DNA from: Salinisphaera sp. LB1
GTDB lineage: Bacteria; Pseudomonadota; Gammaproteobacteria; Nevskiales; Salinisphaeraceae
Reading direction: 5' to 3'
DNA: 64,000 nt
Assembly (NCBI RefSeq): GCF_003177035.1
Contig: NZ_CP029488.1
Location: 2,232,001-2,296,000 of the forward strand
In this document: one piece after another, positions 1 to 64,000 of the stretch
Position numbering within the stretch: position 1 is the stretch's first letter
Layout of the letters: every line of letters begins with the position of its first letter
Position numbers and translations under genes: made by a program
Notes under the pieces: model-generated
The model's input: the letters and a program-made list of their open reading frames with translations, nothing else
What the model was told of the DNA's origin: nothing
Databases searched by the model: none

Positions 1-1
1 C

Positions 2-634
2 GCCCTGATCGAGAATGGGCTGGATATCGAACCGCCGGTGGCGGCGGCGTTGCCCGGTCATCCGCTGGTCAGCGCGCTGGCCTTCGTCGCGGTCAGCCGC
101 CGCGCGCCGGGCGAGATCGAGCACCAAGCGTATGGCCGGCTCACCCTCGGCGCCTGGCCGAGCGGCGTGAGCGCCGAAGCACGCGATCTGGCTGCCTGGT
201 TCGAGGCCGGTGGCATCGATGTGAAGTGCAGCGCCTCGATCGTGCGCGAGCGCTGGGCCAAGAGTTTGTGGAACACACCGTTCAACCCGATTTCCGTGCT
301 GGCGGACGGCGCTGATACGGTGACGCTGCTGGAAACGCCCGGCGGCGAGACGCTGGCCCGGGCTGCGATGACCGAGGTGATGGCCGTGGCCGCCGCCGAC
401 GGCCATCCGCTACCGGCAGACGCGGTTGATCGCAATATCGAGGCCACACGGCGGATGCCGGCCTATCGCAACAGCATGGCGCTGGATTATCGGGCCGGGC
501 GGGCGCTGGAGGTCGATGCCATTCTCGGTAATGTCGTGGCCCGGGCCGAGGCGCTCGGCGTGGCGGTGCCGCGCCTGCATACGCTGCGGACCCTGATCGC
601 CATGCGCGAGCGCGAGGCCGCCGCGCGCGGATGA
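2..634 (+). CDS. panE: 2-dehydropantoate 2-reductase, C-terminal part (cut by window edge)
   Basis: The reading frame is open from base 2, so the gene begins before the window. The visible part is about 210 residues and corresponds to the C-terminal helical domain of the ApbA/PanE family, which reduces ketopantoate to pantoate with NADPH in pantothenate synthesis. Seen directly: an NGL..E segment at the very start, then SRRAPGEIEHQAYGRLTLG, and a K-S-L-W-N-T-P-F-N segment containing the lysine and asparagine typical of the ketopantoate site. The N-terminal Rossmann domain is outside the window. Paralogues with other 2-ketoacid substrates exist in this family, so the exact substrate is inferred. 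No close downstream partner: 84 bases separate it from the next gene. Confidence 0.85.
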   Translation, partial: ALIENGLDIEPPVAAALPGHPLVSALAFVAVSRRAPGEIEHQAYGRLTLGAWPSGVSAEARDLAAWFEAGGIDVKCSASIVRERWAKSLWNTPFNPISVLADGADTVTLLETPGGETLARAAMTEVMAVAAADGHPLPADAVDRNIEATRRMPAYRNSMALDYRAGRALEVDAILGNVVARAEALGVAVPRLHTLRTLIAMREREAAARG

Positions 635-718
635 GATTGGTCTGCGTGCCGACCCCGGTATCGCGTCGGCCGCGTCACGGCGCTATGCTGCGTGTCGGTC
701 CGCACTGGAGGGACAAGC

Positions 719-1825
719 GTGATCGGTGACCGAGACGTAACCGTGTTCTACGACGAACGTGTGCTGCTGCACCGCCCGGAGGCCCAAGAGCCGTTCCTGC
801 CGGGGCGGATGAACAGCCGGGTACGCCATATCCTCGAAGGCCTGGGCATGGAGGCCAAGTGGAGCTATCCCGAGCATCCGGGACGCGTGACGGCGATCAA
901 CGATCTGCTGCACGCCGAGCCGGTGCCCGGGGTCCGGTTCGAGACGGGTCGGGTGGCCACGATGGAGCAACTCCAGCGCGTGCATACCACGTCGTACGTG
1001 GAAAGCCTGCATGAGCTCCGGGGCAAGCAGGCGTGGCTCGATGTCGATACCACGGCGGTTTCCGCCGGCAGCCTGGAGGCGGCGGAAGTCGCGGCGGGTT
1101 CGGTGGTGGCGGCGGTCGATGCGGTGTTCGAAAAGCGCACCGGTTCGGCGTTCGTGGTATCGCGCCCGCCCGGGCATCATGCCAATGCGGTACGGGCGCG
1201 CGGTTTTTGTCTGTTCAACAACATCGCGGTCGGCGCCGCCCATGCGCAGGCGCACTGGGAAGCCGAGCGTGTCCTGATCATCGATTGGGACGCCCACCAC
1301 GGCAACGGGACCCAGGATATCTTTGCTGCCGATCCGAACGTGTTGTTCTTCGACACGCATCGCGCGGCCCCGTTCTATCCCGGTACCGGGCCTATGGACA
1401 ACGTGGGCGAGGGGCTTGGCGAGGGCACGACGGTCAACGTGCCGTTGCCCGGCGACGCGGGCGACCTCGCCATGATCCGCGCATTCGAAGACATCCTCGT
1501 GCCGGCGGCCGAGTGGTTCAAGCCGGATCTGGTGATGGTCTCGGCTGGCATGGATGCGCATATCAATGAAATGTGCCTGACCATGACCTTCGATGGGTTC
1601 AGCGCGTTGACCGGCATCGTTCAGTCGCTGGCCGATACCTACTGTGACGGCCGGTTGGTGATGGCGCTGGAAGGCGGCTACAACCCGGAAACCCTGGCCC
1701 GCTGTACGCGCACCACGCTCGAGGTGATGGCGGGCGCGTCACCATCGCCGCTGCGCGAACCGGGCGTGGCCGAGGTCGCTGAGATCGCCGAGTTCCATCG
1801 TACGGCCTTCGCGGACATGAAATGA
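719..1825 (+). CDS. Histone deacetylase-like / acetylpolyamine amidohydrolase family protein
   Basis: Zinc hydrolase of the arginase/deacetylase fold, 368 residues. Seen: RPPGHH (H153, H154, the catalytic histidine pair), DWDAHHGNGTQ (D191 and H193 as zinc ligands), SAGMDAH (third zinc ligand), and EGGYN near the C-terminus. A GTG at 719 is chosen because GGAGGG lies seven bases upstream; an in-frame GTG at 692 lacks such a site. Bacterial members remove acetyl groups from polyamines or other small amides or proteins. The next gene overlaps by four bases (ATGA) and encodes an acetyltransferase resembling spermidine acetyltransferases, so an acetylpolyamine substrate is the favoured inference. 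Related enzymes also act on acetoin-pathway proteins or other amides; this sequence alone cannot separate them. Confidence 0.85.
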   Translation: MIGDRDVTVFYDERVLLHRPEAQEPFLPGRMNSRVRHILEGLGMEAKWSYPEHPGRVTAINDLLHAEPVPGVRFETGRVATMEQLQRVHTTSYVESLHELRGKQAWLDVDTTAVSAGSLEAAEVAAGSVVAAVDAVFEKRTGSAFVVSRPPGHHANAVRARGFCLFNNIAVGAAHAQAHWEAERVLIIDWDAHHGNGTQDIFAADPNVLFFDTHRAAPFYPGTGPMDNVGEGLGEGTTVNVPLPGDAGDLAMIRAFEDILVPAAEWFKPDLVMVSAGMDAHINEMCLTMTFDGFSALTGIVQSLADTYCDGRLVMALEGGYNPETLARCTRTTLEVMAGASPSPLREPGVAEVAEIAEFHRTAFADMK

Positions 1826-2325
1826 GTGCCCATGCGGACGAAACGCCTCCGACCCGGCTGAGCGTCACGCTAGCGCCGGTCACGCGGGCCAATTGGCAGG
1901 CGGTGATCGCGCTGCGCGTCGAGGCGGAACAGGCCGACTATCTTGCGTCCAATCTGTATTCATTGGCCGAGGCCTACGTAGAACCCACCTGCCGTCCGCG
2001 CGCGATCATCGCCGGGCAAACAGTGGTCGGGTTTGCCATGTATGAATACGTCGCCGCCGAGAACGCGTTCAATATTCCGCGTTTCATGATTGATGCCGAC
2101 TGGCAGGGCTACGGGTACGGCCGGGCCGGACTGGAGCGGCTGCTCGCTGAAATCGGGGCCGAACATGCGGATGCCACCGTGCTCATCAGCCTTCGGCCTG
2201 ACAACGAAGCTGCGCGCCGGTTGTATGCCCGTCTCGATTTCGTCGAGACCGGGCGCCGTAGCCACGGCGAGGACATCATGCGGCGCGCGCCATACCCTGC
2301 ATCCGACCCGGAGCCTCCTGCGTAG
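1822..2325 (+). CDS. GNAT N-acetyltransferase, spermidine/spermine acetyltransferase-like
   Basis: 167 residues. The GNAT acetyl-CoA loop is visible as DWQGYGYGRAGLERL at about residues 93-107, followed by the pattern P.N..A..LY..L.F..TG (about residues 128-148) and a final H-G-E-D-I-M. The combination N-I-P-R-F-M-I-D before the CoA loop and ETG...GE.IM at the end is the arrangement known from Bacillus BltD/PaiA-type polyamine acetyltransferases. Its start overlaps the stop of the deacetylase-like gene (ATGA), indicating translational coupling. Acetylation and deacetylation of the same substrate by the pair is an inference. Other small-amine substrates are possible. Confidence 0.8.
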   Translation: MSAHADETPPTRLSVTLAPVTRANWQAVIALRVEAEQADYLASNLYSLAEAYVEPTCRPRAIIAGQTVVGFAMYEYVAAENAFNIPRFMIDADWQGYGYGRAGLERLLAEIGAEHADATVLISLRPDNEAARRLYARLDFVETGRRSHGEDIMRRAPYPASDPEPPA

Positions 2326-2360
2326 AGATCTAGTCTAAGTGTGGTTCGGATCCCGTATTC

Positions 2361-2534
2361 ATGCCACGGATGCGCAAGAAGGCTGATTTGCCCGCGAAGC
2401 GGTGCGCCCACTGTGGTCGGGCTTTCGCCTGGCGCAAAAAATGGGCACGGGACTGGCCGCGAGTGAAATACTGCAGCAAGGCGTGCCGTTCGGCCCATCC
2501 CGGGCCGACGGTAAGTCGTGGGGTGGCCGGATGA
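2361..2534 (+). CDS. DUF2256 family small zinc-ribbon-like protein
   Basis: 57 residues, read directly from the sequence. It contains C-A-H-C-G-R-.F-.W-R-K-K-W-.R-.W-.V-.Y-C-S-.-.C, that is two CxxC-type pairs that could bind zinc, followed by a short polar tail. This is the signature of DUF2256. Members of this family are often found next to or fused with cryptochrome/photolyase genes, which is the case here: the ATG of the CRY-DASH gene overlaps its stop (ATGA at 2531-2534). An in-frame ATG at 2370 is an alternative start. Function unknown; a role with the photolyase-like flavoprotein is inferred only from coupling. Confidence 0.8.
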   Translation: MPRMRKKADLPAKRCAHCGRAFAWRKKWARDWPRVKYCSKACRSAHPGPTVSRGVAG

Positions 2535-3904
2535 GCCGCGCGATCTGCTGGTTCAAGAACGATCTTCGGGTGGACGACAATCCCGCGCTTACGGCGGCGG
2601 TACAGGCCGGCGCGGTCGTCGCGGTCTATTGCGTCGATGCCCGTCTTGCAGCCGCGAGCAAATACGGCGCGCCCAGGGTTGGCGCGCATCGCCGCAGCTT
2701 CATCGCCCAGGCGCTAGCCTCGCTGCGCGCCGGCCTCGAGCCCCGTGGCGTGGAGCTGCTGGTGCTGGCGGGCGAGCCGGAGACGGTGATCGTGCGGCTG
2801 GCGCAAGCCAACGGCGTGGCATCGGTCTGGACCGCCGCCGAGAGTGCGCCCGAGGAGGCCGGCCAGGTGCGCCGGGTGCGCTGTGCGCTGGCACGGTGCA
2901 GTGTGGCCCTGCACGAAACCCGGCCCAATACACTGCATGCGCGCGGCGATCTTCCGTTCGATCTCGATGACATGCCCCGCGTGTTCACGCGTTTCCGGCG
3001 CCGTATCGAGCGTGGTGCGCGGCCGGCCCGCCCGATCGAGCCGCCGAGCGATGGGGTCGGAATCGAGGCCGTGGACCTATCGGGTATCGAACGGTTCGAT
3101 CCGGCCACCTGGTCCGGCCTTGCAACACGCTTTGTCGGCGGGGAGACGGCCGGACGCGCACAGCTGTCGCACTACCTCTGGCAATCGCGAGCGGTCACGC
3201 ACTACAAGCACACCCGCAACCAGCTCATGGGGGCGGATTTCTCGTCCAAACTGTCGCCCTGGCTGGCCAGCGGCTGTCTATCGGTGCGGCGAGTCGCCGA
3301 CGAGCTGTCACGCTTCGAATCCGATGTGGTCGCCAACGAATCGACGTACTGGCTGTTGCTCGAACTGCGTTGGCGCGAGTTTTTCCACTGGGTGCTCGCA
3401 CGCCACGGCGCGCGGCTGTTCGCGCGCAGCGGTCTGCTAGACCGGCACGATCGCCCGGCGGCCGTGGATGCCCCCGTGCTGGAAGCCTGGAAGGCCGGGT
3501 ACACCGGCATGCCGTTCGTGGACGCCAATATGCGCGAACTGGCGGCGACCGGGTACATGTCCAATCGCGGTCGTCAGAATGCGGCCAGCTACCTGGCGCG
3601 CGACCTGGGTCAGGACTGGCGCTGGGGCGCGGCCTGGTTCGAGGCCCAGCTGATCGACTATGACGTCGCCAGCAACTGGGGCAACTGGGCGAATATCGCC
3701 GGCGTGGGCACCGACAAGCGCGACAAGGGGTTCGATGTGCTGGCACAGGCCCTGCAGTACGATAGCGAAGCCGAGTATGTGGGGCGGTGGGTGCCGGAAC
3801 TCGAGACACTGCCGCACAAGTATCGCCACACGCCGTGGCTTGCCGCGGCGGAAACGCTTGAGGCTGTCGGCTACCCGCGGCTTGCGATGGCCCGCTATGT
3901 CTAG
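2531..3904 (+). CDS. Cryptochrome DASH / deoxyribodipyrimidine photolyase family protein
   Basis: 457 residues. N-terminal Rossmann antenna domain starts with RAICWFKNDLRVDDNPAL; the C-terminal helical FAD-binding domain holds YKHTRNQLMGADFSSKLSPW, the ESTYWLLLELRWREFFHW helix, and the run GMPFVDANMRELAATGYMSN followed by RGRQNAAS and DYDVASNWGNW. These last motifs, and the conserved N-R-L/N-Q-L-.G.D.SSK stretch, are typical of the CRY-DASH branch rather than class I CPD photolyases. CRY-DASH proteins repair cyclobutane dimers in single-stranded or looped DNA, and some act as blue-light sensors. The start at 2531 is chosen from the ATGA overlap with the DUF2256 gene; an upstream in-frame extension to 2402 would read through that gene. 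A 33-bp palindrome begins at its stop codon. Confidence 0.93.
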   Translation: MSRAICWFKNDLRVDDNPALTAAVQAGAVVAVYCVDARLAAASKYGAPRVGAHRRSFIAQALASLRAGLEPRGVELLVLAGEPETVIVRLAQANGVASVWTAAESAPEEAGQVRRVRCALARCSVALHETRPNTLHARGDLPFDLDDMPRVFTRFRRRIERGARPARPIEPPSDGVGIEAVDLSGIERFDPATWSGLATRFVGGETAGRAQLSHYLWQSRAVTHYKHTRNQLMGADFSSKLSPWLASGCLSVRRVADELSRFESDVVANESTYWLLLELRWREFFHWVLARHGARLFARSGLLDRHDRPAAVDAPVLEAWKAGYTGMPFVDANMRELAATGYMSNRGRQNAASYLARDLGQDWRWGAAWFEAQLIDYDVASNWGNWANIAGVGTDKRDKGFDVLAQALQYDSEAEYVGRWVPELETLPHKYRHTPWLAAAETLEAVGYPRLAMARYV

Positions 3905-3936
3905 ACCACATGGATTGCGATGCAAACCATGTGGTC
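3904..3936. terminator. Near-perfect 33-bp palindrome at the end of the cryptochrome gene
   Basis: Outer arms GACCACATGG (3904-3913) and CCATGTGGTC (3927-3936) are perfect complements, and the inner part adds GGATTGC/GCAAACC with one mismatch around a 3-base centre. It starts on the last base of the cryptochrome stop codon. It lies between convergent genes (cryptochrome and the OhrR-type regulator) and has no U-tract on either side, so it may end transcription in both directions with Rho, or protect 3' ends. Confidence 0.55.
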
Positions 3937-4036
3937 CCGGGCACGGCCTCTGCCGCCACGGCGCGCGTTGTGTTGCCAAAGCCTGAATCGTTTCGGCCGC
4001 CGGCGCCGCGCAAACGGCAACAGGCCCTCGAACCGA

Positions 4037-4492
4037 TTAATTCTTTTCCAGGTTATCGATGAGTTCCATCACCTGGGCCTGGAGTTGGCGCGACTCCGCG
4101 CGCGTAAGTTCCATGCGGCAGAGCATATCCGCCTGGATATGGTGCGCCTGCGACTTCAGCTCCAGCCCCTGGTCGGTCAGATAAATGAGCACGCGCCGCT
4201 CATCGTTGTTGTCGCGCTGGCGCGTGACCAGTCCGGATTTTTCCATCCGCTTGAGCAGGGGAGTGAGCGTGCCGCTGTCCAGATACAACGAATGACCCAG
4301 CTCCCCGACCGAGCGCGGCGCGGATTCCCAGAGCACCAGCATCACCAGATACTGGACGTAGGTGAGCCCCAGCGGCTCAAGCAGGGGGCGGTAGGCTCGT
4401 GTTATTCGATGCGTCGCGGTATACAACGCAAAGCATAACTGTTCGTCGAGCGCCGGGAATTCGGCGTCTGCGGGCGCGGATTGGGCGGTCAT
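4037..4492 (-). CDS. ohrR: MarR-family organic-peroxide sensor OhrR
   Basis: 151 residues. Winged-helix regulator with the OhrR signature L-D-E-Q-L-C-F-A-L-Y at about residues 13-22, whose cysteine is the peroxide-sensing residue of the family. The DNA-binding part reads LYLDSGTLTPLLKRMEKSGL followed by VTRQRD..DER. A second cysteine in Q-A-D-M-L-C-R near residue 126 matches the resolving cysteine of two-cysteine OhrR proteins such as that of Xanthomonas. The start at 4492 is preceded by a GAGGATGAG ribosome site; a longer form from 4516 is possible. It lies 88 bases downstream of the luciferase-like oxidoreductase on the same strand. No ohr gene is adjacent; the osmC gene at 17.4 kb is a possible target. 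Sensor chemistry is inferred from the conserved cysteines. Confidence 0.83.
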   Translation of the reverse strand: MTAQSAPADAEFPALDEQLCFALYTATHRITRAYRPLLEPLGLTYVQYLVMLVLWESAPRSVGELGHSLYLDSGTLTPLLKRMEKSGLVTRQRDNNDERRVLIYLTDQGLELKSQAHHIQADMLCRMELTRAESRQLQAQVMELIDNLEKN

Positions 4493-4580
4493 GGCGAACT
4501 CATCCTCAATGTACATGCGCCGGTATTGTGCGCTGTCCAACCGGGCGGCGTCATCTTTCTCTGTCGCCGCCCGGCAAATC

Positions 4581-5585
4581 TCAGTTGCTCGCACCAGTCG
4601 ACATGGCCTCGGCAACCAGTTCGTAGGAGCGTAGCCGCGCACCGGCATCGTGGATGTTGGACACGATCATCAACTCGCTCGCGCCCGTGCGTTGACTGAG
4701 ATCCTGCAATTGTCGGGCCACCGTTTCGGGCGAACCGATGATGTGGCGCGCGCGGTTTTCCTTGACCGCGTTGCGCTCGATGTCGCTGTAGGAATAGGCA
4801 CGCGCCTCTTCGGGCGAGGGCAGCGGCAGGAACTGTCCCTTGCGCAGACGCAGCCACATCAGATCGACAGTGGCCGCCAGCGCCTCGGCCTCTTCGTCGG
4901 TGGCGGCGCAAATCACCGACACCCCGAGAATGGTGTGGGGCGATGGAAATTGCGACGACGGTTCGAATGCATAGCGATATCGTTCGAGTGCCGGTTCCGC
5001 CGGAGCCGGGCTGAAATGGCTGGCGAAGCTGTAGCCGTAGCCGCCGGCCCCAGCCAATTCCGCGCTCGCGCCCGACGAGCCCAGAATCCAGATCGGCGGC
5101 ATGGGCGCATCCTCGGGCACGATCCTGACGCCGGCATAAGGGTGATTCGCGGCATAGCGATCATGGGCCAGCGAGAGCATTTCATCGAGCATGTCGGCAA
5201 AGTGCTCCCCGGAGCCGGCGTGCAAGGCGCGGTTGGCGCGCATATCCGAGCCGGGCGCGCGCCCCAGGCCGAGATCGACTCGCCCGGGATAAAGTGCTTC
5301 CAGGGTGCGGAAATGCTCGGCGACCCGCATGGGGGCATGGTTGGGCAGCATGATGCCCCCCGAGCCGATGCGAATGTGTTCGGTGAGCGCGCCAATGCGT
5401 GATAGCAGCACCTCCGGTGAGGAGCTCGCTATCGTCGGCATGCTGTGATGTTCGGAGATCCAGTAGCGCTTGTAGCCACGGGCCTCGGCCAATCGCGCCA
5501 GGTTGATGCTGTCGCGGACGGCCGCGGACGCCGCCGTACCGCTCGGCACGGGAACCAGATCGAGCACGGAAAGATCGATGGACAT
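4581..5585 (-). CDS. LLM-class flavin-dependent oxidoreductase (YhbW-like)
   Basis: 334 residues with the luciferase-like monooxygenase fold. Strong family markers are LSVLDLVPVPSG at the N-terminus, RYWISEHH at about residues 40-47, IGSGGIMLPNHAPMRVAEHF, and LYPGRVDLGLGRAPGSD at about residues 99-115. These match the uncharacterised E. coli YhbW/MsnO8-type group. Such enzymes use FMNH2 or F420-like cofactors; in proteobacteria FMNH2 is expected, usually supplied by a separate reductase. The substrate is unknown. It is followed on the same strand by the OhrR-type gene, so the pair may share a transcript, which would fit a redox-stress role (inference). Confidence 0.88.
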   Translation of the reverse strand: MSIDLSVLDLVPVPSGTAASAAVRDSINLARLAEARGYKRYWISEHHSMPTIASSSPEVLLSRIGALTEHIRIGSGGIMLPNHAPMRVAEHFRTLEALYPGRVDLGLGRAPGSDMRANRALHAGSGEHFADMLDEMLSLAHDRYAANHPYAGVRIVPEDAPMPPIWILGSSGASAELAGAGGYGYSFASHFSPAPAEPALERYRYAFEPSSQFPSPHTILGVSVICAATDEEAEALAATVDLMWLRLRKGQFLPLPSPEEARAYSYSDIERNAVKENRARHIIGSPETVARQLQDLSQRTGASELMIVSNIHDAGARLRSYELVAEAMSTGASN

Positions 5586-5683
5586 GACAAGCTGTGGATT
5601 CGTGAGCGTATGCCGAACACGATGGGGGTGAGCTCGTCGGTTTCATAGGGCCCTCGGTAACATGGCGCCGAAGGTCGTCCCTG

Positions 5684-5845
5684 TCAGTCGCGCGTGGCAA
5701 TGATATAGACCGCGTGTACCACGCCCGGGATATAGCCGAGGAGTGTCAGCACGATGTTGATCCAGAACTGAAGGCCGATGCCGACCTGCAGGAACACGCC
5801 AACCGGTGGCAGCAGAATCGATAACAGAATACGAATGAGGTCCAT
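5684..5845 (-). CDS. YqaE/Pmp3-family small membrane protein
   Basis: 53 residues with two predicted membrane helices: M-D-L-I-R-I-L-L-S-I-L-L-P-P-V-G-V-F-L-Q, then FWINIVLTLLGYIPGVVHAV. The PPVGV...G motif and the GYIPGVVHA.Y segment are the Pmp3 (UPF0057) signature. Members are small hydrophobic inner-membrane proteins induced by salt or cold stress in several organisms and thought to affect membrane potential. The ATG at 5845 is chosen because it gives the normal family length; upstream in-frame codons to 5905 would add a polar leader not seen in the family. Confidence 0.85.
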   Translation of the reverse strand: MDLIRILLSILLPPVGVFLQVGIGLQFWINIVLTLLGYIPGVVHAVYIIATRD

Positions 5846-6008
5846 GGGGTCTTCGGTCGAAAGCTTGTGAGAATCGGCCGATGAGTCTGGAATCTCTGGC
5901 GGCAACCGGGGCTGAACGGATTCCGAGTCAGTGTGTTCAGTCCGTTCAGGCTTGGTTAAACGGGTCGACTTATGCTCTGCTCAAGTCTCACAACGACCGG
6001 TGACCAGC

Positions 6009-6389
6009 ATGCGCAGCACGAAGATTATTCCTTGGGTCGTCGCTCTCGCGATGGCCGGCGGCAGCTCGGCGGCCCTGGCCGACAACAACACTTTCAATGA
6101 GGTGTTGGGCGGCGGCCTCGGCGGCGCGATCGGGGCCGCAGTGGGCGGCGCCATGGGCGGTCAGACCGGGGCCGTGATCGGCGGCGGGCTGGGCGGCGCC
6201 GGCGGGGCCATCCTGGCGGGCCAACACGACGGCCACGCCGATGATCATTATCGTGGCCGCGACTGGGGTCGCCGCCGCGATGTTCATTACGATCGGCGCG
6301 GCTACTACGGTCACGATCGCCGCCATGACTATGATGACCATGACCACGGTCGTCACCGTGGCTGGGACGACCGCGACTGGCGCCATTGA
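6009..6389 (+). CDS. Glycine-zipper envelope protein with His/Asp/Arg-rich tail
   Basis: 126 residues. An N-terminal signal peptide (RSTKIIPWVVALAMAGGSS then AALA-D) is followed by a glycine-zipper block of repeated G-G-.-.-G units (about residues 33-75) that would form a membrane-inserting hairpin. The last 50 residues are very rich in H, D, R and Y (for example DRRHDYDDHDHGRHRGWDD), which could bind metal or polyanions. It belongs to the YMGG/glycine-zipper 2TM type of outer-membrane-associated proteins. Start at the ATG 6009, which places the signal sequence at the N-terminus. Function unknown. Confidence 0.75.
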   Translation: MRSTKIIPWVVALAMAGGSSAALADNNTFNEVLGGGLGGAIGAAVGGAMGGQTGAVIGGGLGGAGGAILAGQHDGHADDHYRGRDWGRRRDVHYDRRGYYGHDRRHDYDDHDHGRHRGWDDRDWRH

Positions 6390-6429
6390 TCGAAACACGG
6401 CATGCGCCCGCGGATGCTGCCGATAGATG

Positions 6430-6458
6430 AAGGCCGCCCGATCCGTCGTGCGGCCTTT
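6430..6458 (+). terminator. Hairpin terminator after the glycine-zipper gene
   Basis: AAGGCCGC (6430-6437) pairs with GCGGCCTT (6450-6457), with a 12-base loop and a short TTT tail. It sits 40 bases after the stop codon of the glycine-zipper gene. Confidence 0.6.
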
Positions 6459-6743
6459 GTCGTGTCGGGAGTGCCGCGCACAAGGCGGGACTGGATGGCC
6501 GGCCGGGCTGATGCGAGCCGTGGTGTGGGCGTGCAACGGCGGCTCATACCCGGGCATTGATCGCCGTTGGCGGGAAATCCGGGGCGGATGGCGCCGTTTG
6601 ATCATGCCGGGCGCTGGATGATGTTGTCCCGGTCATGCGCCGCCAAGGCATCCGGCTGCGTGCCCCGTAACGCCGGTTCGTGCCCGGCAAGGCACGACGG
6701 CGAACCTTATGCCGGCGTACGGCGCCCGCCGCGCCGCAACGCG

Positions 6744-8201
6744 TCAGGCGTTGGTCGGCTGATGGTGGTGGTGGTGCACCACGCAGAAGATGTTGCTGAG
6801 ACTGTGTCGCCGCGCGGCACCCACTGGATCGAGCGCCAGCGTGGCGTTGAGCGACACGGCCCGGTTACAGCTGTTGCCGTGGTCCGGGGTCGAGGCGGTC
6901 TTGGCCAGCAGGGTGGTCGGGGCCGGCGAGAGCTTGGCGATGAGCGGCTGGATCTTGCGGGTATAGGCCGCCAGTTTGCTCTGCGGCAACGAGTGTCCCG
7001 TGGGCAGTTTGATGGTCATCGGGTTGTACGCCACGCCGTTCTTTCGGATCTCGAAATGCAGATGCGGGCCGGTAGCTTCGCCGGATTCGCCGACGTAACC
7101 GATCACTTCGCCCTTGGTCACGTGCTCGCCCACGTGCAATTTCGACCGAATCTTGTGCATGTGCGCATAGCGCGTGCTGTAGCCGTCGAAGTTGGTGAGT
7201 TCGACGATACGGCCATAGCCATGCATCCAGCCGGCGTATTTCACCCTGCCTTCGGCGGCCGCATGAATCGGCGTACCGATCGGCGCCGCCATGTCCACGC
7301 CCTTGTGCGGGCGGACCTTGTGCGTGACCGGATTCAATCGGTGGAGGTTGAACGGACTGCTGATACGCGTGTAGGCGACCGGCTTGCGCGTGAAGGCCGG
7401 CTTGTAGGAAACACCGGCGGTGTCGAAGTAGCCGACGCTGCCGTTTCCATCCTTGGCGCGAAAGGCTTTGTAGTTGTGTTGATGGGTCGTGATGCTCGCG
7501 GCCAGCACCGGGCCGGTAGCAATCTGACGGCCCCCGCTGTAGGTGGCGCGGTAGACCACCGAGAACTTATCGCCCGGGTGCAAATGACGCAGGTTGTGGC
7601 GGTAGCGGTAGATGCGGGCCATCTGGTTCGCCACACGGGCCGGCACGCCATCCGCGGCCATCGAATGTGACAATGACTTGCCGACCGTGCCGGTCGCGGT
7701 GATCTCGCGCGTCTGTGTCGCGCGTTTTTCGATCCTGGCCTGCAACGCGGCACCCGCGCGATTCACATGCAGCGTCTTGATCGAATTGAGTCGGTAACGC
7801 AGTTCGCCGAGCTTGCCGGTGGGCGTCTTGCGGATTTCCAGCGTGTCCCCGGGGTGGATGTGACGCAACGCGTCAGTCGATGGCCCCAGATCGAGCAATT
7901 GTCGCCACTGCGATGCGCCGAGCCCGGCCCGTGCGAATACGCCCGACAACGTGTCTCCGGAGCGGACCTTAATCTGCTGCCAGGGCGTGATCTGCGGGGT
8001 CGTGGTCAGTCCCAGCGCCTTGGCGGCCTGCATCTGATCCGCGGCCAGGGGCTGGATCCGGAGGTCGCTGCTCTGCTTGTTCGAAGCGCGAATCACGGTG
8101 GCTTCCGGTTTGCCGGGTGCCGCCTGGGCAGCGCCGCAAACACATAAAGTGACACCGAGCGCACCGGCCGCGCCGGTACGTAACACGCGCTTGTGTTTCA
8201 T
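6744..8201 (-). CDS. M23-family peptidoglycan DD-metallopeptidase with LysM-like domain (MepM-like)
   Basis: 485 residues. Signal peptide at residues 1-25 (KHKRVLRTGAAGALGVTLCV then CGAAQAA). The middle contains an OapA/LysM-like segment starting QIKVRSGDTLSGVFARAG near residue 80. The C-terminal M23 domain shows HKGVDMAAPIGTPIHAAAEG (zinc ligands H and D), and HLHFEIRKNG with the final catalytic/zinc histidines. This is the domain order of E. coli MepM (YebA), which cleaves D-Ala-meso-DAP cross-links to allow wall expansion. The last 12 residues carry five consecutive histidines, an unusual native tail. The ATG at 8201 is chosen because it starts a good signal peptide; the longer open frame upstream has no such feature. 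Confidence 0.88.
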   Translation of the reverse strand: MKHKRVLRTGAAGALGVTLCVCGAAQAAPGKPEATVIRASNKQSSDLRIQPLAADQMQAAKALGLTTTPQITPWQQIKVRSGDTLSGVFARAGLGASQWRQLLDLGPSTDALRHIHPGDTLEIRKTPTGKLGELRYRLNSIKTLHVNRAGAALQARIEKRATQTREITATGTVGKSLSHSMAADGVPARVANQMARIYRYRHNLRHLHPGDKFSVVYRATYSGGRQIATGPVLAASITTHQHNYKAFRAKDGNGSVGYFDTAGVSYKPAFTRKPVAYTRISSPFNLHRLNPVTHKVRPHKGVDMAAPIGTPIHAAAEGRVKYAGWMHGYGRIVELTNFDGYSTRYAHMHKIRSKLHVGEHVTKGEVIGYVGESGEATGPHLHFEIRKNGVAYNPMTIKLPTGHSLPQSKLAAYTRKIQPLIAKLSPAPTTLLAKTASTPDHGNSCNRAVSLNATLALDPVGAARRHSLSNIFCVVHHHHHQPTNA

Positions 8202-8340
8202 TCCCAACCCTCTGCACCGAACTCGACACGCTGGCTGGCCGATCCCGCTGCTTGTAATTTCAAAAAAACAAAATCCTGAGACCGGCCCGCGCCGGAAAAG
8301 TTTCCTGCCGTCCTTCCCGCCTTTTGATCGCGCAAACGGT

Positions 8341-9138
8341 CTAGATGCCGTGTGACGCCACCCACGCCGCGAAGGCAATAGACATGCCACCCATGACGAA
8401 TGCGCGCCAGTCCCCGGCGTCGAGCGCGCCGATTTTTGCGCTCGATACAAAAAACGCCAGCGCGACAAACAGGAACAACCCGGCCGCCGCGCCGAATATC
8501 AAACCGGCCGGCAGCGCCACCCCAACAGGCATGATTGCAACACAAAGCGCGCCGAGTCCAGTCCCCAAGGCGGGGAGTACGACTAATATCCGGTGCCCCG
8601 GCCGGGCAGCCAGGCGCCGCGCGAGCACGTAGCCAGCCGGCGCCTTGTGGGCGAGAATGGCCAGTCCGACCCCCCAGCCGTGTGCCGGCATGAGCGTATA
8701 AAGTGCCCCCAGAACGATGCCGCCGCAGACCGAATGCAGGGTGAGAGCCCCGAGCATGGCGCGACCGTCGCGGCCGCCGCTGGTGACATGGAGCGCCATG
8801 CCTACGGCCAGACCGATCGCCAGACCGGCGCTGCCGGTGGCGGCATGGTCACTCAGTGCATGCGGGATCAGCAGCACGAGTGCGGAGGCGAGCATGGCCC
8901 CCGCGGCGGCGGCATCGATGCGCGAGATCAAGCGCGGATCATGCGGGATTGCGCTGATGACAGCGCCGGCAAGAAACGCGACAGCGCTGAACAGGGTGAG
9001 TGTCACCAGGACCCACAAGCCGTCCCGGCTGCCGGCAACCACCAGCGCGAGCCAGCCCGCCGCCGCGCACAGGCACAGCGCCGACATGGCGCGCAGGCCG
9101 GGCTCGGATGACGGGGTCAAAAGCGACGAATCACGCAC
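8341..9138 (-). CDS. ZIP-family metal transporter-like membrane protein
   Basis: 265 residues, about eight hydrophobic helices. Helix 4 reads LTLHSVCGGIVLGALYTL and helix 5 reads ILAHKAPAGYVLARR. These match the positions of the ZIP motifs HS..DG and HK.PEG, but the acidic metal ligands are replaced by G and A. The family moves zinc or other divalent ions into the cytoplasm. A Zur-type box (TGTTATAAAATAACA) lies 28 bases before the start, which supports a zinc link. The start is a GTG at 9138; an ATG at 9087 would shorten it by 17 residues and place the first helix at the N-terminus. Zinc transport activity is uncertain because of the motif changes. Confidence 0.7.
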   Translation of the reverse strand: MRDSSLLTPSSEPGLRAMSALCLCAAAGWLALVVAGSRDGLWVLVTLTLFSAVAFLAGAVISAIPHDPRLISRIDAAAAGAMLASALVLLIPHALSDHAATGSAGLAIGLAVGMALHVTSGGRDGRAMLGALTLHSVCGGIVLGALYTLMPAHGWGVGLAILAHKAPAGYVLARRLAARPGHRILVVLPALGTGLGALCVAIMPVGVALPAGLIFGAAAGLFLFVALAFFVSSAKIGALDAGDWRAFVMGGMSIAFAAWVASHGI

Positions 9139-9165
9139 CGCGCGATGAAAACCGGTTTCAGCGAT

Positions 9166-9180
9166 TGTTATAAAATAACA
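9166..9180 (-). promoter_or_regulatory. Zur-type operator upstream of the ZIP-family gene
   Basis: The 15-mer TGTTATAAAATAACA is a perfect inverted repeat of TGTTAT around AAA. It differs from the gammaproteobacterial Zur consensus TGTTATANTATAACA at one position. It lies in an AT-rich island in the 75-base gap between the emrB-type stop and the ZIP-family start codon, correctly placed to overlap that gene's promoter. Confidence 0.7.
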
Positions 9181-9213
9181 TACCGGATGGATTCGACGGA
9201 TTCCGCGCCGGCG

Positions 9214-10746
9214 CTATTTTGCGTAGGGACGGGAGAACCAGATCAGCACGGTGAGGCCGAGGAATACCCAGCCCGCCAGGGTGTACATCTCGTTGAGACC
9301 GATCATGAACGATTGCTGCTTGATCACGCCCGCCATTGCACTGTAGGCCTGCTCCTGCGTGAGACCGGCCGCGCGGGCCTGGGCCAGCCAGTGCTCGGTG
9401 GCCGGGTCGGCGACCGCGGTATGGGCCGACAGCACGTGATCGTGAAATGCCTCGCGCCAGTCCCAGATCGTTTGCGACAACGATGTGCCGATGGCCAGCG
9501 CGATCAGGCGCATGAAATTGAACAGCCCGGAGGCGCTGGCAATCTTGTCGCGCGGCAGGCCGGTCAGCGACAGGGTGATCAAGGGAATGAAAAAGCAGGC
9601 CAGGCCGATGCCCCAGGGCAGGCGGGTCAGAAACAGGCGTTCGAAGCTGATGTCGGTGTTCGCGTCGGCCTTGACGAACGACAGCAGCGCGAACAGCAGC
9701 ATGCCGAAGGTCACGATCAGCCGGAGATCGATCTTGTCGGTCAGCCGGCCCACGATCGGCGAAAACACGGCGCCGAGCAGTCCGAGCGAGGCCGTGGTGA
9801 TACCGGCCCAGGTGGGGGTGTAGCCCTGGACGTTCTGCAGCCACAGCGGCAGCAGGACCACGCCCGCGAAATACGTCATGAACCCGAACGTGACGCCGAG
9901 TGTCGCTACGGTAAAGTTGCGCCGCGCGAACAGTCGCAGGTCGACCACGGGATTGTCGTCGGTCAGTTCCCAGACGATCCAGAACGACAGGAACACGACC
10001 GCCACGATCGCCAGGGTGGTGATGAACGTCGATTGGAACCAGGCGTCCTCGTTGCCCTTGTCGAGCATGATCTGGAGCGCGCCGACGCCGATGGTCAGCA
10101 GCACCAGCCCGATCATGTCCAGCGGCAGACGGGCGGTGGCCGTCTCGCGCTCACGCAGCACGACCCAGGTGACCAGCGCAGAGAAAATGCCCACCGGCAC
10201 GTTGATGTAGAAGATCCACGACCAGCTGATGTTATCGGTGATCCAGCCGCCGAGGATGGGGCCGGCGACCGGCCCGACCACGGCGGTCATACCCCAGATG
10301 CCGTTGGCGAACCCGCGCTTTTCCGGCGGATAATTGGATAGCAGCAGACTCTGCGACAACGGGATCATCGGGCCGGCGACCAGGCCCTGGGCGGCCCGCA
10401 TGGCGAGCAGGAAATAGAAACTCGGCGCCATACCGCAGGCCAGGGAGGTGGCCGTGAACAGCGCCGTGCAAATCACGAACAACTTGACCTCGCCGACGCG
10501 TTTGGCGAGCCAGCCGGATACCGGCACGGCAATCGCGTTGGCCACGGCGAACGACGTGATCACCCACGTGCCCTGGCTCGACGATACCGCCAGATTGCCG
10601 GCGATGGTCGGGATCGACACATTGGCGATCGACACATCCAGCACGTTCATGAACACCGCGAGCGCGAGGCTCAGGGTGACCATCACCAGTGCGCCGGTCG
10701 GCAGCGGCGCGTCGACGGCACGAGCCGCCCCGGCGCTCTCGCTCAT
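9214..10746 (-). CDS. emrB: DHA2-family MFS multidrug efflux transporter (EmrB-like)
   Basis: 510 residues with 14 predicted membrane helices. DHA2 signatures are visible: NVLDVSIANVSIPTIAGNLA in helix 1, TSFAVANAIAVPVSGWLA, then RAAQGLVAGPMIPLSQSLLL in helix 4, and PILGGWITDNISWSWIFYIN. It is the proton-driven inner-membrane pump of an Emr-type tripartite system. Its start overlaps the adaptor gene stop by four bases (10743-10746), and the outer-membrane subunit gene lies first in the same operon. Substrates cannot be told from sequence. Confidence 0.93.
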   Translation of the reverse strand: MSESAGAARAVDAPLPTGALVMVTLSLALAVFMNVLDVSIANVSIPTIAGNLAVSSSQGTWVITSFAVANAIAVPVSGWLAKRVGEVKLFVICTALFTATSLACGMAPSFYFLLAMRAAQGLVAGPMIPLSQSLLLSNYPPEKRGFANGIWGMTAVVGPVAGPILGGWITDNISWSWIFYINVPVGIFSALVTWVVLRERETATARLPLDMIGLVLLTIGVGALQIMLDKGNEDAWFQSTFITTLAIVAVVFLSFWIVWELTDDNPVVDLRLFARRNFTVATLGVTFGFMTYFAGVVLLPLWLQNVQGYTPTWAGITTASLGLLGAVFSPIVGRLTDKIDLRLIVTFGMLLFALLSFVKADANTDISFERLFLTRLPWGIGLACFFIPLITLSLTGLPRDKIASASGLFNFMRLIALAIGTSLSQTIWDWREAFHDHVLSAHTAVADPATEHWLAQARAAGLTQEQAYSAMAGVIKQQSFMIGLNEMYTLAGWVFLGLTVLIWFSRPYAK

Positions 10747-11969
10747 GAGCCGCTGGCGTCGCTCGTGCCGGCGTTGTGGCCCGACCCTGCGCCGTCATTG
10801 GCCGCCACGATACGCTGGATCAGCCGGTTGGCACCGGCGAGCCGCTGCTGGTAGACATCGGTGTGGTAACGCGGTTGGCTTGGCGCTTTTTTCGCCAGCC
10901 GTGGCCCGCTGGTGTCGTGCAGATCGACCGTTACATTCATCGACAGGCCAAGGCGCAGCGGGTGCTTGTCGAGCTGGTGATGGTTATTGTCGAGTACGAT
11001 GCGTACCGGCACGCGGCGTACGATCTTGATCCAGTTGCCGGTGGCATTCTGCGGCGGCAGCAGTTCGAACGCCGAGCCCGTGCCGGCGCTGATGCCGGCG
11101 ACATGCCCGTGATAGGTCACGTTGCTGCCATAGAAATCGGACACCACCGCGGCCGGCTGGCCGATGCGCATCGAGGCGAGCTCGGTTTCCTTGAAGTTGG
11201 CATCGACCCAGATCTGGTCGTTGGGCACGATCGACAGCATGGGTTTGGACGGATCGACACGCTGGCCGACCTGGACCTGGCGCTGGGCGACATGGCCGGT
11301 GACCGGCGCCGGGATCTTGGTGCGTTGCAGGTTGAGATAAGCACTGCGCAGTGCGCTTTCGGCCTGCTTCACGCGCGGATGGTCGCGGACCGTGGTGCCG
11401 TCCGTCTGCGCCTTGAGTTCGGACAACTTGTGCCGGGCCGCGGCCAGGGCGGCGCGATCCTCGTGATAGGTCGCGCGTGAGCGCTCGAAGGCCTGGCGGG
11501 TCACGCCGTGGGCGTGGACCAGCTTGCGGTCGCGCTGGTAGTCACGCTTGGCCTGGGTGAGCGTGCTCCGGCGTTGCGCGATGATCGACTGCTGTTCGGC
11601 GACCCGGGCATAGAGCTGGTGCACCGAACGCACAGTATTGGCGAGCCGGGCTTCGGCCTGGTCGAGCGCGTTGCGGGCATCGGTGGGATCGAGCCGGACC
11701 AGCGTCTGACCGGCTTTCACGAGATCGGTGTCGTCGGCGGTGATCGACGTGACCGTGCCGCGGACCTGGGGCGTCAGCTGCACCCGATTGCCGTGTACGT
11801 AGGCGTCGTCGGTCTCGGCGTAGAACTGGGCGACCGTGAAGTAGTAAATGGCATAGGCCACGGCCGCGATCACAAAGATCGCGGCCAGGCCCAGCAGATA
11901 CCATTTGCGGCGGTAAGACCTGCCCGAGGTTTCGGTCTCCGGCGAGGCGTTGCTGTTGTCTTCGGCCAT
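10743..11969 (-). CDS. emrA: HlyD/EmrA-family periplasmic adaptor of efflux system
   Basis: 408 residues. One N-terminal membrane anchor (YLLGLAAIFVIAAVAYAIYY at about residues 26-45), then a barrel-sandwich half starting DDAYVHGNRVQLTPQVRGTV, a long coiled-coil of A/R/Q-rich helices (about residues 100-190), and the second half with V-T-G-H-V-A-Q-R-Q-V-Q-V-G-Q. This is the EmrA/membrane-fusion-protein pattern joining the MFS pump to the outer-membrane channel. The ATG at 11969 overlaps the preceding stop by one base; a GTG at 11972 is directly adjacent and also possible. Confidence 0.93.
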   Translation of the reverse strand: MAEDNSNASPETETSGRSYRRKWYLLGLAAIFVIAAVAYAIYYFTVAQFYAETDDAYVHGNRVQLTPQVRGTVTSITADDTDLVKAGQTLVRLDPTDARNALDQAEARLANTVRSVHQLYARVAEQQSIIAQRRSTLTQAKRDYQRDRKLVHAHGVTRQAFERSRATYHEDRAALAAARHKLSELKAQTDGTTVRDHPRVKQAESALRSAYLNLQRTKIPAPVTGHVAQRQVQVGQRVDPSKPMLSIVPNDQIWVDANFKETELASMRIGQPAAVVSDFYGSNVTYHGHVAGISAGTGSAFELLPPQNATGNWIKIVRRVPVRIVLDNNHHQLDKHPLRLGLSMNVTVDLHDTSGPRLAKKAPSQPRYHTDVYQQRLAGANRLIQRIVAANDGAGSGHNAGTSDASGS

Positions 11970-13537
11970 CACGAGTCCACGTGGGCGTTGGCAGCGGTTT
12001 GGCCGGCGCCGGTACCGGCGCCGGCCGCCATCGGCGAATCGCCGTGCTGCGACCAGCCACCGCCCAGCGCCCGGAACAGGTCGGCGGTGTCACGGTAACG
12101 GGTCACACGCGCTTTGGTGTAGTCGAGTTTCGCACTCTGATACTGCGCCTGGGCGGTATACAGATTCACGTAATCCGCAGCCCCGTTGTCGAGTTGCGCG
12201 CGTACGGTCTTCAGGTTGTTCCGGGCCGCCTTGAGCGCGCTGCGTTGTGCTTCCAGGGTGCGCGCATCCGCTTCGATCGAACGCAGGCTGTTGGCCACTT
12301 CGCCGAAAGCCGACAGCGTGGTCGCGCGGTAGTCGGAAAGCGCGGCCACGAATAGATCCTGTGCCTGGCGCTTGGCGGCGTGCAGCCGGCCGCCCTCGAA
12401 CAGCGGCGCGCTCAGTGAAGCGCCCAGCGAGTACAGGGCGAAGGCGGGGTCGCCCAGATCCGACGGCGTCAGCGCCGAGCGGCTGTAGGAACCGCTGATG
12501 CGGATGTCGGGCAGCAGATTCGCCGTGGCCACGCCGATCTGCGCGCTGGCCGCGTGTACCGCGGCAGCCGCGGCCAGGATGTCGGGTCGTTGATCGACCA
12601 GTTGTCCCGGCACGCTCACCGGCAGCTTGCGCGGCAGGCGCAGCTGGTCGAGCGTGAAGCCGGGATCGCTGAAGTCGCCGGGATTGCTGCCGACCAGAAC
12701 GGCCAGCCGGTTGACCGCCAACGTCTTCTGCTTGCGCAGGGGTTCGAGCGAGGCACGTGTGCGGGCGAGCTGGGTCTTGATCTGGGTCGCGTCGGCATCG
12801 ATGGCCGCGCCGTACTTGATCTGCTTGCGCACGATAGCCAGTGCGTTTGCCTGGCTTTTCGCGATATCGCGGGTGGTCTGGATCGCGGCATTGAGACCGG
12901 CCTCGGTAATCGCGGTCGCCACGACGTTGTTGATCAGCGTGACGTAGGTATCGATCACCCGATACTGCTGTTCGTTCAGCTGGGCGTTGCTGGCTTCGAT
13001 CATGCGCCGGGTCTTGCCGAACAGGTCGAGGTCGTAGCTCGCCGTCGCCTGCGCCTGATACAGGTTGAACACATTGGTGAACGACGATTGCGTGATGCCG
13101 AACTGGGCGCCGGTCACGCGATTGCGTGAATAGCCGCCGTTGACACCGATCTGGGGATACAACGCCCCCCGGTTTTCCTTGACCACTTCGCGGGCGGCCC
13201 GGATGCGGGCTCGGCCGGCGGCCAGGGTCGGGCTGTGCTTGATCGCGCGGCCGATCAGCGCATCGAGCTTGTCCGAGCCGAATACCTTGTACCAGTCGGA
13301 CCGGACCTTGCGGGCCCGCTCGAATGCCTGCTTCGGGATCGGCTCGCGTGCGTGGGACGCCTTGGCCGTGCTGTCGCCGCGGGTCGCGCTGTTGATGTTG
13401 TAGGCGTTGTCCGCGGGCTTGGCCGGCGGCTGGTAATCCGGGCCGACGGTGCAGCCGGCGACCAGCGTGAGCAACATGAACGCGGCCGCCAGCGCAGGCT
13501 GCTGCGCCCGGGGGCGTGTGGAAAATGCGGTTCGCAT
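11969..13537 (-). CDS. NodT/OprM-family outer-membrane efflux lipoprotein
   Basis: 522 residues. Signal peptide ending in a lipobox L-V-A-G-C (cysteine near residue 29) followed by TVGPDYQPP, the typical start of NodT-type efflux outer-membrane factors. Two repeats of the TolC-like fold follow: each has long coiled-coil helices, with YDLDLFGKTRRMIEASNAQL in the first and LSAPLFEGGRLHAAKRQAQD in the second. It is the first gene of the three-gene efflux operon, 50 bases downstream of a TTGACA-type promoter and two palindromic operator candidates. Having the outer-membrane gene first is less common than having it last. Confidence 0.92.
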   Translation of the reverse strand: MRTAFSTRPRAQQPALAAAFMLLTLVAGCTVGPDYQPPAKPADNAYNINSATRGDSTAKASHAREPIPKQAFERARKVRSDWYKVFGSDKLDALIGRAIKHSPTLAAGRARIRAAREVVKENRGALYPQIGVNGGYSRNRVTGAQFGITQSSFTNVFNLYQAQATASYDLDLFGKTRRMIEASNAQLNEQQYRVIDTYVTLINNVVATAITEAGLNAAIQTTRDIAKSQANALAIVRKQIKYGAAIDADATQIKTQLARTRASLEPLRKQKTLAVNRLAVLVGSNPGDFSDPGFTLDQLRLPRKLPVSVPGQLVDQRPDILAAAAAVHAASAQIGVATANLLPDIRISGSYSRSALTPSDLGDPAFALYSLGASLSAPLFEGGRLHAAKRQAQDLFVAALSDYRATTLSAFGEVANSLRSIEADARTLEAQRSALKAARNNLKTVRAQLDNGAADYVNLYTAQAQYQSAKLDYTKARVTRYRDTADLFRALGGGWSQHGDSPMAAGAGTGAGQTAANAHVDS

Positions 13538-13564
13538 GGGACCCGATCCGGTGGGAGTTCAGAT

Positions 13565-13580
13565 TGAACTGTACGGTTCA
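13565..13580. promoter_or_regulatory. Palindromic operator candidate 2 of the efflux operon
   Basis: TGAACTGTACGGTTCA is a 16-base palindrome with two central mismatched positions (T opposite G). It lies just downstream of the predicted transcription start of the efflux operon and is followed by another GTTCA half. A TetR dimer here would block transcription. Confidence 0.5.
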
Positions 13581-13593
13581 GTTCAGGTGCGTT

Positions 13594-13622
13594 AATTTAG
13601 TCGCTGGCGGTATGGGTGTCAA
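13594..13622 (-). promoter_or_regulatory. Sigma70-type promoter of the efflux operon
   Basis: On the minus strand TTGACA (13622-13617), a 17-base spacer and TAAATT (13599-13594). The -35 matches the consensus fully and the -10 matches four of six. The predicted start would be near 13587, giving a 50-base leader before the outer-membrane gene. Confidence 0.65.
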
Positions 13623-13636
13623 ATACACATACCGCC
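13606..13636. promoter_or_regulatory. 31-bp palindromic operator candidate 1 between efflux operon and TetR gene
   Basis: Arms GGCGGTATG (13606-13614) and CATACCGCC (13628-13636) are perfect complements; inner bases add three more pairs around a central A. It covers the -35 and the spacer of the efflux promoter and lies 28 bases before the first TetR start codon candidate, so one site could serve repression of both genes. Confidence 0.6.
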
Positions 13637-13664
13637 CTGTGCCGCTCGTTCCAATCGACTGTCC

Positions 13665-14297
13665 GTGGACGCCGTGTCTGCTTGCAAGAACCCATCCAAG
13701 AAAGCCGAACAGGTGCTCGACGCTGCGCGCCGACTCTTCGTCGAACGCGGCTTCGGCGCGACCAACATGGATGCGCTCGCGGCCGCTGCCGGCGTGTCCA
13801 AGGCCACGATCTATGCCCATTACGACAGCAAGGAAGCGTTGTTCGCCGCCACGGCGCGGCGTGAATGCCGACGGTTGGTGGTGCGCATGGCCATTGGCGA
13901 GGATCTTGTCGAGCACCGTGCGCTGGATACGGCGCTCACCCACATCGGGCGGGCATTTCTGGACGCGTTGATGTCCCCCGAGATCGTCGGCCTGTTGCGC
14001 ATGGTGATTGCCGAGTCGACCCGGTTTCCCGAACTCGGTCAGATCTACTACGACAGCGCGCCGGGCCAGACGTTGACCAGCGTGACCTGTTATCTCGAAC
14101 GGGCACGACGCGAGGGCCTGCTGATCGACTGCGATACGCGGCGTGCGGCCGAGCAGTTCCTGAGTCTGCTGCGCGGCGATCTCCATCTCCGGATATTGCT
14201 CGGGCATCCGCCGCCCCGCGCGGAACGCGATCCCGCGATCGACGAAGCCGTGGCCACCTTTATCGCGCGCTACGGCGCTCGTTCTTCGGCACGCTGA
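13665..14297 (+). CDS. TetR-family transcriptional regulator of the efflux operon
   Basis: 210 residues (207 if the second GTG at 13674 is used). The N-terminal helix-turn-helix is clear: AEQVLDAARRLFVERGFGAT then NMDALAAAAGVSKATIYAHY, followed by F-A-A-T-A-R-R-E. The C-terminal ligand domain is of the AefR/C-terminal TetR type and has no identifiable ligand pocket motif. It is divergent from the Emr-type operon, and two palindromes lie between them, so local repression is the natural inference. Neither GTG has a strong ribosome site, which fits low expression. Confidence 0.87.
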   Translation: MDAVSACKNPSKKAEQVLDAARRLFVERGFGATNMDALAAAAGVSKATIYAHYDSKEALFAATARRECRRLVVRMAIGEDLVEHRALDTALTHIGRAFLDALMSPEIVGLLRMVIAESTRFPELGQIYYDSAPGQTLTSVTCYLERARREGLLIDCDTRRAAEQFLSLLRGDLHLRILLGHPPPRAERDPAIDEAVATFIARYGARSSAR

Positions 14298-14389
14298 CGG
14301 CCGGCCCCGAAGCCGGCGGCGGGGTCGCGTTTGCGGCGCGGCGCGGGTAGTGTAGCCGGGCCTGTTGCTGCTGTTCCGAGGATCCCTGC

Positions 14390-15934
14390 ATGCGCGTGAG
14401 GGCCGATACCCGGTTTGCTATTGTCATTGCTGCGACGCTCGCGGCGGTCCCCGGCGTGGTCTGGGCGGCCGGGCGTGATGTGCCGAGCGCGGATCGCGCG
14501 CAGCAGATTCTGGATCAGAACCGGCCGTTGGCCCAAAACGGCGATGCCAGTGCGCAGTACAACATGGGCGTGCTCTACGACCGCGGCTACGGCGTCAAGC
14601 GCGACTATGCCAAGGCGCGGCACTGGTACGAAAAGGCCGCCGCCCAGCATTATGCTCGCGCCGAACACAATCTCGGCATCATGTATGAGGCGGGCAAGGG
14701 CGTGCCGCGTGACCCGGCCAAGGCAGCGCACTGGTTCCGGCGCGGCGCCGATGACGGCCAGGCCGCATCCCAGAACAATCTGGCCGTGCTCTACATGAAG
14801 GGGCAGGGTCTGCCGCAGAATACGGGCAAGGCTGCGTTATGGGCGGCGCGTGCGGCCGCCGGCGGCAACCGGGCGGCGATCGATAATCTGCCGCGAATCA
14901 TCGCCGGTCTGCCGCATGTCCACGTCAATGCCGATCATGTGAATGTGCGCGATCAACCCGATCGCAACTCGTCGGTCGTGGGGCATGCCGACCGCGGTAC
15001 GGTCGCCGTCGTGCTCTCACGCCGCAACGACTGGACGCAGATTCTGCTGCCCGACGACGACACGCTGGGCTGGGTCGCCAATTTCCTGCTGTCGGGCAGC
15101 CAGGGAGCGATCGCCGGTAACGCGGCCCCCGCGCCGGACACCGCCAATGCAGGCGGCGCGGTCGACGCCACGACCCACACCACAACGCCGGCCGCATCGG
15201 ATACCGCCGCGTCCGATCGCGTAGCGAGCGCGGCGGGCCAGGCCGGCGAAACGGCCGCGAACAAAGCGCCTGCGGGATCCACCCGGCCCGAGGCGAAGCC
15301 GCCCCGGCTTGCCGCCAGCGGCGAAAGCCTCGTCGTCGACCACCGCCAGCAGCCGGCGCGGTCGACGGCTGGCAAAGAGGTCGCGCCGAAGACCGCGCCG
15401 GACCGGAAGCCATCGGTTCCGCCAACACCGGAGGTCGCGACGCAACACCAACACGCACCGGTGGATCAGGCACTGCCGAAAACGGCGGGCACCGGCACCG
15501 GCGGCGGTCGTGCGAAACCCGAGGCCGGCGGCTCGGCGGCCGCGACGCCGCCCGCGACGCCGCCCGCGGCGAAGTCCGACTCGTCCGGTTCGCTGATCGC
15601 GAAAATCGCGAAACCGAAACCCGAGCCGAAACCGGTGTCTAAACCGAAACCGAAACCGGAGTCGGCGTCCCAACCGGCACCGAAGACAAAGGCAACCGAG
15701 CCGGCGGCGGCCACGAAACCGTCTCCGGCCGCGGCATCAACGGCAACCCATGCCACGGTGGGCGTGGACGCGATCAACGTGCGCGCCAAGGCAAGACGCG
15801 GCAGCCGCGTGATCGGTCAGTTGCATCGCGGCGACCGCGTGAAACTGGTGGAGGAGCACAACGGTTGGCGTTACGTGCGCACGGCCGGCGGTATGAAGGG
15901 CTGGGTCGCGGGTTATCTGCTCGTGATGCCGTAG
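14390..15934 (+). CDS. Secreted Sel1-repeat protein with two SH3b-like domains and a long Pro/Lys linker
   Basis: 514 residues. Signal peptide at residues 1-26. Three Sel1-type repeats at about residues 45-160 (for example NMGVLYDRGYGVKRDYAKAR, NLGIMYEAGKGVPRDPAKAA, NLAVLYMKGQGLPQNTGKAA). A first SH3b-like segment at about 178-236 begins HVNADHVNVRDQPDRNSSVV. Residues about 240-455 are low complexity, A/P/T-rich, with a KP-repeat block near 405-430. A C-terminal SH3b-like domain (ATVGVDAINVRAKARRGSRV to GWVAGYLLVMP) ends the protein. Such layouts suggest an envelope or peptidoglycan-linked scaffold. GAGGA lies before the ATG. Exact function unknown. Confidence 0.8.
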   Translation: MRVRADTRFAIVIAATLAAVPGVVWAAGRDVPSADRAQQILDQNRPLAQNGDASAQYNMGVLYDRGYGVKRDYAKARHWYEKAAAQHYARAEHNLGIMYEAGKGVPRDPAKAAHWFRRGADDGQAASQNNLAVLYMKGQGLPQNTGKAALWAARAAAGGNRAAIDNLPRIIAGLPHVHVNADHVNVRDQPDRNSSVVGHADRGTVAVVLSRRNDWTQILLPDDDTLGWVANFLLSGSQGAIAGNAAPAPDTANAGGAVDATTHTTTPAASDTAASDRVASAAGQAGETAANKAPAGSTRPEAKPPRLAASGESLVVDHRQQPARSTAGKEVAPKTAPDRKPSVPPTPEVATQHQHAPVDQALPKTAGTGTGGGRAKPEAGGSAAATPPATPPAAKSDSSGSLIAKIAKPKPEPKPVSKPKPKPESASQPAPKTKATEPAAATKPSPAAASTATHATVGVDAINVRAKARRGSRVIGQLHRGDRVKLVEEHNGWRYVRTAGGMKGWVAGYLLVMP

Positions 15935-15953
15935 CGTTATCGCGCCCATAAAA

Positions 15954-15980
15954 AAAGCCGTCTTGGAAAAAGACGGCTTT
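15954..15980. terminator. Bidirectional intrinsic terminator
   Basis: AAAGCCGTCTT (15954-15964) pairs with AAGACGGCTTT (15970-15980). Read on the minus strand it is followed by a run of seven T, so it is strongest for the SDR gene at 16009-16698; on the plus strand the T-run is only three. It separates two convergent genes. Confidence 0.85.
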
Positions 15981-16008
15981 GCATAGCGGCCTGCGTCCGG
16001 TGCGCGCG

Positions 16009-16698
16009 TCAGTCGTCGTCGATTGGCGGCGTCGGGCGAACCAGGATTTCGTTGACATCCACGTGGGCCGGCTGCGAGAGCGCGTACATCACCGAGGCGG
16101 CGATGTCGCGATCGCTCAGGGCGTGTTCGGGGCGATCATCGAAGAACGGGGTATCGACCATGCCCGGTTCGATCAGCGTGGTACGCACCCCAGTGCCTCG
16201 CAACTCCTCGCGAACGCCATAGCCGATCGCAGAGACCGCCCATTTGGTCGCGCTGTACATTGACCCGGGGATGGTCACCCGGCCGGCCGCCGAGCCCGTG
16301 ATCAGCAGATGCCCGCGGCTGGCCTTGAGGGCTTGCGCGGTACACTGGATGGTCAGGCCGACGCCGTAGACGTTGGTCAGGATCATGTCCTTCCAGACGT
16401 CGCTGTCGGCGCCGGTGAAACCGCCCGGTTTGCCGCCAATGCCGGCGTTGGCAAACACGGCGTCGATGCGCCCGAAACGATCGAGTGTCGTGTTCACCAT
16501 CGCTTGCTGCGAAGCCTTGTCGGTGACGTCGCAGGTGATGGCGATGGCTTGCCCGCCCAGTTCGTCGACCAGGCTGTCCAGCGTGGCGGCGGTACGCGCG
16601 GCGAGTGCCACGCGCCAGCCTTCCGCCACGGCCGCGCGAGCGGTTGCCGCCCCGATGCCGGTGGACCCGCCCGTGATCAGCAGAACCGCGTCACGCAT
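16009..16698 (-). CDS. Short-chain dehydrogenase/reductase
   Basis: 229 residues, classical SDR. Nucleotide-binding motif T-G-G-S-T-G-I-G at residues 9-16, N-A-G at about 85-87, catalytic serine in ITGSAAG, and Y-S-A-T-K at about 149-153. The sequence ending LSQPAHVDVNEILVRPT is the usual end of YdfG-like NADP-dependent serine or 3-hydroxy acid dehydrogenase relatives. Substrate not known. It is followed by a strong terminator, and the SlyD gene upstream is 45 bases away on the same strand, so co-transcription is possible. Confidence 0.88.
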   Translation of the reverse strand: MRDAVLLITGGSTGIGAATARAAVAEGWRVALAARTAATLDSLVDELGGQAIAITCDVTDKASQQAMVNTTLDRFGRIDAVFANAGIGGKPGGFTGADSDVWKDMILTNVYGVGLTIQCTAQALKASRGHLLITGSAAGRVTIPGSMYSATKWAVSAIGYGVREELRGTGVRTTLIEPGMVDTPFFDDRPEHALSDRDIAASVMYALSQPAHVDVNEILVRPTPPIDDD

Positions 16699-16743
16699 GA
16701 CTGCCTCCTGATTCGAATCCGTGTGGATGCCACCGCACGCCGG

Positions 16744-17226
16744 TTATTCGTGGGCGTGGTTTTCGTCGTGCACGTGCCCGTGTTCGAGCTCGGTGTCGGT
16801 CGCCGGGCGGATCTCGGCGACGTTGACCGTGAAATCCAGCGTCTGGCCGGCGAGTACGTGGTTGCCGTCAACCGTGACCTCGTCGCCGTCCACATCCTTG
16901 ATCGTGACGATCATCGGGCCGGCATCCGACTCGGCGCGGAAACTCATGCCCGGGGCGAGTTCGTCCACGCCCTGAAACGCTTCGCGGTTCACTTTCTGAA
17001 CCAGCTCGTCGCGATAGGGGCCATAGCCTTCCTCGGGCTCGACCGTGGCACGCACTTCCTCGCCCTCGGCGCAGCCTTCGATGGCCTTCTCCAGGCCCGG
17101 CACGATGTTCTCGTGACCGTGCAGATAGGCGAGCGGCTGCCCTTCGCCCGACTGATCAATGATTTCGCCCTCGGTATCGCGCAGGACGTAATGGATACTG
17201 ACGACGTTGTCGCGCTGCGCTTGCAT
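16744..17226 (-). CDS. slyD: FKBP-type peptidyl-prolyl isomerase SlyD
   Basis: 160 residues. FKBP core (MQAQRDNVVSIHYVLRDTEG, PLAYLHGHENIVPGLEKAIE, EEGYGPYRDELVQKVNREAF) with the SlyD insert-in-flap domain between about residues 70 and 130. The C-terminus HGHVHDENHAHE is a metal-binding His-rich tail, as in SlyD where it binds nickel. SlyD is a cytoplasmic folding helper and nickel chaperone for hydrogenase maturation. ATG at 17226 has AGAGG seven bases upstream; the open frame further up is not homologous to the family. Confidence 0.92.
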   Translation of the reverse strand: MQAQRDNVVSIHYVLRDTEGEIIDQSGEGQPLAYLHGHENIVPGLEKAIEGCAEGEEVRATVEPEEGYGPYRDELVQKVNREAFQGVDELAPGMSFRAESDAGPMIVTIKDVDGDEVTVDGNHVLAGQTLDFTVNVAEIRPATDTELEHGHVHDENHAHE

Positions 17227-17349
17227 GTTGGCCTCTTGGTAATTGCGTGCTTTGTTTATGAGCCTTCGAACGTTGCGACGATCGACAAAAATACAATGCC
17301 GGCAGCGCAATTGATTGTCCGACGCTCGATGGATGGCCCGTGGTCCGTG

Positions 17350-17373
17350 AAAAAGCCGGGCCTGAAGCCCGGC
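17350..17373 (-). terminator. Intrinsic terminator after osmC
   Basis: GCCGGGC (17355-17361) pairs with GCCCGGC (17367-17373) with a five-base loop. On the minus strand it is followed by TTTTT, 28 bases after the osmC stop. Confidence 0.8.
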
Positions 17374-17400
17374 TCGTGGTCATGCTTTCGACTGACGCGA

Positions 17401-17826
17401 TCAGCCGTCCAGAGCGGCCGTGAGCGTGATCTCGGCGCCCTTGAACAGGCGCGACACCGGACAGGCATCCTTGGCTTTGTTGGCAGTCTGGCGGAACGTC
17501 TCTTCGTCGAGGCCCGGGACCTTGCCGTGGCAGATCAGATCGATCTGCGTAATCGTGGGCGTGTCGTCGAGCGAGAAGTGCACCTTGGCCTCGGTCCGGA
17601 TCGAATCGGGCGTATGCCCGTCGGCGGCGAGCATGGCGGAAAACTGCATCGAAAAACAGCCCGCATGGGCCGCTCCCAGTAACTCCTCCGGATTGGTGCC
17701 GGTGCCGTCCTCGAAGCGGGTCGTGTATGAGAATTGCCCTTCAAAGGCACCGCTTCCCAGCGCCATATTGCCTTTGCCGGACTTCAGATCACCCTGCCAC
17801 TGGGCATTGGCCTTGCGTACGGGCAT
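17401..17826 (-). CDS. osmC: OsmC-family thiol peroxidase
   Basis: 141 residues, the normal OsmC length. The two redox cysteines are visible in A-H-A-G-C-F-S-M (about residue 57) and K-D-A-C-P-V-S-R (about residue 122). OsmC reduces organic hydroperoxides with lipoyl-type reductants and is usually induced by osmotic or stationary-phase stress. ATG at 17826 is preceded by a perfect AAGGAG site. It diverges from the proP-type gene with a 196-base spacer, an arrangement that would fit joint osmotic control, although no operator was recognised there. Its neighbour OhrR at 4 kb could be relevant but is not adjacent. Confidence 0.92.
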   Translation of the reverse strand: MPVRKANAQWQGDLKSGKGNMALGSGAFEGQFSYTTRFEDGTGTNPEELLGAAHAGCFSMQFSAMLAADGHTPDSIRTEAKVHFSLDDTPTITQIDLICHGKVPGLDEETFRQTANKAKDACPVSRLFKGAEITLTAALDG

Positions 17827-18022
17827 TGATTTCTCCTTTGCGGTTTCGACGTGACCAATGAATCTAAGGGGCACACCATCATAAGACAAGATCGTGGTCG
17901 CTCCGCGGGCGGCGGAACAGGCCGGCAACGCGCTGCAATTCGCCGAATTCCGTATTTGTCGAGCTTCCGGGATACTGCTAGTTTCGAAAGACGACTCGAT
18001 AACACGGGCTTTCCCGACAACA

Positions 18023-19393
18023 ATGAGCGACACGAGCGACGACAGTTTTTCTGTCGACAGTGACGACGTACAACGGGCGGTTGTGGCGGCCGCCATGGGC
18101 AACGCGCTGGAATGGTTCGATTTCAGTGTCTATTCCTATATGGCGGCCACCATCGGCAGCGTTTTCTTTCCTTCGCATAGCGACTCGGCGGCTTTGCTCG
18201 CTGCGTTCGCGGGGTTTGCCGTGGCGTTCATGGTTCGCCCGCTGGGCGGCCTGTTCTTCGGCCCGCTGGGCGACAAGATAGGGCGCTCCGCTGTCCTGGC
18301 GACGACTATCATCCTGATGTCGATCGGCACCTTCGCCATCGGCGTGCTGCCGAGTTTCCAGGCCATCGGCATCTGGGCGCCCATCTTCCTCGTTCTCGCC
18401 CGCCTGGTGCAGGGGTTTTCCACCGGTGGCGAATACGGCGGGGCCGCGACGTTCATCTGTGAGTATTCGCCCGATAGGAATCGCGGCTTCCTGGCGAGTT
18501 TCCTGGAATTCGGCACCCTGGGTGGCTATATCTTCGGGGCGCTGCTGGTGCTGGGCACGCATATGATCATGGGCGACGCCGCCTTCCACAGCTGGGGCTG
18601 GCGCATCCCGTTCCTGTTCGCCGCCCCGCTGGGCCTGTTCGGCTTGTATCTGCGGCTCAAGCTCGAGGACAGTCCCGCGTTCGAGGCGGTCAAGGAGAAG
18701 GGCGAAGCCAAGGGCTCGCTGGGCGAAGTGGTTTCCAACCATCTGCGTCAGCTCATGCTCTGCATGGGGCTCGTGCTGATTCTCAACGTCGCCTACTACG
18801 CGATTCTGACCTATCTGCCTTCCTATCTCACATCGGAGCTCGATATCGGTTCGATCGAGTCCACCCTGCTGCTGGTGGCCACCATGGTGGGCATGATGTG
18901 TGTGATCTACCTGTTCGGCGCGCTGTCGGACCGGGTCGGGCGCAAGCCGGTACTGGTCGGTGCTTGCACCGGCTTCATTCTGTTGTCGTATCCGGCGTTC
19001 GCCATGCTGCAGACGACCGAGGTGTGGGGCATCGTCGCCGGTCTGGTGATTCTCGGGCTGCTGACGGTCTCATTGGCCGGGACCATGCCGGCCACGTTGC
19101 CGGCGATCTTCCCCACCAACGTGCGCTACGGCGGGTTCGCGATCGCCTACAACATTTCGACCGCGTTGTTCGGCGGCACGGCGCCGTATGTCATCCAGTG
19201 GTTGATCGGTGTCACCGGCGACAAGTCGGTGCCGGCGTTCTATCTGATGACCGCGGCCGCCATCGCGCTCATTCCCATACTCCTCATCCCGGAGACCGCC
19301 GCCCGGCCATTACCGGGTTCGAAGGCCCAGTATGCCCGCGGCAGCGGGACCGGCGGCGGTGGCCCGCAGAAGCAGCCAGCGCCGGCGGCCTGA
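18023..19393 (+). CDS. proP: MFS proline/glycine betaine transporter, ProP-like
   Basis: 456 residues with 12 membrane helices, metabolite:H+ symporter subfamily. Similarity to E. coli ProP runs through the whole core: MGNALEWFDFSVYSYMAATI, FMVRPLGGLFFGPLGDKIGR, QGFSTGGEYGGAATFICEYS with PDRNRGF, and MPATLPAIFPTNVRYGGFAI. ProP imports compatible solutes during osmotic upshift. The E. coli protein has a long C-terminal coiled-coil that tunes osmosensing; here the protein ends in a short Gly/Pro tail after E-T-A-A-R-P-L, so that element is missing. The ATG at 18023 sits directly before the first conserved region. A related MHS substrate such as another organic acid or betaine is possible. Confidence 0.85.
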   Translation: MSDTSDDSFSVDSDDVQRAVVAAAMGNALEWFDFSVYSYMAATIGSVFFPSHSDSAALLAAFAGFAVAFMVRPLGGLFFGPLGDKIGRSAVLATTIILMSIGTFAIGVLPSFQAIGIWAPIFLVLARLVQGFSTGGEYGGAATFICEYSPDRNRGFLASFLEFGTLGGYIFGALLVLGTHMIMGDAAFHSWGWRIPFLFAAPLGLFGLYLRLKLEDSPAFEAVKEKGEAKGSLGEVVSNHLRQLMLCMGLVLILNVAYYAILTYLPSYLTSELDIGSIESTLLLVATMVGMMCVIYLFGALSDRVGRKPVLVGACTGFILLSYPAFAMLQTTEVWGIVAGLVILGLLTVSLAGTMPATLPAIFPTNVRYGGFAIAYNISTALFGGTAPYVIQWLIGVTGDKSVPAFYLMTAAAIALIPILLIPETAARPLPGSKAQYARGSGTGGGGPQKQPAPAA

Positions 19394-19414
19394 TCCGGTT
19401 GCCACGCGCCATGA

Positions 19415-19447
19415 GCCGCCGCTGGAAGCCAGCGGCGGCTTTTTTTT
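19415..19447 (+). terminator. Intrinsic terminator after proP-like gene
   Basis: GCCGCCGCTGG (19415-19425) pairs with CCAGCGGCGGC (19429-19439) and is followed by eight T. Very strong on the plus strand. Confidence 0.92.
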
Positions 19448-19481
19448 CGGCGTGCATCGCCGTCGGCATACAGCTGCCGGG

Positions 19482-20258
19482 TCAATGTGCGTAGATCATC
19501 TTTCGCGTCATGCCACCGTCGGCGATCAGCGTCTGGCCGGTGATGAAGGCGGCGTCGGGGCCGGCCAGAAACGCCACCACGCCGGCGATGTCCGCGCCGA
19601 TACCGACACGGCCGGTCGGATGTTGGGCGTGATCCACCGCGCGCAATGCGGGCGGGACATCGGCGCCGGCCTGTTCGCCGCGCACATCGATCCAGCCGGG
19701 CGCGACGGCGTTGACCCGGATCGCCGGGCCCAGGCTCATCGCCAGCGCGTGGGTCAGGGCTTCGATGCCGCCCTTGGCGGCGGCATAGGCCTCGGTCTGC
19801 GGTTCCGACTGATAGGCGCGGCTGGAGGCCATGTTGACGATGGCGGCGTTCGGCTGCCCGCGCAGCAGCGGGACGGTATGCTTGGTCACCAGGAAGACGC
19901 CGGTCAGGTTGACGTCGATGACGCGCTGCCAGTCGGCCAGCGCCAGCTGTTCCACCGGGCCGTTGAACGGCGCTGCGATGCCGGCATTGTTGACCACCAG
20001 ATCGAGCCGGCCGTGCCGGTCCCGGATTGCGGCCGTGGTGGCTTGTATATCGGCTTCGCAGGCGACATCCGTGACGGTCGTGAATACATTATTCGCGTGC
20101 GCCTGGTTTCCCAGGGCGGCGCGCAGGTCGTCGAGCGCCGCTGGATCGCGGTCCAGACACCACACGATATGGCCGTCGGTTATCAGGCGTCGTGCGATCG
20201 CACGGCCGATGCCCTGGGCCGCGCCCGTGATCAGACAGATTTTGTCGGAAGCGGTCAT
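19482..20258 (-). CDS. Short-chain dehydrogenase/reductase
   Basis: 258 residues. T-G-A-A-Q-G-I-G at residues 11-18, N-N-A-G at about 89-92, an S-S after N-M-A at 142-143, and Y-A-A-A-K at about 155-159. The end G-Q-T-L-I-A-D-G-G-M-T-R-K matches classical NAD(P)-dependent SDRs with a GG-rich C-terminal stretch. Substrate unknown. It is divergent from the CoA-transferase gene with a 172-base gap. Confidence 0.88.
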   Translation of the reverse strand: MTASDKICLITGAAQGIGRAIARRLITDGHIVWCLDRDPAALDDLRAALGNQAHANNVFTTVTDVACEADIQATTAAIRDRHGRLDLVVNNAGIAAPFNGPVEQLALADWQRVIDVNLTGVFLVTKHTVPLLRGQPNAAIVNMASSRAYQSEPQTEAYAAAKGGIEALTHALAMSLGPAIRVNAVAPGWIDVRGEQAGADVPPALRAVDHAQHPTGRVGIGADIAGVVAFLAGPDAAFITGQTLIADGGMTRKMIYAH

Positions 20259-20430
20259 GCCGGAAAAATGGCTTGGATTTCACTGCCGATAGTGCGCCGC
20301 GTTGGCGCCGAACAAAACCGCCGACAGCGCCGCTGGTTTTCGGCCGGCTCGTCGGCTGACCACCGTGTGGATAGCCCAGGCGCGCCCTCCGGCGTCGCGT
20401 GAAAATGCAATAGGCTCTAGACTGCGACCC

Positions 20431-21642
20431 ATGAAACAGCCTTTGAACGGATATCGCGTCTGCGATATGACGGCCATGATTTCCGGCCCGCTGGCCACCA
20501 TGCAACTGGCCGACCAGGGGGCCGACGTGATCAAGGTCGAGCGCCCCGGGGTGGGCGATTACACCCGCCTGGCCTCGAATCGTCGGGCGGGCATGTCGGC
20601 CAGCTTTTTGAACAACAATCGCAACAAGCGTTCGCTCGCGCTGGATCTGAAGCATTCCGAGGGTCTGGCCGTGCTCAAACGTATTGCCGCGACATCCGAT
20701 GTGTTCGTGCAGAATTTCCGGCCGGGCGTGGCCGAGCGCATCGGCATCGGTGAAGCGGCTATCCGCGAGGTGGCGCCGGATATCATCTACGTATCGATCA
20801 GCGGTTTCGGCGCGGACGGGCCGTATGCGGCCAAGCCGGTCTATGATCCGCTGGTGCAGGCGCTGTCGGGGCTGGCCAGCATTCAGGGCGGCTCGGACGT
20901 GGCGCGGCCGCGCCTGGTACGCACGATCCTGCCCGACAAGCTCACCGGTTATGTCGCCGCCCAGGCGATCACGGCTGCCTTGCTCGCGCGGGCCAACGGC
21001 GGTGGCGGGCAGCACATACAGTTGTCGATGCTCGACGCCGTGATCGATTTTCTCTGGCATTCCGACATGAACAGCCAGACGTTCGTCGGCGCCGACATAG
21101 ACCAGTCGCAGGCCGCCAGTTTCATCGATCTGATTTACCAGACCACCACGGGTTACATCAGTGTCGCGGTGCAGACCGACGCCCAGTGGCAGGCGCTCAC
21201 CGAGGCCCTGGAAACCCCGCATTGGCGCGACGATCCGCGTTTCGCGACGCCAGCGGATCGTCAGGACAACATCGATGCCCGGCTGGCGCTGACCCAGGAG
21301 CGACTGCGTCAAGCCAGTGCGGAACACTGGCTCGAGCGGCTGACGGAATACGGCGTGCCCTGTGCGCCGGTGCTCACGCGTTCGGATCTGGTCGATCATC
21401 CACAGATCCGGGCCAACGGCAGCGTACTGGAAACCGATCACGCAATCGCCGGGCGCCTGCGTCAGGCCCGGCCGGCGGCGCGTTTTTCCGCAGCCGGTGA
21501 GATGCCCATGCGCGGCGCCCCACGGCTGGCCGCCGATACCCGATCGGTGCTTGCGGATGCCGGTTACGACGCCGCCGCGATCGCGGCCCTGATCGACAGT
21601 GGGGCGGTGGCTGTCGCCGATACGCAAGGCAACGCCGGATGA
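20431..21642 (+). CDS. CaiB/BaiF family (class III) CoA-transferase
   Basis: 403 residues. Family III markers: M-I-S-G-P-L-A-T-M-Q-L-A-D-Q-G-A-D-V-I-K-V-E at residues 11-32, NNNRNKRSLALDLKHSEG, Q-N-F-R-P-G, and L-S-M-L-D-A holding the catalytic aspartate at about residue 206. These enzymes move CoA from a donor such as succinyl-CoA to an acyl acid. The next gene (GST) overlaps by four bases. Many members serve degradation of branched or aromatic acids; the substrate is not readable here. Start at the ATG 20431, which matches the family N-terminus. Confidence 0.9.
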   Translation: MKQPLNGYRVCDMTAMISGPLATMQLADQGADVIKVERPGVGDYTRLASNRRAGMSASFLNNNRNKRSLALDLKHSEGLAVLKRIAATSDVFVQNFRPGVAERIGIGEAAIREVAPDIIYVSISGFGADGPYAAKPVYDPLVQALSGLASIQGGSDVARPRLVRTILPDKLTGYVAAQAITAALLARANGGGGQHIQLSMLDAVIDFLWHSDMNSQTFVGADIDQSQAASFIDLIYQTTTGYISVAVQTDAQWQALTEALETPHWRDDPRFATPADRQDNIDARLALTQERLRQASAEHWLERLTEYGVPCAPVLTRSDLVDHPQIRANGSVLETDHAIAGRLRQARPAARFSAAGEMPMRGAPRLAADTRSVLADAGYDAAAIAALIDSGAVAVADTQGNAG

Positions 21643-22358
21643 TCGATTTCTATTACTGGCCCACGCCCAACGGCTGGAAGATATCGATCCTGCTCGAGGA
21701 ACTGGGCCTCGCGTACCGGAGCATGGCGGTAGATATCAATGCGGGGGATCAGTTTGACCCCGAGTTTCTGGCGATATCGCCGAATAACCGCATGCCGGCC
21801 ATCGTCGATCACGCCCCGCCGCCCGACTACGGCGAGGCCGCGGTGTCGGTGTTCGAATCGGGCGCGATCGCGCGCTATCTGGCGAAAAAGGCCGGCGCGT
21901 TGTACCCGCCGGATGCGCGCCTTCGCACCCAGATCGACGAATGGCTGTTCTGGCAGGTCGGCAATCTCGGTCCCATGGGCGGGCAGATGAGCCATTATGT
22001 CAACTACGCACCCGGCGAACATGCGTATTCCGAGACACGCTATCGCAATGAGTATCATCGCTGTCTCGGCGTGCTGGAGCGGCGGTTGGCCGATCGCGAT
22101 TACCTGGTCGGCGAGACTTACACCATCGCCGATATCATCAACTGGCCGTGGGTGTTGATCGCCAGGGCCATGGGGCAGCCGCTGGACGAATTTCCGCGGG
22201 TCGCGGCCTGGCGCCAGCGCATCAAGCAACGCCCCGCGGTCCAGCGCGGTGTGGATCTCGGCAAGCAGTGGCGGGGCGGCCAGCCGAAAAGCGAGGCGGC
22301 ACGGCGGCGACTGTTCGAGCAGACCGCGGATACGGCGCGGACATCTTCGCGCGACTGA
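21639..22358 (+). CDS. Nu-class glutathione S-transferase (YfcG-like)
   Basis: 239 residues. Thioredoxin-like N-domain: Y-W-P-T-P-N-G-W-K-I-S-I at residues 5-16, P-N-N-R-M-P-A-I-V at about 48-56, and F-E-S-G-A-I-A-R-Y-L at about 74-83. The E-S after the cis-proline region is the glutathione-binding pair, and T-P-N-G-.K is typical of YfcG/YghU-type enzymes that act as disulfide-bond reductases. Helical C-domain ends near residue 210, followed by a polar tail. Translationally coupled (ATGA) to the CoA-transferase. Confidence 0.9.
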   Translation: MIDFYYWPTPNGWKISILLEELGLAYRSMAVDINAGDQFDPEFLAISPNNRMPAIVDHAPPPDYGEAAVSVFESGAIARYLAKKAGALYPPDARLRTQIDEWLFWQVGNLGPMGGQMSHYVNYAPGEHAYSETRYRNEYHRCLGVLERRLADRDYLVGETYTIADIINWPWVLIARAMGQPLDEFPRVAAWRQRIKQRPAVQRGVDLGKQWRGGQPKSEAARRRLFEQTADTARTSSRD

Positions 22359-22423
22359 GCGCGACCAGTACAATTCCGGCCTTCGTCAGCCCCCGGGGCT
22401 CATCGATCGTCAGGAGAAAGGTC

Positions 22424-22849
22424 ATGTTTGCGTTCATCAAGGCGTTTGTTGCCGGGCTTATTGCCATGCTCGGTTTCAATCAGGGGTTGCTCTGGCTGTT
22501 CGATCGCCTGTCGATTGCGAACACCACGAGCTGGAGCCCGCAGGATCTGCTGGGGACCGGCATACCGGTCGTGGCATGGCTGGCGCTCTGGGGCGCGCTG
22601 TGGGGTCTGGTGGTCTGGTCGCTCGTACGCCGTGCCGAGGCGGCGGGCTATTACGTGGGCGCGATCATTCTGGGTGGCGTGCTGCTGACCGGCGGCGCCG
22701 CAGCGATCACGCCCTGGCTGGGCGGCGCGCTGTTCGGCGTGTCCCTGACCGGTTATGCGATGAACGCGATCGGCGTGGTGCTGGCGGCCAATGCGGCCTA
22801 CGGCCTGGGCTTCGCCGTGATCATGCGACTGTTGCATCCGCCGCGTTGA
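22424..22849 (+). CDS. Conserved-looking integral membrane protein of unknown function
   Basis: 141 residues with four predicted membrane helices (about residues 5-25, 46-66, 75-97 and 106-133). No catalytic motif is visible. AGGAG lies eight bases before the ATG at 22424. It follows the GST gene by 65 bases and may be in the same transcript. Not recognised as a named family. Confidence 0.7.
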   Translation: MFAFIKAFVAGLIAMLGFNQGLLWLFDRLSIANTTSWSPQDLLGTGIPVVAWLALWGALWGLVVWSLVRRAEAAGYYVGAIILGGVLLTGGAAAITPWLGGALFGVSLTGYAMNAIGVVLAANAAYGLGFAVIMRLLHPPR

Positions 22850-22949
22850 GCGGGCCGCCGCGGCCGTCGCAGCACGAAACAGGTCGGCTCGCCGTCATCG
22901 CGGCCATGACTGACGAGACAGGGATCGCCGCCGTGACTGCGCGTCAGTC

Positions 22950-23450
22950 AGCGGCGGACGCTCAATCCCGGGCCGGGGCCGCTGCACTTGGTGGTGGTGA
23001 ACACGCGGCTGCGTTCGCGCATCGCGATCCGGCTCTGCAGCGCGTTCATCCGATCCCGGGTGTCGACCGCTTCGGTCAGATCGGTGGCGAACCCGGCCAG
23101 CCGCCAGGCTGCGCCGGCGCTACCGCGTGCCGGAAAAGCACGATCACGAATTCAGCGGATTTCGCCGTCCGGTCGATCGATACGGAAGCTCTCATGGTAT
23201 GGCCCGTGTGCCGCGTCGCGCTTGAACGTCTTGCGTACCCGTTCGCGATCGCTTGCATGAACCCGGACCAGTCGTTTTCCCGGGTCTTCGTGGAGACCGG
23301 CACACGGTTGTCCCCAGATGTGCTCATACGCGTATAAATCGGTTCGTCGCCGGGCGGATTGGTCATCCAGAATACTTCCCGGCTATGCTCGGCGAGTTCG
23401 CGCAAGCGGGGCGTGTCGCGTCGCGCCAGACCCGAGCACGGTGACGCGAT
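22950..23450 (-). pseudogene. Decayed PAS-domain sensor protein (kinase-type PAS fragment)
   Basis: Read on the minus strand the segment encodes a recognisable PAS fold, but not in one open frame. One frame gives ELAEHSREVFWMTNPPGDEP; the next frame continues with YEHIWGQPCAGLHEDP, then HASDRERV, YHESFRIDRPDGEIR, a TGA in place of the conserved tryptophan before IRDRAFPARG, and L-A-G-F-A-T-D-L-T-E. So there is at least one frameshift (near 23330) and one in-frame stop (near 23153). The reading then reaches another stop near 22950 with no histidine-kinase domain. This fills the otherwise gene-free stretch 22850-23624. Confidence 0.75.
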
Positions 23451-23624
23451 CTGTGGATGCGCCGTGGCAAGGTCCCTGGGCCGGGCGCTGGCGTGTCGAG
23501 TACGTGACATGGGACCGATCGGTTAGCGGTGGCGAAACACCCCCCGCGACCATAATATATGGGCGTTGCGTATGGTCGCCTTGGCGGCGCGCGCGAGATA
23601 GAGGCCGGGTAGCCAGGAGACGCT

Positions 23625-24254
23625 ATGCGTAATGATTTTGCTGTTCATATCGTAGACGATGACCCCGGCGTTCGGGAGTCAATGAAAACGCTGGTGCGGG
23701 GCGCCGAATATCCGGCGTTTTGCTATCCCAGCGCTTCGGCTTTTCTGGAGCGCTGCGATTCGGTGACGGGGTGTGCGCTGATTGACCTGCGCCTGCAGGA
23801 TATGGACGGCATCGCGCTGCAGAAGGAATTGATCGCGCGGCAAAGCCCGCTCGATATCGTCATGATGAGCGCTTATGGGGATATCGAACATGCCGTCGAA
23901 GCGATGCGCCTCGGCGCGGTCGATTTCCTTGAAAAGCCCTTCGACCCCGATTACCTGCTCAAGCAACTGTACGAGCTTTCGCGCGCGAGCGACACGAATG
24001 AACGTCTCCAGCGCGAAGCGCGGCAGCGGGCGGCGCTGATCGATACCCTGACACCGCGCGAAAAGCAGGTGCTCAGCGGTATTGTCGACGGCCAGGCAAA
24101 CAAGCAGGTAGCGGCCGATCTCGGCATCAGCGCGCGCACGGTGGAAACGCATCGCGTCCACATCATGCAGAAGTTGCAGGCGGATTCGCTGGCGCATCTG
24201 GTGCGCATCTGGCTGGCCGCAGCCGCGCTGCAGGAAACCGCGTCCGAGCCATGA
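23625..24254 (+). CDS. FixJ/NarL-family response regulator
   Basis: 209 residues. Receiver domain with the acidic pocket D11-D12-D13, phospho-acceptor D54 in A-L-I-D-L-R, a conserved threonine position replaced by serine in M-M-S-A-Y-G-D, and lysine in L-E-K-P-F-D. The C-terminal LuxR-type helix-turn-helix holds LTPREKQVLSGIVDGQANKQ and ISARTVETHRVHIMQKL. This is the FixJ/TodT layout that pairs with PAS sensor kinases. The only candidate partner nearby is the decayed PAS gene on the other strand, so the regulator looks orphaned. Ribosome site AGGAG before the ATG. Confidence 0.9.
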   Translation: MRNDFAVHIVDDDPGVRESMKTLVRGAEYPAFCYPSASAFLERCDSVTGCALIDLRLQDMDGIALQKELIARQSPLDIVMMSAYGDIEHAVEAMRLGAVDFLEKPFDPDYLLKQLYELSRASDTNERLQREARQRAALIDTLTPREKQVLSGIVDGQANKQVAADLGISARTVETHRVHIMQKLQADSLAHLVRIWLAAAALQETASEP

Positions 24255-24303
24255 GCCGTCCGGGCTCGACCGGTTGTATCCGAACCTCGAATGCGAACAA
24301 GAA

Positions 24304-24335
24304 AAGCCGCTGATCAACAATCAGCGGCTTTTTTT
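24304..24335. terminator. Intrinsic terminator between response regulator and DUF1328 gene
   Basis: AAGCCGCTGAT (24304-24314) pairs with ATCAGCGGCTT (24320-24330), followed by seven T in total on the plus strand. On the minus strand it is followed by TTTT and may also stop transcription of the small membrane gene. Confidence 0.9.
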
Positions 24336-24342
24336 CACGGCG

Positions 24343-24519
24343 CTACAATCGCGGCCCGCGGCCTCGCACCGCATTGGATATGAGGGCGAGCACGAACAGC
24401 ACGATAAAGATGAAGAACAGGATCTTGGCGATCGACGCCGCACCCGCGGCAATCCCGCCGAAACCGAAAACCGCCGCGATGATGGCGATGATGAAAAATA
24501 CGACAGCCCATCCGAGCAT
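24343..24519 (-). CDS. DUF1328 (YtjA) small membrane protein
   Basis: 58 residues, found by reading the sequence. [20 protein letters not shown] followed by [15 protein letters not shown] and a second helix [18 protein letters not shown]. This is the DUF1328/YtjA signature. AAGGAG lies before the ATG at 24519. Members are two-helix inner-membrane proteins, often stress induced; function unknown. Confidence 0.88.
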
Positions 24520-24685
24520 GACTCAACTCCTTGTTGTCGCGCTGCGTCAAGCCGGTCGAGCGAAAGTACTCGATTCGATGTTCGCGCATTCTCGCCGACG
24601 CTTCCGCATAGTCCTGAGTATCGCGTGCCATCATGTATGAAACATGAACCGCGTGGTGAGAATTTCGTCTTTTTTGAGACGGCGT

Positions 24686-25123
24686 TCAACCGAGTTGCGA
24701 ATCCAGATGTTTCTCGATCTCGGCATCGTTCTGGCGGGTCCAGTCCTTGTCGATGCTGGCCGCCACGCATTGCGACAGCGGGCTGTCCAGATGCTCGCGC
24801 AGCCGGCCCAGGAAGTGGGGCGCGGCGACCAGCACGAGTTCATCGAAAGCGTTGTCGTTGAATCCCGACTTGAGTCGGGCCACGACTTCCTTGGCAAACA
24901 TGTCTTCGTGCTTTTCGCTGGTTCGGGTTTGCGGATCGGCCTGGTGGCGCCCGTGCGCCGCCGAATCCTCGATTTCGCCCTTGCCGCCGGTGCGCAGATC
25001 GCCTTCGTGTTTGCGACTCTCGTCGTGATAGAACGCGTCCACGCGGGACAGGGCGCCGATTCCTTGACGCGAAAACAACCGTGCGGCGGCTGCATCGGCG
25101 ACCAGAATCCATTGCTTGGCCAT
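24686..25123 (-). CDS. Host-attachment-protein family (eRF1-like) protein
   Basis: 145 residues. K-Q-W-I-L-V-A-D-A-A-A-A-R-L-F at the N-terminus, a central H-E-D-M-F-A-K-E-V, ELVLVAAPHFLGRLREHLD, and a C-terminal D-K-D-W-T segment are the features of the family named for an Agrobacterium host-attachment protein. These proteins have a fold like eRF1/pelota middle domains, and their bacterial role is unclear. Together with CsbD and DUF1328 neighbours on the same strand it forms a small stress-type group. ATG at 25123 with GAGG upstream. Confidence 0.85.
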   Translation of the reverse strand: MAKQWILVADAAAARLFSRQGIGALSRVDAFYHDESRKHEGDLRTGGKGEIEDSAAHGRHQADPQTRTSEKHEDMFAKEVVARLKSGFNDNAFDELVLVAAPHFLGRLREHLDSPLSQCVAASIDKDWTRQNDAEIEKHLDSQLG

Positions 25124-25155
25124 GAAACCTCGCTTTGTCGGTGGCAACCGACCTT

Positions 25156-25353
25156 TTAGAACTTGCGTTCGAATTCCCTGAGTTTTTCCTCGGCGGCCTG
25201 CTTGGTATCGCCGTACTTCTCCTGGATCTTGCCGAGCAGGTTCTCGCGCTTGCCGCGAACCTGTTCTATATCGTCATCGGTCAAGCGGCCCCAGTGCTCG
25301 CGTACGGCACCCTTGATGCGATCCCACTGGCCTTCGAACTGATCATCGTTCAT
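25156..25353 (-). CDS. CsbD-family stress protein
   Basis: 65 residues: MNDDQFEGQWDRIKGAVREH, W-G-R-L-T-D-D-D, GKRENLLGKIQEKYGDTKQA, then an E/K-rich end. This is the CsbD pattern, a short acidic helical protein family induced in general stress and stationary phase. Start at the ATG 25353, which gives the family length; the longer open frame is not homologous. It is separated by 32 bases from the host-attachment-type gene. Confidence 0.9.
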   Translation of the reverse strand: MNDDQFEGQWDRIKGAVREHWGRLTDDDIEQVRGKRENLLGKIQEKYGDTKQAAEEKLREFERKF

Positions 25354-25510
25354 GACGAACTCTTGGTTGCAAAACGCATGAAACACGCTAACAGCGCGCG
25401 TTGACCACACCATCCGGGCAATTACCCAGGCGCGCTCCGGCGGGCGCAAGCATTCGCGGTCGCCGGGCATAATCTTTAAGCTCGGGACTTCGCCTTCCAA
25501 TGCCCATGCC

Positions 25511-26545
25511 ATGGCCGAACACGCCCGTTCCGATCTCGCCGACCGGCTTTTCCAGGCCCACGTCGCCCATGAACTATCGGCCTGGCGCGGGGAGCGCGGT
25601 CGGCAGCGCCTGGCCGGTCTGGTCGACACGTTCTGGGACTGGGCCGAGCGCACCACGCTCACCGAACTGGTCGATTGCGACACCATGGGCGGTGCCGCCG
25701 AGCGCCTGGTACTGGATCTCGACCTGCCGGATCAGCTGGGGGGCGTCATCGGGGGTATTGCCGATGACCTGGTACGACTGGACGTCAATCGCGACACGCG
25801 TGTGCGCGATGTGATCGATCAATCGCTGTTTGACGAGGGCGTGACCCTGGCGGTGGAGCTCGAAACCCTGCGGGCGCGGCTCGTACAGCGGCTGTTGAAA
25901 AGCCCGGTATACACTGCGCTGGCGTCCGACATTCTGTATCAGGGCATCAAGGACTATATTTTTTCCGATTCCGGGGCGATCCGTTCGATTCCGGGCGTAT
26001 CACGGCTGGTCAAGGGCTCTTCGAGCGCGGTCAGCCGGCGCATGCCGGGACTGGAGGCACAGGTCGAAAGCCGGGTGAAGGCCTATATCGAGGCCAATAC
26101 CGCGCGCACGCTCGCACGTACCGAGACCTACCTGCTGGAATCGCTGGATGGCGATCGTCTGCGGGCGCTGGCCGATGAAATATGGCGGGCGGCGGCCGAC
26201 AAGCCATTGTCGATCGCCGACGCCATCGATTCGGACGAACTGCAACGGCTGGTCGACTACGGCCTGCAGGTCTGGCGCTCGCTGCGCGAGACCGAATACC
26301 TCGGCGTGATGATCGACCAGGGCGTGCAGATGTTTTTCGCACGCCACGGTGACGACACGCTCGCCGAGCTGATGCGTCATGTCGGTCTCGAGCGCGAGGT
26401 GCTGGCCGGCGAGGTGGCCGCACTGGCACCGGATATCATCGACGGTCTGGCTGAAACCGGTCTGCTCGAGACCTGGGTGCGCGCCCAGCTCGCCGATTTC
26501 TATGACTCGGACGCCTTCGCCGCCGTCATGCGCGGCGACGACTGA
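25511..26545 (+). CDS. Uncharacterised soluble helical protein
   Basis: 344 residues, acidic, no signal peptide, no clear membrane helix. It is almost entirely predicted alpha helix with repeated L..L..L..R spacing. A mildly hydrophobic stretch Y-T-A-L-A-S-D-I-L-Y-Q-G-I is followed by DYIFSDSGAIRSIPGVSRLV and a basic, serine-rich part (about residues 135-180), possibly peripheral membrane contact. Not recognised. It converges with speE, with only six bases between the two stops. Confidence 0.7.
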   Translation: MAEHARSDLADRLFQAHVAHELSAWRGERGRQRLAGLVDTFWDWAERTTLTELVDCDTMGGAAERLVLDLDLPDQLGGVIGGIADDLVRLDVNRDTRVRDVIDQSLFDEGVTLAVELETLRARLVQRLLKSPVYTALASDILYQGIKDYIFSDSGAIRSIPGVSRLVKGSSSAVSRRMPGLEAQVESRVKAYIEANTARTLARTETYLLESLDGDRLRALADEIWRAAADKPLSIADAIDSDELQRLVDYGLQVWRSLRETEYLGVMIDQGVQMFFARHGDDTLAELMRHVGLEREVLAGEVAALAPDIIDGLAETGLLETWVRAQLADFYDSDAFAAVMRGDD

Positions 26546-26551
26546 TCCGGA

Positions 26552-27403
26552 TCAATCGTCGCCGGCCAGCACCCGCTGTATGAAGGCGGGCTGGGCGAAG
26601 GCGGCGTGGTGCATCGCCAGCGTGTAGTACGCCGTGTCAAAGGCCGGCTCGGCCGTGGGCGCGGCCAGTGCCAGGTCGTCGCGGGCGGCGAGCGTGGCCG
26701 ACCACCAGCCGGTGGGGTAGCTCGGCTGCGGAAAACTCAGCAGGTGTGTGGCCGCGAAGCCGGCGCGGCGCAGGCCGCCGTGCATGTCGCGGATCAACTC
26801 GGCGTGCGCCAGCGGCGACTCGCTCTGCTGAACCAGCAGGCCGTGCGGGGCGAGCACGCGATGGCATTGCTGGTAGAAGGCCTGGTTGAACAGGCCCTCG
26901 GCCGGGCCGATGGGGTCGGTACTGTCGATGATGATCAGATCCACCGATGCATCGCCGGCGGCTGCCATCCAGGCCACGCCGTCCTCGAAGGCGAGCGTCG
27001 CTCTCGGGTCGTCGTTCGATTCGACCAGTGCGGGGAAGTACTGCTCGGCCACGCGGGTGACCCGCTCGTCGATATCGATCTGCGTGACCGATTCGACGCT
27101 GTCGTGCTTGAGCACTTCGCGCAACGTGCCGCAGTCGCCGCCGCCGATGATCACCACGCGCCGGGCATTGCCGTGGGCGAAGATCGCCGGGTGCGTGATC
27201 ATTTCGTGATAGACGAAATTGTCGCGGTCGGTGAGCATCACCAGACCGTCGATCGTCAGCAGCCGGCCGAAGGTCTCCGTCTCGTAGACCGCGATGGTCT
27301 GGTAGTCCGAGGTTTCTTCATGCAGTTTGTTTCGAATTTTCAACGAAAACCCGACGCCGAGTTCGTCGCTGGCCTCGGTGAACCACGATTCGTCCGCTAC
27401 CAT
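26552..27403 (-). CDS. speE: Spermidine synthase (polyamine aminopropyltransferase)
   Basis: 283 residues. W-F-T-E near the N-terminus, Y-Q-T-I-A-V-Y-E-T-E-T-F-G-R, LDG-like I-D-G-L-V-M-L-T, R-D-N-F-V-Y-H-E-M-I-T-H-P, IIGGGDCGTLREVLKH and IIIDSTDPIGPAEGLF are the SpeE motifs for decarboxylated SAM and putrescine binding. It transfers an aminopropyl group to putrescine. The start at 27403 has AAGGAG upstream; the very long open frame beyond it is antisense to speA. Divergent from speA with a 63-base gap, so arginine-to-spermidine synthesis is grouped here, although agmatinase or agmatine deiminase is not in the window. Confidence 0.95.
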   Translation of the reverse strand: MVADESWFTEASDELGVGFSLKIRNKLHEETSDYQTIAVYETETFGRLLTIDGLVMLTDRDNFVYHEMITHPAIFAHGNARRVVIIGGGDCGTLREVLKHDSVESVTQIDIDERVTRVAEQYFPALVESNDDPRATLAFEDGVAWMAAAGDASVDLIIIDSTDPIGPAEGLFNQAFYQQCHRVLAPHGLLVQQSESPLAHAELIRDMHGGLRRAGFAATHLLSFPQPSYPTGWWSATLAARDDLALAAPTAEPAFDTAYYTLAMHHAAFAQPAFIQRVLAGDD

Positions 27404-27466
27404 GGCGCGGTATGCTCCTTCGCCGCCGTCGGCGGCTCGATTCCACTGGATGAGTTCGCAGTATAG

Positions 27467-29326
27467 ATGATGTCCGTATCCGCCCGAGAAGCCGCCGCCG
27501 AAGCCCGTGACTGGACGCTCGACGATGCGCGCCGCCTGTATCGTGTCGCCACCTGGGGCGATGGTTATTTCGGCATCAACGAGGCCGGGCATGCCGAAGT
27601 CCGGCCGGCCGCCGACATGCCCGGGGTCGATCTCGATGCCCTGGCGGACGAGATCCGGGACGCCGGCCTGCGCCTGCCGGTGCTGGTGCGCTTTACCGAT
27701 ATCCTGGGCGACCGGCTCAACCGGTTGGCCGATGCCTTCGACGCCGCTCGCGCGGCGCATGACTATGCCGGGCGGTATACCGTGGTGTATCCGGTCAAGG
27801 TCAACCAGCAGCGGTCGGTGGTCGAGCATCTGGTGACGGCCGGCGGCGACCGCGCCGGGCTCGAAGCCGGCAGCAAGCCCGAGTTGATGGCCGTGCTCGC
27901 GCTGGCCCGCCCCGGTTCGACCATCGTATGCAATGGCTACAAGGATCGTTCCTTCCTGCGCCTGGCGCTGGCCGGGCAGCAGCTGGGCCACCGCGTTTAC
28001 ATCGTGGTCGAGAAACCCTCGGAACTGGCGCCGATCGCCGAGCTGGCCGATGCGCTCGGCCTGCGGCCGCGGCTGGGCCTGCGGGTTCGCCTGGCCAGCG
28101 TCGCGGCGGGCCACTGGCAGAACACCGGCGGCGAGAAATCCAAGTTCGGCCTGACCGCCGATCAGGTGGTCGCGGCCGTGGCCCGGATGCGCGAACTGGG
28201 CATTCTCGACTGTGTATCCATGCTGCATGTGCATGTCGGTTCGCAGGTCGCCGATCATGCCGCGCTCGCCCGGGCCATGGACGAGACCGCGCATCTGTAC
28301 CGCAGCCTGCGCGCCCTGGGCGCGCCGGTCGATACGGTCGACGTCGGCGGCGGGCTGGCGGTGGACTACGAAGGCCGCGGGGCGCGTTCGTTCTGTTCGA
28401 TGAACTACGGCGTGCCCGACTACGCCGAAGTCGTGGTCGGCGCGTTGGCCCGTGTGGCCGAGCGATTCGACCTGCCGGCGCCGAACATCATCAGCGAATC
28501 GGGCCGCGCGCTCACCGCCCATCATGCGGTACTGCTGACCCAGGTCATCGACAGCGAAACCAGCGTGAACGTGGCGCCGGCGGCGCTCGACGACACCCTG
28601 TCGGCCTCGGCCCAGCTCGATCGGGTGGCGGCGCATCTGGCCGACGTGCAGGCGCGCTTTGTCGCCGGTGAACTCGGGCTGGCCGAGCGCGCCGAGGCCG
28701 AGCGCGAGGCGGCGGCGGTGTATCGTGCGCTCGCCGCGCGGGTCCCCGAAGACGCCGACGATCGCGCGGCGGTCACCGCGGCGCGCGAAAAACTCGCGAC
28801 CAAGTATTTCGTGAATTTCTCGGTGTTCCAGTCGGTGCCCGATGTCTGGGCACTGGATCAGATTTTCCCCGTAATGCCGCTGGCCCGGCTCGACGAAGCG
28901 CCGGACCAGAACGCGCGGCTGTGCGATCTGACCTGCGACTCGGACGGCCGGCTCGACCGCTATGTCGACGACAACGGGCTCGACACCACGCTGCCGCTGC
29001 ATGCGCTGCGCGACGACGAGGTCTATCGGATCGGTATCTTCATGGTCGGGGCCTACCAGGAGAACCTGGGCGACATGCACAATCTGTTCGGCGACACTGA
29101 CGTCGTCGATGTGGAGATCCACGACGGGAACTGGCAACTGGGCGACGCCCAGCACGGCGATCGCACCGACGAATTGTTGACCTACGTGCACTTCGAGCCC
29201 GAGGCGTTGCGCCGGGCCTATCGCCGCAAGCTGACGGCGGCCGGGCTGGCGCCGCGCCAGCGCGCCGAATGCGAGGCGCTGCTGGAGGCGGGGCTGGCCG
29301 GTTATACCTATCTTCTCGAGTCGTGA
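27467..29326 (+). CDS. speA: Biosynthetic arginine decarboxylase
   Basis: 619 residues, close to the usual 630-660. PLP-dependent fold III: YPVKVNQQRSVVEHLV holds the Schiff-base lysine (about residue 109), then GLEAGSKPELMAVLAL, H-V-H-V-G-S-Q-V, VDVGGGLAVDYEG, and C-D-L-T-C-D-S-D-G near the C-terminus. It converts arginine to agmatine. Two adjacent ATG codons (27467 and 27470) could start it. Divergent from speE. The small size of the shared intergenic region suggests that the two promoters overlap. Confidence 0.96.
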   Translation: MMSVSAREAAAEARDWTLDDARRLYRVATWGDGYFGINEAGHAEVRPAADMPGVDLDALADEIRDAGLRLPVLVRFTDILGDRLNRLADAFDAARAAHDYAGRYTVVYPVKVNQQRSVVEHLVTAGGDRAGLEAGSKPELMAVLALARPGSTIVCNGYKDRSFLRLALAGQQLGHRVYIVVEKPSELAPIAELADALGLRPRLGLRVRLASVAAGHWQNTGGEKSKFGLTADQVVAAVARMRELGILDCVSMLHVHVGSQVADHAALARAMDETAHLYRSLRALGAPVDTVDVGGGLAVDYEGRGARSFCSMNYGVPDYAEVVVGALARVAERFDLPAPNIISESGRALTAHHAVLLTQVIDSETSVNVAPAALDDTLSASAQLDRVAAHLADVQARFVAGELGLAERAEAEREAAAVYRALAARVPEDADDRAAVTAAREKLATKYFVNFSVFQSVPDVWALDQIFPVMPLARLDEAPDQNARLCDLTCDSDGRLDRYVDDNGLDTTLPLHALRDDEVYRIGIFMVGAYQENLGDMHNLFGDTDVVDVEIHDGNWQLGDAQHGDRTDELLTYVHFEPEALRRAYRRKLTAAGLAPRQRAECEALLEAGLAGYTYLLES

Positions 29327-29405
29327 CCGGCCGTATGGAACGGCCCGGGTGCCCGTCACTGCCGGCCTGTCTCGATGTGACCTTGTCCGGAAAAGGCGGC
29401 GGACC

Positions 29406-29430
29406 GCCCACGGCCCGACCGGCCGTGGGC
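29406..29430. terminator. Perfect 10-bp stem-loop between speA and apaH
   Basis: GCCCACGGCC (29406-29415) pairs with GGCCGTGGGC (29421-29430) with a five-base loop. No U-tract on either strand. It lies between convergent genes and may stop transcription or stabilise 3' ends. Confidence 0.5.
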
Positions 29431-29471
29431 GAGCGCGGGCCCGCCCATGGCCGATCGTGGGGCGAACGGTT

Positions 29472-30296
29472 TCAGTCCCGGGCGGCGACCTGAATCAATT
29501 CCGGGGTCGGGCGTGTCAGGTCGAGCGCGCTCAGCGTGCCGCCCCAGGCCGCGCCGGTATCGATGCCCCAGACGTTGTATTCCGGCCATGCGACGCGCTC
29601 AAGGGCAGACCAGTGACCAAACACGATGCGCTGGCCCGCGCTGACTCGCCCGGGGACTGCGAACCACGGTGTCAGTTCCGGCGGCGCGCCGGCCAGGGTC
29701 TTCTTGTAGTCCATGTCGAGGCGCCGGTTCGGCCCCACGAAGCGTAGACGCGTGAGCGCGTTGGCGATGAAGCGCAGCCGTGGTACGCCGCGCAGGCCGG
29801 AATGCCAGCGCTCCGGCGTATTGCCGAAAAGCTGGCCGAGAAACGCCGCATGGTCGGGCGCGCGCAAAGCGGCCTCCAACTCGCGCGCGCGTGCCAGTCC
29901 CTCGGCAACGGGCCAGCCCGGCGGCAGCCCGGCATGCACCATGGTCCAGCCGAGATCGGCATCGTGGTGCATCAGCGGGCGGTGGCGGAGCCAGTCGAGC
30001 AGCGGTTGGCGGTCGGCAGCCGCAAGCAGCGGTTTCAGGCTGTCCGGCGCACGCTGCGCGGCGTCCGCGCGCACGGCCAGGCTCAACAGGCTGAGATCGT
30101 GGTTTCCGAGTACCGTGATGGCGGTATCGCCAAGCGCTTTGACGCGCCGGATCACGCCGGCCGAATCGGGGCCGCGGTTAACCAGGTCGCCGACGAACCA
30201 CAGGCGCTCGATCGGGCCGCGCGCGGCCAGTCGGTCCAGCAGCTTGTCGAGAAGGTCCGCGGCGCCATGAATATCGCCAATGGCGTAGATGCTCAC
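29472..30296 (-). CDS. apaH: Symmetrical bis(5'-nucleosyl)-tetraphosphatase
   Basis: 274 residues. Metallophosphatase motifs in order: I-G-D-I-H-G at residues 7-12, W-F-V-G-D-L-V-N-R-G-P at about 33-43, V-L-G-N-H-D at about 62-67, V-H-A-G-L-P-P at about 120, and FGHWSALERVAWPEYNVWGI with D-T-G near 225-250. ApaH cleaves Ap4A and also removes Np4 caps from RNA. Start is a GTG at 30296. In many gammaproteobacteria apaH follows rsmA and apaG; here rsmA is about 3.4 kb away and apaG is not seen. Confidence 0.95.
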   Translation of the reverse strand: MSIYAIGDIHGAADLLDKLLDRLAARGPIERLWFVGDLVNRGPDSAGVIRRVKALGDTAITVLGNHDLSLLSLAVRADAAQRAPDSLKPLLAAADRQPLLDWLRHRPLMHHDADLGWTMVHAGLPPGWPVAEGLARARELEAALRAPDHAAFLGQLFGNTPERWHSGLRGVPRLRFIANALTRLRFVGPNRRLDMDYKKTLAGAPPELTPWFAVPGRVSAGQRIVFGHWSALERVAWPEYNVWGIDTGAAWGGTLSALDLTRPTPELIQVAARD

Positions 30297-30323
30297 GAGG
30301 TCCGGGGTCGCGAAATGGTCGGC

Positions 30324-31847
30324 TCAGTCTGCCGATCGCGCGGGCGCTGTGCCACCGCGGGCGGCGAAAATCAGCGCGCCGGGGTCTGCGTGCACGACCT
30401 GCCAGCGCTTGTCATGGCGCAGCGTATCGACGAGCGGAGCGCCGCGGGGGAGCAGGACCACGCGAATGCCCCAGTGACGGAACAGCGCGCGCCAGTGTTC
30501 GCGGTATTGATAGGCGCGGAACCAATGCAGCACGAATGCCTCCGGATACATGTCGAAACGCGTATCGATGAAAACGCGGCGGCCGGGGGTATAGAAGCGC
30601 GCGCAGCTGCCGGCGATTTCGCTCGAGAACCAGTGGGTGTTCGCCGGGTAGTGCTGATCCAGATAACGCAGGGAGGCTTGCAGTGGCGCGCAACCGGCCA
30701 GATGAGCCGGGCCCGCAGTGGCGGGCGCACCAAGGGTGATCACCGCCGCGCCCAGAAGCGGCAGTCCGGCCACCGTCGCGCGTCGTGCGAGCGGTGTACC
30801 CAGCGGCGCCAGCGCCGCACGCAGCCGGCTCGGCGACAGCCGGGCCCCGGCGTGGGCGAACAGTCGCGGCGCAATCAGGACATAGAACAGGCCGGCCCAG
30901 ACCACGAAACGCATTGCGGTGCATGCGAGTGCGGTGAATACGGCCACGTGCATGACCTCGGCCGCACTCAGCACACGGCGAAACACGAGTGTGAGAGCCG
31001 CGAACGCCAGTACGAGCGCTGCGCCCGCCTGCATGTAGACATTGTCCAGGCGTGGCGGCATGAGTTCGTGGATGTGTGCGTTCATCCGGGTTTCGAGCGA
31101 CAGATTCACGATATAGCCGTACAGCGTCCAGCCGTAGGGATTCAGTCCGCTGGCCAGGACGGCCACGATAAACAGCAGGGCGTAGCTCGGCGGCGAGGCC
31201 GTGGCCGCAATCGGGTCGCGGGCCCGGGTCCATAGATCACCGGCGGCGAACAAAGTGATCGAGAGCAGGCCGAGGGTGAATCCCAGATGCATATTCGACC
31301 ACAGCGCATAGATCGCCGCGATCCACGCCGACGTCGCCAGTCTGTGCGCGTCGCCGGCGCGCAGGCGCTGGATCACGAGATATTGCGCCAGCAGAGCAAG
31401 GTTGCTGGCGAGCATCGGTCGCAGCCCCAGATTCGTACTGACCGGCAGCAGGACCAGTGCACCGATCAGCATTGGCCAGAATGGATGGAGACCATGGCGG
31501 CGCAGCGCGCAGGCCGGGATGAGCGCATAGGTCGCCAGGCCCAGCAGGCCGACGGCGAACACGCTGCCGGTTATCCCCAATACGCTGTACATGGGGGCGG
31601 CGATGGCCTCGAACAGCCATTGATAGAGCACCCAGTGGCGATCCGGGAAAGTCCAGGAAAACAGATCGTGATGCGGCAGGCCGTTCGCCCAGATCGCCTG
31701 TCCGGCACGAAAAAGCCAGCCCCAGTCGGCCGTGATCGCGCCGAGCTGCATGTGGCGCGCGAACAGCCAGACAGCGATGACGAACACGACGGTGCCCGGA
31801 ACAGCGGTGGCGAGCGCTGGGGCGAGGCGCCGGATCGCGGGTCTCAC
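30324..31847 (-). CDS. Polytopic membrane protein, possibly GT-C-type
   Basis: 507 residues with about eleven predicted membrane helices and a C-terminal periplasmic-type domain of about 110 residues. After the first helix it has D-W-G-W-L-F-R-A-G-Q-A-I, H-D-L-F-S-W-T-F-P and HWVLYQWLFE, a loop arrangement often seen in uncharacterised GT-C-like or lipid-linked sugar proteins. The C-terminal part has Y-T-P-G-R-R-V-F-I-D-T-R-F-D-M-Y-P-E. No proven catalytic motif. It ends 27 bases before the apaH start, on the same strand, so read-through is likely. Confidence 0.65.
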   Translation of the reverse strand: MRPAIRRLAPALATAVPGTVVFVIAVWLFARHMQLGAITADWGWLFRAGQAIWANGLPHHDLFSWTFPDRHWVLYQWLFEAIAAPMYSVLGITGSVFAVGLLGLATYALIPACALRRHGLHPFWPMLIGALVLLPVSTNLGLRPMLASNLALLAQYLVIQRLRAGDAHRLATSAWIAAIYALWSNMHLGFTLGLLSITLFAAGDLWTRARDPIAATASPPSYALLFIVAVLASGLNPYGWTLYGYIVNLSLETRMNAHIHELMPPRLDNVYMQAGAALVLAFAALTLVFRRVLSAAEVMHVAVFTALACTAMRFVVWAGLFYVLIAPRLFAHAGARLSPSRLRAALAPLGTPLARRATVAGLPLLGAAVITLGAPATAGPAHLAGCAPLQASLRYLDQHYPANTHWFSSEIAGSCARFYTPGRRVFIDTRFDMYPEAFVLHWFRAYQYREHWRALFRHWGIRVVLLPRGAPLVDTLRHDKRWQVVHADPGALIFAARGGTAPARSAD

Positions 31848-32146
31848 GGTTGCCGTAACCGCCTGCGACTGCGACTATTATTCTCAGGGGGCACAACGTG
31901 GCGAGATCGATTGCCGAAACGCGCGACCGCCGGCGCGTCGAGCGCCGGTCGAACGCGGATCGCGCCGCGTCGCAAGGGATCGATAAGCGACATGAAGGCA
32001 GACTCCGTAGCACTCGGCCGGCGTGCGTCCGCGCCTACGCCCTTAGGCGGCCCGGGACAGGGCGAAACGACACCGCGATCGAAAAGTCGTCAGTTTGCCA
32101 TATCCGCTCGCCGCTGTTTGCCATATATCGGAGGGTCTGCGTTTAG
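31848..32146. other. 299-base region without a supported gene, with a short direct repeat
   Basis: Contains the divergent start region of the polytopic membrane gene (left) and the gene at 32147 (right). Just before the latter, GTTTGCCATAT occurs twice at 32093 and 32116, exactly 23 bases apart. GGAGGG at 32130-32135 is the ribosome site. Short open frames here have no protein-like composition. Confidence 0.5.
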
Positions 32147-33625
32147 ATGAACACGGCCCGGAATACGAACAACCGTCGGTGGGGCGGGTTGATCGTGGCG
32201 GTGCTCGGTGTGATCGGTGCGATCTATCTCGGTATCGGCGCGCGCAACGCGGCACTCGACGGCGCCATCCGGCAGGCCACGACCGAACTCGCGCCGACTC
32301 TGGGTGCCCGGGCGAACGGCAGCCCCCAGGCCGTCGTTCACCGTCTGGTCACCACCGACGCCTCGGACATGGCTTTTCTCACGGTACGCGACCGCGCGCA
32401 CCGGCTCGTCGCCTCCGATGGCGCGTGGTCGCACTGGTTCGCCGGCTGGGCTTCAAGTGCAACGGTGCGGGCCTGGCGTGCCTGGATGTATCGCACGCTG
32501 TGCGCGGATACGTATCGATCGGTACTCGACGGCGCACAACTGCACGCGGGTGTGCCGTGGTGGCGTGTGGCGATCATCGCCGGGCCGCCATTCTGGGCGA
32601 CGTTGCTGCTGTCGGCCCTGGGCCTGGTGCTGTTCGAGCGCGAGCGCCGTGCCCACAGGCAGGCGCCGCCCCGCCTCGCCGCCAAGGGAGCGGCATCCGG
32701 GCGCCGCTCGCGGCCGAAGTCGGCGCAGGCATCGGCTTGGCGCGAACGGCTGCGTCGCGCGCTACCCGCGCGGCGCGGCGAGCCGCCGCGGCCAGCGACC
32801 GGGGCGAGCCCGGCGCCCGGGTTTGAGCCGATCGGTTCTCGGGGGCGGACGCCGACGCAGGCCCCGGCCCCCAAGCCGGCGCCGTCCCGGAATGACGACA
32901 AGCCCGCGCCGGAGTCGACGCCCGCGGCCGTTGACGATCCGGCGCAGGTTGTGGCGCCCGCGGCCCCGGCCGGCGCGGCGTCGGCCGAGCGTACGCCGTC
33001 GGCGCCCCGCGCATCGTCGGCATTCGGCCCGTACCTGCTTCGTTTTCAACCGGTCTGGCGCGGCGCCATGGATGGCCTGCTCGCCGGGGCGGCGGTGCGA
33101 CTCGTGCCCGCCGACAACGCCGATGCCCGGCCGCGCACGCTCGATGAGGTGATGGTCGAGGGCCCGGACGAACCCGAGGCGTGCCGGACATTCGTACAGT
33201 GGTTGATGCGGCGGCTGGTCACCCTGCAGGCGAACTGGCGCACCCTCGAATTGCCGCATGTGCCGGTGGTGCTTCTGCTTCCGGAGACACTGCTCGGGTT
33301 CGAGGGCGCCGAGCAGATCTGGGCCGAGACGCTATCGCGATACGAGCCGGCCGCGGGCGACCTGGTGTTCTGTGTCGAGCGCATGCCCGGGGCGGGCGAG
33401 ACGATGCTGCCCGTGCGCTGGGCGGTCGCCGAGCAGCGCACGCGTGACGGCCAGCTCTGGTATCGCCTGATGTCCGGCGGACACGATGAATCGTCGGCGG
33501 ACGCGGTTGCCGACGGGACGCGCTTTGTCCTGCCCGACGACGGCGCGATGGACAGCGTGCATCAACCGCTGCCGCCGCGCGCTTTCGGGCGCCTGATGAG
33601 CCGTTCGGAGTTGGCCCCGCTCTAG
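32147..33625 (+). CDS. Membrane protein with periplasmic sensor-like loop and possible degenerate EAL-like C-terminus
   Basis: 492 residues. Helix at about 13-30, periplasmic stretch to about 145, second helix at about 146-165 (AIIAGPPFWATLLLSALGLV). Residues 170-295 are Ala/Pro/Arg-rich linker. The C-terminal 200 residues (from YLLRFQPVWRGAMDGLLAGA) resemble the beginning of an EAL fold: a Q-P substrate-loop-like segment, then a TFVQWLMRRLVTLQANWRTL helix, V-P-V-V-L-L-L-P-E-T-L-L and L-V-F-C-V-E-R. The E-A-L tripeptide and later catalytic motifs are absent, so any EAL part would be inactive and perhaps a binding module. Family not firmly recognised. Confidence 0.6.
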   Translation: MNTARNTNNRRWGGLIVAVLGVIGAIYLGIGARNAALDGAIRQATTELAPTLGARANGSPQAVVHRLVTTDASDMAFLTVRDRAHRLVASDGAWSHWFAGWASSATVRAWRAWMYRTLCADTYRSVLDGAQLHAGVPWWRVAIIAGPPFWATLLLSALGLVLFERERRAHRQAPPRLAAKGAASGRRSRPKSAQASAWRERLRRALPARRGEPPRPATGASPAPGFEPIGSRGRTPTQAPAPKPAPSRNDDKPAPESTPAAVDDPAQVVAPAAPAGAASAERTPSAPRASSAFGPYLLRFQPVWRGAMDGLLAGAAVRLVPADNADARPRTLDEVMVEGPDEPEACRTFVQWLMRRLVTLQANWRTLELPHVPVVLLLPETLLGFEGAEQIWAETLSRYEPAAGDLVFCVERMPGAGETMLPVRWAVAEQRTRDGQLWYRLMSGGHDESSADAVADGTRFVLPDDGAMDSVHQPLPPRAFGRLMSRSELAPL

Positions 33626-33638
33626 GTGTTCGGCCCCG

Positions 33639-33659
33639 GCCCGCCGCGCGGGGGCGGGC
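33639..33659. terminator. GC stem-loop between convergent genes
   Basis: GCCCGCC (33639-33645) pairs with GGCGGGC (33653-33659). No U-tract. It sits between the stops of the membrane protein gene and rsmA. Confidence 0.4.
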
Positions 33660-33665
33660 TCGGCC

Positions 33666-34451
33666 TCAGCCGACGTCGGTCGCCCGGGCGGCGGCGTTGG
33701 CCAGGCGGGCGAAGTCGGCCGCCGCCAACTGTTCCGCGCGCTCGCTGGGATCGACATCGCAGGCGGCGATGGTCTCGGCGTCGAGAAACCGCTTGAGCCC
33801 ATTGCGCAGCGTCTTGCGGCGTTGTCCGAATGCCGCGGTCACGATGCGATCGAACATGCGGGTATCGTCGATGACGAAGTCCGGCGGTCGCGGGACCAGG
33901 CGAACCACCGAGGACATCACCCGGGGCGGCGGACGAAACGCGCCCGGGCCGACGTCGAACAGCAGGCTTGCCTCGGCGCGTGCCGCGATGGCCACCGAAA
34001 GACGCCCATAATCGCGGCTTCCCGGCGCCGCCACCATGCGATCCACGACTTCCTTTTGCAGCATGAAGTGCATGTCGGTGATCTTGGCGGTGCTTGTCAG
34101 TAGGGCGAACAGCAGGGGCGAGGAGATGTTGTAGGGCAGGTTGCCGACCAGCCGCAACGGTCCCGCGCGGCGCTCGGCGAGCGCACCGTAGTCGATTCCG
34201 AGCGCGTCGCCGGCGATCACTTCCAGCCCTTTGCGCTGGGCCGCGCGGTCCGCCCAACGGGCGATCAGGTCGCGATCGATCTCGATCACCGAGAGCTGAT
34301 CCAGCCGATCCAGCAACGGTTCGGTCAGCGCGCCTTCGCCGGGGCCGATCTCGACCATGCGGTCGTCGGCATTGGCGTTGACGGCGGCGAGAATGCGATC
34401 GATCACCCCGCGTTCATGCAGGAAATGCTGGCCGAAGCGTTTACGCGCCAT
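33666..34451 (-). CDS. rsmA: 16S rRNA dimethyladenosine transferase
   Basis: 261 residues. K-R-F-G-Q-H-F-L-H at the N-terminus, the SAM motif V-E-I-G-P-G-E-G-A-L-T near residue 33, D/E acidic residue in V-I-E-I-D-R-D, and the catalytic NLPYNISSPLLF near residue 106. RsmA (KsgA) dimethylates A1518 and A1519 in 16S rRNA. It is the last gene of lptD-surA-pdxA-rsmA, and its start overlaps pdxA by 11 bases. Confidence 0.96.
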   Translation of the reverse strand: MARKRFGQHFLHERGVIDRILAAVNANADDRMVEIGPGEGALTEPLLDRLDQLSVIEIDRDLIARWADRAAQRKGLEVIAGDALGIDYGALAERRAGPLRLVGNLPYNISSPLLFALLTSTAKITDMHFMLQKEVVDRMVAAPGSRDYGRLSVAIAARAEASLLFDVGPGAFRPPPRVMSSVVRLVPRPPDFVIDDTRMFDRIVTAAFGQRRKTLRNGLKRFLDAETIAACDVDPSERAEQLAAADFARLANAAARATDVG

Positions 34452-35442
34452 GATCGCTCGCCACCATCTGCGCCGCGATCTTCAGCGCCGCCTCGAGGCT
34501 GCCGGTGTCCACGCGGTCGGTGCCGGCGAGTTCCAGTGCCGTGCCGTGGTCGACCGAGGTGCGCACGATCGGCAGGCCCAGGCTCACATTGACGGTGCGC
34601 GAGAAACCGAGATGCTTGATCACCGGCAGGCCCTGGTCGTGGTACATGGCCAATACGACATCGGCCTGGGCCAGCTGGTCCCGGGTGAACAGTGTATCCG
34701 CGGGAAGCGGGCCCACGGCGTCGATGCCCCGGCTGCGAGCGGCCTCGATCGCCGGCGCGATGATGTCGATTTCCTCGCGGCCGAGATAGCCGTTCTCGCC
34801 GGCATGCGGGTTGAGTCCGGCGACCCTTATGCGCGGCCGGGCCATGCCGAAACGTTGGCCCAGCCCGGCGTGAAGCGTGTCCAGGGTATGCGCGAGATCG
34901 GCGCCGTTGATGGCGCCGGGTACGGCCGAAAGCGGGATGTGTACCGTGGCCAGGGCGACGCGCAGGCTGCCGTCGTCGGTGGTCAGCATCATCACCGGCG
35001 CCGCGCTGTGGCAACGCGCGGCGAGATAGCCGGTATGCCCCGTGAAAGCGAAGCCGGCCTGATTGATCACCGCCTTGTGCACCGGGCCGGTGACCAGCGC
35101 GTCCGCTGCGCCGTCGCGACACCGCGCCACCGCGCGGTCGAGTGTGGCGAGCACGTAGGGCGCGTTGTCCGGATCGAGCCGCCCGGCCTCGGCCGGGCGT
35201 GCCAGATCAAGCGGGTCCACGGTCAGTTCGCCGGCCCGCTGCGGCGATGGCGCCGCTGCATAGTCGACTCGCTTGATTTGCAACGCCAGGCCCAGCTGAT
35301 CGGCGCGCTGACGCAGCAGTTCAGGGTCGGCGACCGCCACGATTTCGGCGGCGTGGGCACGCTGGGCGATGCGTACCGCCAGATCGGGGCCAATGCCGGC
35401 GGGTTCGCCGGGCGTCAGCAAAACACGAGACAGGCGCGCCAC
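34441..35442 (-). CDS. pdxA: 4-hydroxythreonine-4-phosphate dehydrogenase
   Basis: 333 residues, usual size. T-P-G-E-P-A-G-I-G-P-D at residues 10-20, GPVHKAVINQAGFAFTGHTG (zinc-ligand histidine), A-G-L-N-P-H-A-G-E-N-G and D-V-V-L-A-M-Y-H-D-Q-G-L are the metal- and substrate-binding motifs. PdxA oxidises 4-phosphohydroxy-L-threonine in vitamin B6 synthesis. GTG start at 35442, only six bases after the surA stop, consistent with one operon. Confidence 0.95.
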   Translation of the reverse strand: MARLSRVLLTPGEPAGIGPDLAVRIAQRAHAAEIVAVADPELLRQRADQLGLALQIKRVDYAAAPSPQRAGELTVDPLDLARPAEAGRLDPDNAPYVLATLDRAVARCRDGAADALVTGPVHKAVINQAGFAFTGHTGYLAARCHSAAPVMMLTTDDGSLRVALATVHIPLSAVPGAINGADLAHTLDTLHAGLGQRFGMARPRIRVAGLNPHAGENGYLGREEIDIIAPAIEAARSRGIDAVGPLPADTLFTRDQLAQADVVLAMYHDQGLPVIKHLGFSRTVNVSLGLPIVRTSVDHGTALELAGTDRVDTGSLEAALKIAAQMVASDHGA

Positions 35443-35448
35443 CAGCGG

Positions 35449-36870
35449 TTACGAGCCGGGCGTGCCGGGGGTGGGCTGGTAGTTCGGCATCCGGATATCG
35501 ACGTAAGCCTCGTCGCGCAGCTTGCGCAGCCACAACTTGCCCTTTTCCCGGGCGCGCTTGCGCCCGAGCGCCTCGCGTGCCTTGTTGCGCTTGGCTTCCT
35601 GCGTTTCGTCGCGCTGACGACGGGCGATCAGCTTGATGATTTCGTAGCCGTCGTGGGTCTGGAAGATATGGCTGATCTCGCCCTTGTGGAGGTTCTCGAT
35701 GTGTCGCCGCGTATCCGGAGACAGGCGGTTGAGCGGGATCCAGCCCACATCGCCGCCCTGGCGAGCGGTGCTCGAGTCGTCCGAATACTTGCGGGCGAGC
35801 GCGGCGAAGTCGGCGCCGGCAAGCAGACGTTGGCGAATTTGCTGGGCCAGCTTGCGGGTCCGCGCATCGCTGCGGATCTCGTTGGGTTTCAGGATGATGT
35901 GGCGGATATGCGCCTCGGTCACCATGACCTTTTTCTGATGGTTGTCGGACGAGTTGTTCTTGCCGCCACGCTCGTTTTCGAGCTTGAGTAGATACAGCCC
36001 GTCCGGTCCGCGGAATACCGGGCTGACCTGGCCGGGTTTCAGGCCGGCCAGCGCGCTGTCGAAACTGTCCGGCAGCTTGGCGCCCGAGACCCAGCCCATA
36101 TCGCCGCCATTGGCTGCATTCGGACCCTGAGAGACCGAACGCGCGGCGTCGGCGAAGCTCGTCTTGCCCGACGTGATCTGCTTGCGCAGGGTGGTCAGCC
36201 GGTCGCGAACCACGCCCGCGGAGGTGGAATCCGAACCGGTGGTCACGTCCAGTTTGATCTGGCGCAGATGGTACTGGTGGTTGCGCGAAAAGCGCAGGGA
36301 CTGGTTCTGCAGATAACGGTCGACGTCCTGATCGGATACCGACACCTTGCCCATGACCTCCTTCTGGCGAACCTTGGAGATCTTGATCTCTTCGCGCACG
36401 TGCTGGCGCACATCGGACATGCTCATGCCGCTCTGTTGGACCGCCTGGGTGAACTGCTGCAGATTCATGTTGTTGCGCTGGGCGATTCGCGACAGCCCCT
36501 GTTGCAGCTCGGCCTTGGAGACCTTGATGCCATCCTGATTGGCTTTCTGGATCTGCAGCTGGCGCATGATGAGTTGATCAAGCACCTGGGAGCGCAGCAC
36601 GTTGCGCGGCATCTGGCCGATCTGGGCGGCGTTCTGCTGCTTGACCTGGGCGACCGCGGCATCCAGCTCGCTCTTGAGGATGACGTCGTTGTTGACCACG
36701 GCGACGATCTTGTCCAGCGACTGCGGCTTCTGGTTCTGGCTCGACATCCCGCCGAGCGAGAAGCTGTCGAGCCCGCCGCCTGCCCCCAGTTGCTGGGCGC
36801 TGGCGAGCGGTAGCGCGAGGACGAAGATGAGACACCCGATGACCGGGCGTAGTAGGGAGGGATATTTCAT
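35449..36870 (-). CDS. surA: Periplasmic chaperone and peptidyl-prolyl isomerase SurA
   Basis: 473 residues. Signal peptide (about residues 1-25, cleaved after A-S-A). N-terminal chaperone domain with L-D-K-I-V-A-V-V-N-N-D-V-I-L and Q-V-L-D-Q-L-I-M-R-Q-L-Q. Two parvulin domains at about 195-295 (S-Q-G-P-N-A-A-N-G-G-D-M-G-W) and 315-415 (Y-S-D-D-S-S-T-A-R-Q-G-G-D-V-G-W). SurA escorts outer-membrane proteins, including LptD encoded just upstream. Its start overlaps the lptD stop by four bases. Confidence 0.96.
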   Translation of the reverse strand: MKYPSLLRPVIGCLIFVLALPLASAQQLGAGGGLDSFSLGGMSSQNQKPQSLDKIVAVVNNDVILKSELDAAVAQVKQQNAAQIGQMPRNVLRSQVLDQLIMRQLQIQKANQDGIKVSKAELQQGLSRIAQRNNMNLQQFTQAVQQSGMSMSDVRQHVREEIKISKVRQKEVMGKVSVSDQDVDRYLQNQSLRFSRNHQYHLRQIKLDVTTGSDSTSAGVVRDRLTTLRKQITSGKTSFADAARSVSQGPNAANGGDMGWVSGAKLPDSFDSALAGLKPGQVSPVFRGPDGLYLLKLENERGGKNNSSDNHQKKVMVTEAHIRHIILKPNEIRSDARTRKLAQQIRQRLLAGADFAALARKYSDDSSTARQGGDVGWIPLNRLSPDTRRHIENLHKGEISHIFQTHDGYEIIKLIARRQRDETQEAKRNKAREALGRKRAREKGKLWLRKLRDEAYVDIRMPNYQPTPGTPGS

Positions 36871-39236
36871 GGCGAACGGATCGTATCAAAGGTGCCGGTC
36901 GAGCGCGTTTGCGGCGTGGCGCTGAACATGTCGTGCTGCACGAACGACGACACGCTTTTGCCGAAGCGGCCCAGGCCGCGCAGCACGAACTGGAACATGA
37001 TGGTGCTGTTCTGGTGGCTGTTGTAGTCCACATAGTGGCGCCACGCCAACCGCACCGCGTAACAGCAGGACGGGCGATACTCCAGTCCTGCGAGGGTCTC
37101 GATGTTTTGATGGCGCTTAAACGAATAGTTCCATCGGCCGATCACATCGAGCCGTGAGCCCAGCGGCGCGCGAATGCCGATGGCCGCCTGCGACAGGGTC
37201 TCGAACTGCCCGGGAATGAGCGTGGTCGCATACACGCGGCTGCCGTGACGGTCATAGGGCAGGCGCGTGACGGTGCGCGCCGGGCGGTAGTTGCGATAGT
37301 AGCGATAGCCGAGGTCGAGTTGATAACTGTCGCGATGGCCGATCGTGGCGGTCGCGATGGCGCGATCGATTTCCGCCGCATGCGCGTCGTAGCTGAGGGT
37401 GGCCCGCGTGGTGAACATGTCGGACGGCGAGAACAGGCCGCCGGCGACATAATCGGAGCCGTGCTTGTTATAGCCGGTGGTCCCGCTGTTGGGCAGTCCC
37501 ACTCGCAGGTTGCGAAAACTGGTGACCCGGCCGAGATCGAACCGCGCCACGGTGCGCCCCGTATTCGGGGACACCAGATGCGAGCTCACCCCGACGGTGA
37601 CCTGGTTGGCATCGCCGATGCGGTCGATGCCAGTGTAGCGATTGTCCGCGAACAACTGGTCGTAGTTGAGCGTGGCGCTGCTCGAGTCGAAGATCGGGAT
37701 ATTCGACTGGTTCTCATAGCCGACCAGCAGATACTGCATGCGCGGCTTGAGGGTCTGGATCCAGCCGTTGTCGAGCGTGCGCGAAAAGCGCAGGCCGGCG
37801 TCGGCCTTGAAGCTGGGAATTTCGCGGTTGATGGTGTTTTGGGTGGGTTGGACGTAGCGGTCACTGGCCGCGTACTGCAAATTGCTCAGGTCGTAGTGCG
37901 TAAGCCGATAGGCGGCTTCGCTGTTGGCGAACCAGCCGCCATGATCCACGCCCCAGACTAGGCGTGGGCGCAGGTCGGTACGGTAGGCGTCGATGCTTTG
38001 GTCGCGGCGGAAATCGGTGAACTGGGCGTCGAGACCGGCCTGAAACGGCGCCGTGGGCGTCAGCAGATTGAGCGTGGCCTGGGGCATGCGCCGGTACGGA
38101 CGCGGGTCGAAGCGCCCGCCGAGGCCATTGAAATGATTGCGCAGGGTCTGAAAATCCTGTGCCAGCAAGGAGAATTTCATCCCGGGCTGGACCGCCGTGA
38201 GCTCGAAGCTGCGATCGAGCTGATACGTGGACGTATCCTCGAGGGTGTTCGACAGATCCCGGAAATAGTAGCGATCGGAAACCCGGTTGTACTTGGCCTG
38301 GATGCCGATATGTGGGGTGATCTGACCGGTATGCTCGAAGTGTTCGAGATCCCGTTCCGCGCCGTACTTGCTGTCGTACGGCAGCACCTGGCCATCGAAT
38401 TCGCCTTTCTGGTGTGGCTTCAGATAGCGGAACTGGGCGCCGAGCTGAAAGCCGCGTTTGCTCATCACGCGTGGCGTCAACGTCGCGTCGTAGTTGGGTG
38501 CCAGATTAATGTAGTACGGCGTGGCCAGCTCGAAGCCGGTACGGCTGGCGGTGCCGAACGTCGGCGCCAGGAAGCCCGTATGGCGTTGATTGTCGATCGG
38601 GAAATTCAGATACGGCGTGTACAACACCGGCACGCCGTAGATCTTCATGATGGCGTTATGGGCCACCCCGCGTCCGCTCTGACGATCGATATCGATACGG
38701 CGGGCCGACAGCAGCCAGGCCTTGGTCGGGCCGGGGCAGGTACTGTAGTCGGCGTCGTGTAGCCGGTAACGGTTATCGCCGAGCGAGTTGACGCGGGCGG
38801 CTTTGCCGCGTGCGCCCGAATCGAGCACCGAATAATGCGTGCCGTCGAATTCGCCGGTACGCCGGTCGATGTTGATGTTGCCCTTGTTGGCGGTTAAGTA
38901 CAGCCCGTCGCGCAGATATTTCAGGCCCCCATGCGCGGTTGCTTCCGACGTCTTGCGGTTGTAGCGGATGTAGGGGGCTTCCAGCGTCTGCCTGTTGCGT
39001 TCAAGATGCACGTGGCCCTGGGCGGTTGCGATGTCATGGGCCATGTTGGCCTGATCGGCCACGAGTGTGGACGCATTCCCCGCAGCCGGTAGACTCAGCG
39101 GCGGCGGGGCGATCGGGCAGCTCTGCGTATTCGTGCCGGCGGCCGCCAGTACCGCCGGGGTATAGATCAACGCGCCGGACAGCGCCCAGCCCAGCACCCC
39201 GGCGCGTGTCGCGCAATGCAATTTGAAATGAATCAC
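36867..39236 (-). CDS. lptD: LPS-assembly outer-membrane protein LptD
   Basis: 789 residues. Signal sequence at residues 1-32, an N-terminal beta-jellyroll (OstA-like) with V-A-D-Q-A-N-M-A-H-D and HVHLERNRQTLEAPYIRYNR, and a large C-terminal beta-barrel including NYDATLTPRVMSKRGFQLGA and the final LEYRPSCCYAVRLAWRHYVD. Conserved cysteines are seen at the N-terminus (QSCP) and as a C-C pair near residue 728, the pattern needed for LptD disulfides. It places LPS in the outer leaflet together with LptE. GTG start at 39236; divergent from amgK. Confidence 0.95.
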   Translation of the reverse strand: MIHFKLHCATRAGVLGWALSGALIYTPAVLAAAGTNTQSCPIAPPPLSLPAAGNASTLVADQANMAHDIATAQGHVHLERNRQTLEAPYIRYNRKTSEATAHGGLKYLRDGLYLTANKGNINIDRRTGEFDGTHYSVLDSGARGKAARVNSLGDNRYRLHDADYSTCPGPTKAWLLSARRIDIDRQSGRGVAHNAIMKIYGVPVLYTPYLNFPIDNQRHTGFLAPTFGTASRTGFELATPYYINLAPNYDATLTPRVMSKRGFQLGAQFRYLKPHQKGEFDGQVLPYDSKYGAERDLEHFEHTGQITPHIGIQAKYNRVSDRYYFRDLSNTLEDTSTYQLDRSFELTAVQPGMKFSLLAQDFQTLRNHFNGLGGRFDPRPYRRMPQATLNLLTPTAPFQAGLDAQFTDFRRDQSIDAYRTDLRPRLVWGVDHGGWFANSEAAYRLTHYDLSNLQYAASDRYVQPTQNTINREIPSFKADAGLRFSRTLDNGWIQTLKPRMQYLLVGYENQSNIPIFDSSSATLNYDQLFADNRYTGIDRIGDANQVTVGVSSHLVSPNTGRTVARFDLGRVTSFRNLRVGLPNSGTTGYNKHGSDYVAGGLFSPSDMFTTRATLSYDAHAAEIDRAIATATIGHRDSYQLDLGYRYYRNYRPARTVTRLPYDRHGSRVYATTLIPGQFETLSQAAIGIRAPLGSRLDVIGRWNYSFKRHQNIETLAGLEYRPSCCYAVRLAWRHYVDYNSHQNSTIMFQFVLRGLGRFGKSVSSFVQHDMFSATPQTRSTGTFDTIRSP

Positions 39237-39394
39237 GGCGGGATGTCACACCAATTAGCACCGGCTCATGCCGCGACGCCATCAAGCGCCCCGCGGGCCG
39301 GCCGAAATCATTGTATTCGCAAGCAATGCCCCTTCGGTCTGCGATTATGCGCACCGCGGCGCGCCCTCGCAACGCAAGCCGGGACAGCGCGCGC

Positions 39395-40372
39395 ATGAAT
39401 TCGGCCGTGGATCGACGCTACGATCAGCTCGTGGCATGGCTCGTCGCACGCATCGGCGGCCCGTTGGCATGGGAAACCGTATCGGCCGATGCCAGCCGTC
39501 GGCGTTATTTCCGCGCCCGGCGGGGTGGCCGGAGCTGGATCGCGGTGGATGCGCCACCGGAATACGAGAACGTGGCCGCGTTTGTGGCCGTGGCCCGCCT
39601 GCTGCACGAGGCGGGACTCAACGCGCCGCAGGTTCTTCATCATGACGCAGCGCTCGGGTTCATGTGCCTGAGCGACCTCGGCGATCGGACCTATCTGTCG
39701 GTGCTCGACGACGACAATGCCGATGCCCTGTTCGGCGCCGCCGTCGGTGCGTTGCTCGACTGGCAGGGGGCCAGCCGGCCGGGTGTGCTGCCGGACTACG
39801 ACCGGGCCACATTCGCGCGCGAGATGGCGCTGTTCAAGCAGTGGTACATCGCCGGCGAACTGGGCCACGAGCTGAGCGCCCGTGACGACCGGGCAATCGA
39901 CGGCGCCTTTGATTTCATTCTCGATCGACTGGCGACCCAACCCCCGGTCTACGTCCATCGCGACTACATGCCGCGCAACCTGATGGCCTGCCAGCCTCTG
40001 CCCGGCGTGATCGATTTTCAGGATGCGCGCTACGGCCCCGCCGCCTATGACGTCGCCAGCCTGTTCCGCGATGCGTTCGTCAGTTGGCCGGCCGCGCGTG
40101 TGGACGGCTGGATCCGGCACTACTGGGACGGCGCGATCGGGCGCGGCCTGCCGGTGGCCGCGGACTGGGCGAGCTTTCGTGAAGACATTGCCCTGACCGG
40201 CGCCCAGCGCCATCTCAAGATCCTTGGCCTGTTCGTGCGTATTGCGCGGCGTGATGGCAAGCCACGCTATGCTGATGACCTGGACCGGTTCCGCGATTAT
40301 CTGCGTCCCGTGGTCGCCGGCTTCGACGAGCTGGCGCCGCTGGGCCCGTTCATTGAAGCGAGAGTGCGATGA
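39395..40372 (+). CDS. amgK: N-acetylmuramate/N-acetylglucosamine anomeric kinase AmgK
   Basis: 325 residues, aminoglycoside-phosphotransferase fold. D-A-S-R-R-R-Y-F-R at about residues 30-38, the ATP-site D-L-G-D-R-T-Y-L, catalytic Y-V-H-R-D-Y-M-P-R-N-L-M and Mg-binding V-I-D-F-Q-D-A-R-Y-G-P are visible. In Pseudomonas AmgK phosphorylates MurNAc at C1 for the MurU recycling route; here the murU-type gene overlaps by four bases, which makes the assignment solid. It diverges from lptD, as in pseudomonads. ATG at 39395 chosen to match the conserved N-terminus. Confidence 0.93.
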   Translation: MNSAVDRRYDQLVAWLVARIGGPLAWETVSADASRRRYFRARRGGRSWIAVDAPPEYENVAAFVAVARLLHEAGLNAPQVLHHDAALGFMCLSDLGDRTYLSVLDDDNADALFGAAVGALLDWQGASRPGVLPDYDRATFAREMALFKQWYIAGELGHELSARDDRAIDGAFDFILDRLATQPPVYVHRDYMPRNLMACQPLPGVIDFQDARYGPAAYDVASLFRDAFVSWPAARVDGWIRHYWDGAIGRGLPVAADWASFREDIALTGAQRHLKILGLFVRIARRDGKPRYADDLDRFRDYLRPVVAGFDELAPLGPFIEARVR

Positions 40373-41034
40373 AAGCCATGATTCTGGCCGCCGGCCGCGG
40401 TGAACGGCTCCGACCGTTGACCGATCGCGTGCCCAAGCCGCTGATCGACGTGGGCGGCCAGCCCTTGATCGGGCATCATCTGCGCGCGCTTGCCGCGGCG
40501 GGGCTCGGCGAGGTCGTGATTAACGTCGCGTATCGCGCCGCACAGATCCAGCATGCGCTGGGTGACGGGCGCCGCTATGGCTTGCGCATCACCTACAGCC
40601 TCGAACAGCCCGGGGCGCTGGATACCGGCGGCGGTATCGCCAATGCACTGCCGCTGCTCGGACCGGCCCCGTTCCTCGTGATCAGCTCGGATGTATTCAG
40701 CGACATCGACTACGGCGCGTTGGCGTCGCAACGCGCAGGCGCCGAAGCGCATCTGGTGCTGGTTGATAATCCGGCACACCATGCCCGTGGCGATTTCGGC
40801 CTGCGCGGCGAGCATGTAGTCGATGCGGCGCCGCGACTGACCTACGCCGGGGTCGGCGTCTTTGCGCCCCACTGGTTCGGCCGGCGCAGCGAGACGTGTT
40901 TTCCGCTATCGACCGTGCTTCGCGAAGCGATCGAGGCCGATCGTGCCGGCGGTGAGCATCACCGCGGGCGCTGGATCGATGTCGGCCGGCCGAGGGCGCT
41001 GGCCGCCGCGCGACAGGGCTTGAGTGCCGCCTGA
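40369..41034 (+). CDS. murU: N-acetylmuramate alpha-1-phosphate uridylyltransferase MurU
   Basis: 221 residues. Nucleotidyltransferase signature MKAMILAAGRGERLRPLTD with P-K-P-L-I, then G-A-L-D-T-G-G-G-I and V-I-S-S-D-V-F for metal and sugar binding. It makes UDP-MurNAc from MurNAc-1-P, bypassing de novo UDP-GlcNAc-derived synthesis and the target of fosfomycin. Coupled to amgK by ATGA overlap. Confidence 0.93.
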   Translation: MKAMILAAGRGERLRPLTDRVPKPLIDVGGQPLIGHHLRALAAAGLGEVVINVAYRAAQIQHALGDGRRYGLRITYSLEQPGALDTGGGIANALPLLGPAPFLVISSDVFSDIDYGALASQRAGAEAHLVLVDNPAHHARGDFGLRGEHVVDAAPRLTYAGVGVFAPHWFGRRSETCFPLSTVLREAIEADRAGGEHHRGRWIDVGRPRALAAARQGLSAA

Positions 41035-41145
41035 GCGCGGTGCATGCCGGCGCGTTTTTAGTATCTGGCGGCCACGCTGCTAGAATCCCGCCCTTGAATG
41101 TCCGTGGCTCAAGGCCACGCGCCGAAGCGAACAGGGAGATCCCGA

Positions 41146-41747
<602 letters not shown>

Positions 41748-41751
<4 letters not shown>

Positions 41752-42704
41752 AGCGTCTGATCGTAATGGGTGGGCTGACTGCGGTTTTGCCGCTGTTCGC
41801 CGGTTGTGCGGTGTTCGAATCCAGTCCGGTGCCCCCGTCGCCCTCACTGACCGGGGTCAAGGCTCAGAATGCCGCCTGGCATGATGCCATTCATCGCAGC
41901 CCCCACGCCGGAACGCCGACCTTCGGGCCCCTGTCCGACGCCGAAAGTGCCGTCCAGAGTGCCGAGGCCCAGCAGCAGGTCAAACATTTCGATAGCCAGT
42001 CGCTGACCCAGGCGCAAAAGTCGTTGACGCAGGCAAAGAACGATTGGCAGGCGATCGCGAACAAGAAAAAGCGTAGCGATGATGCCCTGGCCAAGGTGGC
42101 CAATGAAGCGCACCGGGCGCAGCGTCTGGCCCAGATCGCGCAATATACGGCGCAGCGCGAGGTCGGGCTGAAGCAGCTCCATCAGTTGCAGGCGCAGCAA
42201 CGGCAGCAGCAGCAGGCGACAGCGTCTTCAGGTAGCGTCAGCACACAGGATCTCGCCGGCAAGCGCGTGGTTCCCGACATGCTGGGCAGCCTGCATTTCC
42301 AGAGCGGTACCGCCCGTCTGACCGAGGCGTCGCATCCGGTCATCGGCCGGCTTGCCAAGCTCGCCAAGGCACATCCGAAGCTCGGTGTGGCGATCTTCGG
42401 CTTTACTGACAACAGCGAGCCGCCCGCCAATCGGCTGCAGGCGTTCGTCAATTCCAATCCGAAGCTGAAGCAACAGCATCCGAGCCATAAGCAGAAGGTT
42501 CAGGCTTATCATCAAGGCCTGTCCGATGCCCGTGCGCGTGATGTTGCCCAGCTGCTGGTCCAGGCGGGTGTCGACCCGCATCGGATCGGGGCACGGGGCA
42601 TGGGGGCGACCCATCCAGTGGCGTCGAACGACACGGCCTCGGGCCGCCAGAAGAACGAGCGTGCCGAGGCCGTGATGGTGCCGCTCAAGCACAAGGGCAG
42701 CTGA
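41748..42704 (+). CDS. OmpA-family peptidoglycan-binding lipoprotein
   Basis: 318 residues. Lipobox L-F-A-G-C (cysteine at about residue 20). A central helical part rich in Q/A/K (about 65-165) carries DUF4398-like features. The C-terminal OmpA-like domain shows D-M-L-G-S-L-H-F-Q-S-G-T-A-R-L, I-F-G-F-T-D-N-S-E, L-S-D-A-R-A-R-D-V-A-Q-L-L and G-A-R-G-M-G-A-T-H-P-V-A-S-N-D-T, then Q-K-N-E-R-A-E. An insertion of about 25 residues (N-R-L-Q-A-F-V-N-S-N-P-K to H-K-Q-K-V-Q) interrupts the usual OmpA fold between its two motifs. Coupled to the preceding lipoprotein gene. Confidence 0.87.
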
Positions 42705-42721
42705 TCGCGGCGACGCAGCGG

Positions 42722-42747
42722 CAGAGGCGGCGAAGGCGTCGCCTCTG
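42722..42747. terminator. Stem-loop between OmpA-type lipoprotein gene and lexA
   Basis: CAGAGGCGGCG (42722-42732) pairs with CGTCGCCTCTG (42737-42747), one wobble pair, four-base loop. Only two T follow. Positioned between convergent genes. Confidence 0.5.
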
Positions 42748-42846
42748 TTCACATGGCTGTCGACCTGCCGGCGGCCGGCGTTGCGATCAGGCCTACCGCT
42801 GCGGCCGCTATGTGTCGACGGCGACGCGCGGTCCGGGGAGCGGCGA

Positions 42847-43479
42847 TCAGACCGAGCGCACGATGCCGACGGCAAGCCCTTCCAGGGCGAAGCCATCGCG
42901 CTCGGGGTCGACCTGGATATCGGCGTACGCCGGGTTCTCCGCCTGCAGGCGTACATGGTTACCGTCGCGCTGGAAGCGCTTCACCGTAACTTCGTCGTCG
43001 ATCCGGAATACGCCGATCTGACCGTTGCGGATCTCGCCGCCGGTTTTCACCCCGAGCAGATCGCCGTCGAGAATACCGGCGCCAATCATGCTGTCGCCGC
43101 GCACGGTCAACAGGTAATCCGCCGGCGCCGAGAACAGGCCGGGCGAGATACTCACGCGGCGCTCCACGTTTTCCACGGCGAGCACGGGCGCCCCCGCAGC
43201 TACCCGGCCAATAACCGCCAGGGTATCGCTGCTCTCGGACGGTTCATCGTCGGCGTTGTCGTTGGCCGCCTCCACCAGGCGAATCCCGCGACTGCGCCGT
43301 GAGCCGAGTTCGATCACCCCCTTGCGCGCCAGTGTCTGCAGATGCGCCTGCGCGGCATTGGCCGACGCGAAGCCGAGCGCGTCGGCAATCTCCGCCCGTG
43401 TGGGCGGGGCGCCGGTACGCTTGAGGGTGGCTCGAATGAAATCGAACACACGTTGCTGCTTGGGTGTGAGCTTTGTCAT
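42847..43479 (-). CDS. lexA: LexA repressor
   Basis: 210 residues. Winged helix: [34 protein letters not shown]. Cleavage site A-G in RVAAGAPV near residue 92, catalytic serine in G-D-S-M-I near residue 127 and lysine in V-T-V-K-R-F near residue 164. LexA represses SOS genes until RecA-stimulated self-cleavage. ATG at 43479 is chosen; the SOS box lies directly upstream, giving self-regulation. Confidence 0.97.
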
Positions 43480-43480
43480 G

Positions 43481-43496
43481 CTGTAAATATATCCAG
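43481..43496 (-). promoter_or_regulatory. SOS (LexA) box of lexA
   Basis: CTGTAAATATATCCAG fits the gammaproteobacterial LexA box (CTG-N10-CAG with an AT-rich centre). It begins two bases before the lexA start codon, so a bound repressor would cover the ribosome-binding region or a very short leader. Confidence 0.85.
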
Positions 43497-43631
43497 CAAC
43501 AAGGTGTGCGTAAAGCGTCCCCCTCCATTGACTGCGCCAGGACCGGCCCCTAGATTCATTGATGTTGCGCTGCAACATGCGTGGAACGACTCAATCGGGC
43601 TGTACGCCCACAGATCGCCGGAGGGCCGATC

Positions 43632-44156
43632 ATGATCATCCAGGACATCGCATCGAATTTGCATCAGCGTGTTGAATGGGCCGGCCAGGCTTATCGCGGC
43701 GTCCGCCGGGCCTGGCGCGATACTCAGCGCGAGGCCATGGCCGTCGTCACGCACAACAGCCGCTCGGTCGCCAATACTGAAATCGGCGCGGCCAAGAATA
43801 TCTATACCTCCGCCCAGGCGGCGTTTCGGCGCGCCCGGCGGGACGGCCTGCGCAAGGTCGCGCAAAGACCCGGGCGCTATGTGCCGGCCGGGCGCAAGCA
43901 GATGGTCGCGGCCTATCGCGCCACGCTGAAGCTTCTTGACCGAACCCGTTCGGAACTGACCGAGGTCGCCAGCGGCGGCTATCAGCAGATCACCGCGCAA
44001 TTGGCCGGCTCGGCGGAGCCGTCGAGCGAGCAGGGCAAACGGTCTCCCGGGGCCGCACGCAAGCGCCCGGCGAAGCGTTCCGCCGAGGCGGATGCCGGAG
44101 CGGCCAAGTCCCGGCGTACGACCCGCAAGCCCACGTCGCCGCCGACCGCGACCTGA
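43632..44156 (+). CDS. Phasin-like/basic-tail protein of unknown function
   Basis: 174 residues. Helical N-terminal 120 residues (for example VEWAGQAYRGVRRAWRDTQR, A-K-N-I-Y-T-S-A-Q-A-A-F-R-R-A-R, then Y-V-P-A-G-R-K-Q-M-V) resemble phasin or polyhydroxyalkanoate-granule helices; the last 45 residues are Lys/Arg/Ala/Pro-rich and could bind nucleic acid, as in AlgP-like tails. GGAGGG before the ATG. Not firmly recognised. It diverges from lexA across 152 bases that hold the SOS box. Confidence 0.6.
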   Translation: MIIQDIASNLHQRVEWAGQAYRGVRRAWRDTQREAMAVVTHNSRSVANTEIGAAKNIYTSAQAAFRRARRDGLRKVAQRPGRYVPAGRKQMVAAYRATLKLLDRTRSELTEVASGGYQQITAQLAGSAEPSSEQGKRSPGAARKRPAKRSAEADAGAAKSRRTTRKPTSPPTAT

Positions 44157-44263
44157 GCCGGCAACGGCACCGTTCCGTGAACGGCCGGCGGGCTCGTGAA
44201 ACGGACCCGCCGGTTGCTCGCGGCGCGTGCTGCAGCGCCCGATCCCGGCACAGGCCGCGGTCG

Positions 44264-44709
44264 CATGCGCTTGCCGATGTCAACCGGGCTTCGAATCCAA
44301 CGCAGGCGCTCAGCTTGCGCGCTGGTCCATATCCCGCTCGATCATCGCATAGGCGGAATGGTTGTGGCTGGACGAGAAGTCGGCCGACTCAGCGACGTCA
44401 GAGCAGGGCTCCCGCGGCGAGTGCCGCGGGATGCGTTTGCCGATGTCAACCGGACTTCGAATCGATCGGAGGCAGTCAGCTTGCGGGCAGGTCCTTGTCG
44501 CGTTCGATCATCGCGTAAGCCGAATGGTTGTGGCTGCATGAGAAGTCGGTTGTCTCGGCCACTTGAGCAGGGCTCCCGCGGCGAGTGCGCGGGATGCGTT
44601 TGCCGATGTCAACCGGACTTCGAATCGACCGGAGGCAGTCAGCTTGCGGGCAGGTCCTTGTCGCGTTCGATCATCGCGTAAGCCGAGTGGTTGTGGATGG
44701 ATTCGAAGT
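44264..44709. repeat. Tandem decayed copies of the folE2 3' end
   Basis: Three units with period 166 and 163 bases: A about 44264-44428, B about 44429-44591, C from about 44592 into the end of the intact folE2 gene. Each contains GCCGATGTCAACCGG and, on the minus strand, codes the C-terminal end [15 protein letters not shown]-.-D-.-.-A-S-stop. B is almost identical to C; A has diverged. The repeats fill most of the 482-base gene-free gap 44157-44638. Two short stem-loops (near 44411-44430 and 44575-44593) sit between units. Confidence 0.85.
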
Positions 44710-45502
44710 TCTCCGACTCCACCCGATAACTGCGGAAACGATCGTCGTCGTTCAGCCGCGTGGCGATATCGCGAACCACATCCTCGACGAACTTCGGATT
44801 TTCGTAGGCCCGCTCAGTTACCGCCTTCTCGTCGATGCGCTTCAGGATGCCGAACAATTCACAGGAGCCTTCGGATTCCGCGATGTCGATCAGCTCCTCG
44901 GCCCAGAAAAAGGCATTCGCCTTGACGCGGATCGTCACCAGCGATCGCTGGTTGTGGGCGCCATAGTCGGAGATATCCTTCGAGCAGGGACAAAGCGTGG
45001 TGACCGGCACCTTGACCTCGACATGCATGTCGGTGTGCCCGTCGACCCGATCGCCGATGAAGGTGACTTCGTAGTCCATGACCCCCTTTTCGCCCGTGAT
45101 CGGTGCGTACTTGTCGACGAAGTACGGGAAGGTCATCTCGATGTGGCCGTTGTCGGACTCAAGCCGCTCGGTCATCTCGCCGAGCATGGTCTTGAACGAT
45201 TCGAGCGTGATCTGGTGTTCGTGGGCGTTGAGGATCTCCACGAAGCGCGACATGTGCGTGCCCTTGAACTCATGGGGCAGATTCACGTACATGCCGAATG
45301 TGGCAACCGTGGACTGATGGCCGCCAACACGCTGGGCGATCGACACCGGATGCCGGATATCGCAGATACCCACTTTGTTGATGGCCAGGTTGCGGGGGTC
45401 GGCCCGGCCCTGGACGTCTTCGATATCCTCGGCCGCGGCGCGGCCGTGGCCGCGCGGGCCGAGCGCATCGGCATGAGTAGCAGATTTTGCGGTCGTGCTC
45501 AT
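44639..45502 (-). CDS. folE2: GTP cyclohydrolase FolE2 (type IB)
   Basis: 287 residues. Markers are [40 protein letters not shown] and C-E-L-F-G-I-L-K-R-.-D-E. The cysteine and the histidine/glutamate of these segments bind the catalytic metal. FolE2 makes dihydroneopterin triphosphate for folate and can use metals other than zinc, so it often backs up FolE under zinc limitation. The ATG at 45502 fits the family length. Its 3' end has been copied downstream. Confidence 0.95.
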
Positions 45503-45654
45503 TGACTGTTCGTGCTCGGGGAAAGAGAGGCTGCCGGGACGGGGCTCGTGAGCGGGATCCCGGCGTCGTCTCCGGGCGGGACGCCCGCGACGAAGTTACC
45601 AATATGACAATAAAGCTAAACAGAAAAAAAACAAGTCTGCTGTGGGGCGGGCGA

Positions 45655-46032
<378 letters not shown>

Positions 46033-46137
46033 TCAGATGGGGGCGGGTGTCGGCAGGTATTGGCGTGGCCGCTCGCTTAGCCTAACGTAGTGTGCCAGAT
46101 GAGCAGGGCACCGGTTCCAAACAGAGAGCGATAATTG

Positions 46138-48150
46138 ATGAAATATCTGGTCACCGGTGCGACCGGCTTTATCGGACGGTTTCTGGTGGCGCGCCTGTTG
46201 GCGCGTCGCTCGGCGACCGTCTACGTGCTCATGCGTCGGGCCAGCGCGGGGAAAATGGAGGCCCTGCGCGAGGCGCTGGGCGCCGATTCGGAGCGCCTGA
46301 TTCCGGTCTGGGGCGACATCACGCGGGAGGGCGTGGTCAATGCGGCCGCGCGCGCCGAGCTGGCCGGCACCATCGATCATGTTTTTCATCTGGCCGCGGT
46401 GTACGACATGAACATGAGCGATGCCCAGGCCGATCGCGTCAATAGCGGCGGTACGGCCAACATGGTGGCGCTGGCCCATGCTTTGGCCAACGAGAGCCGC
46501 CGCAAGCCGGTGTTCCATCACATGTCTTCGGTGGCGATCGCCGGTGCCGACTATGAAGGCGTGTTCAGCGACGACATGTTCGATGTCGGCCAGCAGCTGG
46601 AGCACCCTTACTACCGTACCAAGTTCCAGTCCGAGGCGATCGTGCGCGAGCACGCGCAGGTGCCGTGGAAGGTGTATCGGCCGGGCATGGTGGTCGGCGA
46701 TTCCAGGACCGGTCAGATCGACAAGGTCGACGGGCCATACTATTTTTTCCCGGCGATCAAGGCGCTGCGCGACCGCTTGCCGAAATGGCTGCCGCTGCTG
46801 GGCATCGAGGGCGGCCTGATGCCGGTGGTCCCGGTGGATTACGTGGCCGAGGCCATGGCGCACATCGCCCACAAGCGCTCGGGCCATGGCAAGGCCTATT
46901 TCCTGATCCAGCCCGATCCGCCGACGGCCGGTGCGATGCTGAAGACTTTCGTGCGCGCCGCACACGGCCCCGATGTCATCCACAACCTGCCCAGCCAGCA
47001 GTGGTCGGCGGCCACCGAACGCCAGGTCAAGCAACTCGCCGGGCGTCTGCCCTTGGCCGGCTGGCTCGAAAAGCGTCTTTCAAAGACCCTGGGCGTGCCG
47101 TTGTCGATCCTGGGCTACATCAACAACCGCGCGATTTTCGATGATGCCAATACGCGCGCGGCGCTGGCCGGCAGCGGGATCCGATGTCCGAAACTGCCGG
47201 ATTACGCCGAGACGCTCTGGCGCTACTGGGAGATGCATATCGACTGCGACGTCGAGGTGCCGGCCACGCTGGTGCGGCGTGTTTCGGGCCGAGTGGTGGT
47301 GATCACCGGGGCGTCCAGCGGCATCGGCTTCATGACTGCGAAGAAGATGGCGCGGGCCGGTGCAACCGTGTGCATGATCGCGCGTAATCCGGACAAGCTC
47401 GAAGAGACCCGGGCCATTGTCGAGCGCATGGGTGGGCGGGCCTTCGCCTATTCCTGCGATCTGTCGCGTCTGGAGGCGATCGACGAATGCACGGCCACGA
47501 TCCTGCGCGATCATCGGCACGTGGATATTCTCATCAACAACGCCGGCCACTCGATCCGGCGTGCGGTGTTCGAGTCGTTGGGACGCTTCCACGATTACGA
47601 ACGCACCATGCAGCTCAACTATTTCGGCGCGATCCGGATGATCTTCAATCTGCTGCCCTCGATGGCCAAGCGCCGGGCGGGGCATATCATCAATATCTCG
47701 TCGATTGGCGTGCTGACGAACGCGCCGCGGTTCTCGGCTTATGTGGCCTCCAAGGCCGCCCTGGATGCCTTCTCGCGCTGTCTATCGCCCGAGGTGGCCT
47801 CGCGCAACATCGACCTGACCACGATCTACATGCCGCTGGTGCGCACCCCCATGATTGCGCCGACCAAGCTTTACGACTATGTCCCGGCGCTCACGCCCGA
47901 ACAGGCCGCCAACATGATCGTGGCCGCCGTCATCGATCGGCCCAAGAGCATCGCCTCGCCGCTGGGTACCACCGCCCAGGTCAGCTATGCCGTGTGGCCG
48001 AAGCTCAACGACTTTGTGCTGCACAAGGCCTTTCACATGTTCCCGTCGTCCCGGGCTTCGCGCGGTTACGCCGGGCGCAACGCCCAACCGGAAAAGCCCG
48101 ACATTCGCGCGCGGTTGCTGGCCGCCATTCTGCCCGGCCCCTACTGGTAA
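46138..48150 (+). CDS. Two-domain fatty acyl-CoA/ACP reductase (alcohol-forming type)
   Basis: 670 residues. N-terminal extended-SDR reductase domain (about 1-360): G-A-T-G-F-I-G-R at residues 7-14, HLAAVYDMNMS, H-P-Y-Y-R-T-K-F-Q-S-E (YxxxK near 157), W-K-V-Y-R-P-G-M-V-V-G, G-P-Y-Y-F-F-P. C-terminal classical SDR (about 380-670): T-G-A-S-S-G-I-G near 389, N-N-A-G-H-S-I-R-R, NISSIGVLTNAPRFSAYVAS with K-A-A-L-D-A-F-S-R-C. The order and motifs match the Marinobacter reductase Maqu_2220 (about 660 residues), and the mycobacterial AcrA1 type, which reduces long-chain acyl groups to alcohols. ATG at 46138 follows TTG at 46135. Fatty-alcohol or wax-ester product is inferred. Confidence 0.87.
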   Translation: MKYLVTGATGFIGRFLVARLLARRSATVYVLMRRASAGKMEALREALGADSERLIPVWGDITREGVVNAAARAELAGTIDHVFHLAAVYDMNMSDAQADRVNSGGTANMVALAHALANESRRKPVFHHMSSVAIAGADYEGVFSDDMFDVGQQLEHPYYRTKFQSEAIVREHAQVPWKVYRPGMVVGDSRTGQIDKVDGPYYFFPAIKALRDRLPKWLPLLGIEGGLMPVVPVDYVAEAMAHIAHKRSGHGKAYFLIQPDPPTAGAMLKTFVRAAHGPDVIHNLPSQQWSAATERQVKQLAGRLPLAGWLEKRLSKTLGVPLSILGYINNRAIFDDANTRAALAGSGIRCPKLPDYAETLWRYWEMHIDCDVEVPATLVRRVSGRVVVITGASSGIGFMTAKKMARAGATVCMIARNPDKLEETRAIVERMGGRAFAYSCDLSRLEAIDECTATILRDHRHVDILINNAGHSIRRAVFESLGRFHDYERTMQLNYFGAIRMIFNLLPSMAKRRAGHIINISSIGVLTNAPRFSAYVASKAALDAFSRCLSPEVASRNIDLTTIYMPLVRTPMIAPTKLYDYVPALTPEQAANMIVAAVIDRPKSIASPLGTTAQVSYAVWPKLNDFVLHKAFHMFPSSRASRGYAGRNAQPEKPDIRARLLAAILPGPYW

Positions 48151-48154
48151 AAAA

Positions 48155-48177
48155 AAACCGCCTTTCGGCGGTTTTTT
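48155..48177. terminator. Bidirectional intrinsic terminator
   Basis: AAACCGCC (48155-48162) pairs with GGCGGTTT (48167-48174) with loop TTTC, followed by T-runs on both strands (six T on plus, nine on minus). Serves the acyl reductase and the DAHP synthase genes. Confidence 0.93.
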
Positions 48178-48198
48178 ATTGGTGCGCATAGCGGCCGC

Positions 48199-49278
48199 TC
48201 AGTAGTCGTCGTCGCCGTTGCGCAGGCCGCGCCGCTCGGCCACTGCGTGTGCCAGTTCCTCGAGCAGCGTCTGCGTATCTTCCCAGCCGAGACAGGCATC
48301 GGTGATCGATACGCCGTAGTCCGGTTTCACGCCCGGCACCAGTTTCTGGTTGCCTTCCCGCAGATGCGATTCGATCATTACGCCGAAGATCGCCCGGCTG
48401 CCGGCGGCAATCTGGCCCGATACGTCGTCGCCGACCTCAAGCTGCTTTTTGTGCTGTTTGCGACTGTTTGCGTGCGAAAAATCGATCATCACGCGGGCGG
48501 GCAGGTCGGCCTGGCCGAGCTGGGCCACGGCGCCGGCCACCGAGTCCGCATCGTAGTTCGGCCCGTTATTGCCGCCACGCAGAATCAGGTGACTGTCGGC
48601 GTTGCCAGCGGTGGCAAAGATCGCCGACCGGCCTTCCTTGGTCAGTGACAGGAAGTGATGCGGGTGACCGGCCGCGCCCACGGCGTCGACCGCAATCTTG
48701 ATCGAGCCGCCGGTGCCGTTCTTGAAGCCGACCGGGCAGGACAGCCCCGAGGCCAGCTCGCGGTGCCCCTGCGATTCGGTGGTCCGTGCGCCGATTGCGC
48801 CCCAGGACACCAGATCCGCCAGATATTGCGGCGTAATCAGGTCGAGAAATTCCACGCCGGCGGGTATGCCCTGGTCGGCCAGCTGCGAGAGCAGGTTACG
48901 GGCCAGACGCACGCCCTTGTTGATCTTGAACGAATCATCCAGATCCGGGTCGTTGATCAGACCCTTCCAGCCGACGGTCGTGCGCGGTTTCTCGAAATAG
49001 ACGCGCATGACGATCAGCAGCTCGCCCGCGTACTTCGAGCGGGCTTGTTTGAGTTTCTCGGCGTATTCGAGGGCGGCGTCCACATCATGAATCGAGCAGG
49101 GGCCGACCACGACCACCAGGCGGTCGTCCTCGCCGGCGAGGATCTTCTGAACCCCGGATCGGGCCTCGAAGACCGTGTTGGAAGCAGCCTCCGAGACAGG
49201 CAGCTCGGCCAGCAAGGCCTCGGGCGAGATCAATTCCTGAATGCCTTTGATACGCAGGTTGTCGGTTTCGTGTTTCAT
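48199..49278 (-). CDS. aroG: Class I 3-deoxy-7-phosphoheptulonate (DAHP) synthase, AroG-type
   Basis: 359 residues. N-terminal R-I-K-G-I-Q-E-L-I-S-P, V-V-V-G-P-C-S-I-H-D (PEP and metal cysteine), R-V-Y-F-E-K-P-R-T-T-V-G-W-K-G, G-A-R-T-T-E-S-Q-.H-R-E, C-P-V-G-F-K-N-G-T, and D-F-S-H-A-N-S. This is the E. coli AroF/G/H family, the entry to aromatic amino acid synthesis. Feedback specificity (Phe, Tyr or Trp) is not readable. ATG at 49278 fits the family start; the longer open frame is not homologous. Confidence 0.95.
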   Translation of the reverse strand: MKHETDNLRIKGIQELISPEALLAELPVSEAASNTVFEARSGVQKILAGEDDRLVVVVGPCSIHDVDAALEYAEKLKQARSKYAGELLIVMRVYFEKPRTTVGWKGLINDPDLDDSFKINKGVRLARNLLSQLADQGIPAGVEFLDLITPQYLADLVSWGAIGARTTESQGHRELASGLSCPVGFKNGTGGSIKIAVDAVGAAGHPHHFLSLTKEGRSAIFATAGNADSHLILRGGNNGPNYDADSVAGAVAQLGQADLPARVMIDFSHANSRKQHKKQLEVGDDVSGQIAAGSRAIFGVMIESHLREGNQKLVPGVKPDYGVSITDACLGWEDTQTLLEELAHAVAERRGLRNGDDDY

Positions 49279-49369
49279 GGCCCTAATCGCGGTAAAAACG
49301 GCGCTCTGAGCGAGCCCGGCGAGTCTAGCAGACCTGTGCCGCGCAGACCGGGCTGTACTTGCCCGGCAC

Positions 49370-49480
49370 GCCGCTCCGGCTGCGGTGCCGGAGCGGCGGC
49401 GCTTTCGTGTCGTGGCCTGGGCCGGGTAGGGGCGCAACCGCGCGAGGGCGCGGCCGGCAGACAATGTGGCCGGCCGCGCC
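49370..49480. other. Two 11-bp GC stem-loops between chemoreceptor and DAHP synthase genes
   Basis: GCCGCTCCGGC (49370-49380) pairs with GCCGGAGCGGC (49387-49397), and GGCGCGGCCGG (49447-49457) pairs with CCGGCCGCGCC (49470-49480). Neither has a U-tract. They follow the chemoreceptor stop on the minus strand and precede the aroG start, so they may attenuate read-through. Confidence 0.5.
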
Positions 49481-49485
49481 TGCGC

Positions 49486-51144
49486 TTACGCGGTCGTGAA
49501 TGCCGCGTCCGCGACGCGGAATCGATCCACCGTCTGTCGCAGTTCGCCGGCCTGATCCTTGAGCGACTGCGAGGCGGCCGAGGCCTGTTCCACGAGGGCC
49601 GCGTTCTGCTGGGTCACCTCGTCCATCTGGGTGACGGCCTGATTGACCTGCTCGATGCCGCGCGATTGCTCGGTCGATGCGGTCGAGATCTCGGACATGA
49701 GCGTGCGCGTCTGCTCGACGTGTTCGCCCAGCGTATCCATGGAGGAGCTCGCCTGATCGACACGCTCGGCCCCCGTATGAGCGCAGGATACCGAGCGCTC
49801 GACCAGGCCGGAGATGTTCTTGGCGGCATCGGCGGAGCGGTGGGCCAGCTTGCGAACTTCGCTGGCCACGACGGCGAAGCCGCGACCGTGCTCGCCGGCA
49901 CGTGCCGCCTCGACCGAGGCGTTGAGCGCCAGTAGGTTGGTCTGGAAGGCGATGTCGTCGATCAGTGTGGTGATCTGCGAGATTTCGTCGGCGCCCTGCC
50001 GGATCTCGCTCATTGTGTTGACCACTTCGCCGATCAGGCGCCGGCTGTCTTCCAGTGCATGGCTGCTCTTGGTGGCGAGCTCGCTGGCGTTGCTGGCGTG
50101 ATCGGCGTTGTTGGATACGGTAGAGGTGAGCTCTTCCATGCTCGCCGCGGTTTCCTCCAGCGACGCGGCTTGCTGCTGGGTCCGCGTCGACAGGTCGGCG
50201 TTGCCATCGGCGATCTCGCCGGCCGCACTGTCTATAGATTCGCTGCCCTGGCGAATGCGCGCGATCATGGCGGCCAGGTCGCGGCGCATGGCTTCCATGC
50301 TGGCCATGAGGCTGTTGGCGTGGCGCTTGGCGATCTCGGTGGATTGACTGAGGTCGCCGGTCGCCATGCGATCGAGCTGGCGGCGTGCCTCGTAGGTCTC
50401 ACCGCCCAGTTCGCGATAAATGTTGCGGGCGATGACGATGAAAATCAGCATGATAATCAGGGTGAAGCCGCCGAGCGTGGCGCTGTAACGGATCAATTCG
50501 CTCACGAATGTCGCGTGCAGATCATCGATGTAGACCCCGGCCGCGATATCCCAGCCCCAGGGCTTGAATTGCGTGACATAGCTCAGCTTCGGCAATTCCG
50601 GCCCGGTTTTGCTGCGTTGCGATGAATAGTAGACGTAGCCTGCGCCGTTCTTGCTGGCGGCGTCGCTGAGCTGGCGGTAGACGTGAACGCCGTTGACGTC
50701 CTTATAGTCGCCCATGTTCTGGCCAGCCTTGTGGCGCGGGTGCCAGATGATGTTGTCGTCGGAGTCGAAGACGAAAACATAGTCTTTGTGGTTGGCGCCA
50801 AAGCGCATGTTCGACAGGGCCTGGATCGCCCGCTGCTTGGCCTGCTTTTCGCTCATTTCGCCATTGGCGGCGCGTTTTTCGAAACCGGCGATCATGGTTT
50901 CGGCCATGGTCACGGTGTTACGCAAACCCGCCTTTCGGGAGGAATAGATTTCCGAGCGCACGTTGTGGCCGAATATTGCCACGATGCCGATGGCCAGCAA
51001 GAGCAGAAAAATCAGCGCAATGCCAATCTTGTACTTGAGCGGCCAACCGCGGGCGACCGTGGGTTCGCCCTCGGTGTGTGGTGTGCCGCGGTCAGCCTCG
51101 TCAGAGACTGGGTTGATCGCGAGATCCCATTGGGTTGTAGCCAT
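49486..51144 (-). CDS. Methyl-accepting chemotaxis protein with single Cache domain
   Basis: 552 residues. First helix at about 38-58 ([20 protein letters not shown]), periplasmic sCache domain about 60-225 ([29 protein letters not shown]), second helix about 222-245, HAMP, then the signalling hairpin with [29 protein letters not shown]. The tip has a serine variant [12 protein letters not shown]. No C-terminal CheR/CheB-binding pentapeptide is seen (ends A-A-F-T-T-A). Ligands of this sCache type are often small carboxylates. No che genes in the window. Confidence 0.92.
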
Positions 51145-51384
51145 TCATCTCCCCTTCGCCTTGCCGATGCAATATGTTCGATGCCACGTAATACATCGGC
51201 GGTACGGCGCGCGACTTGAGCGGGCCGTACCGGGCGAAAAGCAGGACGGGGGCGATATCGGTCGGGTCGGCGGATTGGCCGGGTCGGGTGGTATCTCGTT
51301 CAGCCATGACAAGCGCCTGATGCGCGAGTGTGGCGCCGAACAAGGCAGCCTTTCGCATGCACGGCCGACGCCCTGTATCCGCGA

Positions 51385-51636
51385 CTAACGCCGGGCGACC
51401 AGCCGATACAGGAGTAGCAGAATGACCGCCCCGAGAATGGCGATGATGAAACTGCCGATATTGAATCCGGTCACGCCGCCGAAGCCGAGTATGCCGCCGA
51501 TGAAGCCGCCGATCACCGCGCCGACGATACCGATGACGATGGTGACGATGATGCCGCCGGGGTCGTCGCCGGGCATGATCAGTTTCGCGATGGCGCCGGC
51601 GATCAGGCCGAATATGATCCAGGCAATAATGCCCAT
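51385..51636 (-). CDS. GlsB/YeaQ/YmgE-family small stress membrane protein
   Basis: 83 residues. M-G-I-I-A-W-I-I-F-G-L-I-A-G-A-I-A-K, P-G-D-D-P-G-G-I-I-V-T-I-V-I-G-I-V-G-A-V-I-G-G, and a final I-G-S-F-I-I-A-I-L-G-A-V-I-L-L-L. Three helices with the conserved G-D-D/D-P-G-G loop of the transglycosylase-associated protein family. Common in acid and general stress regulons. Its upstream region is an ordinary intergenic spacer. Confidence 0.92.
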   Translation of the reverse strand: MGIIAWIIFGLIAGAIAKLIMPGDDPGGIIVTIVIGIVGAVIGGFIGGILGFGGVTGFNIGSFIIAILGAVILLLLYRLVARR

Positions 51637-51711
51637 GGCTGCGGTTTCCTTGGCAACGGTTCGAGTGGCCTGGCCACTTTGGGCCCGGAGCGATACGGGC
51701 GCAAGCCGCGA

Positions 51712-52524
51712 TCAGCCGCCGCGTCGGTAGCGTGCCTTGGCGCGTCGGCCCTTGGCCGCCAGCACCGGGCGCAGCGCGCGCGGCAGGGCTGGAAACAGGC
51801 TGCCGAGGGTGGTCATGATGCGGGTCGAGGTGGGGCGGGTGCGTTCCACGCGTCCGTCGGCGATGCAGTCGAGCACCAGGTCGGCGATCTGTTCGGGCGT
51901 GCTCATGGGTTGTGAGAACGTCAGGTCGGTGACGGCGTCAATGTCGGCGAGAATGAAATCGGTCGCGATCGGCCCGGGCGAGACCACCGACACGCACACG
52001 CGCGTGCCGCGGCATTCCTCGGCCAGCGCATAGGTCAGCGTTCGCAGGCCGGCCTTGGTCGCCGAATAGGTGGCACTGCCGGGCACCGGCATGCGCCCGG
52101 CTACCGAGCCGACGTTGACGATCGCGCCGCGCGCGGCGGCGCGCAGATGGGGCAGGGCAGCGCGCGACAGCACCACCGGCGCGCGCAGATTCACATCCAC
52201 CATCGTGGCCAGATGAGCCGCGCTCTGGTCGGCGAAATCGCCGCGATGATGGGCGCCGGCATTGTTGATCAGGACATCCAGCCCGCCGAGCGCGGCAACC
52301 GCGCTTTCAACCAACTCGACGCAAGCGCCCGGCGTGGCCACATCCGCGGGGCAGGCGATGGCGCCAATCTCATCGGCAACGTGCTGCAGGCGATCGGCAC
52401 GGCGTGCGGCGACCACCACGCGCGCGCCGGCCGCCGCGAGTTGTCTCGCCACGGCTTCGCCGACGCCCGAGGACGCGCCGGTGACCAGCGCCCGCCGGCC
52501 GCGCAAATCGTGGGCGGCGCTCAT
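51712..52524 (-). CDS. Short-chain dehydrogenase/reductase
   Basis: 270 residues. T-G-A-S-S-G-V-G at residues 15-22, N-N-A-G at about 88-91, S-V-A-G and Y-S-A-T-K at about 154-158. The C-terminus is basic (A-K-G-R-R-A-K-A-R-Y-R-R), unusual for soluble SDRs and perhaps for membrane contact. The ATG at 52524 overlaps the DUF1232 gene stop by four bases, so the much longer open frame (upstream to 53163) is rejected. Confidence 0.87.
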   Translation of the reverse strand: MSAAHDLRGRRALVTGASSGVGEAVARQLAAAGARVVVAARRADRLQHVADEIGAIACPADVATPGACVELVESAVAALGGLDVLINNAGAHHRGDFADQSAAHLATMVDVNLRAPVVLSRAALPHLRAAARGAIVNVGSVAGRMPVPGSATYSATKAGLRTLTYALAEECRGTRVCVSVVSPGPIATDFILADIDAVTDLTFSQPMSTPEQIADLVLDCIADGRVERTRPTSTRIMTTLGSLFPALPRALRPVLAAKGRRAKARYRRGG

Positions 52525-52955
52525 TCCACCGTGTGCATGGAGCGGCGATGGCTCGGTCGCCCGAACCAGTCGTCGAGCTTGGCCGTGGCCCGGCGCCGCA
52601 CGCCGGCGTCGATATATTGCGAGATGGTGGCCACGGCGAGCGTGAGCGCCCCGAGATCGTCGGTGAAGCCATAGCCGACCAGCCAGTCGGGAATGGCGTC
52701 GAACGGCAGGATGAAATAAGCGAGCGCGCCGTAGGCCGTCGCCCTGGCCCAGCCCGGTGTATCCGGTCGTTGGGCGGCATAGTGCAGCCAGAGCGCTTTT
52801 TCCAGCAGCTCGTAGCCGGCGCGTTTGAATACCCGCGACATCTTGGTCCAGAAGCGCGTCTCGGAATACTGGCCGGCGTAGGCGCGCAGCGCGTCGGGCG
52901 TATCGGGCGCGCCGGTTTGCGGATCGTCGCGGCGGTGCGATCGGAACCAGGCCAT
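52521..52955 (-). CDS. YkvA (DUF1232) family membrane protein
   Basis: 144 residues. R-A-T-A-Y-G-A-L-A-Y-F-I-L-P-F-D-A-I-P-D-W-L-V-G-Y-G-F-T-D-D-L at about residues 75-105 is the DUF1232 signature: one or two hydrophobic helices with the P-.D-.I-P-D motif. Unknown function, often near SDR or efflux genes. Coupled to the SDR by overlap. Confidence 0.9.
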   Translation of the reverse strand: MAWFRSHRRDDPQTGAPDTPDALRAYAGQYSETRFWTKMSRVFKRAGYELLEKALWLHYAAQRPDTPGWARATAYGALAYFILPFDAIPDWLVGYGFTDDLGALTLAVATISQYIDAGVRRRATAKLDDWFGRPSHRRSMHTVE

Positions 52956-52984
52956 TGATACAACTCCTTCGCCGGTGGCGGCGA

Positions 52985-54586
52985 TCAGGCGGCGTGGCTA
53001 CGGGGCAGGAAGCTCTCGGCCTGGGCCCGCGCCCAGGCGGTTTCATAGCGCCCGCGAGTGGCCGGCGCCACGAGCAGTTCACCCGTCTTGAGGAAACGAT
53101 ACACCTGATCGGCGCTCTGAATCTCGGAATCGCGCGTGCGCCGGCACAGATGCTCCGGCGCAAGTTGGGCCGGATGATCGAGCCCGACCGTGGCCACCAC
53201 TTCCTGCATCGCCGCCACTGTGGCCTTGTGAAAATGATAGACGCGCTCGGCTTTCTCCGGCACGACCACCGCGCGTTGGCGCCAGGGGTTCTGCGTGGCC
53301 ACGCCGGTCGGACAGCGGTCGGTATGACAGGACTCGGATTGCACGCAGCCGACCGCGAACATGAAGCCGCGCGCCGAATTGCACCAGTCCGCGCCCAGCG
53401 CCATGTTGGACGCCATGCGAAAGCCCGACGTGATCTTGCCGGAGGCCCCGATCTTGATGCGCTCGCGCAGGCCGGCGCCCACCAGCGTGTTATGCGCCCA
53501 GACCAGGCCCTCGCGCAGCGGCGTGCCGACGCTGTCGACCAGTTCCAGTGGCGCCGCGCCGGTGCCGCCCTCGGCGCCGTCGACGACGATGAAATCCGGC
53601 GTGATACCGGTCTTGAGCATGGCCTTGGCCAGACTCATGAACTGCCAGCCGTGGCCGATGCACAGCTTGAAGCCGACCGGTTTACCGCCGCAGCCCTCGC
53701 GCAGATCGGCGATGAATTCCATCATCTCGATCGGGGTGGAGAACGCCGTGTGATAGGGCGGCGAGTTGCAGGTCTGACCGACCGGTACGCCACGTGCCTC
53801 GGCGATCTCCTGGGTGACTTTGCGGCCCGGCAGCACGCCGCCGTGGCCGGGCTTGGCGCCCTGCGACAGCTTGATCTCGACCATCTTGACCTGGTCGTCG
53901 CTGGCGCGATCGACGAACTGAGCGCGATCGAAGGCGCCATCACGGGCTCGGCAGCCGAAATAACCGCTGCCCAGTTCCCAGATCAGATCGCCGCCGAATT
54001 CCTTGTGATGGCGCGAGATCGAGCCTTCCCCGGTGTCGTGGGCGAAGCCGCCGAGCGCTGCGCCCTTGTTGAGCGCGCGAATGGCGTTGGCTGAAAGCGA
54101 GCCAAAGCTCATCGCGGAAATATTGAGCGTCGAGGCGGCGTAGGGACGGCTGCAGTCCGGGCCGCCGATATGCACGCGCGGCGGCGTCTCGGCCGGCGCA
54201 CGCGCCGCTATGGAATGTGCCAGCCACTCGTGACCTTCGGCGTAGACGTCGAGTTCGGTACCGAACGGATCGGCGTCGTTGGCGCCTTTGGCTCGGGCAT
54301 AGACCTGGCTGCGTGCCTCGCGGGAAAACGGGGTGGCCTCGGTGTCGGATTCGATCAGATACTGACGGATCTCGGGCCGGATCGATTCGAAGAACCAGCG
54401 AAAATGCGCGAGCAGCGGATAGTTGCGCAGCAGTGTGTGTTGGGCCTGCAGGAGATCGTGCAGGCCGATGGCGAGAAGCAGGCCCGATACGATGAAGAAC
54501 CACGCGAAATAGCGCGGTGCCACGAAGGTCAGGCCGGCGAAAACGCCGGTCGCCACGAAGGCCGCAACCAGTCCTGTATAGCGCAT
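52985..54586 (-). CDS. FMN-binding glutamate synthase-like protein (GltB central domain type)
   Basis: 533 residues with two N-terminal membrane helices (about residues 8-47) and then the FMN-binding and iron-sulfur part of glutamate synthase: S-A-M-S-F-G-S-L-S, F-A-H-D-T-G-E-G-S-I-S-R-H-H, K-L-S-Q-G-A-K-P-G-H-G-G-V-L-P, V-D-G-A-E-G-G-T-G-A-A-P-L-E, and a C-x5-C...C stretch (V-G-C-V-Q-S-E-S-C-H-T-D-R-C-P) for the 3Fe-4S cluster. Lacks the amidotransferase domain of full GltB, so glutamine-dependent glutamate synthesis is uncertain. Membrane anchored version of the YerD type. Confidence 0.9.
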   Translation of the reverse strand: MRYTGLVAAFVATGVFAGLTFVAPRYFAWFFIVSGLLLAIGLHDLLQAQHTLLRNYPLLAHFRWFFESIRPEIRQYLIESDTEATPFSREARSQVYARAKGANDADPFGTELDVYAEGHEWLAHSIAARAPAETPPRVHIGGPDCSRPYAASTLNISAMSFGSLSANAIRALNKGAALGGFAHDTGEGSISRHHKEFGGDLIWELGSGYFGCRARDGAFDRAQFVDRASDDQVKMVEIKLSQGAKPGHGGVLPGRKVTQEIAEARGVPVGQTCNSPPYHTAFSTPIEMMEFIADLREGCGGKPVGFKLCIGHGWQFMSLAKAMLKTGITPDFIVVDGAEGGTGAAPLELVDSVGTPLREGLVWAHNTLVGAGLRERIKIGASGKITSGFRMASNMALGADWCNSARGFMFAVGCVQSESCHTDRCPTGVATQNPWRQRAVVVPEKAERVYHFHKATVAAMQEVVATVGLDHPAQLAPEHLCRRTRDSEIQSADQVYRFLKTGELLVAPATRGRYETAWARAQAESFLPRSHAA

Positions 54587-54684
54587 TAGCGAGCGGTGAT
54601 ACGTCGATTATCGATCAACTAGACTAGTCCGTGTCTCGCTGACCTGTCACCTGCCTTCGCGACCTGGAATCGAGAGGATGCGAC

Positions 54685-55500
54685 TCAGGTCTGGCAGATA
54701 GGACAGAAGAAGGTGCTGCGCTGGCCGATCACCTCGCGCCGGATGGGCCCGCAGCCGCGCGGACAGGGCCGGCCTTCGCGGCCGTAAGCGGCCAGTGACA
54801 GCTGAAAATAGCCGGTATCGCCATCCACGCCGATGTAATCGCGCAGCGTCGTGCCGCCCACCGCGATCGCCTCGCCGAGCACGCGTTTGATGGCGACGGC
54901 GAGTGCCTCGTAGCGCGATGCGCTGATGCGTCCGGCCGCGCGGCGTGGATGAATGCCGGCCGCGTGCAGCGCTTCCGAGGCATAGATATTGCCGACGCCG
55001 ACCACCACCGTGGCATCCATGATGAAAGCCTTGACCGCGGTCCGCCGGCCGGACGAGCGCGTCTTCAGCCAGGCGCCGTCGAAATCGTCCGACAACGGCT
55101 CGGGGCCGAGCCGTGCCAGCAGCGGGAACGCCTGCGGATCGCCCGTGAGCCAGAACAGGGAGCCGAAGCGGCGGGCATCGTTGAAGCGCAGTGTCGTATC
55201 GTTTTCGAGCACGATATCGACATGATCGTGCGTTTGCACCGGCGTATCGGCCGGCACCACCCGCAGTCGGCCGGACATGCCGAGATGCAGGCAGACATGC
55301 CCGGTATCGGCGGCGAACAACAGGTATTTGGCGCGGCGACGAACGCCGTGAATCATCTGGCCGGGCAGGTCGCACGCCAGCGCCGCCGACACCGGCCAGC
55401 GCAACTGCGGCTGGCGGACGATCACCGTGCGCACACGTTGGCCGGCCACATGCGGTTCCACGCCCGCGCGGGTGGTTTCGACTTCGGGGAGTTCGGGCAT
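54685..55500 (-). CDS. mutM: Formamidopyrimidine-DNA glycosylase
   Basis: 271 residues. P-E-L-P-E-V-E-T at residues 2-9 with catalytic proline and glutamate, L-H-L-G-M-S-G-R near residue 72, V-G-N-I-Y-A-S-E near 170 and the zinc finger C-P-R-G-C-G...C-P-I-C near 245-269. MutM removes 8-oxoguanine and formamidopyrimidines. Start ATG at 55500, needed to expose the N-terminal proline. Confidence 0.97.
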   Translation of the reverse strand: MPELPEVETTRAGVEPHVAGQRVRTVIVRQPQLRWPVSAALACDLPGQMIHGVRRRAKYLLFAADTGHVCLHLGMSGRLRVVPADTPVQTHDHVDIVLENDTTLRFNDARRFGSLFWLTGDPQAFPLLARLGPEPLSDDFDGAWLKTRSSGRRTAVKAFIMDATVVVGVGNIYASEALHAAGIHPRRAAGRISASRYEALAVAIKRVLGEAIAVGGTTLRDYIGVDGDTGYFQLSLAAYGREGRPCPRGCGPIRREVIGQRSTFFCPICQT

Positions 55501-55677
55501 GCCGATATTCTGGCATGAGCCGCGCGCAAGAGCAGGCGATTGCCTGCTTGTCGACCCGTCGATGCGCGCAGTACAAGTGCGGTTCGGTTCGAGACGACGG
55601 GCGTGGTTGATCGGGTAGGCGAACGGTTCCTTTGAGGCTGCGGATAAAAATCGTCGTCGATCAATGCCGCCGAGACG

Positions 55678-56541
55678 TCAAAGTCCGGGATGCCGGATCT
55701 CGAGCAGCGGGCCGATGCGATTGCCGGCCAGGTGATAGTCCACGCCGAGTGCCGGATCGCGCAGGATCAGGTTGGGGGCGCGTTCGATGATGTCGAGATG
55801 GCGCGGCGGGCTGTGTTCGAACACGAGCGTGACGCGCGCCAGGCGCTGGCGGCTTTGGTTGGCCGGCACGACGGTCAGCGCCCGGGCGCGCTGCCAGGCC
55901 TGCCGCGTCGCCGCGACGGCCGCCGCGCTGCGCTGACCGGCCGGTTGGGCGTGCCAGTCGCCATGCGTGTCGCGATCCAGCGTGAAATGCGGCAACACCA
56001 GTTTCTTGAGTTGTCGATGTGGCGGCACCAACGCCGGCGAGATCCAGTGCGTCCAGCCCCATTGCAGACCGGACAGATCCGGCAGGGCGGCGATCAGCAG
56101 ATCGTGCGGCGTGCGGACATAGCGGCTGCCCGGGCTCGGGCCGCGTCCGCCGATATCGATCGGTGTCTGCCGGTTGAACTGCACCACCAGCGCCGGGTTC
56201 TTCAGGCCGGTGGTTGCCGGGTCGATGGCATCGGGCGCATAGCGATGCCGGGCATGCCGGCCGAGCAATGACAGCACGGCCTGTAGATGCAGCCGGTCGA
56301 CCGGGGCGTCGACCGGCGCGGTGAGATGCCAGGGGGCCTGCGGGCCATCGCGCTGGAGCATGATCAGGTCGCTGCCGTGGCGGACGCGGATGCGGGCGAC
56401 CCGGGTCGGCGCGAGTGTGCTGATGCGCGGGGGCTGGGTCGTGCGCGGGCCGGGCGGCGCCCGGTAGGACCACCACAACGTGGCGGCGAGGCCCGCCAGC
56501 ACCAGCAGCAGAATCGCGATCAGGGCGAGGCGTCTCCTCAT
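55678..56541 (-). CDS. DUF4340-family protein of a Gld-like ABC operon
   Basis: 287 residues. One N-terminal helix (residues 5-22, LALIAILLLVLAGLAATLWW), then a mainly beta periplasmic part with a repeated pattern R-I-R-V-.H-G-.-.-L-I and a final G-P-L-L-E-I-R-H-P. DUF4340 proteins often follow Gld-type ABC genes, as here. Start overlaps the GldG-like stop (ATGA at 56538-56541). Function unknown. Confidence 0.8.
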   Translation of the reverse strand: MRRRLALIAILLLVLAGLAATLWWSYRAPPGPRTTQPPRISTLAPTRVARIRVRHGSDLIMLQRDGPQAPWHLTAPVDAPVDRLHLQAVLSLLGRHARHRYAPDAIDPATTGLKNPALVVQFNRQTPIDIGGRGPSPGSRYVRTPHDLLIAALPDLSGLQWGWTHWISPALVPPHRQLKKLVLPHFTLDRDTHGDWHAQPAGQRSAAAVAATRQAWQRARALTVVPANQSRQRLARVTLVFEHSPPRHLDIIERAPNLILRDPALGVDYHLAGNRIGPLLEIRHPGL

Positions 56542-57884
56542 CGGCGTCGCCGCCACCACCAGCGCGCCACACCGAACCCGAACAACGTACCCGGCAGGCC
56601 GACCACGAACACCCACCAGAACGTGGAAAGCCGCGCCGGCGCCATCTGCAGATGCGCGCCCGGCGCCTTGGGCACGTCGACGGCGATCTGGGCGTCACGG
56701 CCGGCCAGCCATTGGAAGATGGCGAGTGCCAGCGTGCGATTACCCAGGTCAGGCAAGTGCCCGTTGTCCATGAAATCGCTGTCGGCGACGACGACTGCGC
56801 GTTGTTGATCCGGGTCGCGCGCGGGCTGGTTCGGCGCGCCGGGTTGCGGCCGGCTCAGTGCCAGGCCGAAGGTCAGTGGTCCCGCGCGATCGCCATGATC
56901 GGGCTGGAAACTGATGCTGCCGCGGTCGAGTGAGCCGGTCTCGAGCCAGCTTCGGGCCGGCGAGCGCAGAAATGCCTGCGAGTGCCAGGACGAGTTCGCC
57001 AGCGGCGACAGCGCGCCAGCGAAGGCGAAAACGGTGATCTGCTTCAGGTTCGCGGTGATCGGCGTGTCCGGGTAGTTGGCGACCAGCGCCATCGCCGGGC
57101 TGCCGGTGCCGAGCTTGCGGAAGTCCGGATAGACGAGTGTGCCGTCGAGCCAGTGGATGCCGAGATCCTGGGCCAGCGGCGTCAGACCGTAGCGTGGCCC
57201 CGGGTCGTCCGCCCAAAGCAGGTTGCCGCCCCGCTTGACGTAGGCGCGGATCATGTTGATCTCGCCCGGTAGCAGGTCGTGTTGCGGCGAGGCGATCACC
57301 AGTACCGCGGTGTTGTCCGGAATGGCGCCGGCCTTGACCAGATTCACCTGCCGGACCTTGAGGCCCTGGTTGTCGAGCGCGGCGGCCAGTTTGGAATAGC
57401 CGGCGGTGGTTTTCGCGTCCGGGTCGCGCTCGCCGTGGCCGGTCAGGAACACGATCCACTTCGTGCCGCCCGGCGACAGCCGCTGCAACGCATGGGTCAC
57501 GCTGGCTTCCGAATAATCGGTGAGTGTCTGTTGCCGGCCGTGGTACCGCACGACCACGGCGCCGTCCTGGCCGATGCCGAGCCTGCGCACGGTCGTCGGA
57601 TGCCGGGCCGGGTCGGCGAAGTGCAGGTGGATGCGGGGCGACGCCCGGGTATAGCGGGCCAGTTGCTGGCGCACATCGTGGCGTTGTGGTCCGGGGTAGA
57701 TATACGCGCTGAAATCGATCGGGCCGTCGTCGAGCGCGCCGATCACGCGCTGGCTGGCCGAGGTCAGGCTGTTGCGATTGCCGGCGGTCCAGTCGGTGGT
57801 GACGGCATAGCGCTGGGCCAGCCAGCCCGCGGCCACAGCCACCAGCGCGATCAGAAGCATGGTCAGGTAGGTGCTTGCGCGCAT
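56538..57884 (-). CDS. GldG-like substrate-binding/membrane protein of ABC system
   Basis: 448 residues. Helix at about 7-25, then a large outside domain with Y-I-Y-P-G-P-Q-R, S-P-G-G-T-K-W-I-V-F-L-T-G-H-G-E-R-D-P, N-L-L-W-A-D-D-P-G-P-R-Y-G-L, and a C-terminal helix (W-V-F-V-V-G-L-P-G-T-L-F-G). The core is the IFT52/GldG-type Rossmann-like domain. Together with the permease and ATPase it forms the Gld-like ABC system seen in many non-gliding bacteria. Ten bases after the permease stop. Confidence 0.85.
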   Translation of the reverse strand: MRASTYLTMLLIALVAVAAGWLAQRYAVTTDWTAGNRNSLTSASQRVIGALDDGPIDFSAYIYPGPQRHDVRQQLARYTRASPRIHLHFADPARHPTTVRRLGIGQDGAVVVRYHGRQQTLTDYSEASVTHALQRLSPGGTKWIVFLTGHGERDPDAKTTAGYSKLAAALDNQGLKVRQVNLVKAGAIPDNTAVLVIASPQHDLLPGEINMIRAYVKRGGNLLWADDPGPRYGLTPLAQDLGIHWLDGTLVYPDFRKLGTGSPAMALVANYPDTPITANLKQITVFAFAGALSPLANSSWHSQAFLRSPARSWLETGSLDRGSISFQPDHGDRAGPLTFGLALSRPQPGAPNQPARDPDQQRAVVVADSDFMDNGHLPDLGNRTLALAIFQWLAGRDAQIAVDVPKAPGAHLQMAPARLSTFWWVFVVGLPGTLFGFGVARWWWRRRR

Positions 57885-57894
57885 GCCCGGCGTC

Positions 57895-58665
57895 TCAGCG
57901 TCGTTCGGCGTCGAGACGCACGATGGTCAAGGCCAGGAAGGCGACGATGAAGATCGCGAAGTACAGCACGTCGGCCGAGGAAACGAGGCCGTGCAACAAG
58001 GTGTCGTCGTGGCCGATGGGCGAAATACCGCCAGCGAGTCTGCCGATATCGAGCGTGGCGCCGAACACGCTCGGATGCCAATCGATACTGGCCACGGCAT
58101 AAATCAGCCACAGCAGCATGAGGGCCGCCAGGCTGATCACGGCGGCCAATGTGGGTTCGCGAGTCAGCGCCGAGGTGAACAGACCGAGCGCGGCGAACGC
58201 GCCCATCACCAGCCAGAGGCCGAGCAGGCCGGCGGCGATCACGCCCCAGTCCAGCGGCGTGAACAGGATCAATGTGGCGGGCAGCGTGCCGACCAGGAGC
58301 GCGCTCAGCGTGAGATAGCCCATCATGCCGGCGAACTTGCCCAGCACCAGCTCGGTGGCGGAGGCCGGCGCGGCCAGCAGCAGTTCCAGCGTGCCGTTCT
58401 TTCGTTCCTCGGCGAACGCCCGCATCGTCAGCAGCGGCACCACCAGCAACATAATGAGGGTGGTAAAGCGAAACAGGCCGGCACCGACCATTTCGGAGAC
58501 GCCGTCGTAGGCATCGAGATGTTGCGGGTTGAGCGAGATATCGGTCAGCGACATCACGAACAACACGCCGGCCAGCAACTGGGTGAAGCCGAGCAACGCC
58601 CAGGCCAGCGGCGAGGCGAACAGCCGCGTCGCCTCCAGCCGCGCGATCGCGAGCGCGCCGCTCAT
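57895..58665 (-). CDS. ABC-2-type permease (GldF-like)
   Basis: 256 residues with six helices. A-I-A-R-L-E-A-T-R-L-F at the N-terminus, V-P-L-L-T-M-R-A-F-A-E-E-R-K-N-G-T-L-E-L-L-L-A-A-P typical of ABC-2 permeases. ATG overlaps the ATPase stop by four bases. Substrate of the system is unknown. Confidence 0.88.
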   Translation of the reverse strand: MSGALAIARLEATRLFASPLAWALLGFTQLLAGVLFVMSLTDISLNPQHLDAYDGVSEMVGAGLFRFTTLIMLLVVPLLTMRAFAEERKNGTLELLLAAPASATELVLGKFAGMMGYLTLSALLVGTLPATLILFTPLDWGVIAAGLLGLWLVMGAFAALGLFTSALTREPTLAAVISLAALMLLWLIYAVASIDWHPSVFGATLDIGRLAGGISPIGHDDTLLHGLVSSADVLYFAIFIVAFLALTIVRLDAERR

Positions 58666-59606
58666 GACGCGGCCCTGCCGGTGTCGTCGCCGGCACTGAT
58701 CACGCGCATGAAGCGTTCCTCCAGGCTGGTCGGCCGGGCGGCCAGCATCTGCAGGCCCCAACCGTGGGCCACCGCGTGTTCGGCCAGGGCGACGCGGATA
58801 TCGTGGCCGTCGGTTGGGCGGATCAGCCAGCGGCCATTGCCGGCTTCGCGCACGTCGGCCACATCCGGAAGGGCGGCCAGGGTGGCGGCGTCCGGGCCGT
58901 GCGCGAGGCCGATTTCCAGCCAGCTCGCATCGGCGGCCAGCTCTGCGCGGCTGGCCGACAATGCCAGCCGGCCGCGGTCGACGATCACGATGTGCGACGC
59001 CACGGCCTGGATCTCGCCCAGGATATGGCTGGAAATGATGACGCTGTGTTCGCGGCTCAAGCGGCCGATCAACGCGCGCACGCCGATCAGCTGAGACGGG
59101 TCCAGCCCGGCGGTCGGCTCATCGAGGATGAGCACATCCGGGCGATGCACGATCGCCTGGGCCAGGCCTACGCGCTGGGCATAGCCCTTCGACAGTGCGC
59201 CGATGAGCCGGCGGCCGACATCGGTCAGGCCGCAATCGATCTTGGCGGCCTCGATCGCTGCCGCGCGCCGCGCGCGCGGGAGGCCATGCAGCCGGGCCGC
59301 AAAGCGCAGATATTCGTCGACCGTAAGCTCGGGGTAGACGGGCGGCCGTTCGGGCAGATAGCCGAGATGTCGCTTGGCCGCGCGCGGGTTGTCCGCCAGG
59401 TCCGCGCCGGCAATCGCCACGCGGCCCGCGCTGGGTGCGAGCGTGCCCGCAAGCATGCGCAGGATCGTGGTCTTGCCGGCGCCGTTGGGCCCGAGTACAC
59501 CCAGCACGTCGCCCGCGGCGAGCCTCAGTTCAATATCGGCGACCACGCGCCGGCCGCCGTAATCGCGCGCCAACCCCTGCGCCGACAACAGCCAATCGCT
59601 TTCCAT
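58662..59606 (-). CDS. ABC transporter ATP-binding protein (GldA-like)
   Basis: 314 residues. Walker A G-P-N-G-A-G-K-T-T near residues 42-50, signature L-S-K-G-Y-A-Q-R-V near 140-148 (S-K-G-Y-A-Q in place of SGGQ), Walker B V-L-I-L-D-E-P-T near 160-167 and the H-loop I-S-S-H. First gene of the four-gene minus-strand operon (ATPase, permease, GldG-like, DUF4340), with 4-base overlaps between most members. ATG at 59606. Confidence 0.92.
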   Translation of the reverse strand: MESDWLLSAQGLARDYGGRRVVADIELRLAAGDVLGVLGPNGAGKTTILRMLAGTLAPSAGRVAIAGADLADNPRAAKRHLGYLPERPPVYPELTVDEYLRFAARLHGLPRARRAAAIEAAKIDCGLTDVGRRLIGALSKGYAQRVGLAQAIVHRPDVLILDEPTAGLDPSQLIGVRALIGRLSREHSVIISSHILGEIQAVASHIVIVDRGRLALSASRAELAADASWLEIGLAHGPDAATLAALPDVADVREAGNGRWLIRPTDGHDIRVALAEHAVAHGWGLQMLAARPTSLEERFMRVISAGDDTGRAAS

Positions 59607-59724
59607 GTCTCCTCGCCAAGCAGCGAGCCGGCACACCCACAGGCCATGGCTCAAAGATCGCCAGTCTAACCAAAGGCCGGGCCGGCGGGCTGTTACGTCA
59701 CGGAAAAGGCTGGGGCCGGACACG

Positions 59725-59750
59725 AAAAAGCCGGCGCGAGGCCGGCTTTT
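59725..59750 (-). terminator. Intrinsic terminator after rpmG
   Basis: GCCGGC (59730-59735) pairs with GCCGGC (59741-59746), extended by AAA/TTT on both sides. On the minus strand the T-run after the stem is five bases. Lies 23 bases after the rpmG stop. Confidence 0.8.
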
Positions 59751-59772
59751 CCTGCAAGCAATCGCGATGCGG

Positions 59773-59928
59773 TTACTTGATCTTGGCTTCCTTGAAGACC
59801 ACGTGCTTGCGCGCCTTCGGGTCGTACTTCTTCATCTCGAGCTTGTCGGGACTGTTCCGCTTGTTCTTGTACGTGGTGTAGAAGAACCCGGTGTCCGCGG
59901 TCGAGACCATGCGAATTTTTTCGCGCAT
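59773..59928 (-). CDS. rpmG: 50S ribosomal protein L33
   Basis: 51 residues, read directly. [21 protein letters not shown] at the start and [19 protein letters not shown] at the end. This is the cysteine-free (zinc-independent) L33 form, as in E. coli. Its AGAGG ribosome site lies inside the terminal inverted repeat of the insertion between rpmB and rpmG. Confidence 0.97.
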
Positions 59929-59931
59929 TAT

Positions 59932-60203
59932 GGAACCTCTGATTTATTCGTACACGGATCGCGTCTGAGTCTCGAGCCGTTCGTCTGTGAGGCGCCCGGC
60001 GAAGCGCCGTGGCAGGACCCACGGTCGAGACGGGCAACGCTGCAGGCGGGCGGCTCGGGCCAGACCCTTCGGGCCGGCTTTGCGCGCGCGTCTGAGCAGC
60101 GTCATTCGTCGTTCATTTACTGTAAAGTAAACCTCTCTCCTCATTCCTCGCCAGACGCGCGCGCAAAGCCGGCGCGACCGCGTACGAATGAATCAGAGGT
60201 TCC
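59932..60203. mobile_element. MITE-like inverted-repeat insertion between rpmB and rpmG
   Basis: The segment has 22-base terminal inverted repeats, 59932-59953 and 60182-60203, with one mismatch (ends begin GGAACCTCTGATT). Inside it there is a second, perfect 22-base inverted repeat, 60073-60094 against 60152-60173, whose loop contains the near-palindrome TTTACTGTAAAGTAAA. No reading frame looks real. rpmB and rpmG are normally only a few bases apart, so 272 bases here look inserted. TA dinucleotides lie at or next to both ends, a possible target duplication. Confidence 0.65.
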
Positions 60204-60439
60204 TAAACCTTCTCCCCGCGCTTACGCAGATCGGCAAGCACGCTTTCGATGCCTTGACGGTCGATGATACGCATGCCCTTGGATGAAACCCGAAGACGCA
60301 CATAGCGTTGTTCGGCCTCAACCCAGAAACGGTGCCAGTGCAGATTGGGCACAAAGCGCCGCTTGGTCTTGTTGTGGGCGTGCGAAACGTTGTAACCGGT
60401 AATCGGCTTTTTGCCGGTTACCTGACAAATCTGGGACAT
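60203..60439 (-). CDS. rpmB: 50S ribosomal protein L28
   Basis: 78 residues. [21 protein letters not shown], then K-R-R-F-V-P-N-L and [13 protein letters not shown] are the L28 signature. CAGGAGATC ribosome site before the ATG at 60439. Its TAG stop overlaps the outer end of the inverted-repeat insertion by one base. Downstream rpmG is 274 bases away instead of the usual short gap. Confidence 0.97.
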
Positions 60440-60544
60440 GCTTGATCTCCTGGTCGCGCGCAAGTCGGCGTCGGCGAGCCGCGTATTTAAGCATTTAACG
60501 CATCGGCGTACAACCGCCGCCGCGCAGTTTTTTTCCGGGCAACG

Positions 60545-60572
60545 GAAACACCCCGCGAGGCGGGGTGTTCCG
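60545..60572 (-). terminator. Stem-loop terminator after the beta-barrel gene
   Basis: ACACCCCGC (60548-60556) pairs with GCGGGGTGT (60560-60568), three-base loop. Short U-tract on the minus strand. Lies between the barrel gene stop and rpmB. Confidence 0.7.
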
Positions 60573-60616
60573 GACCGTCGCAGGCGGATGCGGCGGCCGA
60601 GCGTGCAGTCTACAAC

Positions 60617-61303
60617 CTAGAAGGTGTAGCGCACGCCAACATTGACTTCGTTGTGGAAGTCCTGGTTGTTCGAGCCGATGTTCAGGTCCGAACGATCGTA
60701 ACCCGCGGTCAGGGCGTAATGCTGATCCGGGTCGAGGTAACCGACCAGTTGCACGCCATACTTGAAGCCGTCCGGCTTGCCGTAGTCCACGCCGTCAACG
60801 GACAGTTCGCCGTAGTCGACATAAGTGGCGTGCGGATTGATCTCGACCTGCGGGGCGACCATCCAGCGCAGCCCGGCCGTGAGGCCGAAGCCCGTGCCGG
60901 TGACGTCCCGGGTGCCGACGGTGTTGTAAAGACCCAGGCGCTCGTAGTTCACGGTGCCGTAGTAGCCAATACCCGTGCCCTTGCGGCTGCCGTAGTCGTA
61001 GAAGCCCTGGGCACCCACGCCGAAGAACGCGCGGTTCACGTCCTCGCCGCTGTGATCGACGTCCAGACGGTCGTAGCCGCCCTGGACGATTATGTGGGAC
61101 GGCAGCTGGTAGGAGCCCCGGAAGCCGAAGCCATTGAAGTCGTGCCCGGCGCCGGCGAGGTGGCCGGTCGGGATGTAATCACCCTGAAGATATGTGTAAC
61201 CCGGGCCATCGGTTTGTGTCGTGGACGTCAGAAAACTCGGCGCCGCCATGGCAGAGGCGGCGGGGAGCATCGTGGCGCCCAGGATAAATGCGGCTTTTTT
61301 CAT
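60617..61303 (-). CDS. YfaZ-like outer-membrane beta-barrel protein
   Basis: 228 residues. Signal peptide K-K-A-A-F-I-L-G-A-T-M-L-P-A-A-S-A-M-A at 2-20. The rest is alternating aromatic/polar beta strands such as Y-T-Y-L-Q-G-D-Y-I, G-F-G-F-R-G-S-Y, and ends with V-G-V-R-Y-T-F, a proper outer-membrane C-terminal signal. About eight to ten strands. It starts at 61303 with GGAGAAAG upstream. Porin or adhesion roles are possible but not shown. Confidence 0.83.
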   Translation of the reverse strand: MKKAAFILGATMLPAASAMAAPSFLTSTTQTDGPGYTYLQGDYIPTGHLAGAGHDFNGFGFRGSYQLPSHIIVQGGYDRLDVDHSGEDVNRAFFGVGAQGFYDYGSRKGTGIGYYGTVNYERLGLYNTVGTRDVTGTGFGLTAGLRWMVAPQVEINPHATYVDYGELSVDGVDYGKPDGFKYGVQLVGYLDPDQHYALTAGYDRSDLNIGSNNQDFHNEVNVGVRYTF

Positions 61304-61354
61304 TTCTTTCTCCAAACTTAACAATCAGATAGGGGGATCCGATCGCCGGAGACA

Positions 61355-61381
61355 TTATGAAGCCGCGGCTAAATTGTCAAT
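61355..61381 (-). promoter_or_regulatory. Sigma70-type promoter of the barrel gene
   Basis: Minus strand: TTGACA (61381-61376), 15-base spacer, CATAAT (61360-61355). Upstream is an A/T-rich block like an UP element. The spacer is short, so strength is uncertain. Confidence 0.5.
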
Positions 61382-61420
61382 AAAAAATTAAACAATCATT
61401 ACGATAGCGTTTTGTGTATT

Positions 61421-62101
61421 TTACATCATTCCTCGCTCGGCGAGGCTGGTCGTCGCTTCGCGGGCGAGGATGACGTGGTCCAGCACACGGATATCGACCA
61501 GTCCCAGCGCGTCGGCCAGGCGTCGGGTGATGTCCCGATCCGCCGGGCTCGGCTCGGCGACACCCGATGGATGGTTGTGCGCCAGGATCACCGCCGCGGC
61601 ATTGTGTGCCAGCGCGGCCTTGACCACTTCCCGCGGGTAGACCGCCGCGCCGTCGATCGTGCCGCGGAACAACTCCTCGAATGCGATCACGCGGTTTCGG
61701 TTGTCCAGAAACACGCAGGCGAAGACTTCGTGCTCGGATCGGGCCAAGTGCAGCGCAAGGTAGGCACGGGTGGCTGACGGATCGCTTAATACATCGCGAT
61801 CGCGAATCGTCTCCCCGGCATGGCGTCGTGCCATTTCCAGAACCGCCTGCAGCTGCACGTACTTGGCTTCGCCGAGCCCGCGACCGGCGGTGAAACTCGC
61901 GCGGTCGGCGGCCAGCAGGGCATCGAGGCTGCCGTAGTCGGTGAGCAGGCGCCGGGCGAGATCGACCGCGCTCATGCCGGTCACGCCGGTGCGCAGAAAG
62001 ATCGCCAGCAACTCCGCGTCCGACAGCGCGGCGGCGCCGCGTTCGAGCAGTTTTTCGCGTGGCCGCTCCGTGGCCGGCCAGTCCGTGATACGCATTCTCA
62101 T
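61421..62101 (-). CDS. radC: RadC family JAMM-domain protein
   Basis: 226 residues (224 if the second ATG at 62095 is used). N-terminal helical part [25 protein letters not shown], then the JAMM core with [13 protein letters not shown] and D-I-R-V-L-D-H-V-I. The catalytic H-N-H-P-S-G and the downstream D are present. RadC's role is not settled (replication-linked in some reports). Divergent from coaBC with 64 bases between. Confidence 0.93.
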
Positions 62102-62165
62102 CCCCGTCTGTCGTTGTTCGACTCGGCCCATGGAGCGACCGGCCGTCCCGGGTACAATAGAGCCC

Positions 62166-63362
62166 ATGCAAGCACTGGCCCAACGTCGCGTGCTGCTCGG
62201 GGTGACCGGCAGTATCGCCGCTTACAAGACGCCGATCCTGGTGCGCCGTCTGGTCGAGGCCGGCGCCGAGGTCCAGGTGGTGATGACCGCGGCGGCGAAA
62301 CAGTTCGTCACGCCGATGACCCTGGCGGCCGTTTCCGGCCATCCGGTGCGTGACGACCTCTGGGATGAAGCCGCCGAGCTGGCGATGGGCCATATCGAGC
62401 TGGCGCGCTGGGCCGAGCTGGTCCTGATCGCGCCGGCCAGTGCCGACACCATGGCCCGGCTGGCACTCGGCCGCGCCGACGATTTGTTGACCACCCTCTG
62501 TCTGGCCACCACCGCCGATATGGTGGTGGCACCGGCCATGAATCATGTGATGTGGGCGCACCCGGCCACGCGCGCGAACATGGCGACACTGGCCGAGCGC
62601 GGGATGACCTTTATCGGCCCGGACACCGGCGAGCTAGCCGAGCGCGAATCCGGCGCCGGGCGCATGAGCGAGCCCGAGGCGATCCGGGATGCGTTGATCG
62701 CCCGTTATGGCGTCGTACGCGGGGCGCTCGCCGGGCGGCGCGTGGTGGTCACCGCCGGGCCCACCCGGGAGGCGCTCGATCCGGTGCGCTATCTGACCAA
62801 TCGTTCGTCGGGGCGCATGGGCTACGCGCTGGCCGCGGCCTGCGCGGCGGCGGGGGCCGAGGTCACGCTGGTGTCCGGACCGACGACACTGGCCGCCCCG
62901 GGCGGGGTGACGTGCGTCGACGTGGAGTCGGCCCGCCAGATGTACGATGCGGTAATGGCCGCCATGCCCGGTGCGGATGTCTTCATCGGCGCGGCGGCGG
63001 TCGCCGACTACCGCCCGGCCGAGGTGGCCGGCGATAAAATCAAGAAATCCGACGGCGACGCTACGCTGCGCCTGGCGCGCACGGGCGACATCATCGCCGA
63101 GGTCGCGCGCGCCTGGCCGGGGGCGTTCACGCTCGGCTTCGCCGCCGAGACCACCGGCATGGAAGCCGCTGCGCGCGACAAGCGCCGGCGCAAGGGGCTG
63201 TCCATGATCGCCGGCAACGTGGTCGGCCCCGATAAGGCCTTCGGCCGCGACGACAACGAACTGCTCGTGATCTGGGACGGCGGCGAGAAACGCCTGGCGC
63301 GAGCGGCCAAGGCCGACCTGGCCCGCGATCTCGTCGCCCTGATCGGCGAACGCCTGACATGA
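62166..63362 (+). CDS. coaBC: Bifunctional phosphopantothenoylcysteine decarboxylase/synthetase
   Basis: 398 residues. CoaC half with [11 protein letters not shown] (about 12-22), H-I-E-L catalytic histidine near 78, P-A-M-N-H-V-M-W near 125, and CoaB half with [14 protein letters not shown] near 197 followed by N-R-S-S-G-R-M-G. Makes 4'-phosphopantetheine from phosphopantothenate for coenzyme A; pairs with the ketopantoate reductase tail at the window start in the same pathway, though far away. Followed by dut. Confidence 0.97.
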
Positions 63363-63388
63363 CACCCTCGAAGGATTCGGAACATTCG

Positions 63389-63844
63389 ATGACACAACTG
63401 CAGGTGAAACGCCTCGACGCGCGGCTCGGCCGCGACTTTCCCATGCCGGCGCGCGCCACCACCGGCTCGGCCGGCATCGATTTGCGCGCGATGATCGCCG
63501 CGCCGCTGTCGCTCGCGCCCGGTCAATGCGAACTGCTGCCCAGCGGTCTGGCGGTGCATATCGCCGATCCGAACCTGGCCGGGCTGATCCTGCCGCGCTC
63601 GGGGCTGGGCCACAAACACGGCATCGTGCTCGGCAACGGCACCGGCCTGATCGACTCCGACTACCAGGGCGAACTCAAGGTCTCGGTCTGGAACCGCGCC
63701 GATGTGGCCTACACCATCGAACCCGGCGAGCGCATCGCGCAGTTCGTGCTCATTCCCGTGGTTGCGGCCGAACTCGCCGTGGTCGACGAATTCGACGAAA
63801 GCCCGCGCGGCGTGGGCGGCTTCGGCTCGACCGGCGCGGCCTGA
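63389..63844 (+). CDS. dut: dUTP diphosphatase
   Basis: 151 residues. [12 protein letters not shown] (motif 1), P-R-S-G-L-G-H (motif 2), G-L-I-D-S-D-Y-Q-G (motif 3), R-I-A-Q-F (motif 4), G-V-G-G-F-G-S-T-G (motif 5). Trimeric enzyme that hydrolyses dUTP to dUMP. An ATG at 63359 overlapping the coaBC stop would add 10 residues; the one at 63389 gives the E. coli-like start. coaBC-dut order is the usual gammaproteobacterial one. Confidence 0.95.
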
Positions 63845-63848
63845 TTCG

Positions 63849-64000
63849 ATGACGATCGGCGACGGCACGACGTTGCTCGATATCGACCATGTGCATGTGT
63901 TTGTGGCCGATTGTGCTGCCGCGCGCCAGTGGTATGCACGCGTGCTCGGGTTGACGCCGGTGCCGGAGCTCGAGTTCTGGGCGCGCGAGGGCGGCCCGCT
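63849..64000 (+). CDS. VOC (glyoxalase/bleomycin resistance) family protein, N-terminal part
   Basis: 51 residues before the window ends, beginning four bases after the dut stop. L-D-I-D-H-V-H-V-F-V-A-D and A-R-Q-W-Y-A-R-V-L-G-L-T-P match the first beta-alpha-beta unit of the VOC superfamily, including the first metal histidine. Which enzyme it is cannot be told from this part. Confidence 0.75.
   Translation, partial: MTIGDGTTLLDIDHVHVFVADCAAARQWYARVLGLTPVPELEFWAREGGP

Follow-up and report, generated by a model that had tools for sequence, protein, structure and literature searches.

The ribosomal protein genes rpmB and rpmG of Salinisphaera sp. LB1, lying within the 64,000-nucleotide stretch of its genome analysed here (the window), are split by a 272-bp miniature inverted-repeat transposable element (MITE), probably a non-autonomous member of an IS5-type Salinisphaera family. 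Relatives of the element are present elsewhere, the targets of the family are of the YTAR type, and in the window one end of the element completes the stop codon of rpmB and the other carries the Shine-Dalgarno sequence (SD) of rpmG. Taking the evidence together, we consider it somewhat probable (roughly 0.55) that an IS5-type MITE landed at a YTAA in the rpmB-rpmG junction, was tolerated through the stop codon and SD it supplied, and forms a hairpin that keeps the two genes coupled in translation.

Insertion at the rpmB-rpmG junction

The first-pass annotation had placed the limits of the element exactly (Table 1), and had described 22-base terminal inverted repeats with one mismatch and a nested, perfect 22-base inverted repeat. 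Both descriptions hold within slightly longer structures: the terminal repeats extend to 26 nt at 92% complementarity, with the single mismatch in their outer 22 nt matched by 0 of 100 window shuffles, and the nested repeat (60069-60094 and 60152-60177) spans 26 nt at 96% complementarity, including a perfect 22-nt core. The plus strand of 59925-60210 folds at -173.4 kcal/mol (z -12.25), and none of 200 shuffles folded as well. The element encodes no transposase, the only ORFs of at least 40 aa wholly within it being of 66 and 47 aa. A consensus scan of the element found neither a promoter nor a terminator, and in an Rfam scan no family reached its gathering score; matches to a plant miRNA precursor family (E 0.00057, 27.9 of 88 bits) and to a nematode snoRNA (E 0.23) were both far below the cut-off and were judged to be chance resemblances between hairpins.

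Table 1. The element and its surroundings; positions are those of the window unless a genome and contig are given.
Feature	Position	Strand	Remarks
MITE, 272 bp, in the sense of the rpmB-rpmG transcript	59932..60203	-	Absent at 11 of 13 readable congeneric junctions; copies elsewhere
5' terminal inverted repeat; CCTCT (60199-60195) pairs with the rpmG SD	60178..60203	-	
3' terminal inverted repeat, bearing the rpmG SD	59932..59957	-	
AGAGG, SD of rpmG, 7 nt upstream of the ATG	59936..59940	-	
Arm A of the Y-shaped fold, containing the nested inverted repeat	60073..60173	-	
Arm B of the Y-shaped fold	59963..60065	-	
Remnant of the left target site, TTTA; empty sites point to an ancestral YTAA	60204..60207	-	Now unlike the right side
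Right target-site remnant ATAA, overlapping the rpmG ATG	59928..59931	-	
rpmB (L28), TIGR00009; TAG stop ends on base 1 of the element	60203..60439	-	NCBIfam, Pfam
rpmG (L33), NF001860	59773..59928	-	NCBIfam, Pfam
Arm B-sharing repeat (L305-L308)	G000:C1:1861667, 1894961, 158121, 1692071		

When the rpmB-spacer-rpmG region was searched against 61 genomes, congeners proved to have both genes without the spacer, and spacer-like stretches were found elsewhere. Fourteen Salinisphaera genomes were considered, that of the window being G000; one (G010) gave no match, leaving 13 readable junctions. In 11 of these the stop codon of rpmB overlaps the start codon of rpmG (nine TAATG, two TGATG); the element occupies this position in just two, the window's genome and G009. 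The spacer is not common to the relatives, and the proposed identity as a MITE is borne out by the 11 congeneric empty sites, the related copies elsewhere and the 4-bp target duplications of the family. The first-pass annotation had also recognized the AGAGG of rpmG in one end and the overlap of the other end with the rpmB stop; both are confirmed from the sequence, the last base of the TAG (60205-60203) being base 1 of the element. That the element supplies the ribosome site of rpmG is likewise supported, the ancestral purine tract in the end of rpmB now lying ~270 nt away. Insertion would have occurred at YTAA within the overlapping TAATG; the present flanks, TTTA and ATAA, are not identical and are taken as a decayed YTAA.

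Whether the two occupied junctions descend from a single event is a nearly balanced question. In a tree of the elements, the copies of the window and G009 group together (92/89), and the branch lengths of the elements (0.11 and 0.29) are similar to those of the species (0.155 and 0.297), as predicted if one old insertion had been followed by three precise losses (in G006, G001 and G013). However, a species tree built from the RNase HII region of 12 genomes (without G007 and G010) pairs G000 with G006 and G009 with G013, each at 100/100, so that the sister species of both carriers have an empty site and the minimum on this tree is two changes; moreover, the pairing of the window and G009 copies loses resolution once three partial copies (L090, L304 and L096) join the element tree. 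A single insertion is a possibility that we rate a little under even, against two independent insertions.

The family, its target sites and its placement at stop/start junctions

A profile search of the fetched loci, with an end filter, yielded at least 52 full-length copies including that of the window, a number that overstates the independent insertions, as L142 and L157 share flanks and the pairs L106/L107 and L159/L160 look like orthologues. Partial copies were excluded by the end filter, and of these just L090, L096 and L304 were put in a tree. The ends of the element, which the first-pass annotation had suggested seeking elsewhere, occur mainly in congeners. In its own genome, a DNA search with the element returned this copy and its own inverted halves only, and a second, divergent copy (L304, about 3770896-3771184) surfaced with queries from relatives; no plasmid copies were found at E 1e-5. 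Identical 4-mers flank 25 of the 52 copies (TTAG 13, CTAG 5, TAAA 3, CTAA 2, TAAG 1 and ATAG 1), and 20 of these 25 exact duplications are of the YTAR type (TTAG, CTAG, CTAA), given as the target motif of IS5 in the relevant passage of PMC10359306.

Further indication of an IS5 affinity comes from a Roseomonas MAG contig (L216), on which a gene for an IS5-family transposase (NF033581, E 2.2e-100) stands beside the same terminal repeat; the left end matches, the right end is imperfect and the flanks show no matching duplication. Transposases of PF05598 are present in 10 of the 14 Salinisphaera genomes (19 matches), and were rejected as autonomous partners, with single near-matches to the element end nearby and no flanking pair of ends. 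The L216 transposase itself matched only two fragments (48-50% identity) and weaker sequences, in 4 of the 14. Across all 14 genomes, the searches turned up no intact autonomous partner bearing these ends. Nor was a recognisable transposase ORF seen by eye near four pattern matches outside the Salinisphaera records (L189, L198, L203 and L208).

Other repeats were noted alongside the family. The window's own genome carries two 359-aa transposase genes of IS5 type (L166 and L176; G000:C1:84636 and 2758649), with inverted ends GGCGCTGCTGAAA and TAA- or TAG-like flanks. In Dyella sp. SG609 (L186, 1031-1192), the same terminal repeats recur as a shorter pair bounding a 162-bp segment, the left end of which directly follows the TAG closing an ORF that is presumably coaD. 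Arm B of the element also occurs in a second palindromic repeat, which has different ends; the shared part is ~105 bp long, with 73-76% identity in the four copies of the window's own genome (Table 1), and many more matches in congeners (G013, G009 and others) are among the matches listed.

In the element tree, the copy of the window falls in a six-row clade that includes G009 (100/99), with L089 next (95/83). These seven copies all lie between co-directional genes: rpmB-rpmG in the window and G009, hisA-hisF (L146), a RimB-like gene and rimK (L147, with the RimB model below its cut-off and Pfam Zn_protease above), argS and a SPOR-domain gene (L148), rpsN-rpsH (L149) and nqrC-nqrD (L089, the upstream gene being probably nqrC, judging from its FMN-binding domain beside nqrD). 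A scripted stop/start rule, applied to the 52 copies with an upstream ORF of at least 70 aa and a downstream ORF of at least 50 aa in the same orientation as in the window, was satisfied by 7/7 copies of this clade versus 7/45 outside (Fisher 2.6e-5), and in either orientation by 7/7 versus 17/45 (Fisher 0.0026). With limits of 100/100 aa the values were 5/7 and 5/45 (p 0.0017), the drop within the clade resulting from the shortness of L28 and L33. Empty counterparts of the junctions are also known: TAATG in G003, G005 and G007 for argS and the SPOR-domain gene, TGA plus five bases before the ATG in two congeners for the RimB-like gene and rimK, and gaps of 14-24 nt between aligned flanks in three congeners for hisA-hisF, where the end of hisA appears changed.

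Outside the clade, Pfam-supported genes stand on both sides in 5 of the 45 copies. In the opposite orientation, L091 (G008:C22) separates a methyltransferase gene from that of chorismate synthase, with the ATG 1 nt past the element, and L106 (G012:C10), of which L107 (G011:C66) is a near-copy by its flanks, separates zipA from ligA, with a GTG 3 nt past the element; in these three, an AGAGG or GGAGG of the terminal repeat lies 5-7 nt from the start of the gene for chorismate synthase or NAD-dependent DNA ligase. L159, with its near-copy L160, lies between permease and racemase genes in the same orientation as in the window, with the ATG 20 nt past the element. When the 15 rule-positive loci outside the clade (without the near-copies L107 and L160) were compared with Pfam, families were found on both sides in L091, L106 and L159 alone; L097 has a family downstream only, a D-Ala ligase with its ATG 3 nt past the element, and in the others at most one side matches a family, which means that chance ORFs may be among them.

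Addition of the three partial copies produced a nine-row clade (94/81) taking in L096 and L304 and leaving L090 outside. In these nine rows the 3' end of the element lies 2-5 nt ahead of a start codon, or 21 nt in L149. L096 (G002:C95, ~821-1043) has a small hairpin instead of arm A; both of its neighbours are complex I- or hydrogenase-like genes, and the copy follows directly on a stop codon, with a GTG 2 nt beyond its other end. In L304 a BamE-domain gene starts 5 nt downstream, and the ORF upstream, which we take to be recN, ends ~120 nt short of the element. All nine rows share one orientation (binomial 0.004, or 0.008 if the window and G009 are counted once), a bias to which we attach little weight because both orientations occur at junctions outside the clade. 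The stop/start habit, on which the first-pass annotation had not touched, is therefore family-wide, strongest in the clade of the window and workable in both orientations, as the likeness of the two ends permits; for the same reason, a copy landing just before any start codon gives it an SD. Tolerance of such insertions would arise when a YTAR target regenerates a TAA or TAG stop on one side, or the TGA of the repeat itself closes the frame, and the opposite terminal repeat brings AGAGG, AGGGG or a similar motif to 5-9 nt from the start codon.

The same facts could describe an ordinary MITE surviving wherever nothing breaks, with a hairpin devoid of any regulatory role: YTAR targets contain stop codons, and the stop/start insertions might simply be those that were not purged. 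Consistent with such passive survival, the window's genome holds only this copy and the divergent one, only a minority of the other 45 of the 52 copies occupy family-supported stop/start junctions, and the junctions outside the clade show both orientations. However, the concentration of junction placement in the window's clade (7/7) and the single orientation of its nine-row extension speak for more than passive survival, and we regard a mere passenger as rather unlikely.

The covarying palindrome and the proposed coupling

The entire element, and not only the repeats described in the first-pass annotation, is a covarying palindrome. For 25 chosen copies, RNAalifold returned a single Y-shaped structure of 95 pairs, 62 of them with compensatory change. 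Pairing was retained in 95.2% of the cells; shuffles averaged 80.6%, and sliding the partners by 1-3 columns left 30-43%, a control that flatters the structures because they were derived from those same alignments. Among the seven copies nearest to the window, 45 of 100 pairs were changed on both sides, a value reached in 0 of 500 shuffles.

What maintains the complementarity is less clear-cut. Over the whole structure, G-U cells outnumber A-C cells (80 versus 55), with 34 of the G-U cells in two columns of arm B. By stem, the counts are 13 versus 18 in the outer stem, 23 versus 8 in arm A and 44 versus 29 in arm B, the last becoming 10 versus 29 when the two columns are set aside, at which point G-U no longer exceeds A-C overall. 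Without a consistent excess, these counts do not carry a purely RNA-level reading of the covariation, and for the fold itself selection on RNA is no more likely than a constraint on the DNA or template switching. Template switching between the palindrome arms during replication, by a mechanism described in the abstract of PMC8794818, would keep the complementarity as a mutational product with no selection on RNA; we place its chances just short of even. It would account for the inconsistency of G-U over A-C among stems and for the observation that a copy often departs from the others at several corresponding positions of both its terminal repeats, but arm A by itself favours G-U, and unpaired stretches are partly conserved too. 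Moreover, most copies outside the clade lie off family-supported gene pairs and yet keep the fold, indicating that it is not shaped for coupling alone.

In the proposed coupling, the element would fold away in the mRNA as a Y-shaped hairpin, bringing the stop codon of rpmB and the start codon of rpmG side by side, with the SD paired to the bases directly past the rpmB stop. A ribosome that terminates on rpmB would open the stem at its base, allowing translation of rpmG to follow and keeping the coupling over ~270 nt. In predicted folds of the seven clade transcripts, the probability of the SD being unpaired was at most 0.003 in six, its partners lying right after the upstream stop. Upon removal of the 12 nt past the stop, the predicted value rose to 0.28 in the window and 0.60 in G009, and to 0.52, 0.21, 0.13 and 0.06 in the others, the release being weak in L146 and L147; in L149, where the SD lies outside the element, predicted exposure was 0.41 before and 0.45 after removal. 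A terminating upstream ribosome would, on these models, free the SD only in part, and the pattern of pairing and release fits ribosome-gated coupling. The earlier suggestion that the hairpin sets the L28:L33 ratio is only consistent with such folding models. A wider generalization, on which we are doubtful, is that the family constitutes a portable intercistronic module that inserts where stop and start codons overlap or lie close together, completes or contributes a stop codon and, in either orientation, contributes an SD, and by its foldback would unlock the downstream start and keep coupling over ~270 nt.

A serious alternative to coupling, by analogy with other repeats, is that the hairpin is an RNA-processing site, at which RNase III would cut the long stem, or a site for RNase E would be exposed, splitting the rpmB and rpmG messages so that their stabilities set the ratio. 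The stems are long and nearly perfect, and precedents are described in passages of PMC10969869 for Correia and of PMC2229807 for ERIC; cleavage at the stem base would, however, also hit the strand bearing the SD, and we hold such processing to be improbable.

Comparison with known repeats and significance

The family resembles IS5-family MITEs in its terminal inverted repeats, lack of transposase, 4-bp duplications of the YTAR type and an end apparently shared with an IS5-family transposase gene, but differs in that no intact autonomous partner with these ends turned up in the 14 genomes of the genus, in its covarying three-way palindrome and in its frequency at stop/start junctions. Like ERIC of enterobacteria, for which an orientation-dependent, ribosome-induced change in the RNA is reported (PMC2229807), the element is a palindromic repeat co-transcribed with neighbouring genes; ERIC is, however, 127 bp long with TA at its ends, and the effect reported for it in the corresponding passages is exposure to RNase E and decay of upstream mRNA, not supply of a ribosome site. 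The Correia or NEMIS elements of Neisseria also form MITE hairpins in transcripts, which are cut by RNase III according to the passage on them in PMC10969869, but they have TA at their ends and reported promoters and IHF sites, whereas no promoter-like site was found in the present element. The Chunjie MITE of Geobacter is similar as described there, having inserted in an operon. Closest in one respect is the pneumococcal BOX, which supplies the stop codon of a gene in 36 cases (PMC3049150); BOX consists of modular repeats of another family, and the passages concerned mention no supplied SD.

The titles and abstract openings of the open-licence papers listed by our searches describe no MITE that supplies a ribosome site at stop/start overlaps, and the main text of the MITE review PMC10969869 is without mention of ribosomes or stop codons. 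We found no description of the present family in the literature searched. It stands out by an unusually complete covarying palindrome and by repeatedly occupying stop/start junctions, features whose functional consequence is putative. With this family one could ask whether selection or template switching makes long palindromes covary. Finally, the operon junctions that nature provides here, some with related insertions and some without (rpmB-rpmG, argS and the SPOR-domain gene, hisA-hisF, rimB-rimK, rpsN-rpsH, zipA-ligA and others), would allow direct measurement of what it costs to split closely coupled genes and of how the split is rescued.
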